Source: Lentisphaerota bacterium
GTDB lineage: Bacteria > Verrucomicrobiota > Kiritimatiellia > Kiritimatiellales > Pontiellaceae
Assembly (NCBI GenBank): GCA_012729265.1
Contig: JAAYDL010000339.1
Span: 1 to 34,321 of the forward strand
Direction of reading: 5' to 3'
DNA: 34,321 nt
Both the position numbers and the translations under genes were made by a program. Each line of letters begins with the position of its first letter. Positions within the stretch are counted from its first letter, which is position 1. This document shows, piece by piece, positions 1-34,321 of the stretch. Below the pieces are notes generated by a model that was not told the origin of the DNA, did not search any database, and saw only the letters and a program-made list of their open reading frames with translations.

Positions 1-1
1 G

Positions 2-112
2 GTTGAAGATAACCATCGTCCTAAAAAAGTCGCATTGACCGCCGTAATGCGGAAATTAATTATCGCCGCGAACTCAGCCGTTAAAAATCCTGATTTTTTG
101 GTTGTCGTTTAA
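2..112 (+). CDS. IS110-family transposase, C-terminal end (partial)
   Basis: Reading from base 2 there is an open frame of 36 codons ending in TAA at 110-112; the rest lies outside the window. The end contains a run R-P-K-K-V-A-L-T-A-V-M-R-K-L, followed by I-I-A-A-N-S. This is the usual C-terminal signature of IS110/IS1111 transposases (Transposase_20 domain), which carry a DEDD RuvC-like domain at the N terminus and a serine-bearing domain at the C terminus. Only the tail is visible, so it is not known whether the element is intact. Family assignment rests on motif recall from a short stretch. IS110-type elements lack classical terminal inverted repeats, so the element's right end cannot be fixed from this sequence. 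Confidence 0.7.
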   Translation, partial: VEDNHRPKKVALTAVMRKLIIAANSAVKNPDFLVVV

Positions 113-676
113 CACCGTTGCTTCGTGCCTTCAGCGTAGCGGGTGGTGAAAATAAAACTGAGGGTGAATGGATTTTAGGCAGAATGATGAACCGCTCCTG
201 CGTCGCTATTGAACCGAGCCTTCAGCTCTATTTGCATTCGCAAATTATTTATCACTACGTTTTCAGCCTTTGGAAATTATTTTCGCTTCAGGCCAAAGGG
301 GGTGAAAAAATGATTGTGGACAAGATGATTATACCCGATGTGCACCCGAATTATTTTGTCCTAATCATTCTGTCAAAATAGCTCTACCCCAATCATTCTA
401 TGGAACGATGTTGAGAGGCCAAGACCTCGTGGCAATCTTACTCCCCGCCCTTTCGCGTAATTTCGGGTGTTTCACAGTCAATCTCCCCGGTTCTCGTTTT
501 TACGCGATGAGAACGACGCGTCTCCGGCGATGCAACTTTTCCCCCAGTCACCCTGTGCCGAAAACAGCAACAAGATGCGCCCAGACGATTCATCCTCCGT
601 GCGAAAATTGCGTTCGTTTAACCCACTGAAACTGCGGGCTTGTAAAACAAAGGGAAGAAACTAACCTTGGGTACTT
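113..676. other. gene-free region between transposase tail and ABC transporter
   Basis: About 560 bp with no convincing gene; the short open frames in it have no recognisable motifs or good ribosome binding sites. It holds a 7-bp inverted repeat (CCTTTGG 267-273 / CCAAAGG 293-299) and the long hairpin at 309-369. It also has several copies of an AATCATTCT-like word (about 363-371 and 388-396, with inverted forms near 181-188 and 309-315). The first part may be the right non-coding end of the IS110-type element. The part from about 410 to 676 shows nothing recognisable and no clear promoter for the downstream transporter. Confidence 0.5.
309..369. repeat. 20-bp imperfect inverted repeat (hairpin)
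   Basis: Left arm 309-330 and right arm 349-369 pair over 7 + 6 + 7 base pairs, with one small bulge and two G-T wobbles, around an 18-nt loop. The arms contain AATGATT, GGACAA and GATGATT, mirrored as AATTATT, TTGTCC and AATCATT. There is no T-run after it, so it is not an obvious intrinsic terminator. It could be a REP-like interspersed repeat, a cruciform, or structured RNA belonging to the adjacent insertion sequence. Confidence 0.6.
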
Positions 677-2443
677 TTGGAAGGCCATCTCCGCATTAAC
701 ACGAAAAAATCCAGTCTGATGCATTATTTTGTTCCGCATCGCTTTGCGATTGCGGCCACGGCGCTTTGCGGTCTGCTGACGGTATGGAGCAGTCTGACGC
801 TGCCCTACATCATGCGGCTCGTGATTGAAGATCTAGAAAACGAGACGCTTACCCCCGAACGGCTCTGGCGGCGTATCGGCCTCTTCATCGCAGTGGGCAC
901 TGTGGCGATTATCTTTTCACGGCTGATCCGAAAAATCCCGTTGAAGCTTTCGCACATGATTGAATATGAGCTGCGCAACGATCTTTTTGAACATCTGACG
1001 CGGCTCGACCAATCGTTTTACCGCCGCGAACGCACCGGCGATCTGATGACCAAACTCTCGTCGGACATTAATATTATCCGCGATGCCATCGGCCAAGGTC
1101 TGCTTCAGGGCTCGCGGACACTGATTGCGCTGATCTCCGCTGCAGTGGTTATGCTGATGACGGATCGGCAGCTCACCGAAATTATATTTTCTATTTTTGC
1201 ACCGATGTCGCTCATCTTTTTTCTGGTGCTTCGGTTTCTGCGTCGTCATCAGTTGGCCCTTCAGGAGCATGTTTCCGAGGTTTCGAACTATTGTCATGAG
1301 ACCTTTTCGGGCATCCGCTGCCTGAAAGGGTTTGCCCTCGAACGCCGGCGTAACAGCGACTTTGAAGCGCTCAACAGCGAGCTCATTCGTAAGACCATGC
1401 GGATGCAGCGCTCGCGTCAGCTCCTCTGGCCGTTTGTGGACTTTTGCTTCAGTGTCGGCACCATCCTCACCTTCATTGTCGGAGGAAAGCGGATTATTGA
1501 AGGAACGTTGACTATCGGAACACTGATGCAGTTTATCCAATATCTTGCCTTTCTCCGCTGGCCGCTACTGGCGCTGAGCTTTGTCACAAGCATGGTCCAA
1601 CGCGGAAAAGTCAGCTGGATCCGTGTGAAAGATATTCTCGACACTCAACCGGAAATTGCCGAACCGAACGCCGAGGCCCTCCCCTCCGAAAAACCGAAAG
1701 CCTCCATCCGCTTCCGCAATGTTGATGTGGAAATCGGCGGACAACGGTTGCTTAAGGAGATTAATCTGGATATCCCGATGGGCACCACGCTGGGGATTAC
1801 CGGACCTACCGGCAGCGGAAAGACGCTGATGACCTCGCTGGTCGCCCGCCTGCTGGATCCCACTCGGGGCGAAGTTTTGCTCGACGGAAAGGATCTTCGC
1901 ACGCTTCCGCTCCGTGCGCTGCGCGGCATGATCGGCTATGCTGCGCAGGAACCTGTTCTCTTTTCCAGAACGCTGGAGCACAATATTGGATTCGGCATCG
2001 ACGATCCCGATATGGGCACTATCGGATGGGCCGCCGACATTGCTCACCTGCACGGCGACATTGAAACCTTCCCCGACCGCTACCAAACCATTCTCGGCGA
2101 GCGCGGTGTAACGCTCTCCGGCGGCCAGCGCCAGCGCACCTCGATCAGCCGAGCCATTGCCCGACGTCCGGACATTCTGATTCTCGACGACGTGCTCTCC
2201 GCCGTCGATACGCAGACCGAGGCCGCCATTATGAAAAAACTCCAGCCCGTTATGGCCGAGCGCACCACCCTTTTTGTCAGCCATCGCGTTTCCACGCTCC
2301 GCTATTCCGACGAAATCGTTGTGATTGAAAACGGACGAATTACGCAGCACGGCACCCATGAGGAGCTCATTCAGGTGCCCGGCTACTATGCCGAACTCAA
2401 CACCATGCAGCAATTGCAGGAAAAACTGGAGGCGGACGAATGA
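677..2443 (+). CDS. ABC exporter half-transporter, degenerate-site subunit
   Basis: A 588-residue type IV ABC exporter: an N-terminal six-helix membrane domain (about residues 20-310), then a nucleotide-binding domain. The NBD has Walker A (G-P-T-G-S-G-K-T, near residue 376), a canonical LSGGQ signature (near 480), a Walker B ending L-D504-D505 and an H-loop (V-S-H-R). The residue after the Walker B aspartate is D505, where active ATPases have a catalytic glutamate, so this subunit's own ATP site is expected to be poorly hydrolytic. Its stop overlaps the start of the next half-transporter (ATGA, 2440-2443), which carries the complementary defect. The pair is therefore read as a heterodimeric exporter of the BmrCD/TM287-288 type; the substrate cannot be told. 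The start is uncertain: TTG 677 gives the full frame, ATG 719 is the first ATG, and neither has a strong Shine-Dalgarno. Confidence 0.92.
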   Translation: MEGHLRINTKKSSLMHYFVPHRFAIAATALCGLLTVWSSLTLPYIMRLVIEDLENETLTPERLWRRIGLFIAVGTVAIIFSRLIRKIPLKLSHMIEYELRNDLFEHLTRLDQSFYRRERTGDLMTKLSSDINIIRDAIGQGLLQGSRTLIALISAAVVMLMTDRQLTEIIFSIFAPMSLIFFLVLRFLRRHQLALQEHVSEVSNYCHETFSGIRCLKGFALERRRNSDFEALNSELIRKTMRMQRSRQLLWPFVDFCFSVGTILTFIVGGKRIIEGTLTIGTLMQFIQYLAFLRWPLLALSFVTSMVQRGKVSWIRVKDILDTQPEIAEPNAEALPSEKPKASIRFRNVDVEIGGQRLLKEINLDIPMGTTLGITGPTGSGKTLMTSLVARLLDPTRGEVLLDGKDLRTLPLRALRGMIGYAAQEPVLFSRTLEHNIGFGIDDPDMGTIGWAADIAHLHGDIETFPDRYQTILGERGVTLSGGQRQRTSISRAIARRPDILILDDVLSAVDTQTEAAIMKKLQPVMAERTTLFVSHRVSTLRYSDEIVVIENGRITQHGTHEELIQVPGYYAELNTMQQLQEKLEADE

Positions 2444-4200
2444 AGATAGCCAAACGTCTCCTCGCATACGCCCTGCCCCACTGGCGCGGCCTCCTGTTTT
2501 CGCTCGCGCTGATTCTCAGCATGACCCTGCTCGTCAACGGTCTTCCGCTGATTCTTCAGCGCATGACCGATGACTGTCTGGTCGAAGGGACCGTATCGGC
2601 GGCAGAGCGAATCCGTAAGCTCTCCTTCCTCGGCCTCATTTATCTGAGCTTCGCTGCTCTGGGTCACCTTATCCGCTACATTCAATCGCTCCTCACCGCA
2701 TGGATTGGACAGAAAATCATTTATGATCTGCGGCTCGACATCTTCCGAAAAGTCCTGCGTCTGCATCAGGGCTTCTTCGACAAAACCGCCGTGGGCACTC
2801 TGATGTCGCGCGCGACCTCCGACATTGAGCGGCTCCAGCATTTTGTTACCGAAGCGGTTGTCGGTTCCATCGCCGACCTCGCGATGCTCTTTGGTATTAT
2901 GGGCTACATGATTTACATGAGCCCACTCCTCTCCATCTCCATCTTTGCTACATTGCCGATTCTCTTTACCGCCATGGTCTACATCAACGCGCGCCTGCGC
3001 AACGCCAACCGCGACATCCGCGACCGCCAATCGCGCATTAACGCCCTTGTACAGGAAGACTTGACCGGCATGACCACCATCCAGCTCTTTAACCGCGAGG
3101 CGCAGGCACAGGAAGAATTTGTTCAGCGCAACCAAGACCTACGCTCGGCCTATTTTGACGAAGTCCGCTGGTTCAGCCTCTATTTCCCCACCGTCGAAAT
3201 CGGTCAAACCCTCTCCATCCTCATCACCCTCGCCGTCGGCGGCTTTGCCATTCTGAATGGTTCCACCTCCATCACGCTCGGCACATTCATCGCCTTCCTT
3301 GCTTACGTGCAGAGCTTTTTCCATCCGCTCGGCTCCCTTTCCGATAAGGCGGGCTCCTTCCAAGTCGCTCTCGCCTCCACTGAGCGCGTCTTTGCGCTGC
3401 TCGACACCGAAGAAAAAATTCCCGAACCGGAATCCCCGGTATCGCCCGAACGGATCGCCGGCACCATCGCTTTTAACAATGTCTGGTTTGCCTACAACGA
3501 CGAAAACTGGGTGATCAAAGATCTCTCCTTCTCCGTCGAACCCGGCCAAGTTCTCGCCGTCGTCGGTGCCACCGGTGCAGGAAAAAGCACCATTATTAAT
3601 CTCATCGGCCGCTTCTACGACATCCAGCGCGGCTCCATCACCATCGACGGCGTCGACATCCGCCAATTCGCTAAAAACGAACTCCGCTCCCGCCTCGGCT
3701 ATGTCTTTCAGGATCCCTTCATCTTTACCGCGTCCATTGCCGACAATATTGGACTCAACACGCCCGGCGTTTCACGCGATGATATTATTTGCGCCGCCCG
3801 CACGGTTAACGCCCACGGCTTTATTGAAGCCACCCCAAACGGTTACGACACGATCCTCAACGAACGCGGTGCCGGCCTTTCGCTCGGACAAAAACAGCTC
3901 CTCGTCATGGCGCGGGCACTGGCACAGAACCCTGAACTGCTTTTTGTTCTCGACGAAGCCACCGCCAGTGTCGACACCGCCACCGAAATGCTCATCCAGG
4001 ATGCGCTCGGCAAACTCATGACCAACCGGACCAGTATTGTGATTGCGCACCGGCTCTCCACCATCCGCAACGCCGACCGCATCCTCGTCATGCGCCACGG
4101 CCAACTCGTTGAACAAGGTACACACAACGAACTCATGGCGAACGACGGCTACTACCACCAGCTCTACGAACTCCTGCTCCACAGCCCGGAGTGCGATTGA
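2440..4200 (+). CDS. ABC exporter half-transporter, catalytic-site subunit
   Basis: A 586-residue partner of the preceding gene, with the same layout of six-helix membrane domain then NBD. Walker A is G-A-T-G-A-G-K-S, Walker B ends L-D505-E506 with the catalytic glutamate present, and the H-loop is I-A-H-R. The signature motif is L-S-L-G-Q (480-484), with leucine replacing the first glycine of LSGGQ. In heterodimeric exporters the degenerate site is built from one subunit's Walker motifs and the other's signature. Here the Walker B D505 of the first protein and the LSLGQ of this one would meet in the same site, leaving a fully canonical second site. The 4-nt overlap of start and upstream stop implies translational coupling. 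It acts in the inner membrane; the cargo could be a lipid, drug or peptide. Confidence 0.93.
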   Translation: MKIAKRLLAYALPHWRGLLFSLALILSMTLLVNGLPLILQRMTDDCLVEGTVSAAERIRKLSFLGLIYLSFAALGHLIRYIQSLLTAWIGQKIIYDLRLDIFRKVLRLHQGFFDKTAVGTLMSRATSDIERLQHFVTEAVVGSIADLAMLFGIMGYMIYMSPLLSISIFATLPILFTAMVYINARLRNANRDIRDRQSRINALVQEDLTGMTTIQLFNREAQAQEEFVQRNQDLRSAYFDEVRWFSLYFPTVEIGQTLSILITLAVGGFAILNGSTSITLGTFIAFLAYVQSFFHPLGSLSDKAGSFQVALASTERVFALLDTEEKIPEPESPVSPERIAGTIAFNNVWFAYNDENWVIKDLSFSVEPGQVLAVVGATGAGKSTIINLIGRFYDIQRGSITIDGVDIRQFAKNELRSRLGYVFQDPFIFTASIADNIGLNTPGVSRDDIICAARTVNAHGFIEATPNGYDTILNERGAGLSLGQKQLLVMARALAQNPELLFVLDEATASVDTATEMLIQDALGKLMTNRTSIVIAHRLSTIRNADRILVMRHGQLVEQGTHNELMANDGYYHQLYELLLHSPECD

Positions 4201-4233
4201 ACGGATTCCACGCCTCCTGAGGAGCGAAGGGAC

Positions 4234-4257
4234 ATGTGATGTATTTGAACATCACAT
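4234..4257. terminator. hairpin between convergent genes, possible terminator
   Basis: A perfect 9-bp stem, ATGTGATGT (4234-4242) and ACATCACAT (4249-4257), with a 6-nt loop. It lies 34 bp after the ABC-transporter stop and 45 bp before the stop of the convergent gene. The flank is AT-rich (TAATAAAATATAT) but has no clean T-run, so termination is only likely, not certain. Confidence 0.5.
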
Positions 4258-4301
4258 TAATAAAATATATAGCCTCTGTGTCGCATTGATTTTATGCATT
4301 A

Positions 4302-5294
4302 TTACTGATGAAAACGAACGAGATGCCCCCCTCCGGATGCCCGGCGGATAGCCGAGAGTATACTTTTTTTTGTGACAACATAATCGCCATACCGATATTT
4401 AAGCTCCTTAAGTGCTTTCCCTTCAGCATTATCAATCAATGTCGAGATCTCATCCTCTGTTTTAGCAATGTTAGCTGCATCAGATGACAAATTATCGAGA
4501 ACAACCAAAGCAACGTACGCATAATACGTAATTGCCGCATCCGTAATTGTAAATAATGGATTCTGTTTATCAAATACCGTCTCAACATCATCCGAAAGAG
4601 GTATATACCCAAAGATATCAATTGGAGAAGGATCTGATCCAAAGTAGCTGGCGATTTCTTCAACTCTTATTATATTGTCTTTTGAAGAAAACTCAAACGA
4701 CTCTACAAAGGAACCACTGTACTCAGACAATATGACAGAAAGCCAATAATTAGGTTTCATCACATCTTTTTCAGTAAACTTTAATAGTGATTTAGCCTGC
4801 ATCGCCGATATTTTTCCATTTATTCTGCGAGATAACACCTCATCAACAATCACTCCGTATATTGAATGCTGGAGAACCAGATTTCCAATAGCGTTACCAC
4901 GACCTAGATACTGTTCTATGATGTAAAGATTCTGGATCGAAGACTCCAATTGCTCATATGAAGACTCCGGAAAACATTCACTCTGAACCTTTATTTCATT
5001 TAGCAATTTTTTCCCAAAAAATCTATTATATGTGTTTTCTTCTATTTGATTCTCAGCTAATACACATGCATTTGATGAATAAATGTACAGCACGTCTTCC
5101 GCAGGTAGTTTTTTAATTTCACGACATAGTTCCTCTATGCCTCCTGCATCTAGCGCCTCAACAAGATTCGTTACACTAGGCGAGGCCTGTGCATAAGTAT
5201 TTAATAGAAGTATGATAGTCATTAACGGAATACATCTAACAAATTTCGTTGCACCAACGCGGTTTTTTGTCTTACTTTTAATGTGTGTTTTCAT
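4302..5294 (-). CDS. secreted or membrane-anchored hypothetical protein
   Basis: A 330-residue protein with a basic N terminus and a hydrophobic segment (about residues 20-38, ending near A-Q-A-S) that looks like a signal peptide. The rest is a mostly helical, acidic domain with no motif I recognise. The start was placed at ATG 5294 because an AGAGGA Shine-Dalgarno precedes it; a longer frame to 5357 lacks this support. It is convergent with the ABC transporter genes and separated from the GH27 gene by about 240 bp. Its codons are distinctly A/T-rich compared with the GC-rich genes on both sides, which suggests recent acquisition. No function is assigned. Confidence 0.75.
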   Translation of the reverse strand: MKTHIKSKTKNRVGATKFVRCIPLMTIILLLNTYAQASPSVTNLVEALDAGGIEELCREIKKLPAEDVLYIYSSNACVLAENQIEENTYNRFFGKKLLNEIKVQSECFPESSYEQLESSIQNLYIIEQYLGRGNAIGNLVLQHSIYGVIVDEVLSRRINGKISAMQAKSLLKFTEKDVMKPNYWLSVILSEYSGSFVESFEFSSKDNIIRVEEIASYFGSDPSPIDIFGYIPLSDDVETVFDKQNPLFTITDAAITYYAYVALVVLDNLSSDAANIAKTEDEISTLIDNAEGKALKELKYRYGDYVVTKKSILSAIRRASGGGHLVRFHQ

Positions 5295-5532
5295 AATTAT
5301 TTCCTCTTGGCTAAGGCTGTATGTCTGGCAGAAACGACGGATTCGTATAATGTTCAAAAAAAATCACCTCAACAAGGAATATTCCACCTGCATTGCGCCC
5401 TATCTTTCTATCGTAGCCAATTTGACATATTGCAGCTGATCTCGCAGGTTCCGACGCTTCGGTCCCATCCGGTTCATAGAAACCCGGAAGATCCGGGGCT
5501 CATGTGGCTAAAGAAACAGATCCTCAAACCGC

Positions 5533-7329
5533 TCAACGCACGGGCGAAATACGATAGAGCCCGGCGGCGTGCAGCGACAGTTTCTGACCAAACGACTCTT
5601 CAAATTCGCCCAGATCTTTCTGCGCCCACAGATCGCGCACTTCCGCTTTTCCCGTAAACCCGAGGTCCTCAAAATCAACCGACACCAAGCTCTGTTCCGG
5701 CTTCAGATGCTTTTCCGGATTGATCAGCACCTTGAACTCCACACGCCCGGAACCGCCGCTGCCTTCGCTCATCATGCCGCGGGCAGTGAAGGTATCGTAG
5801 CCCTCGGGCAGCTCAAACTCGACGGCGGACACCGCGTGCGCGCCGATGCCTTCGAGCTGCTCTCCATTCAGGGTGATCGGACGATCATCCACCGTACGGT
5901 TTTTTCGCACCTCGCCCCAGCCTGAGCTGGCCACGCCCCAGTTCAGATCCGTCAGTTTAAGCGTTCCCGCCGGACCGGAGACCGTCGGTTCAATCCAAAC
6001 CGCGTGGTCATAGTAAGCGCCGTTCCCGCCGTCGCCTACAACGAGTACCAGCCGACGAGCGCCATGGATCGGAACCTTGATATCGATCACATCCGACTTC
6101 GGCTCTCCGCCGATTCTGCGGCTCGTATACGCCGGCTCCACGGAGAGATCGAACGGATCCTCGTTGCTCTGCGCATTAAAGAACGCCACATATTTATCGT
6201 CGCTGCCGGGCACATCGGCAACCCAAACAACCAAATCATCTTCACGCGAAAGCTGACGATTATTAGCGCTCTTCTGATTCACCGAAAGCACCTCGGGGTT
6301 TGTGAGGAGCTTGAGCGTAAAATCATCCATCTGTGTCATGTCGGCCCCGAGAATCAGCGGCGAGCGGGCGATACACCACAGGCTCATGCAGGTAATCTGT
6401 TCGTCTTGGGTGAACCGCGTTTCGCGGTCAAATTCAACAATCCCGAACGGCAGCATATCCGCATCCGGCCAAGAGCCTTCGGTGCGATACGGCGTCCACT
6501 TTTCGAGCCGCCCGAACATGCCGTAAAGCGGCAGCCAGCGATCCCAAAAGTCGTCGGAGATGCGCCACATATTGGCGTGGTTCATCACGTGTTCGCCCTT
6601 TTCAATCGGCGTATCGCCGGGCGAAAGACTCAGGATCATCGGACGTCCGCAGTTATCGATGGCCTTGCGGATGGCTTCGATTTCCGCCTGCTGAACCGCG
6701 TCATACGGACGGGCAATATCGTCGACCTTGACTAAATCGACACCCCACGAAGCGTACATTTTAAAGAGCGAATCGTAGTATTCCTGCGCGCCCGCCTTGC
6801 TCATATCCACTCCAAACATATCGGGATTCCACGAACAGGTGCTGCGCTGATTGGCAATATCCGCTGCGCGGACATCCGTTCCGAGAATCGGCGTATTTTC
6901 ACGCACGGCCTGTTTGGAAATCCCTCGCATCATGTGAATGCCGAACTTGAGTCCTTTGGAATGGACATAGTCCGCCAGCGGCTTGAAGCCTTTCCCGTCG
7001 GACGTAGAGGGAAACTTGGTCAGCGCCGGCGTAAGGCGGCTGTATTCATCCATCTGAAGCGTTGCACCGGGCGTGTAAGAATGCCCCTTCGAATTCGGCT
7101 CGTACCACTGAATATCCACCGTCAGATAGGTCCAGCCGTACGGCTTCAGGTATTCCGCCATCGCATCGGCCTGCGCCTTGGTTTGCGCCTCCGTCACCGT
7201 CGTGCCGAAACAGTCCCAGCTGTTCCAGCCCAGCGGAGGGGTCTCCGCCCACGACCGAAACTCCGACTCCGCAGAAACAGATCCAACCGCCAGTGCGACC
7301 GCCAACAAAACACCCGATTTTTTAATCAT
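5533..7329 (-). CDS. GH27 alpha-galactosidase with C-terminal NPCBM domain
   Basis: An exported enzyme of 598 residues. A signal peptide (I-K-K-S-G-V-L-L-A ... V-S-A) is followed by the GH27 barrel, recognisable from P-P-L-G-W-N-S-W-D near residue 33. The nucleophile is in V-K-V-D-D (D203), and the acid/base lies in W-R-I-S-D-D-F-W (D259 or D260). After a C-terminal beta-domain, residues from about 455 to 598 form an NPCBM-like domain (G-I-G-A-H-A motif). It should release terminal alpha-galactose (or a related sugar) from galactomannan, xyloglucan or oligosaccharides. The start was set to ATG 7329 because GGAGG lies 10 nt upstream; the ATG at 7338 is too close to that site. It is the last gene of the GH31-GH43-GH27 run, 45 bp after the GH43 stop. 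Confidence 0.93.
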   Translation of the reverse strand: MIKKSGVLLAVALAVGSVSAESEFRSWAETPPLGWNSWDCFGTTVTEAQTKAQADAMAEYLKPYGWTYLTVDIQWYEPNSKGHSYTPGATLQMDEYSRLTPALTKFPSTSDGKGFKPLADYVHSKGLKFGIHMMRGISKQAVRENTPILGTDVRAADIANQRSTCSWNPDMFGVDMSKAGAQEYYDSLFKMYASWGVDLVKVDDIARPYDAVQQAEIEAIRKAIDNCGRPMILSLSPGDTPIEKGEHVMNHANMWRISDDFWDRWLPLYGMFGRLEKWTPYRTEGSWPDADMLPFGIVEFDRETRFTQDEQITCMSLWCIARSPLILGADMTQMDDFTLKLLTNPEVLSVNQKSANNRQLSREDDLVVWVADVPGSDDKYVAFFNAQSNEDPFDLSVEPAYTSRRIGGEPKSDVIDIKVPIHGARRLVLVVGDGGNGAYYDHAVWIEPTVSGPAGTLKLTDLNWGVASSGWGEVRKNRTVDDRPITLNGEQLEGIGAHAVSAVEFELPEGYDTFTARGMMSEGSGGSGRVEFKVLINPEKHLKPEQSLVSVDFEDLGFTGKAEVRDLWAQKDLGEFEESFGQKLSLHAAGLYRISPVR

Positions 7330-7374
7330 AAACCCCATTCCTCCCCGCTTTTTAGTGGACGTTCCAGCCCACCA

Positions 7375-9726
7375 TTATTTTACAAACTTCCAGTCATATA
7401 GATTGAGAAGGTAACCCGAACCGCCCGTAAATTTAAAGTAAACATCGTGCTGACCTTTTACGCCGTTCAGCGTACAGGTTGTTACAACCCACGACTGCCA
7501 ACCGCCGGTATTCCCCACCGTACAGGTTCCAACCGGTTTTCCATCGACACGGTCGAGATAGATTTCAATCGTACCGCCGTCGGTTGCGGAAGCCACGCGC
7601 AGCTCCACCGTCTTTACGCCGGCACCAAAATCCAGTGCGTTAAACGAAACCCAGTCGCCGTTTTCAATATTGCAGACATTGTCTCCGCCTTCGGAACAGC
7701 CTTCGATGCTGATCCCGCGCTGCGCATTATATTCATCCGCCTTGTTCGTCACGAATGGATCACGGTATGAGGCCGAACAGATGATTGTCGCATTATTTAC
7801 GGTGCCCAGCTTTCCTTTATACTGCACACGAATCAACGTCTGCCCTTTATCCAGCGCAGTAACCACCCCATCCTTTACAGAGGCAATTTCCGAATTTTCT
7901 GAACGGCAAATCACTTGATCGCTTACATCTTCCGTATGACCGTCCATAAAGACCGCCTGCACCGAAAATTTCTCAGAGGATCCAACCACCAAATTCATTT
8001 TCGGAGCACTGACAACCAGTTCCTTTGCTGTAAACTCGCTCTTCAGATCCTTGGTCATAACGAGAACATCATCCGACTTGTCGGCAAATTCAGCAGTGAT
8101 CATTGTTTCGCCGGACACCTTGCTGGAGATCACAGCCTTGTCCACAGAAACAACGTCCGTATCTCTGACGGTAATTTTTGCGCGCTCCGTCACATCCCGG
8201 CTCGTACCGTCAGAATAAACCGCAGCCACGTTGAGCTTCGAGGTTCCCGCTTCTCCGGCCTGGATATCAATCTTATAGCGACTCACCGAAGCATCAATCG
8301 CGATCAGTTTGGCATCAGCGTTCTTCTTTGAAAACTCCCACCAGTCCAGCTTGCACAACTCAGCGGCGGCCTCGCCCTTAAAGACCAGATAGAGGTCGTG
8401 CTCTCCCTCTGCGCCGCTCACCGCAACGGTTTCCTTTTTCCACTCGCCGGCGGTGTAGCCGACCGAAAGCGTTCCGATTTGCGGACCGTCTACCGAATCG
8501 AGGTGCAGTTCAATGGTTCCTCCGCTGGAAGCTCCCGGTTTGGTTCCACAGGCCACCGAAGCGGAAAAAGCTGCGGCACCCGCGCCGAAATCTACACCCT
8601 GCACCTTGATGAATGCGCCGTCGCGAGAAGGATAAACATTCATTCCACCTTCGGAGCAGGGTTCCGATTCCATCCCTTCGCTCCATGCGATCGTCTCTCC
8701 TTCAACGCGGGCATAGGGATTGAGCGCTTCAACCTGATCAACCTGATCGGCCTCCTCCCACCAGGGCAGTTCCTGAATGGTGCCGTCCGGATTAAACTTC
8801 AGCTCTGCAACACAGACCGAACGACGTTCGTGATGGGTTTCGGTGATGGAAAAGTTTAGTTTAAAGTTAAACCCGAAAACGTAGGTTTTCCCCTTATAGT
8901 CAATGATTCCCGGATGATTTCCAGAGGAACGACTATCCGGACGCATAATGTAGCCTCCAAAATCCCAAGGCCCTTCTGGACTGTCACTCATGGCATAGCC
9001 TATACCTTCCGGGCAGCAAGTTGCCGCATAAGCCATGTAGTATCGATTATCACGCTTGTAGAGCCAAGGCCCTTCCTGAAAATGGTACGGATCCGGTTCA
9101 CCTTGCACCTTGGCGATCGAAGGATCCTTAATGACCTCTCCAGAATAGGAAATCATGTCTTCGTTGAGCTTCACATACCACATATTGGGATTGCCCCAAT
9201 AGAGATAGGCCTGCCCATCGTCATCAATGAAGGGAGAGGGATCGATAAATCCGTTTTCCGGCCCGACAAGCGGCTTGCCGATGGCATCTTTATACGGTCC
9301 CAGCGGACTGTCCGCCACCGCGACTCCAATCACGTTTTTGGGCCAACCCTGCACACTGACCGGCGCATAAAAATAAAACTTACCGTTGCGCTCGATCGCC
9401 TGCGGCGCCCAGGCATCATTCGATTGGACGGCCCAGGGAAATGTTTTAAGCGAGGCGATGGTACCGTGATCCGTCCAATTCACCATATCCGTTGAGGTAT
9501 AGCACTGCCAGTCCTTCATCAGGAAACGGCCCATACCGGGTCCGGCGTCATCTTCGTCGTGACTGGTATAAAGATACACCACGCCGTCGTGAACAAACGG
9601 AGCCGGGTCCGCCGTAAATTTGGTCTGCACAATCGGGTTGGACGCCATGCAAACCGAACCCTGAATAACCACTGCGCCCAATAAAGCGCTCAAACCACGC
9701 TTATACACTTTTTGATCCATCATCAT
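7375..9726 (-). CDS. GH43 glycosidase with CBM6, Ig-like repeats and CBM6
   Basis: A large exported multidomain enzyme of 783 residues. After a signal peptide the five-bladed GH43 domain has the expected triad: base D40 (T-A-D-P-A-P-F), modulator D162 (F-I-D-P-S-P-F) and acid E218 (F-Q-E-G-P-W). Then come a CBM6-like module (about 336-468), two Big_2-type Ig-like domains (about 475-645) and a second CBM6-like module (about 655-783). The two CBM6 modules share the S-E-G-G-x-N-V and E-[IL]-x-L-D-x-V-D-G segments. Activity is probably arabinofuranosidase or xylosidase on arabinoxylan-type chains. Three ATGs are in a row (9726, 9723, 9720); the GAGGGAG site fits the second or third best. It starts 15 bp after the GH31 stop, so the two are cotranscribed. 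Confidence 0.92.
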   Translation of the reverse strand: MMMDQKVYKRGLSALLGAVVIQGSVCMASNPIVQTKFTADPAPFVHDGVVYLYTSHDEDDAGPGMGRFLMKDWQCYTSTDMVNWTDHGTIASLKTFPWAVQSNDAWAPQAIERNGKFYFYAPVSVQGWPKNVIGVAVADSPLGPYKDAIGKPLVGPENGFIDPSPFIDDDGQAYLYWGNPNMWYVKLNEDMISYSGEVIKDPSIAKVQGEPDPYHFQEGPWLYKRDNRYYMAYAATCCPEGIGYAMSDSPEGPWDFGGYIMRPDSRSSGNHPGIIDYKGKTYVFGFNFKLNFSITETHHERRSVCVAELKFNPDGTIQELPWWEEADQVDQVEALNPYARVEGETIAWSEGMESEPCSEGGMNVYPSRDGAFIKVQGVDFGAGAAAFSASVACGTKPGASSGGTIELHLDSVDGPQIGTLSVGYTAGEWKKETVAVSGAEGEHDLYLVFKGEAAAELCKLDWWEFSKKNADAKLIAIDASVSRYKIDIQAGEAGTSKLNVAAVYSDGTSRDVTERAKITVRDTDVVSVDKAVISSKVSGETMITAEFADKSDDVLVMTKDLKSEFTAKELVVSAPKMNLVVGSSEKFSVQAVFMDGHTEDVSDQVICRSENSEIASVKDGVVTALDKGQTLIRVQYKGKLGTVNNATIICSASYRDPFVTNKADEYNAQRGISIEGCSEGGDNVCNIENGDWVSFNALDFGAGVKTVELRVASATDGGTIEIYLDRVDGKPVGTCTVGNTGGWQSWVVTTCTLNGVKGQHDVYFKFTGGSGYLLNLYDWKFVK

Positions 9727-9741
9727 TCTCCCTCTTTTATG

Positions 9742-12693
9742 TTAAAATTGAACCTGAACCGGCTTGCCGGTATATTTGATCGGCTTCACGCCGCTCGTTG
9801 CCGTTTCAATCCCTGCATTCTGTTCCGGCAACGCCAGCACCACATTCAGCTCGCGCTCCTTCACCATGCCAGCGAACGAGCCGCTCCGCGGGCCGATCGA
9901 CAGCGTTTTTGCCGCATCGTCCCAAACCAAGTCGTATGTGGCATATTCGCCTTTCTCATAGTCATAGGTTTCGTTGTCGTCCTCATAGATCGTAAAGCTC
10001 GCGTCGGCTCCCGGATAGATGCGGATTTCATACGGCGCATCCGGTTTCTCCGTGGCATACTGCATCACCGGCCCCATCGGAACAATCGATCCGGCACGGA
10101 TGTAAAGCGGCATAATATTAAGCGGACAATCGCGCGTGACCGTCTGGCCGCCCCCGAGGGGCTGATTGTTCCAAAAATCAAACCAGTTTGCCCCTTGCGG
10201 AAGATAGGTTTCATACGCAAGGTTAAGCTTATTCTTAGCCTCCTCAAGGTCGCGCATATCCGCCGGCGTGCGCCAAGCCAAACGAAGCGCGCGTTCGCCG
10301 GCCCCCTGATAGAACTCCAGCTTCAGCGAAACCTTCTCGCCCTTTTTTAGGGTAACCATCGTATTCTTATAGCGCACCGCACCCGAGTTCCAATCTTCAA
10401 TCACCTTCTTACCATCAAGGAATAGGCGGAACCCATCGTCGCCATCGATGCCAATTTCATATTCGCCCGACTCCGGAGCGATCAGAAAACCTTCCCAGCG
10501 TGCAGAGAAGTTATTGAATCCATCCAGCCCACCGGGCGGTCCGGCCAACGGCGGCCCCGGCCAGTCATGATCCACATTCTTATCAAGCAGCGTGTCCTTG
10601 GGCGTATCAAAGTTCACTCCCGAAAAATACTGCACATCCAGCCCCCGTTCACCATCAGTCGATCGCAAGTTTTCAGTCGGTATGGTGGCCGGTGGCATGT
10701 TTTCAGAGACGGCCATAGATCGCGTCACCGGATGCACCAAAAACGCCGGACCGAACATAAACTCATCATTCATATTCCGGGCAACAGCATCATCTGGAAA
10801 ATCCATGGGGAACGCGCGCATCAGGGTGTACCCTTCGCTCGTCACCTTCCACGCCTGACTATAGATATACGGCATTAGGCGATAGCGCAAATGCGTGATA
10901 TCGAGCAGGGCCTGATACATTTCCGGGTCCAACTCCTTAAAAATATAGGGCTCGCGCTCAATGTTGGTGCCATGCACGCGAAAGATCGGATTAAACGCAC
11001 CAAATTGGTACCAACGCGCAAACAGCTCCCGATACGTGGCATTCTGCTCACCGCCGGGATAGTTATTCACAAAGAATCCGCCGATGTCTTGAGTCCACCA
11101 AGGATTCCCAGACATGGTCACCTGAAGCCCGCCCGCCATCTGCGACTTCAGCGTATCCCAACTCGCAAATGAATCACCAGACCACGAAGCCGCCGCATAT
11201 CGCTGCGCGCCAGCCCAAGCCGAACGCGTTAACGTAAAGACGCGCTTATTATTGATGGCACGCTGGCCCTCATACGTTCCCTTGGTTGTCACCAGCGTGT
11301 ATGGATTCAGATAGCGTGAAAAATCACCCATGGCATTCATACCCAGATTCTTAATATCCCGCGCCACTTCATTCTGATCCCAGCAGGCCGTTCCCACTTC
11401 CACTTCCGTGCCATCCATCCAGAGCGCATCCACGCCTTTAGCAAAGAGCCCATCATTGATATGTTTAAAATAAATCTCCCGGCCCTTTTCGCTGAACGCA
11501 TCATAAATGCGTGCCTTCTGGGAAATCCAGTGCAGCGGTTCAAAGCGCAGACCATATTGATCCAGCTCCTTTGCCAGCGGGGTATCGTTTCCGACCGACG
11601 GCCAAATGGAGATCATCAACTTCATGTCCAAATCATGAATTGCCTTTGCCATGCCCTCCGGATCTGGATAACGCTCCTGGTTCCAGATCATGCCGCTCCA
11701 CGTGCCATCCTTATCCGATCCCCAGTACTGCCAATCCTGTACGATGTAATCGAGCGGAAACTGCTCCTTACGGAACGTCTGCGCCACCTCAACAATACGC
11801 GCCTGCGTCTGATAACGCTCCTTGCTCATAAAGAGCCCCATCGCCTGCTTCGGATACATTGGAGCATCCCCCGTCAACGCACGATAACTCGCAATGACTT
11901 CGTCCTGATCCTTGCCCGCAAAGAAATAATAGTCCACTCCACCCGGAGCACTCTCGGCCCACAATCGCGCACCGTCTTGATCATCCTTAAAACGCATCAC
12001 AGAATACGTGTCCCACATAATCCCGTAGCGTTCAGAAGAGAGAATCATCGGAATAACAATGCCCAGATTCGTTTGAATCATCCGCACTTCCTGACCGCGA
12101 CGATTAATGCGCGACGACGCGGAATCAATATATCCCAGACCATACCACCCCTCGTCGGGTTTCAGCGTAAAGGTATTCGCCGCCTCATAAGTCGGAGCGC
12201 CGGAAATCTCCACCTGCTTAATTTCGCTTGGCTGGTCGGCGCGCTCCTTTGTCAGCAGCTTTCCATCTGCATCCAAAAACGTAAGCGCACCGCTCGTAGT
12301 ATCCACCACGATCTGCAAATGGTCTGAAGTAATCGAGAGATCGTCACCGGACTCACTTACCTTATAAGGAACCGATGCAGGTTGGCCAATCACCACAATA
12401 CTCGGGTGCTCCCAATAATTCTGACCCAGATTTTCATTCACCCGAACCGTCGTCGGACCATAGAAAATAACATTCTTCACCTTATCGCCAACCCGAAGCT
12501 GAACTCCGCTCTCCAGTTCAACATACGAAAACCCTGCCTGATCGCCCCTCGTCACAGCAACCAAATGCCCATTTTCATCCAGCCCCGACGGTGCGGCCGC
12601 TGCGTTTCCGGCGACTCCCCCAATCATAGATAAAGAAATCAGCATGTAGCGCAGTAGCTTGCTGCGTAAATTACTACAGTGGAATCGGTTCAT
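9742..12693 (-). CDS. GH31 glycosidase (alpha-xylosidase-like) with inserted PA14 domain
   Basis: An exported protein of 983 residues. A signal peptide is followed by the N-terminal beta-sandwich and the GH31 barrel. The nucleophile is D427 (L-W-M-D-G-T-E) and the acid/base is D507 (W-S-G-D-S). A PA14 domain (about 675-812, with G-D-D-G-F-R-L-F-L-D-G) interrupts the C-terminal beta-domain. The following segment resumes GH31 sequence (P-L-Y-I-R-A-G-S-I-V-P). PA14-bearing GH31 enzymes include xyloglucan alpha-xylosidases, but alpha-glucosidase activity is not excluded. ATG 12693 has GGAGG eight bases upstream. It is the first gene of the GH31-GH43-GH27 operon. Confidence 0.92.
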   Translation of the reverse strand: MNRFHCSNLRSKLLRYMLISLSMIGGVAGNAAAAPSGLDENGHLVAVTRGDQAGFSYVELESGVQLRVGDKVKNVIFYGPTTVRVNENLGQNYWEHPSIVVIGQPASVPYKVSESGDDLSITSDHLQIVVDTTSGALTFLDADGKLLTKERADQPSEIKQVEISGAPTYEAANTFTLKPDEGWYGLGYIDSASSRINRRGQEVRMIQTNLGIVIPMILSSERYGIMWDTYSVMRFKDDQDGARLWAESAPGGVDYYFFAGKDQDEVIASYRALTGDAPMYPKQAMGLFMSKERYQTQARIVEVAQTFRKEQFPLDYIVQDWQYWGSDKDGTWSGMIWNQERYPDPEGMAKAIHDLDMKLMISIWPSVGNDTPLAKELDQYGLRFEPLHWISQKARIYDAFSEKGREIYFKHINDGLFAKGVDALWMDGTEVEVGTACWDQNEVARDIKNLGMNAMGDFSRYLNPYTLVTTKGTYEGQRAINNKRVFTLTRSAWAGAQRYAAASWSGDSFASWDTLKSQMAGGLQVTMSGNPWWTQDIGGFFVNNYPGGEQNATYRELFARWYQFGAFNPIFRVHGTNIEREPYIFKELDPEMYQALLDITHLRYRLMPYIYSQAWKVTSEGYTLMRAFPMDFPDDAVARNMNDEFMFGPAFLVHPVTRSMAVSENMPPATIPTENLRSTDGERGLDVQYFSGVNFDTPKDTLLDKNVDHDWPGPPLAGPPGGLDGFNNFSARWEGFLIAPESGEYEIGIDGDDGFRLFLDGKKVIEDWNSGAVRYKNTMVTLKKGEKVSLKLEFYQGAGERALRLAWRTPADMRDLEEAKNKLNLAYETYLPQGANWFDFWNNQPLGGGQTVTRDCPLNIMPLYIRAGSIVPMGPVMQYATEKPDAPYEIRIYPGADASFTIYEDDNETYDYEKGEYATYDLVWDDAAKTLSIGPRSGSFAGMVKERELNVVLALPEQNAGIETATSGVKPIKYTGKPVQVQF

Positions 12694-12816
12694 TTTTTAA
12701 TCCTCCTATGTAAACATTCCCCCAAAAGCCCATACTACCCAAAGTTAGACGTATATAAAGAGGTGTTATTCGTCAGCATATCCGGCCAACTTTTTCCCCG
12801 ATGCGCAGGAAATAAA

Positions 12817-13718
12817 TCAGGGATTACCCATCAGCGATTCGGCTTCCAGAAGGAGAATGCGGGCGGCAACCCAGTCCCACCAGAATCCTTCTGTATTACT
12901 ACCCACCTCAACGACACGTGACAAACCGTAGGGCAAGCCTGTTGCGATCATATTTTTACCCGATTGAAGCTGATCGAGCGATTCCTCGACCGATCCTGCT
13001 TGATACAGCGACATGGCCAGAATGATATGATCCATAGCGGCTCTCGAAGGCGTTGAATCTCTGGACATGAGGTTTTCCCGTGACCATGATGCGGCATCTT
13101 CATAATTTCCCAACCGGTACTCCAGCAAGGCGAGCGCCCAGACTCGCCAAGCGTGGAGATAGGCATCCCACGTCGACCAGATTCGAACATTGTCTACAGA
13201 TTGGCGGAGAATATCTCCGAGCGGTTCCAAGGCATCCAAAAGTGATTCATCGCACGGCAGAAGTGCGCATATCTTAACGACCTGTTCTGCGGCGATAGGG
13301 TTCTGGGTCTGGCCAAAATGGTCGATGGTTTCCCAAACAAAGCGATGATAGCCATCGATGTCGCCCGCCGCCACCAGAGTAGGCGCCACGCAAAGCAGAC
13401 CACGCGTGGCCTCGTCAGTCAGATCAGACTTATCAACCTGAACGGCACGTGCAAACTTAAGCATATGCCCGGCTCCTTCCGGCCACAGTCCTTTTTCCAG
13501 ATTCCAGTCCGCGAGATCCAGAAATACATTTCCGGCCTCCAACGACGGCTTGATGACGGGAAGATCGACACCTTCCACCATCTGTTCCGCGTCCTCATAC
13601 TGTTCGCGGTTCAGCAGAACGGCCGCCATGGCAATCTTTTCACGAGCCTCCGCCTCCATGCGCAGTCTTGCCTCGCTCTGCCGCGCCTCCTCCGCCAACC
13701 GTTCGGCGGCGACGGCGC
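12817..13718 (-). pseudogene. C-terminal TPR fragment of a serine/threonine-kinase-type protein
   Basis: An open frame of about 300 codons with no good start. It begins abruptly at the junction with the transposase fragment at about 13718 and runs to TGA at 12817-12819. The N-terminal part is a charged coiled coil (A-A-E-R-L-A-E-E-A-R-Q-S-E-A), followed by helical TPR-like repeats. The C terminus is W-W-D-W-V-A-A-R-I-L-L, a tail I associate with large kinase/TPR proteins of Lentisphaerae and Kiritimatiellae. The kinase domain and membrane segment are absent, so it is most likely a remnant. It separates the two glycosidase operons and lies on their strand. A short protein from ATG 13698 remains possible but has no Shine-Dalgarno. 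Confidence 0.65.
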
Positions 13719-14144
13719 GGCTGCTACGGCAAGCCCGATGCGCCTAAATGCGATGCGGCAGAACTCGTCACCGACGGACTGCCCTCCTACGACAGCGCCG
13801 TCGTTGCCTACAACACTGCAGCCATCGAAAAAGGAGGAGCAGGCATCCTCGAAAAACGCACCGTCATCGGCCTGCAGAACCTCGACCCCGAAAGCGAAGC
13901 CTATCGCGAATACAAGCAGCTCGTCGAACGGCTCAACCGCACCTACAAGTTCCACACCCGCCCAAGGGCCGGGTTCAAGGATTTCGACGGAGCCTGCGCG
14001 CTCACCACCCTCTTCGTGGTCTACTACAACTTCATGCGGCCCCACGGAAGCCTCGGGCATAAACCACCCGTCGAGCTCGAATGCCTCAAAGACAAGAAGC
14101 TCTATCCCGACCAATGGGTCGAGCTGATCCGGCAGGCCGCCTGA
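13719..14144 (+). pseudogene. DDE transposase, 5'-truncated fragment (IS6/IS240-like)
   Basis: The last 140 or so residues of a DDE-type transposase. The second catalytic aspartate is visible in V-T-D-G-L-P-S-Y-D, and the catalytic glutamate in L-V-E-R-L-N-R-T-Y-K. It is followed by the family-typical Y-Y-N-F-M-R-P-H-G-S-L-G segment and a stop at 14142-14144. The first aspartate and the DNA-binding N terminus are missing. The frame starts at the breakpoint with the oppositely oriented kinase/TPR fragment, so this is a dead remnant. Assignment to the IS6/IS240-like DDE group is by motif, moderately sure. Confidence 0.75.
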
Positions 14145-14523
14145 TCAATCAATAATCCAGATGTCAAAGAACACTCGCAAGACCCAGATCTTGCGCACCA
14201 TCCGCCCCGCTGTGCATTGAACGCATCAACCGGCGTGAAAAACCATTCTCTTTACCTCGCTCAACCCAACCGACCCCAATAAAAAGCCAAACTTCAACGC
14301 GCGTTACTACATTCTCATCGACCTGCTCGGGAACTCATCCATCCTTTTCATAGAATTTTTGACAGAACCCAACTAAACAAACTGATCTCAAATACAGCGG
14401 CCAGCCATCCTGATGACCGTATAACGAAGTTTGTAACCCACAACAAAGCAATCGCTCGACGGGGTGAGGAAAAATCATCTTATTACTATCCTCATGTTTA
14501 TGTCCAAACGAGCGGCTAATCTT
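14145..14523. other. gene-free stretch downstream of the transposase fragment
   Basis: About 380 bp with no gene I can support. It runs from the transposase stop to the 3' end of the convergent GH43 gene and is probably decayed insertion-sequence end plus intergenic DNA. I saw no matching terminal inverted repeat and no clear terminator. Confidence 0.4.
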
Positions 14524-16107
14524 CTAATCGGCGCTGTATTCAAAATAATCAAACACCGCTTCCTCTTCACATTCAGCGCCGTTGACTGTGGCATAAAAAC
14601 CAACATAGATTCCCGTAAAGCCGCCAATGGTTTCTGTGCTCAGGTAACGCGCCTCCACGCTTTCAAGCTGCTTAAACGCATCATTCCCCTGTGCATAGGC
14701 AAAATTGAGGCGCTGGCGCGCGCCCTGAATCCGAAGTTTTACAGGCCCCGGTCGCAGAACAACCTCTTCGGTTTTATAAACCACCGATCCGAATTTCAGC
14801 TGCACATAAAGCACCCGGGAATCACCGGATTTTTTGACGCGAAGATCAAAATGCTGACTCTCATGGAGCAGAATAAAGCCCGCCTCTTCATTTTCCTTCG
14901 CGGGGTTAAAATTCATCGTCGTTTCGGCCGTAAAATCATTACTCTGAATCCGGCGGCCAATGAATGCGGGCGAGCCGCGTTCGCCGATACGCTGCGGCTG
15001 TCCTTTGATGCGCAGCGCGCCGTCGCTGATCGTATAATAGTCGGTCGGGATACGGATAAAGTTCCACTCGAGACCCAGCTTTGTACCCTCAAATTCATCG
15101 CGCGGAGATTTGGTTGGAAAGGGTTCCAGCGGCAGCGTCGGCGTTCTCATGTCGATAGTAACGGTTCCGTTTCCATTGATGGTCGGCCAAGCATATTTTG
15201 CCCAGTTGACCGGCACCAGACAGGTTTCACGTCCGAGAATATGGTGGACGGGATAATCGACGACCTTGCGGTAGCCGTGGCAGACCATCCACCAGGAGCC
15301 GTCGTGGGCCTGAACCATATCGGCATGGCCGACGCCCTGAATCGGATTCCCCTGCGCTGCGGCGTTTGCGTGCGCCAGAATCGGATTCGCCGGATTCTCC
15401 GTGTAGGGGCCCCATATCGTGTTGCTGCGCGCAATATTTTCGCAGTGCGCCTCTTCGGTTCCGCCTTCGGCGGCCATCAGATAGTAATATCCATCTTTTT
15501 TATAGATGTGCGGCCCTTCGGCATAACGGCCGCCGGTCCCCCACCAAACCTTCTTGCCTTCGGTCAGACGTTTGCCGGTTTTTACGTCGATTTCGTACAG
15601 ATAAAACTCCGACGACATGGCGTAAACCTTTCCATCGTCATCAAAAAACAGATCCGGATCAATGCCGGGAAGATCGATGGCCATCGGGTCAGACCAAGGT
15701 CCGGCAGGATCTGAGGCGGTCATATAAAAGTTACCCATCCCGTTGATGTCGGTGGTGATCATGTAGAAGGTTCCTTCGTGATACCGAATCGTGCAGGCAT
15801 AAATATTCATGCCCTGCGGAAACTGCTCCTTACGATGAATGCAGTGACCGATCAGCTCCCAGTTGACCAAATCCTTACTGTGATACACCGGAATGCCCGG
15901 AAAATATTCAAAGGTGGACGTCACCAGATAATAGTCTTCCCCAGCGCGGCAAATGCTCGGATCAGAATGAAAGCCAGGAATCACCGGATTATGATAGGTG
16001 ATCGGCTCGGCCGGATCAGGCTTCACCGCGAACGGATTATCATGTACTTGTGCACCGGAAACAGCGCCCCACAATGCTAGTAACGAAATAATGGCGATCT
16101 TCTTCAT
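14524..16107 (-). CDS. GH43 beta-xylosidase/arabinofuranosidase with C-terminal beta-sandwich
   Basis: An exported protein of 527 residues. A signal peptide (K-K-I-A-I-I-S-L-L-A-L-W-G ... S-G-A) is followed by a GH43 propeller with N-P-V-I-P-G-F-H-S-D-P-S. The base is D49, the modulator D150 (G-I-D-P-D-L-F-F) and the acid E197 (Y-A-E-G-P-H). Residues from about 335 to 527 form a concanavalin-like beta-sandwich (GH43 C-terminal/DUF1349 type), starting at R-D-E-F-E-G-T-K-L. This layout is typical of xylosidases and arabinofuranosidases acting on xylo-oligosaccharides. A GGGAG Shine-Dalgarno precedes ATG 16107. It follows the GH97 gene by 36 bp on the same strand, so the two are probably cotranscribed. 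Confidence 0.93.
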   Translation of the reverse strand: MKKIAIISLLALWGAVSGAQVHDNPFAVKPDPAEPITYHNPVIPGFHSDPSICRAGEDYYLVTSTFEYFPGIPVYHSKDLVNWELIGHCIHRKEQFPQGMNIYACTIRYHEGTFYMITTDINGMGNFYMTASDPAGPWSDPMAIDLPGIDPDLFFDDDGKVYAMSSEFYLYEIDVKTGKRLTEGKKVWWGTGGRYAEGPHIYKKDGYYYLMAAEGGTEEAHCENIARSNTIWGPYTENPANPILAHANAAAQGNPIQGVGHADMVQAHDGSWWMVCHGYRKVVDYPVHHILGRETCLVPVNWAKYAWPTINGNGTVTIDMRTPTLPLEPFPTKSPRDEFEGTKLGLEWNFIRIPTDYYTISDGALRIKGQPQRIGERGSPAFIGRRIQSNDFTAETTMNFNPAKENEEAGFILLHESQHFDLRVKKSGDSRVLYVQLKFGSVVYKTEEVVLRPGPVKLRIQGARQRLNFAYAQGNDAFKQLESVEARYLSTETIGGFTGIYVGFYATVNGAECEEEAVFDYFEYSAD

Positions 16108-16143
16108 GTTGTTTTCTCCCTACAACCGGCTCTGCAAGAGCCT

Positions 16144-18162
16144 CTACTTTTTACTAAACCGAACCGCAGCGCCGCCGCCGGGAGCGAGCTTCAGGCTCAA
16201 CGTGTCCATTGCCGTGACCGTCTTCTTGGAAATGGTCACCTGATCTGCCTTGTTCTGCCAGGTAATCCCGTCTGCGTCCGCATAGATTTCGGCCGTATAT
16301 TCCGCGCCCTCATCGAGAAACGAGAGGGAAACCTCAAAGCTGCGCGGATCTTCGTTGGTCAGGCTGCCCAGATACCAATCGTCGCTGTAGCGGTCTTTCC
16401 GCACGGTCGTGATATATTCGCCGATCTCCGCATTCAGCACTTGGGTATCGTACCAATCAACCGGCACATCCTGTAGGAACTTAAATGCAGGGTGGTCCAC
16501 ATAGTTTTCCGGAAGATCGGCCAGCATCTGGATCGGGGAATAGAGTACGACATACAACGACAGCTGTTTGGCCAGCGTGGTGTGCACATCGCGTCCCGGA
16601 TAGCCCTGCGAGATTCCGACATCAAAAATGCCCGGCGTAAAGTCCATCGGACCGCTCAGCATGCGGGTGAACGGAATGGTGGCCGTGTGCGACGGCGGGT
16701 TGCCCTCGCTCCATGCATTATATTCTTGGCCGCGCGCGCCCTCGCGCGACATCATATTCGGATAGGTCCGTCGCTCGCCGGTGTCCTTGATCGGCTCATG
16801 GAAGTTGACCGCCAACTGATACTCCGCCGCCTTATTGAGCACTTCGCGGTAATAATTCACGCCGAACTGACCGTGGTGCCACTCTTCCATATTGAGCCGC
16901 GAGCCGACTTGGCCGATCTTGATATCGTGCATACCCATGGATTTATACAGCGCCATGCCGGCATCGATCTGCTTGCGGTAGTTGATAATATTGGAGCCGG
17001 TCTCGTGATAGCCGATAATACTGACCCCCTTTTCGCGGGCATAGTCGGTGACTTTCTTGAGATCAAAACCGTCGGCCTCGTCGGTAAAGCTGAACATATG
17101 CATGGCATTTTCATACCATGCCTCCGTCCATCCCTTATTCCAGCCCTCAATCAAAAGATGGTCGATGCCCAGCTTCTCACAGTAATCGATGTATTCCATC
17201 GCGTTCTTGGTGGTCGCGCCCTGCTTTTCACTTTCCCAAAAGGTGTATTTTCCAATGTGCATGCCCCACCAGATGCCCAGATATTTATGCGGCTTGATCC
17301 ACGAAGTATCCTCCAGAACCGGTTCATCGTTCAGATTCAGAATTAGGTAGGAAGTAATCAGTCCGCCGGCGTCTTCCGAAATCTGAAGCGTACGCCACGG
17401 CGAAATAAACTCGCCCGTCGTCTTCACTCGGTCTCCATCGGCCCACGGAATCAGATCCGCCTTCAAATGCGCTCCGTCCGTATGCGCCAGCGCCATGCCG
17501 GCAAAATCAACCAAACGCGCTTCGTGAAAGCTGAGGTACAGTCCGTTGTCGCTCTTGATGGTCAACGGCGTGTGCACTTTATCCAGTTCACTGACCTTCG
17601 ACTTCGTCGTCAGATATTCATAGCGGTTGTCCTGATACGCACCGATCCACCAAGCCTCGCCATCGGCGGAGAGGTTGAATTCGGTCAGCTCGCCCATAAT
17701 CACCAGATCGCATTCGCCCTGCTGAGGATAGAGATAGCGAAAGGCAATGCCGTCGGCGAACGCGCGGAATTCAATATTGAGCGTACGCCTCTTTCCACCC
17801 GTCTCGCGTAGCGAAACCGCCAACTGGTTATACTGGTTGCGAATCTCCTGCTTCTCGCCCCAAACCTGCGTCCAGGTTTCATCCAGACTCGTCACCTTCG
17901 CCGATGCCAGCTCCATGGCACCCAGCGAAGCATACCCCGCTTTAAACACAAATCCCATCGCCGACGGATCAATTATATCCTTATCCACTCGGGTCACCTC
18001 GTACATGGGTTTGCCTTCCGCCATCCAGAAATGAACGACATTCTTCCCGTCCGGAGAAACCAACTGCAGCACTTCATCGGCAGCTCTTGTCAGTCCGCCG
18101 CTGCACAAAAATGCCGTTGCAATCGCGATGCCAAACCCTTTCACACCCAATCCTGTTTTCAT
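16144..18162 (-). CDS. GH97 alpha-glycosidase, inverting type
   Basis: A 672-residue exported enzyme with a signal peptide, an N-terminal beta-super-sandwich (about 30-285), a TIM barrel from W-I-K-P-H-K-Y-L-G-I-W-W-G, and a C-terminal beta-domain. Glutamates in H-E387-T-G-S, N-F-H-E456-P and S-R-E474-G match the calcium- and catalysis-associated glutamates of inverting SusB-type GH97. At the position where retaining members carry the aspartate nucleophile, this protein reads K-I-G417-Q-V-G. It is therefore predicted to invert, hydrolysing alpha-glucosidic or similar linkages. ATG 18162 was chosen because GGGGTGG lies just upstream; the longer frame to 18249 has no such support. It heads the GH97-GH43 pair. 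Confidence 0.92.
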   Translation of the reverse strand: MKTGLGVKGFGIAIATAFLCSGGLTRAADEVLQLVSPDGKNVVHFWMAEGKPMYEVTRVDKDIIDPSAMGFVFKAGYASLGAMELASAKVTSLDETWTQVWGEKQEIRNQYNQLAVSLRETGGKRRTLNIEFRAFADGIAFRYLYPQQGECDLVIMGELTEFNLSADGEAWWIGAYQDNRYEYLTTKSKVSELDKVHTPLTIKSDNGLYLSFHEARLVDFAGMALAHTDGAHLKADLIPWADGDRVKTTGEFISPWRTLQISEDAGGLITSYLILNLNDEPVLEDTSWIKPHKYLGIWWGMHIGKYTFWESEKQGATTKNAMEYIDYCEKLGIDHLLIEGWNKGWTEAWYENAMHMFSFTDEADGFDLKKVTDYAREKGVSIIGYHETGSNIINYRKQIDAGMALYKSMGMHDIKIGQVGSRLNMEEWHHGQFGVNYYREVLNKAAEYQLAVNFHEPIKDTGERRTYPNMMSREGARGQEYNAWSEGNPPSHTATIPFTRMLSGPMDFTPGIFDVGISQGYPGRDVHTTLAKQLSLYVVLYSPIQMLADLPENYVDHPAFKFLQDVPVDWYDTQVLNAEIGEYITTVRKDRYSDDWYLGSLTNEDPRSFEVSLSFLDEGAEYTAEIYADADGITWQNKADQVTISKKTVTAMDTLSLKLAPGGGAAVRFSKK

Positions 18163-18531
18163 TATGCCACCCCAAAACTTACCGTTCATGGATCTAATCA
18201 ACCGCCAACTTAGTTGAGCGAAACGCTCGCCCCAAACCGTGAAAATCATTCAACTCCATCCACCGCCTAACGTACCGTATACCAAATTTATCTACATCGC
18301 TTCCAACCCTTAAAGCGACAACCCGCCTCATCTTCAAGCCAGAAAATTTAAACAAAAGGAAAAATGCAAACCGGTCAGGAGGAAGGTTCCACATCGCAAT
18401 GTGGCTCTAATCCAACTGTTTGACCCTATTCCATCTGAAAGCATTGGGTCTGGGGAGATTAAGGACTGCTGCGGGTTATGCTTGTTTCCGGGCGGCGGCT
18501 GAATTATCTTGGATAGCATTTGGAGGAAGAT
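18163..18531. other. divergent intergenic region between GH97 and aroQ
   Basis: About 370 bp that must hold the promoters of the GH97-GH43 operon (leftward) and aroQ (rightward). It contains small hairpins, including GAGCG-AAA-CGCTC near 18215 and CCACAT-CGCA-ATGTGG at 18389-18404. I cannot assign -35/-10 boxes or a regulator site with confidence. Confidence 0.4.
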
Positions 18532-18984
18532 ATGAAGATTCTTGTACTGAACGGCCCTAATCTGAATTTGCTTGGATCGCGCGAGCCGGAAATTTACGGA
18601 AAAGAAACGTTGGCGGATATTGAAACCCAACTGCGTACATGCGCCAAACAGCTTTCTGCTGATATCAAAATTGAATTCCGTCAATCAAACTCTGAAGCAG
18701 AGCTGATCACATGGATTGGCGAAACGCGGAGAGTATATGATGGTATAATCATTAACCCAGCGGCACTGACGCATACAAGCCTCGGCTTGTACGATGCGCT
18801 CAAAGCGGTGTCCGATCTTGTTCCCGCCGTGGAAATTCATTTGAGCAACACGCACACCCGAGAAAAAATCCGTCAAAAAAACCTGACGGCCTCAGCCTGT
18901 GTCGGACAGATTATGGGATTCAAAGGCTTCGGCTACACGCTTGCACTCCAAGCATTGATTGAAACCCTCAGCAACCGCCGCTGA
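18532..18984 (+). CDS. aroQ: 3-dehydroquinate dehydratase, type II
   Basis: A 150-residue cytoplasmic enzyme of the shikimate pathway that converts 3-dehydroquinate to 3-dehydroshikimate. The N terminus has the family signature N-G-P-N-L-N-L-L-G-S-R-E-P-E-I-Y-G, with the catalytic tyrosine at Y22. N-P-A-A-L-T-H-T-S and E-I-H103-L-S-N-T-H give the second conserved block and the catalytic histidine. Length matches the family. The start is ATG 18532, preceded by GGAGGA; the in-frame TTG at 18520 is inside that ribosome binding site region. It looks monocistronic, with its own terminator 38 bp after the stop. Confidence 0.97.
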   Translation: MKILVLNGPNLNLLGSREPEIYGKETLADIETQLRTCAKQLSADIKIEFRQSNSEAELITWIGETRRVYDGIIINPAALTHTSLGLYDALKAVSDLVPAVEIHLSNTHTREKIRQKNLTASACVGQIMGFKGFGYTLALQALIETLSNRR

Positions 18985-19021
18985 TTAACGGAAGCATCAA
19001 AGCAGATGGATGCAACGCAAG

Positions 19022-19047
19022 AAGGCGAGGTCCATGAACCTCGCCTT
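19022..19047 (+). terminator. rho-independent terminator after aroQ
   Basis: A perfect 10-bp stem, AAGGCGAGGT (19022-19031) and ACCTCGCCTT (19038-19047), with a 6-nt loop and a short T-run. It lies between aroQ and the convergent gene ending at 19079. The A residues at the other side are few, so it mainly serves the plus strand. Confidence 0.9.
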
Positions 19048-19078
19048 TTCTAAATCTAAAATCACACTGTCAATTTAT

Positions 19079-19804
19079 TTATCGGCCGCGACGACCCCCT
19101 TGACCACCAGTCGCACCGCCGCCCCCCATTCCAGGGAAACCACCTTCCATCCCGGGGAAACCACCTTCCATTCCGCCGCCGGGTATCGGCGGCTGTCCAG
19201 CGGTGGTTGTAGTCGTCGGCATCGGCGGCTGCGCAGTGTTGCCTGTCATCGTCGGCTGAAAACCACTTTCAAAGCGTCGCGCAGTGGTTGTTGCAGCAGC
19301 AGCGGTTGCCGGTCTTGTATTTCCGGCCGCAGGGGTTGTCGTCGTTCGTCCTCGGACGTTGCGTCCTGCATCAGCTGGTGCCGCCCCCAGCTCAAGCGGC
19401 ACAGTAAGCCCATTATATTCAACATTGGCAATCGAGTTTTCCAAATCAACGCTGATTAATTTAATCCGTATTTGTTGATAATTTTCACCCTCTTCCAAAA
19501 CAAAACTTTTCGGCTGCCCGGAAACTGGACGCAGAACCTGAAATCCGGCTTTAATGGTTCCTTCGTCTTCAGATTCGAGCAAAAAATTGAGCCGTACCTG
19601 TTGTTGCAGATCTTGAACAACCTCAGGGTTCGCGACACCGCCGGGAACGACTATCGGCTCAGCGGCTGTGCCAAAAGGAGCCCGGTCAATAATTGGCTGG
19701 TACCGATCTCTTGAATAATCTTCTTGAGCATAAGATGTCGCGGCAATTCCAATAAATAAGGCAAACCCAAAAAATAAAATGATGTGTTTTTGTTCAATCT
19801 TCAT
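19079..19804 (-). CDS. exported protein with R-A-P-F-G motif and Gly-rich tail (paralog 1)
   Basis: A 241-residue exported protein with an N-terminal signal sequence (I-I-L-F-F-G-F-A-L-F ... S-Y-A). Next comes Y-S-R-D-R-Y-Q-P-I-I-D-R-A-P-F-G and a compact beta-rich domain to about residue 135, then a long Thr/Ala/Gly/Pro-rich tail ending in E-G-G-F-P-G-M repeats and R-R-G-R. It is clearly paralogous to the gene just upstream. The R-x-P-F-G start of the domain recalls periplasmic pilus/secretion assembly proteins of the GspC/PilP type, but this is a guess. ATG 19804 is preceded by GGAGG. The tail repeat is encoded by a 17-bp word repeated at 21-bp spacing (19134-19150 and 19155-19171). Confidence 0.8.
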   Translation of the reverse strand: MKIEQKHIILFFGFALFIGIAATSYAQEDYSRDRYQPIIDRAPFGTAAEPIVVPGGVANPEVVQDLQQQVRLNFLLESEDEGTIKAGFQVLRPVSGQPKSFVLEEGENYQQIRIKLISVDLENSIANVEYNGLTVPLELGAAPADAGRNVRGRTTTTPAAGNTRPATAAAATTTARRFESGFQPTMTGNTAQPPMPTTTTTAGQPPIPGGGMEGGFPGMEGGFPGMGGGGATGGQGGRRGR

Positions 19805-19953
19805 GATTCCGTCCTCCAAATGATAACTGCATTAACCGGATTTAACGCTACAGGGTGAATACAACGAAAATTTTAGTGAAAATATTGTCTGAGCAGGCGC
19901 GCATATTCGCCTGACTATGCCGCCGAATCAACTTGTCTTCTCTGCCGAACACC

Positions 19954-20607
19954 TTACTCCAACGGCGGCAACACACCTTCAAAAACGAGTTGATCGTCCA
20001 TCTCCTGCGTCAATGCAACGGGAAGAGGTGGCTGTCCTTTGCGCAAAACATCCATCTGGATCTCCCTGCTCCGGATAAGATTTTCCTCCCTCCGCAAAGC
20101 CAGCTCCTCTGGGGACAACTGTACAACCTCCACGGAAACCATCGGCTCCCGATTTGAATTGTTTCCTGTGTTTCGGCCTCGCGCGGGCTGTTTAACCGCT
20201 TCCATCGTAAGCGTCATTACGGTTCCACCATATTCCACCGAGGCGGTTGACTCTTTCAGATCAACATCAATCAGCGTTATTCCATTATAGGTTTCGTTGA
20301 TGGAAATAATTTCGCTCTTCGATTCACCCGGCTGAGGTTTTAAATTCTGGAAACCGGCACGGATTTCTCCATCCGTTTCCGATTTCATGAGAAAACTGAG
20401 TCGATACTGACTCTCCAGATTTTGTAAATCGGCATTATTGAAACCGGCGGGCATTTCAGATTCAATTACGACCTCCGCCTTTCCAAACGGCGCACGTTCA
20501 ATAATGATCTGATAACGCCCTCGACTGTACTCCTGCTCTGCGCAGCAAACTCCGGTAAGTAAAACCAGCGCACCAGCACTAAACCAAAATGACTTAATGG
20601 CCCTCAT
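19954..20607 (-). CDS. exported protein with R-A-P-F-G motif (paralog 2)
   Basis: A 217-residue protein with a signal peptide (residues about 5-24, ending C-C-A), then Y-S-R-G-R-Y-Q-I-I-I-E-R-A-P-F-G. The domain shares with its neighbour the segments R-L-x-F-L-x-x-S-E, A-G-F-Q-x-L-x-P and V-D-L-x-x-S-x-A-x-V-E-Y. The C-terminal half differs: a charged helix (S-P-E-E-L-A-L-R-R-E-E-N) replaces the Gly-rich tail. The start was set to ATG 20607, behind AAAGGGTGG; a longer frame to 20640 lacks a start site. It lies 149 bp upstream of paralog 1 on the same strand. Function unknown; a cell-envelope or secretion-system role is plausible. Confidence 0.8.
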   Translation of the reverse strand: MRAIKSFWFSAGALVLLTGVCCAEQEYSRGRYQIIIERAPFGKAEVVIESEMPAGFNNADLQNLESQYRLSFLMKSETDGEIRAGFQNLKPQPGESKSEIISINETYNGITLIDVDLKESTASVEYGGTVMTLTMEAVKQPARGRNTGNNSNREPMVSVEVVQLSPEELALRREENLIRSREIQMDVLRKGQPPLPVALTQEMDDQLVFEGVLPPLE

Positions 20608-20705
20608 AAATCCACCCTTTAGAAAAGAAATAATCGCCACTGTATTACCAGAAGTCCATGAGCAAAAACGTATAGCAATACCTCAATATTGCGACCGCAG
20701 AAAGT

Positions 20706-22022
20706 TTATGCCTTCACTCGTCGCCCCAACGGAATAGAGAGCGTTCCATTGAAAAACTCGATGATATGCCCTCGTTCAATCAGCCAGCTTAACGGCTGAA
20801 GCGCCTCCATCGCTTCTTTTGACTTCGGATCAAACTTCGGATACAGAACTTCCAAGAGATGCTGCCGAGTTGATCCTGGATTCTGTCCCAGAAAATTAAG
20901 TACCTCGGCAATGTTCGGAACCGTATCTTCCGGACGAACAGGGTGCGGTTTAATGTGCGTGACAAAGCTTACCTTGCCCGCCTTGAACAGGTGCAGATGC
21001 ATATGCCTGAATGCCGCCCGCATAGCAAACGACATTGTCAGCGGAAACCGATTTTCCTTCGACCACGCCCGGTGAATCGTGTGCATCAGACTCCGATCCT
21101 TCAACTGCTGTGCCGTCCGAGCAGGCATCACCGCACGGTGAACCGTTTCGATAAGCCCGTCTATCGTTTCAGAAAAGGCAAGCTCCGCTCTTCGCCGATC
21201 CATAGGCTCCGCCTCGGGATCAGACTTCAGACGATAAACCACCAACTTCCGACTCTCTTCCTTCCATTGTTCAATCAACTCCTCATCCTTAAGCACTTCA
21301 ATGTTGCGCTTATATTCTTCAAAGGGAATGTGAGCAAAACGGGATTGATGCAGTTCGTTCAGCTTTTCAATATAACTGTGGTGGTTCGGCGGTCCCAACA
21401 AAATGCCCGTTATTCGACAACGAGCAACGCCGGGAAAACTTCCGCTGGGCGGATCGCTCAGGGACTCCTCTTCCTCGTAAAAATCGCTTAAATGTTCACC
21501 TAAAATATGCAGACGAAGCTCTTCTTCGGAACGACTCACCGTCTTGCACTGCTTACATTGAAAAAGCTTAAACTCGTTGTCTGCCTCAATTTTCACCAAA
21601 TATCCTTCCGGATCACTAATCAGCAGATTCGCAAGATCCATCAGCGGATACGCCCGGCGCGAATGATGAATCTGTCGAACCAGCGAAGCCAACCGTTTCT
21701 GCTCCGGAAGAAAGGATACATCAATCGGAAGCTCCTCAATCGGTTCCCTCTCTCGCAACGGACGGCTTCGCTCATTTCGCTCATGTTGATCCTTTGGATC
21801 CCTGCGGGGTGGGCGGGCACGATCATCACGACGCCGTTCCGGTCGAGAGGTCCGGCTCCGCTCGCGGCGTTCTTCGCCGGCGGCGGTCTCTGCCGTATAC
21901 TCCTTCTGCGCGTAATGACTCTCTCCCGGCGGTTTACGCGCCCATTGAGGTACAAAATTGAGATCCAGAACCAGATCCCGCGAACTCGAGTTTTCACTCT
22001 GCATTTTGCTTTTATCTTCCAT
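20706..22022 (-). CDS. hypothetical protein with Arg-rich linker and C2H2-like zinc finger
   Basis: A 438-residue cytoplasmic protein without membrane segments. The N-terminal 100 residues or so are low-complexity and rich in Arg, Glu and Pro (R-R-D-D-R-A-R-P-P-R-R). A zinc-finger-like C-x-x-C ... H-x-x-x-x-H element (C-K-Q-C-K ... L-H-I-L-G-E-H) follows. The C-terminal part looks winged-helix-like (N-I-A-E-V-L-N-F-L-G-Q-N-P-G-S-T-R-Q-H-L-L). This composition suggests nucleic-acid binding, but I do not recognise the family. ATG 22022 was preferred; TTG 22079 would add 19 residues, and neither has a strong Shine-Dalgarno. It is divergent from dinB with an 88-bp gap. Confidence 0.8.
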   Translation of the reverse strand: MEDKSKMQSENSSSRDLVLDLNFVPQWARKPPGESHYAQKEYTAETAAGEERRERSRTSRPERRRDDRARPPRRDPKDQHERNERSRPLREREPIEELPIDVSFLPEQKRLASLVRQIHHSRRAYPLMDLANLLISDPEGYLVKIEADNEFKLFQCKQCKTVSRSEEELRLHILGEHLSDFYEEEESLSDPPSGSFPGVARCRITGILLGPPNHHSYIEKLNELHQSRFAHIPFEEYKRNIEVLKDEELIEQWKEESRKLVVYRLKSDPEAEPMDRRRAELAFSETIDGLIETVHRAVMPARTAQQLKDRSLMHTIHRAWSKENRFPLTMSFAMRAAFRHMHLHLFKAGKVSFVTHIKPHPVRPEDTVPNIAEVLNFLGQNPGSTRQHLLEVLYPKFDPKSKEAMEALQPLSWLIERGHIIEFFNGTLSIPLGRRVKA

Positions 22023-22110
22023 AATGCCAACCGTGTGTTTATACAATTTGAGGACCGATTCTAGACGATTACTGTCCAAAGAAAAGCCTTAACCCTTACA
22101 TAGATTACCC

Positions 22111-23340
22111 ATGCCCCCAAAAATACCCATCTTTCTGCACGTTGATATGGATGCATTTTTTTCCTCTATAGAACAGCACGATCATCCGGAATTTAAAGGG
22201 AGACCCGTTGTCGTAGGATCGCCGCCCGATCAACGCGGCGTAGTTTCTGCCGCATCGTACGAAGCCCGAAGGTTCGGAATTCACTCCGCGATGCCTTCAC
22301 GCACCGCCTACCAAAAATGCCGCCACGCCGTTTTTCTTCCCGTCAATATGGCCCGCTACAAAGCGGTTTCCCGCCATATCATGCGCATCTTTGAATCCTA
22401 CACCCCCCTCGTTCAACCCCTCTCCATCGACGAAGCCTTCCTCGATGTCACTGGTGCACAGCGCCTCTTCGGAAGCGGCTACGAAATTGCAGAAAAAATA
22501 CGGCGCGACATCCGTGAACAAACCGGACTGACCGCCTCTGTCGGCGTAGCCCCGAACATGTTTCTCGCCAAAATCGCCTCCGATATGAATAAACCCGACG
22601 GCCTGACCATAGTTCCATCCGAACAAAGCGCCATTGAACAATTTCTCGCGCCGTTGCCGATCAAACGGATGTGGGGCGTTGGAGCAGTTACACAAAAAAA
22701 GCTCCTCTCGTTAGGATTAACCACAATCGGAGACCTTCAGCAATGCGACCCCGCCCGGCTTGAACGAGCCGTCGGACCGCACGCTGCCGCCGTCTTTGCC
22801 CAACTGGCACGCGGCATTGATCCGCGCACCATCGAAACGGAGTCCATCGAGAAAAGTATTTCCAACGAAATCACCTTCAGTGAGGACCTCTCGGAGCGCA
22901 CAGAAATTGAAGCAGCCTATAAGAAGCTTATTGAAAAAGTGGCCTCCAGACTCCGAAAAGCCGGCTTTTACGCGGGAACACTCCATCTCAAAATTCGCTG
23001 GAGCGACTTTTCCACCATTACTCGTCAGACCCGCCTCGCTCAGCCCTGCAACGACGACATCACGCTACGCGAAATCGGCATGGAACTGCTCCGCAACCAC
23101 CTTCAGAACCAACCTGTTCGTCTCATTGGATTCGGTGCAGGAAAACTTCAAACGAGCGACCAGACAAACGTCGCACAGCTCGACCTTTTTGAAATCCCCG
23201 ACACTACGGCGCATGACAAACGCAAACGCCTCAGCCAAACTGCCGACTCGATAAAACAAAAGTACGGTCCCAACAGCCTCCGCCGCGGCTCAAACCTGAA
23301 CCCCTCAAACCAACACCCCCAAGAGAGACCCAATGGATAA
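22111..23340 (+). CDS. dinB: DNA polymerase IV (Y-family)
   Basis: A 409-residue translesion polymerase. The catalytic metal ligands are in H-V-D12-M-D14-A-F-F and S-I-D107-E108-A-F. Other family blocks are present: Y-E-A-R-x-F-G-I at 50-57, S-V-G-V-A-P-N-M-F-L-A-K-I-A-S-D in the palm, and the helix-hairpin-helix segment around M-W-G-V-G. The little-finger domain fills the C-terminal third. Q-L-D-L-F (356-360) is a canonical sliding-clamp binding motif. No clear Shine-Dalgarno or LexA box could be identified upstream. A YcxB-like gene follows after 35 bp. Confidence 0.97.
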   Translation: MPPKIPIFLHVDMDAFFSSIEQHDHPEFKGRPVVVGSPPDQRGVVSAASYEARRFGIHSAMPSRTAYQKCRHAVFLPVNMARYKAVSRHIMRIFESYTPLVQPLSIDEAFLDVTGAQRLFGSGYEIAEKIRRDIREQTGLTASVGVAPNMFLAKIASDMNKPDGLTIVPSEQSAIEQFLAPLPIKRMWGVGAVTQKKLLSLGLTTIGDLQQCDPARLERAVGPHAAAVFAQLARGIDPRTIETESIEKSISNEITFSEDLSERTEIEAAYKKLIEKVASRLRKAGFYAGTLHLKIRWSDFSTITRQTRLAQPCNDDITLREIGMELLRNHLQNQPVRLIGFGAGKLQTSDQTNVAQLDLFEIPDTTAHDKRKRLSQTADSIKQKYGPNSLRRGSNLNPSNQHPQERPNG

Positions 23341-23375
23341 TAGAATCAAACAGAAACCTAAACTCAGGACCCATC

Positions 23376-23900
23376 ATGAATATTAATCTCAAAGGCCAAG
23401 CAACCTATCGCGAATATCTTGAGAGTATTAATCTGAAAATTCGACCCGCTCAGTCAATCCGTTGGCCTCTCCGTAGTGCTTTGTATATTCTGGCACTCAT
23501 CGGACTGTGTTATGGATTTTCAGACGAGGCCGGCATCATCGGTCGAATTACAGCCTCGGTCATCGTCTTTATCGTACTCCTGAAACCCGTCTTTCGCTAT
23601 ATGTTCATCCCGGCAGCTACATGGAAAATATACTCTAAATCCCGAGCGATGGGAGCATCCATTGACGTACAGATCGACGATGAAGGAATCACCTTTATAT
23701 CGGCAAACGAAAATCAAATCGACAGATGGACGGACTATACCGAAAAAGATGAAGGCAAGCGGGTCATCACCCTTCACCACAAAGATGGACGATGGATCAT
23801 CTTCCCCAAACGACTTTTTTCCGAGGCGAACGAACTGGCATTCTTCAGGGAGTGTACAGACACGAAAATAAGTCCCACGCCCCATGGAACCGAGCCATAA
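23376..23900 (+). CDS. YcxB-like membrane protein
   Basis: A 174-residue protein with two predicted transmembrane helices (about 28-45 and 52-72), followed by a soluble C-terminal domain. That domain carries I-D-D-E-G-I-T-F-I-S, W-x-D-Y and W-I-I-F-P-K-R-L-F, the pattern of the YcxB-like C-terminal domain. Function is unknown. It follows dinB closely and may be cotranscribed. Its stop is 18 bp before the left attachment site, so it is the last chromosomal gene before the element and appears intact. Confidence 0.75.
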   Translation: MNINLKGQATYREYLESINLKIRPAQSIRWPLRSALYILALIGLCYGFSDEAGIIGRITASVIVFIVLLKPVFRYMFIPAATWKIYSKSRAMGASIDVQIDDEGITFISANENQIDRWTDYTEKDEGKRVITLHHKDGRWIIFPKRLFSEANELAFFRECTDTKISPTPHGTEP

Positions 23901-23918
23901 CGATTCATCGGAAGAATG

Positions 23919-23970
23919 AAAATGGTGCCCCGGAGAGGGTTCGAACCTCCGACCCCAGGATTAGGAATCC
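23919..23970. repeat. left attachment site (attL), partial tRNA-Arg copy
   Basis: Fifty-two bases identical to 30879-30930. It reproduces the tRNA-Arg gene from the 5' side of the anticodon stem to the CCA end plus 4 bp beyond; the 5' third of the tRNA is missing. It is the integration scar on the integrase side. Confidence 0.93.
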
Positions 23971-23992
23971 GCATTCCCAATATTTCTATAAC

Positions 23993-24049
23993 GTTGCACA
24001 CGTTGTATTTGTGATTTTTGGAAATTTTCCAATGCAACCAATTTGCAAC
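23993..24049. promoter_or_regulatory. left arm-type sites (TGCAAC motifs)
   Basis: Contains TGCAACCAATTTGCAAC at 24033-24049, two TGCAAC words exactly 11 bp apart. An inverted copy (GTTGCA) lies at 23993-23998, 23 bp inside attL. The same 17-bp paired motif occurs twice near the other end of the element. The location, between the att core and the integrase gene, fits integrase or excisionase arm binding. Confidence 0.65.
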
Positions 24050-24092
24050 TTTTCATTGACTTTCTACTCCCATTTTTCATCATGTTGCCACT

Positions 24093-25322
24093 ATGAAAAC
24101 AAACTCGAAGGCAACGATCAAGAGCGACGATTACGAGGTGCATTACGGATTCAGAATCCGTTTGCAGAACACCAAAGCAGGAAAAAGATACCAAGTTGAC
24201 CTAGGCCGCAAATCTGGCCGACACGTTCGGAAATCCTTTCCGACATTGCAGGAGGCGCGAAACTGGGCGCATAGAATGAGTATTGAGGCCGACAATAAAG
24301 GTATTGCTGCCCTCAGATTCAGCGAAGAACAGAAAACCGATGCCGTTGAAGCCTTGGACACTCTGAAGGAGTTCGGGGTCAACCTACGCACCGCAGCCGC
24401 CTTTTTTGCCAAACATCACAAGAAGGTAGATCGAACCAACGGTTTCGGGGCACTTATTGAGCAATACCTCAAAGAACAGCAGGCCCGCACCAATAAAGGG
24501 GAATTACGTCCCAGCACCTTTAACGATATGCAGGGGCGGTTAAAACCGTTTCAAGCAAATCTGGGCCATATGGCAATCGATGCGATAGAAGCCCGGGACA
24601 TTGATCAACTCATGAATGAAATGAGCTTCACGGGGACGAATCGACAGAATTATAAGCGTTATTTGAGCGGGTTTTTTAACTGGGCCGTTCGGCAAAAGAA
24701 AACAGGCTCCAATCCTGTAACCGAAACCGAAACCGTCAAAGTCGAATCGCACACGCCGGAAATCTACACCCCGTCGCAGGTGAAAGCTCTTTTCAGTGCT
24801 TGCTACAAAGAGGAAAAACCACGCTCCGAACTGATTCCTTTTTTTGCTATAGCCTTCTTTGCGGGGGTACGGCCTGAGGAGATTATGCGCCTTGAATGGA
24901 AAGACATTGATCTAAGCCTTGGGGAAATCCATATCCGAGCCGGACATTCCAAAACACGACAGGCCCGCATTGTGCATCTGTCCGACAACCTGAAAAAATG
25001 GCTCCTGCAATGTCCACAAAAAGAAGGATCAATCTTTCCCTATTCCGAAACCAGTCTGAAACGGTGGCGCAAAGAGGTACACCAAAAGGCGGGGGTGGAA
25101 GTGATTCATGACGGTGCACGACACACCTTTGCCACCTTCTATTTAGCCCTTCACGGACTGGACGACACCTTGCAGGAATTAGGGCACACCGATCCTAAAA
25201 TGCTGTTCAAGCACTATCGCGGCCTTGCCAAAAACAGGAAAGCCCAAGCCCAGAAGTTCTTTGAAATAGCCCCCGCAACGGGAGAAAAGGTTCTGAAAAT
25301 TGAAAAGCAGGGGGCCGCATGA
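24093..25322 (+). CDS. int: tyrosine-recombinase integrase of the element
   Basis: A 409-residue site-specific recombinase. The N-terminal domain (about 10-60: Y-x-V-D-L-G-R ... F-x-T-L-x-E-A-R-N-W) should bind arm sites, and the SAM-like core-binding domain spans about 115-205. The catalytic domain has R260 (A-G-V-R-P-E-E), K287 (H-S-K-T-R), R343 (G-A-R-H-T-F-A-T), H365 (L-G-H-T-D) and the nucleophile Y375 (K-H-Y-R-G). The HxxR box is unusual: H-D-G-A-R, so the residue three before R343 is Asp and the His is one place further away. It starts 122 bp inside attL. Its stop overlaps the next start (ATGA). It should catalyse integration into and excision from the tRNA-Arg gene. Confidence 0.95.
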   Translation: MKTNSKATIKSDDYEVHYGFRIRLQNTKAGKRYQVDLGRKSGRHVRKSFPTLQEARNWAHRMSIEADNKGIAALRFSEEQKTDAVEALDTLKEFGVNLRTAAAFFAKHHKKVDRTNGFGALIEQYLKEQQARTNKGELRPSTFNDMQGRLKPFQANLGHMAIDAIEARDIDQLMNEMSFTGTNRQNYKRYLSGFFNWAVRQKKTGSNPVTETETVKVESHTPEIYTPSQVKALFSACYKEEKPRSELIPFFAIAFFAGVRPEEIMRLEWKDIDLSLGEIHIRAGHSKTRQARIVHLSDNLKKWLLQCPQKEGSIFPYSETSLKRWRKEVHQKAGVEVIHDGARHTFATFYLALHGLDDTLQELGHTDPKMLFKHYRGLAKNRKAQAQKFFEIAPATGEKVLKIEKQGAA

Positions 25323-26092
25323 GCGAACGAGTCAAACGCTGGGAAAGGAAGTGGGAAGAAGAACAGAAAGCCCGAAAAACCGAAGGTCGTAATGCTCAAG
25401 GCGGTATAAACTGGGAGGATATGCCGGACGTAGAGAACCGCATTAAGGGGTATTTGGGTGACTGTAACCTAACGCTGAGCGACGGGGCTATGTTTAAAGT
25501 TTGTTGTCAAATCGTAAACCTGAAGCCGCATATTGAGTTTTGTGCAGAAAAACGAAACAGTCCCGACCGTGAAAAATACGGGCCGAAGCAGTCCATTAAA
25601 AACCAACTCAAGGCCTTACAGCATGCACTAAATGTTCAGCCTATAACAGTGTGCGAAATTAATCGGGCGTTAAGAGAAGAGGCAGAGGAAAATCAAAGGG
25701 AATATGAGGAGCGATGTGCAACAGGAGAAGAGAACAATTTTTTAAAGCGGCCGTTGTCTAAAGAAGAAAAGCGGGCTTGGTCTGAAGCCACAAAACATTC
25801 GTTGCGCTACCTTGATAATGCAGTGAAACGCGCCATTAAGAATCTTGAATCCAAGCCTCTCGATGTTGCTAAACCAATTGACCGCTACTGGATTATTTCC
25901 GATCTGGTGTGTACTTATCGCGATACCATTCATGCGGAGAATCGACGCGCAAGCTACTCACCTCGCTATGAGGGAATCCTGTCCCAATTTATCAATACCG
26001 CGATGGTTCATATTCTGCCCGATGAAAAAGGAGTTTCGCCGAAGACCCTTAAAAGCGTGGTTGATAACTTGCGCAAAACAGACCGACTTTGA
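25319..26092 (+). CDS. element-encoded hypothetical protein
   Basis: A 257-residue soluble, charged, mostly helical protein, translationally coupled to the integrase by a 4-nt overlap. The N terminus is strongly basic and acidic (E-R-V-K-R-W-E-R-K-W-E-E-E-Q), and there is a central Glu-rich helix (R-E-E-A-E-E-N-Q-R-E-Y-E-E-R). I recognise no domain, signal peptide or membrane segment. Its position directly after int, before the regulatory gene, suggests a role in recombination, replication or regulation, but this is only inferred from order. Confidence 0.75.
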   Translation: MSERVKRWERKWEEEQKARKTEGRNAQGGINWEDMPDVENRIKGYLGDCNLTLSDGAMFKVCCQIVNLKPHIEFCAEKRNSPDREKYGPKQSIKNQLKALQHALNVQPITVCEINRALREEAEENQREYEERCATGEENNFLKRPLSKEEKRAWSEATKHSLRYLDNAVKRAIKNLESKPLDVAKPIDRYWIISDLVCTYRDTIHAENRRASYSPRYEGILSQFINTAMVHILPDEKGVSPKTLKSVVDNLRKTDRL

Positions 26093-26177
26093 CCTGTACA
26101 CTTTTCCCCCTGAATTAGTGGAGCAGGTGTAAATCTAATCAAGGGCGTGATGCTCTAGTTTGTTCCCCATCAAGCAA

Positions 26178-26190
26178 GGAAATGGTTTCC
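26178..26190. promoter_or_regulatory. palindrome upstream of the alpA-like gene, possible operator
   Basis: GGAAA-TGG-TTTCC, a perfect 5-3-5 palindrome 25 bp before the ATG at 26216, just upstream of a TATTAA that could be a -10 box (26195-26200). The 123-bp gap here is the only sizeable break in the rightward gene run, so a regulated promoter for the replication and terS genes is plausible. Confidence 0.35.
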
Positions 26191-26215
26191 GCGCTATTAA
26201 ATGGAGAATACAGCT

Positions 26216-26425
26216 ATGAATCACAAAAAGAAGAACCTCACCCCCCGCCGCGCTCTTAAAATCGGACTCGCCGCCGAATATGTGGGTCTATCAAGACGCG
26301 GACTTTTAGACCTAGCCTATCAAGGCCGGATTCCGTATTGCAAAGTTGGTACGCGCACCACGTTGTTTGACATTGCCGACCTCGATGCTTTCCTTGATTC
26401 CTGCAAGGTGGGAGGTGATGCGTAA
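26216..26425 (+). CDS. AlpA/excisionase-like HTH protein
   Basis: A 69-residue MerR-like winged helix-turn-helix protein. L-A-A-E-Y-V-G-L-S-R-R-G-L-L-D-L-A-Y-Q-G (18-37) forms the HTH, and R-I-P-Y-C-K-V-G-T-R-T-T-L-F-D-I-A-D-L-D-A-F-L is the wing and following helix, the pattern of HTH_17 excisionases and AlpA regulators. ATG 26216 was chosen over ATG 26201 because the GGAG ribosome binding site lies at 26203-26206, inside the longer frame. In satellites such proteins act as Xis or as activators of the early genes. It overlaps the next gene by one base (TAATG). Confidence 0.88.
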   Translation: MNHKKKNLTPRRALKIGLAAEYVGLSRRGLLDLAYQGRIPYCKVGTRTTLFDIADLDAFLDSCKVGGDA

Positions 26426-26688
26426 TGGATACGTTTGCCGCCCTGAAGAAAAAATACGGAGTTGCCCCACGGGATCCGCTTCAACTTCCCTCCCTCATTG
26501 CCCCTTGCGATCAATGCGAACGCGATACGCCGACAAAGATTTTATTCATGAAGGCAGGGCTAGGCAATGCCTGTTCCGTTTGTGGCCGCTTGCGCCGGGG
26601 TAAGCCGTATCTCTCGAAGGCAGATTTTGAAAACCAAATGCGCAACAGCGTAAAGGGTGGAAAGCATGAGCAAGACCGATTGGCTTAG
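26425..26688 (+). CDS. small zinc-finger protein of the element
   Basis: An 87-residue protein with two C-x-x-C knuckles (C28-D-Q-C31 and C50-S-V-C53) separated by 18 residues, likely one zinc-binding site, followed by a basic segment (R-L-R-R-G-K). GGAGGTGA lies just before the ATG. It overlaps the primase start by about 23 bases, so the two are translationally coupled. A DNA-binding or primase-accessory role is plausible; phage primases often carry zinc fingers, here apparently as a separate polypeptide. No family recognised. Confidence 0.8.
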   Translation: MDTFAALKKKYGVAPRDPLQLPSLIAPCDQCERDTPTKILFMKAGLGNACSVCGRLRRGKPYLSKADFENQMRNSVKGGKHEQDRLA

Positions 26689-27889
26689 AATTCGCCGCCT
26701 TCTATGGGATGATTCGGAGCATGTTTTGATTGTCGATGATGTTCGGCAGACAAAACCAATGAAGCAGGCCGGAAAGATTACCGTGTCGCCGAAGGTGCAA
26801 TATTGTTGCGGGAACTCATTTCGACCGAACAGCACCCGACGCAAAGACAACGTGGCCGAATATCATACTTGGGTGATTGAGTTTGACGAAATGCCTATCG
26901 ATGAACAGCGGGCATTATGGATAAATTCTGACATGCCCTTTACATTGCTTGTTTTTTCAGGCAACAAATCCCTGCATTGCTATATCCGCACCATTGAAAG
27001 CGTAGATGCCGAAACATGGCAACGCATCGCCGACGCTTTGAAACGTATCTACCCCACCGCTGATAAGAAGGTTCTGACAGACCGCGCCCGCCTGACCCGT
27101 TTGCCGGATGGTTTCAGGGGCAATGTATGCCAAGAAGCGGAGACCACGAAAAAGCGGATACCCTTGCAATCATTAACTGACTGGATAACAACCCACGATG
27201 TCACAAAGGAACTAAGGTACAAAGGCACAAAGGAACTAAGCAATAAAGTAGAAGTATACGCCATTGAGCCCCCACCTTCTCCCATTTTAGCCGACAAAAT
27301 TAGGGAAATGGATACAGCCGAACAACTCTTTAAGGAAAACTACCCCGACCTGTATCGGCTCTATGACCGCCTTATTATGAACCGCTTCAAGGCAGAGCGC
27401 GGAAGGCGCAACGAATGCCTGATTGAGTTGGTGACATTCGCGCACGACGCTTTTAGTAAACAGGTAGCAATGAAGTTTGCAGAATGCTTCTACCGATTCA
27501 ATGCCGTCGCCTTCAACGATCCGCTTGATCAGCACAAGCAGGAGGCCGCTGCACAATGGCGGATTCTTGATGCTGAATATTCATCCCGACTTGGTTCGTA
27601 TGAGTCGGAGGTTTACCGCGCCATTCCCGAACGAGAACAAACCTTTTTCCGGATATGCCGAAGTTTAGCGCACAAAGAAGGTTCTGAAATGACCCTCAAT
27701 ATTCCTATGCACCATTTCGGGCATAGAATGGAGTTGGATGGAAAACAGGTTTCGCGGCTTATCGACCGCTTCAACCTGTATGGATTGATTAAACTTGTAA
27801 AACGCGGCACCTCTCACAGAACTGGTAAAAATGGCCGACCGGAATATGGAAAAGCAAGTTTGTACAAATGGAATCCCGTAACGAAATAA
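26666..27889 (+). CDS. archaeo-eukaryotic-type primase (prim-pol-like)
   Basis: A 407-residue replication protein. The N-terminal half shows the three AEP motifs. Motif I is W-V-I-E72-F-D74-E, motif II is S-G-N-K-S-L-H104-C-Y, and motif III lies around D139-R-A-R-L-T-R-L-P-D-G. Motif I has Glu instead of the usual first Asp. The C-terminal half is helical (PriCT/winged-helix-like), with H-R-T-G-K-N-G-R-P-E-Y near the end. No P-loop helicase motif is present, so it is a primase without fused helicase. ATG 26666 is preferred over GTG 26657 because AAAGGGTGG is correctly spaced. In satellites, Pri/Rep genes drive autonomous replication after helper-phage induction. Confidence 0.8.
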   Translation: MSKTDWLRIRRLLWDDSEHVLIVDDVRQTKPMKQAGKITVSPKVQYCCGNSFRPNSTRRKDNVAEYHTWVIEFDEMPIDEQRALWINSDMPFTLLVFSGNKSLHCYIRTIESVDAETWQRIADALKRIYPTADKKVLTDRARLTRLPDGFRGNVCQEAETTKKRIPLQSLTDWITTHDVTKELRYKGTKELSNKVEVYAIEPPPSPILADKIREMDTAEQLFKENYPDLYRLYDRLIMNRFKAERGRRNECLIELVTFAHDAFSKQVAMKFAECFYRFNAVAFNDPLDQHKQEAAAQWRILDAEYSSRLGSYESEVYRAIPEREQTFFRICRSLAHKEGSEMTLNIPMHHFGHRMELDGKQVSRLIDRFNLYGLIKLVKRGTSHRTGKNGRPEYGKASLYKWNPVTK

Positions 27890-27909
27890 AAAACGAAAAC
27901 TGTCACACT

Positions 27910-28362
27910 ATGAAAATTATTATCGACACACGCGAAAGAACAGAACTTGCATTCACCCACTTTGAGGCCGAACGCGGAACCTTGCAAAGCGGAGATTACA
28001 GCATTACCGGATTAACGCACAGATTCGCCATAGAACGCAAAAGCATCGACGACCTAACCCAGAGCATCACCACAGGCCGCGAACGCTTTGAGCGCGAATT
28101 GCACCGCCTTAGAGGCTTTGACTTTGCCCGCTTGCTGATCATTGGAACCGAAACAGAAATCAGACAGCACCGCTACCGAAGCAGAGTTCCACCCAAAAGC
28201 GTACTTCATAGCCTCTATGCTTTCGAGGTACGCTATCAAATCCCCGTGGTCTGGGCTGGAACAGAAGCCAATGCCGCCGCCCTGATTGAACGCTGGGCGT
28301 TCTGGTATGCAAGAGAAGTTAAAAACGCCGCTGAAGGCATGAACAAGGAGATGACAATATGA
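27910..28362 (+). CDS. ERCC4 (XPF)-type nuclease
   Basis: A 150-residue single-domain nuclease. It begins I-I-I-D6-T-R-E9, then S-G-D29-Y and I-E42-R-K-S-I-D47-D-L, which is the ERCC4 catalytic pattern (GD(x)n ERK-xxx-D). R-E-R-F-E-R-E-L-x-R-L and the terminal helix Y-x-I-P-V-V-W-A-G-T complete the fold. Such proteins cut branched or flap DNA and occur in many phages. ATG 27910 aligns with the domain start; the longer frame to 27868 reads into the primase. It overlaps the next gene by ATGA. A role in processing replication or recombination intermediates is likely. Confidence 0.88.
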   Translation: MKIIIDTRERTELAFTHFEAERGTLQSGDYSITGLTHRFAIERKSIDDLTQSITTGRERFERELHRLRGFDFARLLIIGTETEIRQHRYRSRVPPKSVLHSLYAFEVRYQIPVVWAGTEANAAALIERWAFWYAREVKNAAEGMNKEMTI

Positions 28363-28625
28363 AAATGACACCAAAACAAAACCGCTTCTGCATCGAATTC
28401 GGCAAAGATTTTGATCCGTTAGAAGCTGCAATTCGGGCCGGGTATTCTCCCGGAACAGTCTCACGAACGGTGCTTGCACTGTCAACGAATCAGAAAGTGC
28501 TCGATAAAGTCCGAGAACTATACTACACGCGGCATATCGACATTCAGACGACCGAAGGCACACTTGCGCAGGTGAGCGTGTTTACAGAGCGTTTTGAGCG
28601 GAAAGAGGAGGCAGGGATAAAATGA
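28359..28625 (+). CDS. terminase small subunit-like protein, short divergent copy
   Basis: An 88-residue protein starting M-T-P-K-Q-N-R-F-C-I-E-F, then L-E-A-A-I-R-A-G-Y-S-P-G-T-V, the N-terminal HTH of Terminase_2-type (XtmA) small subunits. It is shorter than the following paralog and lacks most of its C-terminal oligomerisation region. AAGGAG lies 8 nt before the ATG. Both ends overlap neighbours by ATGA, indicating tight coupling. It could be a second TerS, a regulator built from the TerS HTH, or a partner that alters packaging specificity. Confidence 0.8.
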   Translation: MKMTPKQNRFCIEFGKDFDPLEAAIRAGYSPGTVSRTVLALSTNQKVLDKVRELYYTRHIDIQTTEGTLAQVSVFTERFERKEEAGIK

Positions 28626-29044
28626 CACCGAAACAAAGCAGATTCTGCGAAGAATACATTATCGACCTCAACGCCACACAAGCCGCAATCCGGGCGGGCT
28701 ACAGCCAAAAGGCGGCACGGGCAATTGCTGCCGAAAACCTGTCAAAACCTGACATTCAAAAAAAAGTTGAGGAGTTAAAGGCCGCCGCTACGGAAAAAGC
28801 AGAAGTCAGCGTTCAAGATGTCCTTTGCGGGATTCGTTCCATTGCCGAAGATGAGGGCGCAACCAACCGCGATAAGCTGAAGGCTTGGGAATTGTTGGGC
28901 CGCTATAATGGCATGTTTACCGATCGAATTGAGTCCCGTGTTCAGCAGGTTGTTGAGGAAAAAGGAACGCCGGAAGAGTACGCGCGGAAGGTTGCCGAGG
29001 TCACAAAAGAGATTTTAGAAAAGTATCGCGACAGACAATACTAA
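28622..29044 (+). CDS. terS: terminase small subunit (Terminase_2/XtmA-like)
   Basis: A 140-residue protein. T-P-K-Q-S-R-F-C-E-E-Y-I-I-D-L-N-A-T-Q-A is followed by A-I-R-A-G-Y-S and A-x-E-N-L-S-K-P-D-I-Q, the DNA-binding domain of phage small terminases; a helical oligomerisation region follows. AGGAGG precedes the ATG. No large terminase gene is in the element. A TerS without TerL is the hallmark of PICI satellites, where it redirects the helper phage's large subunit to satellite pac sites. Its stop overlaps the stop of the convergent membrane-protein gene (29041-29044). Confidence 0.92.
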   Translation: MTPKQSRFCEEYIIDLNATQAAIRAGYSQKAARAIAAENLSKPDIQKKVEELKAAATEKAEVSVQDVLCGIRSIAEDEGATNRDKLKAWELLGRYNGMFTDRIESRVQQVVEEKGTPEEYARKVAEVTKEILEKYRDRQY

Positions 29045-29475
29045 CCTTGTGCGCTGCTTTTATTTTTCAGGACGGCACTAAGGATGATTAATCCGCTTCC
29101 AACAATAAGAATAGTCCATCCCCATTGTAGGTGAACTGACTTCATTATATCTGTTGTCAATTCATGAAACATAGCCCAATCATCGGCTTGAGATTCAGCT
29201 TGAGAAATCGATTTTTTTAGAGCTATTTGATAATCTATTAACGTGTAAAGAATTATGGACAGGCTAAGTACTCCTGTTCCCAAGAGGATTTTATTAACTC
29301 CTTTAAGCGATAATATCAGCGAAGCTATGGCTAAAATCAAAATACAGATACCAGTAGCATTGCTTTTCTGCATATAAGTCATGCTTCCAATAATGGGGGC
29401 GCTGATTACAGGTGTAAAAACTCCTATTAGAAGAATAATTGCCCCAGATATTCCCATTGTTTGCTTTGTATTCAT
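29041..29475 (-). CDS. four-helix membrane protein, element cargo
   Basis: A 144-residue protein with four likely transmembrane helices (about 7-25, 40-58, 62-82, 118-136). A loop of about 35 mostly polar residues lies between helices three and four (S-Q-A-E-S-Q-A-D-D-W). The start was set at ATG 29475, which has AAAAAAGGAG at good spacing. It follows the zinc-ribbon gene by 29 bp on the same strand, and the two are AT-rich. I do not recognise the family. In this position (accessory end of a satellite) superinfection exclusion or phage interference is possible, but nothing in the sequence proves it. Confidence 0.75.
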   Translation of the reverse strand: MNTKQTMGISGAIILLIGVFTPVISAPIIGSMTYMQKSNATGICILILAIASLILSLKGVNKILLGTGVLSLSIILYTLIDYQIALKKSISQAESQADDWAMFHELTTDIMKSVHLQWGWTILIVGSGLIILSAVLKNKSSAQG

Positions 29476-29504
29476 GTTTCTCCTTTTTTGGATTGAGGTA
29501 GATC

Positions 29505-30404
29505 TCACTGCTCAATAATTTCCAGCACATTCCCGTCAAGATCACACTTCGCCGTAATTGTATTTGGTATAATTCCGCCAAAGGCGTTTGATCCTCGATA
29601 TGTTGTAAAGACAAGCAGGTGTTCACCCAGATCTGAAAAGGTGGTTTTTACGTGTTTATATGATTCCGGATTGTACATCGCGTTCTTGATGACCTTTGTG
29701 AGTTCGATATGCGATCCATCCCAAGCACTGAATCCTTTTTCAATTCTTTCCATCCGCTCGGCGGCCAGCTGTTCAGCCTCCACTGCCTTACGCTGTTCTT
29801 CTTCAGCTAGGCGCCTTGCTTCAAGCTTTCGTTGTTCTTCCAGTTCCTTTGCCGCAATAACGGCCTTTTCTTCACTGATTTTCTGAAGCGCCCGATAAGT
29901 TGCATATACCGTTGCAAAGCACTCTGCTCCTGACTCAGGAGAGAGCTCAGATTCTGTAAATCCAAATGTAAAACCTTCTCGTATTAGCTGAATTTCATCC
30001 TCTGTTATTTGGGAGATGGTTCCTTGTTGGGTGGAGCCATTGTTGAGCGTAAGTGTAATTTCTGATCCCACTTCTGGAGCTTTAAAATCAGGGAGATAGA
30101 GAGCGATTAATTCAGCCTCTCTGGCTTCCCAGTCCGGTGTGATTGGTTCTGCTGGTGCTGTTGGAACAGGGGAGATCTTCTGCTTTTTTTGAGAGGAAGG
30201 GGCCGTCTGTTCCGTTGAGGTGGTATCTGTTCCGTCTGATTCAGGTGCTGGTGCAACGATTGCGCCGATTACGATTACGAGAACCAAGAGGATAAAAACA
30301 CCGAGGCAACCCGATTTCTTTTTTACGGGTGCTCCGCAGTGAGGACATTTTTTTGCTCGTTTGCTTACCTTTCCCCCGCAGTCCTTGCATTTCTTCAGTG
30401 CCAT
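29505..30404 (-). CDS. zinc-ribbon membrane protein with coiled coil and W-D-G-S-H domain, element cargo
   Basis: A 299-residue protein with clear parts. An N-terminal zinc ribbon (C6-K-D-C9 ... C20-P-H-C23) is followed by one transmembrane helix (about 35-50), a Ser/Thr/Pro-rich linker, and a small beta-domain around E-I-T-L-T-L-N-N-G-S-T-Q-Q-G-T-I that resembles an SH3/LSm fold. Then come a Glu/Arg/Ala-rich coiled coil (about 180-225) and a C-terminal domain with A-W-D-G-S-H, N-P-E-S-Y-K-H-V and N-A-F-G-G. I have seen the last domain in phage- and island-borne proteins of unknown role. ATG 30404 follows a perfect AGGAGG. It is cotranscribed with the four-helix protein. Confidence 0.8.
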   Translation of the reverse strand: MALKKCKDCGGKVSKRAKKCPHCGAPVKKKSGCLGVFILLVLVIVIGAIVAPAPESDGTDTTSTEQTAPSSQKKQKISPVPTAPAEPITPDWEAREAELIALYLPDFKAPEVGSEITLTLNNGSTQQGTISQITEDEIQLIREGFTFGFTESELSPESGAECFATVYATYRALQKISEEKAVIAAKELEEQRKLEARRLAEEEQRKAVEAEQLAAERMERIEKGFSAWDGSHIELTKVIKNAMYNPESYKHVKTTFSDLGEHLLVFTTYRGSNAFGGIIPNTITAKCDLDGNVLEIIEQ

Positions 30405-30428
30405 GACTTCCTCCTGTAGGTTTTTTAC

Positions 30429-30458
30429 GGGGTTCCTCTTCAAAAAGAGGGCGACCCC
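30429..30458 (-). promoter_or_regulatory. leader hairpin upstream of the zinc-ribbon gene
   Basis: GGGGT...ACCCC (30429-30433/30454-30458) encloses CTCTT...AAGAG (5 bp). In the leftward transcript it falls just ahead of the AGGAGG of the 299-residue gene, so it could influence translation. Confidence 0.45.
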
Positions 30459-30477
30459 AACATGTCTCACCCCGGGC

Positions 30478-30568
30478 ACCGCCAAGCGCCCAACAGAAAA
30501 CACGAAGAAGCCGCCCCGAGGTGGGGTGCTTCAACGAAGTAGTTTTCTGTTTCTTTAAACTTGGCGGT
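30478..30568. repeat. 91-nt nested inverted repeat
   Basis: Four stacked stems on one axis: ACCGCCAAG 30478-30486 with CTTGGCGGT 30560-30568 (9 bp); AACAGAAAAC 30492-30501 with GTTTTCTGTT 30542-30551 (10 bp); GAAGC 30507-30511 with GCTTC 30528-30532; and CCCC 30514-30517 with GGGG 30523-30526, around a 5-nt loop. It could be an RNA leader, a small RNA, or a DNA cruciform such as a replication or packaging site. Confidence 0.7.
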
Positions 30569-30679
30569 TTTGGAGTGAAACGTACTGCGTCTACACGCAA
30601 AATTATTCAATTGTCTTCGGTCAAGTTACTCCTTTTTGAGAGCAGAGCAAGAGCAGAAAAAGGAGGCGAGAAAGGAAAA

Positions 30680-30798
30680 TGCAACCGATATGCAACGCCT
30701 CATATCTTCATGCGTTCCGATACGGGAAAATATTTTCAGTGCAAAGGGGAGAAAATCGATGCAACCGAAATGCAACCGATTGAGGACTTTTGGTTGCA
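30680..30798. promoter_or_regulatory. right arm-type sites (TGCAAC motifs)
   Basis: Five copies: TGCAACCGATATGCAAC (30680-30696), TGCAACCGAAATGCAAC (30760-30776) and an inverted GTTGCA (30793-30798). Each pair has exactly 11-bp spacing, as in the pair at the left end, giving the shared form TGCAACCRAWWTGCAAC. It lies 81-199 bp from the attR core. Confidence 0.68.
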
Positions 30799-30878
30799 TT
30801 TTACGCCTATTTTGCCACTTTCGGCACATATTGGCGAGGGCAAGAAAAAAGCCCTAACTCGCTAAGAATCAAGGCTTT

Positions 30879-30930
30879 AAAATGGTGCCCCGGAGAGGGT
30901 TCGAACCTCCGACCCCAGGATTAGGAATCC
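30879..30930. repeat. right attachment site (attR), inside tRNA-Arg
   Basis: Fifty-two bases identical to attL. It spans 4 bp beyond the CCA through the anticodon loop to the third base of the 5' anticodon stem. The sequences diverge at 30931/23971, so strand exchange occurred within this segment, as is common for tRNA-targeting integrases. Confidence 0.93.
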
Positions 30931-30959
30931 TGTGCTCTGTCCAGCTGAGCTACCGGGGC
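30883..30959 (-). tRNA. tRNA-Arg(CCT)
   Basis: A complete 77-nt cloverleaf with encoded CCA: 7-bp acceptor stem (GCCCCGG/CCGGGGC), a 4-bp D stem, anticodon stem CAGGA/TCCTG with loop TTCCTAA (anticodon CCT, reading AGG), a 5-nt variable loop, and T arm GGAGG-TTCGAAC-CCTCT. The element has kept the gene whole by supplying its own copy of the 3' part. Confidence 0.97.
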
Positions 30960-31176
30960 TGATTAAGTCGCAAAATAAAGGTGTGTTACACCATTATTGA
31001 AACCGATATTGCAGCCAATTGATATGAACTCAGTTATTTATAACCGAGCATATCAAGATAGGAAATGCAACAACCGGGTCAGGATTGCACTATAATGAAT
31101 CTGAGCTCAATAAAAAACTCTTCACAACGCCAACAGCGCTTAACCCCGTTTTAGGACCACTGGTTTAAGCGTCGTC

Positions 31177-31911
31177 TTACATAATATCGAACGTCAGTCC
31201 GGCAAGCACCGTAACATCGTTGTGTTCCATGCCAGGGCCATCGGGAATATTGTCGTATTCATCGCGCAGCTCAACAAAGAGAGAAAGTTTGTCGCTGACT
31301 TTGCTCTTCACTCCGGTCACGAGCAGTCCGGTTCCGTCTTCCGCATCCTCAACGTCAGCACTGTATTCTGCTTTGAAGTAATAGTCGGCGTTTTCCGACA
31401 CATCCCAAGAATAATTCGCAGCAATACGCCATTCAGCGAAAGTCCGCTCACCAGCCGCCGTTCGCTCATAGACTTCATTGAGACCCACGCTGAAATCCAG
31501 CTTCATTTTATCGTTATCAATCAAATAAACCCCAAGATTTGGACCCACCTTTACCCGGGCGTTCACCTCTTTGATCGCATCATGATAGGCCTCCGTAAAA
31601 ACACCGCCATAGAATTTTTTTTGGGCAAACTTATAGCGAAGGTCGCCTTGTCCACGGAGCTGGCCCTCGGTCTGTTCGCCTTCGGTTTCTCCCTGTTCGC
31701 CATAGAGGGAGCTGATCAGATCGCACCGCTGAGAAAAGCGATCGAGCTTAATATTCATCGTGTAGAGCGTTTTATCCGTATTCCCGCTTTTGAACGAAGC
31801 ACCCAACGAAACGCTGCTCTTCCATGTCACATTGGTATCCGCAGCCTGCGCGAAAGCACTACCCACAAGCATTACCGCACAACAAGCAAACCCAGTCATT
31901 TTATTCATCAT
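31177..31911 (-). CDS. DUF481 outer-membrane beta-barrel protein
   Basis: A 244-residue exported protein. A signal peptide (F-A-C-C-A-V-M-L-V-G-S-A-F-A-Q-A) is followed by alternating amphipathic strands beginning W-K-S-S-V-S-L-G-A-S-F-K-S-G-N-T-D, the N-terminal signature of DUF481/YdiY-like salt-induced outer-membrane proteins. It ends with aromatic/hydrophobic L-T-F-D-I-M. Members are thought to be outer-membrane barrels of unknown role. AAGGAG precedes the paired ATGs (31911 and 31908). It points toward the tRNA gene and is divergent from the fumarase gene. Confidence 0.88.
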   Translation of the reverse strand: MMNKMTGFACCAVMLVGSAFAQAADTNVTWKSSVSLGASFKSGNTDKTLYTMNIKLDRFSQRCDLISSLYGEQGETEGEQTEGQLRGQGDLRYKFAQKKFYGGVFTEAYHDAIKEVNARVKVGPNLGVYLIDNDKMKLDFSVGLNEVYERTAAGERTFAEWRIAANYSWDVSENADYYFKAEYSADVEDAEDGTGLLVTGVKSKVSDKLSLFVELRDEYDNIPDGPGMEHNDVTVLAGLTFDIM

Positions 31912-31992
31912 CTCATCTCCTTGTTATAGGCCGAAAATTTTAAAGAATCCTACCCGCACGAGCAACTCCTTTAACGCATTAAATCCGCAGAA

Positions 31993-32041
31993 CGTGAAAC
32001 GTGAAAATTGAAACCTGAAACTTGAAACTTGAAACTTGAGA
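31993..32041. repeat. heptanucleotide tandem repeat, NNTGAAA x 7
   Basis: Seven consecutive 7-bp units: CGTGAAA twice, ATTGAAA, CCTGAAA, CTTGAAA twice, CTTGAGA. It lies in the intergenic region before the fumarase gene and resembles short tandemly repeated (STRR-type) heptamers. Confidence 0.8.
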
Positions 32042-32065
32042 AACAATCCCCACACTCCTGTATGA

Positions 32066-32090
32066 ATTACGCATTACGCATTATGCGTAA
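32066..32090. repeat. second heptamer array, ATTACGC x 3, with palindrome
   Basis: ATTACGC (32066-32072), ATTACGC (32073-32079), ATTATGC (32080-32086). The end forms a perfect palindrome, TTACGCAT-T-ATGCGTAA (32074-32090). It lies 28 bp upstream of the fumarase start codon, where it could also influence transcription or translation. Confidence 0.75.
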
Positions 32091-32118
32091 CGTATCACGA
32101 CCGACGGAGCATTCAATA

Positions 32119-33750
32119 ATGAGCGATTATATCTACAGCCCCACGATTCAACATGCAGCGGAGGACCGAACGACCTACCGTTTGGTCACAACCGACGGAG
32201 TACGCACCGAATCGTTCAACGGCAAAGAGCTGATTGTAATCGAACCCGATGCGCTGGAGCGATTGGCCTATGAGGCCTTCCGCGATGTCTCGTTCTATCT
32301 CCGCCCCGCGCATTCGGCGCAGGTCGCCGCCATTCTTGACGATCCGGAAGCGAGCGAGAACGACCGCTTTGTCGCCCGTTGTATGCTTGAAAACGCCGTC
32401 ATTTCCGCCATCGGCGAACTCCCGTTCTGTCAAGACACCGGAACCGCCATGGTCGTCGGGAAAAAGGGCGCGCAGGTCTGGACCGAGTTTGACGAAAAGA
32501 AAGCGCTCTCCAATGGCATCTACCGCTGCTTTCAGGATTTTAACCTGCGCTATTCGCAGATCGCCCCGCTTTCTATGTTTGAAGAACAGAACACCGGCAA
32601 CAATCTGCCGGCGCAGATTGACCTCTATGCCGACAGCGGAGCGGAATACCACCTGCTCTTCGTAGCCAAAGGCGGTGGGTCGGCCAATAAATCGATGCTC
32701 TTCCAGAAAACCAAATCGCTCCTGACCGAAGAAGGCCTCGAAGCCTTTCTGAAAGCCGAGCTCTTCAACCTCGGCACCGCCGCCTGCCCGCCCTATCACT
32801 TAGCCGTCGTCATCGGCGGAACCTCCGCAGAGACCACCATGAAAACCGTCAAGCTCGCCTCCTGCGGAGAACTTGACGACCTGCCGACCTCCGGTGAGGC
32901 CTCCGGCCGGGCATTCCGCGATCTTGAGTGGGAACAAAAAATCCTAAAAATGGCGCAGGACTCCCAAATCGGCGCCCAGTTCGGCGGGAAATATTTCTGC
33001 CATGATGTCCGCGTCATCCGCATGCCGCGCCACGCCGCCTCCTGCCCTGTCGGCATCGGCGTCTCCTGCTCCGCCGACCGCAACATAAAAGCAAAGATTA
33101 CCCGCGACGGCGTTTTTCTCGAACAACTCGAAACCGACCCCGCGCGCTATCTCCCCGAAAACATCGGCACCCAAGTCGACAACGCACCGGAAATCAACCT
33201 CGACCGTCCGATGGAGAAAATTCTCGCCGACCTCTCCAGCTATCCCGTCCGCACGCGCCTGCGCCTCAACGGCACGCTGATCGTTGCGCGCGATGCCGCC
33301 CACGCCCGAATTCAGGAAATGCTTGATCGCGGTGAGCCGATGCCCGACTACTTTAAAAACCATCCCGTCTACTACGCCGGCCCAGCCAAAACGCCGAAAG
33401 GAAAACCCTCCGGCTCCTTCGGTCCCACCACCGCTCAACGCATGGATCCGTACGTCGAGGAATTCATGAACCACCGCGGCTCCATGGTGATGCTCGCCAA
33501 AGGGAACCGCTCTCCGGATGTCACGGCCGCCTGTGCAAAACACGGCGGCTTTTACCTCGGCTCCGTCGGCGGCCCCGCCGCCCTGCTCGCCGAAAAATGC
33601 ATCAAATCCGTCGAACTCGTCGACATGGAAGAGCTCGGCATGGAAGCCGTCCGTAAAATTCAGGTCGTCGACTTCCCCGCCATCATCCTCGTCGACGACA
33701 AAGGGCACAACTTTTTCGACGACATTCTGCGGGGCGTACCGTCAAACTAA
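32119..33750 (+). CDS. fumarate hydratase class I ([4Fe-4S])
   Basis: A 543-residue fumarase of the FumA/FumB type, interconverting fumarate and malate in the TCA cycle. Cluster ligands C104 (L-P-F-C-Q-D-T-G-T), C223 (A-A-C-P-P-Y-H) and C317 (G-V-S-C-S-A-D) sit at nearly the same positions as in E. coli FumA, and the length also agrees. The N-terminal two thirds is the alpha-domain; the C-terminal part (from about 365) carries the swivelling beta-domain with G-P-T-T-A-Q-R-M-D. The start was set at ATG 32119 with a GGAG upstream; the longer frame from 32029 runs through the heptamer repeats and is unlikely to be translated. Confidence 0.95.
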
Positions 33751-33761
33751 GCCACAAATAA

Positions 33762-34132
33762 TGGAACCGCACGCATTTGGCGGAGCTGGCCGAGCGCCCC
33801 CTGGACGACCCGCGCGTAACCGTTCTTGAAGCCGATGTGCGTCAGGTGATCAAGGCGGGCAATAACCGCTACGACGCCATTCTTCTGGACCTCGACAACG
33901 GCCCGGCGGACTTACGCATGAGGGCAATGATCGGCTTTACACGCACGGCGGACTGGCCGCAGCCAAGGCAGCACTGAAGCCCGACGGCATTCTGGAGGTC
34001 TGGTCGGCTGAGCCCGATAAATCATTTTCCAAACGCCTGCGCGGCTCTGGTTTTAAAATCGAAGAAGTCTCTGTCCGCGCACGCGACAAGCGCGGCGGCC
34101 GTCGCCACACCATCTGGCTCGCAAAAAAATAA
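33762..34132 (+). pseudogene. spermidine synthase-like methyltransferase, truncated and frameshifted
   Basis: Homology begins abruptly at W-N-R-T-H-L-A-E-L-A-E-R-P-L-D-D-P-R, 12 bp after the fumarase stop, with no start codon. It continues V-L-E-A-D-V-R ... D-A-I-L-L-D-L-D-N-G-P-A-D. Between 33911 and 33914 one base is missing; from there the next frame continues the family sequence (T-H-E-G-N-D-R-L-Y-T-H-G-G-L-A-A-A, then G-I-L-E-V-W-S-A) to TAA at 34130-34132. The N-terminal half of the protein, including most of the SAM-binding region, is absent. It is a clear remnant of a spermidine synthase-like enzyme. Confidence 0.85.
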
Positions 34133-34311
34133 TAATCGGCATGTACAACTTTTTAGATATAAAACCTTCACATTGCATACACATCGAAATACTATGTTGA
34201 ACTAAGCCGCTTCGCGTCAGGCTGACGCATGAATTAAACCCACAGGGTGTGTATAGTCTTCTCACCACGAAGATCTTCATGAGGAAGATCGGGATGGCAA
34301 GGAGACACATC
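34133..34311. other. intergenic region before the next gene
   Basis: No gene supported. Bases 34263-34320 read in one frame as a run rich in His, Glu and Asp (H-H-E-D-L-H-E-E-D-R-D-G-K-E) without a start, resembling decayed coding or repeat DNA often found in such genomes. GAAGATCTTC (34269-34278) is a short palindrome. Confidence 0.3.
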
Positions 34312-34321
34312 ATGAGTACAC
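34312..34321 (+). CDS. start of a gene cut by the window edge
   Basis: AAGGAGA at 34299-34305 is followed at proper distance by ATG 34312 (M-S-T...). Only three codons are visible, so the product is unknown. Confidence 0.4.

Follow-up and report, generated by a model that had tools for sequence, protein, structure and literature searches.

A short TerS-like gene overlapping a full small-terminase gene in a probable phage satellite of a Lentisphaerota bacterium

The window, which is the whole 34,321-nucleotide stretch of DNA analysed here, contains two adjoining genes related to the small terminase, TerS. We refer to them as TerS88 and TerS140 after the lengths of their products (Table 1). The initial annotation described two adjacent genes of 88 and 140 residues joined by an ATGA overlap, with the motifs TPKQxRFC and AIRAGYS common to both products; coordinates, lengths and motifs all proved to be exact. 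For Terminase_2 (PF03592), the Pfam cut-off of 26.1 bits is exceeded by TerS88 with 35.7 bits and by TerS140 with 101.1 bits, and the match spans residues 3-59 of TerS88 and nearly the whole length of TerS140. Both also match phrog_51, the PHROG family for TerS (4.5e-10 for TerS88 and 3.9e-32 for TerS140). Their N-terminal domains are 45% identical over the first 53 residues, a likeness that is not due to chance, since BLASTP gives E=1e-11 in a single comparison.

Table 1. Features of the element that holds the TerS gene pair, with positions in the window.
Feature	Position	Strand	Remarks
attL	23919..23970		52-bp exact repeat of 3' part of tRNA-Arg(CCT)
Tyrosine integrase, 409 aa	24093..25322	+	PF00589 2.7e-15; phrog_1 1.6e-47
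257-aa ORF overlapping int by ATGA	25319..26092	+	placed like PICMI iolg
AlpA/excisionase-like HTH_17 protein, 74 aa	26201..26425	+	PF12728 1.3e-8; phrog_66
87-aa ORF overlapping primase gene	26425..26688	+	homologue beside primase in L115
Primase-like protein, 410 aa	26657..27889	+	phrog_2597 DNA primase 5.9e-12
ERCC4-type nuclease, phage type, 164 aa	27868..28362	+	PF02732 5.9e-15; phrog_3490 4.9e-22
TerS88, short TerS-like gene	28359..28625	+	88 aa; PF03592 E=1.6e-8
TerS140, TerS of SPP1/SF6 G1P type	28622..29044	+	140 aa; PF03592 1.1e-28
155-aa convergent cargo protein, hydrophobic stretches	29041..29508	-	phrog_38854 4.8e-20, unknown function
Zinc-ribbon cargo protein, about 301 aa	29505..30410	-	phrog_3403 1.6e-20
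attR	30879..30930		second 52-bp copy, overlapping intact tRNA-Arg(CCT) 30883-30959(-)

An ATGA overlap also joins the ERCC4 gene to the start of TerS88, and the coupled unit therefore consists of three genes, ERCC4-TerS88-TerS140, rather than two. Shine-Dalgarno-like sequences lie at normal spacing before TerS88 (AAGGAG, 28345-28350) and before TerS140 (GAGGAGG, 28605-28611). With such a sequence of its own, TerS140 is not strictly dependent on coupling. The last residues of TerS88, KEEAGIK (28602-28625), coincide with the Shine-Dalgarno-like sequence of TerS140, and the tail of TerS88 may for that reason be shaped by this site.

The pair belongs to an element of 6,960 bp, bounded by an exact 52-bp direct repeat in tRNA-Arg(CCT). 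Besides the genes already named, the element encodes a 74-aa HTH_17/excise protein, which exceeds the TIGR01764 cut-off and gives no match to Pfam Phage_AlpA, and a 257-aa ORF that matches no Pfam or PHROG family. The primase-like protein has a relative of 59-60% identity in another genome of the same genus (G019), and no relatives in searches of genome_contigs and viral_contigs; relatives of the ERCC4 nuclease are found on viral contigs. No virion, lysis or TerL gene was detected among the element genes with Pfam and PHROG. The pair had been described as lacking a large subunit, and for two TerL families this holds beyond the element: the 3.4-Mb assembly (94% complete) has no match to PF04466 or PF03237, and the rest of the genome has no second Terminase_2 locus. 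Because an integrase, an att site, an HTH_17/excise protein, a primase and TerS occur together without virion genes, the element is most likely an integrated PICI/PICMI-like phage satellite in the bacterial chromosome.

Parasitism of phages by satellites is largely a matter of re-aimed packaging machinery. Specific packaging is served in some SaPIs and PICIs by a TerS of their own (PMC6092414). The element resembles PICIs, both SaPIs and those of Gram-negative bacteria, in having an integrase, an AlpA/Xis-like regulator, a primase, a TerS homologue and a specific att site and in lacking virion genes. It differs in being small (7 kb) and in having two TerS-like genes. In the PICMI satellites of Vibrionaceae, an integrase gene is followed by iolg, which overlaps it by ATGA, and by AlpA and primase genes (PMC10803314). 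PICMI115 has six genes and helper-dependent packaging, and the word terminase is absent from the text that describes it (PMC10803314). The element here is of about the same size as PICMIs (6-7 kb) and has the same layout of integrase, ATGA-overlapping gene, AlpA and primase. PICMI primases, however, are of the DUF3987/DUF5906 type and integration is at fis, whereas the primase here matches neither Pfam family and the element lies in tRNA-Arg. Since primase family and integration site both differ, the layout is PICMI-like and the element is not a PICMI.

Elements with related integrases differ widely in content. The closest in layout is L115 in G019, where the order integrase, ORF, AlpA-like gene, primase recurs and the matched proteins are 52-60% identical (integrase 52%, excisionase 53%, primase 59%); G019 has no Terminase_2 gene. 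In a second genome (G029), L118 holds an element of 7.0 kb inserted in tRNA-Lys; its integrase is 60% identical, and none of the ORFs tested encodes TerS. A third element, also in tRNA-Lys (L347 of G036, 2409-7720), has an integrase of 63% identity and a TerS that belongs to another family (phrog_2538, 4.4e-11); it also carries an IetA/IetS defence pair (AAA ATPase and subtilase) and a replication-initiation protein. Terminase_2 genes are absent from the fetched related-integrase elements, some of which lie on short contigs. The cargo of L347 and the lack of Terminase_2 in the fetched relatives indicate that packaging and defence genes are exchangeable cargo in this integrase lineage, in which the pair is not conserved. 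An ORF that overlaps the integrase gene by 4 nt including the stop codon, like iolg of PICMIs, is found in the window (25319-26092), in L115:3356-4147 and in L118:11725-12297, and no likeness of sequence is detectable among these ORFs.

Such variety among elements with related integrases, together with the absence of a known helper phage, would also suit a prophage in decay whose structural genes are gone and whose TerS genes are leftovers. We consider this very unlikely. The genes are compact, overlapping and intact between exact att repeats, part of their order is shared with L115 at the identities given above, and none of them matches a virion gene. Satellites that carry TerS are of a known kind; what is new is the second, short and divergent TerS-like gene alongside. 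Literature searches found no TerS-carrying satellites in this bacterial group, and the element points to their presence there. A further contig from Kiritimatiellae (L169:357-5261) carries an HTH_17 gene, a primase gene of D5 type and a TerS gene that no TerL gene follows, and adjoins tRNA-Arg and tRNA-Met. It is probably another small TerS-carrying satellite.

The longer protein of the pair has the parts of a full small terminase. TerS140 matches the SF6 small terminase (PDB 3zqp) at 4.4e-18, with both the DNA-binding and the oligomerisation regions aligned. In its AF2 model (mean pLDDT 90), four helices at the N-terminus are followed by two for oligomerisation (residues 64-76 and 82-95, the second stretch being aligned to 3zqp) and by one at the C-terminus, and Foldseek finds 3zqq with this model (5e-6). 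By its predicted DNA-binding and oligomerisation parts, TerS140 is thus classed as an SPP1/SF6-type TerS. It aligns with G1P of these phages over both parts, the difference being the helix predicted at its end. TerS140 is most likely the working TerS of the satellite, the recognition subunit for a helper TerL.

The models of TerS88 and TerS140 share an N-terminal HTH DNA-binding domain, which matches 2cmp and 4zc3 with TMt 0.82-0.86. In TerS88 there is little else. Its AF2 model has a four-helix DNA-binding fold with block-mean pLDDT of 94-98 over residues 1-50, from an alignment that included TerS relatives and so favours the TerS DNA-binding fold. The last helix runs into a predicted disordered tail, with pLDDT <50 for residues 66-85. 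Among solved structures, 2cmp and 4zc3, both DNA-binding domains of SF6, match TerS88 best (TMt 0.82, with E only 0.05-0.07). The suggestion that the short protein is essentially an isolated TerS DNA-binding domain is thus borne out by the model and by the match to 2cmp. Central oligomerisation helices are absent from the model, and we therefore call TerS88 TerS-like rather than TerS. It resembles the isolated DNA-binding domain of SPP1/SF6 G1P and differs from G1P in having no oligomerisation domain. All the residues that are invariant in the family alignment are kept (F10, D17, A24, R26, A27, G28 and Y29); other family-conserved residues are changed, in the NATQ and ENLSKPDI stretches. In codon use, TerS88 fits its own reading frame better than any of the other five, by a smaller margin than the neighbouring genes do.

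The simplest origin for such a pair, a recent tandem duplication of TerS140 to give TerS88, was rejected by phmmer scores, by the tree and by comparison of the nucleotide sequences. With TerS88 as query, phmmer gives 30.0 bits to TerS140 as against 38.6 to the TerS of L169 and 35.7-38.2 to several others. TerS88 and TerS140 are each closer to other TerS proteins than to each other. When 124 N-terminal domains are placed in a tree, the branch of TerS88 is among the longest (4.13, 8 times the median of 0.51). None of the bootstrap trees (0%) pairs TerS88 with TerS140, in an analysis of 60 columns that resolves few of the forks. The starts of the two genes are 81% identical over 37 nt, but over the first 31 codons only 55 of 93 nt agree. 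The tail of TerS88 contains VFTER, which resembles a family motif found after the oligomerisation helices. This would suggest that TerS88 arose by internal deletion, with loss of the oligomerisation part and retention of VFTER; the likeness is marginal, being equalled by 236 of 5000 shuffles.

As a check, the initial annotation had proposed to look for the pair in related islands; its conservation there is not supported: the short gene is present in no other of the 43 genomes of the order. No orthologue of TerS88 was found in these genomes or among 273 Terminase_2-type loci, and a search of viral_contigs with TerS88 alone gave no relatives. The 273 loci come from viral contigs, bacterial genomes, phages and the window. 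Two such ORFs occur in four of them and overlapping tandem TerS genes in the window only (1 of 273), in a set that was picked by similarity to the query proteins and is not a census. At the level of the phylum, PF03592 matches are present in 28 of 388 genomes, with no adjacent pair besides that of the window. Two phage contigs (L067:7974-10260 and L285:3130-5586) have a truncated TerS of 99 and 96 aa, respectively, about 1 kb upstream of a TerS of 329-330 aa, and in L030 a partial TerS lies 0.7 kb upstream of a full one. The full TerS of L067 and L285 has a different N-terminal extension, as if one packaging module had taken the place of another. No relevant publication on tandem or duplicated TerS was found in a literature search. 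The pair is real and unusual; it is a single occurrence, and a lead rather than a system.

These comparisons bear on the main and serious rival to a function for TerS88 as regulator or competitor, that it is the relic of an older TerS that was displaced by TerS140, has lost its oligomerisation part and is drifting. Its frame would then have stayed open by chance or as carrier of the ribosome-binding site of TerS140. TerS88 is seen nowhere else in the searches, its branch is long, the truncated genes of L067 and L285 offer parallels, and the VFTER likeness, weak as it is against shuffles, would be a remnant of what was lost. The long branch and the loss of family-conserved residues also fit relaxed constraint, and the coding score is below that of the neighbours. 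Against a relic stand the intact frame, a Shine-Dalgarno-like sequence of its own and ATGA overlaps at both ends, as well as the codon use. Seven family-invariant residues are also kept, as is a confidently predicted DNA-binding fold, from an alignment that contained TerS relatives. We regard the relic as a real possibility, short of probable. The initial annotation had named a degraded duplicate absent from relatives as evidence against its own proposal. Absence is indeed what is seen in the 43 genomes, the 388 genomes and the fetched elements; degradation and duplication are not, since TerS88 is intact, coding-like, coupled on both sides and no recent duplicate.

If TerS88 is functional, it may have any of the roles put forward in the initial annotation, as dominant modulator, as transcription regulator or as source of packaging specificity for a second helper, among which sequence does not discriminate. 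In phage FP_Lugh, the gene order is resolvase, small gene, TerS, TerL, and the small gene matches the transcription-regulator family phrog_36. Among the ORFs that lie just upstream of TerS at 188 loci, the largest family is this sigma-like regulator, with 16 members, four of them tested. A regulator or site competitor is plausible for TerS88 because a phrog_36 regulator is the commonest occupant of the slot upstream of TerS, which is a purely positional argument. We consider the chances evenly balanced that the element is a satellite with a working TerS140 and with TerS88 as a regulator or DNA-site competitor made of the DNA-binding domain only.

A life cycle on these lines would begin with infection by a helper, upon which the integrase and the AlpA-like protein would excise the satellite. 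The primase would replicate it, and the ERCC4 nuclease would process branched products of replication. A ring of TerS140 would then bind the satellite DNA at a putative pac-like site and pass it to the helper TerL, so that helper capsids would be filled with satellite DNA. TerS88 would also bind DNA, but not as a ring, and would most likely act as a regulator of the late/packaging operon or as a competitor at a TerS or pac site. If so, the choice of DNA for packaging would be tuned in a new way, by a free DNA-binding domain of TerS encoded next to a complete TerS. A more general proposal is that satellites split TerS function, the short protein being made with a full TerS in order either to switch between transcription and packaging or to act as a competitor, shielding the satellite site or blocking the helper pac. 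We hold this to be doubtful.

There is a precedent for partner proteins in packaging recognition. Rpp of E. coli PICIs forms a heterocomplex with the helper TerS that binds PICI DNA and no longer recognises phage DNA (PMC6739421). By this precedent, a small partner protein in TerS-based recognition by a satellite is possible, and TerS88 may be likened to Rpp as a satellite protein beside a TerS. Rpp differs in that it binds the helper TerS, whereas TerS88 is itself a homologue of the TerS DNA-binding domain. TerS88 might also enter rings of TerS140 or of the helper TerS as a mixed subunit, changing pac specificity or blocking helper packaging. The overlap of the genes, by which both proteins are probably made together, and the Rpp heterocomplex (PMC6739421) are in keeping with such rings; they are nevertheless unlikely, because TerS88 has neither of the two oligomerisation helices of the TerS140 model.

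A likeness of another kind to the start of TerS is seen in viral contigs. In L042 (L042:7493-7990) and four similar contigs, the ORF just upstream of TerS encodes an HNH endonuclease with the N-terminus MAKLTDKQELF, which imitates that of TerS. The start of this endonuclease was perhaps captured from the N-terminus of TerS.
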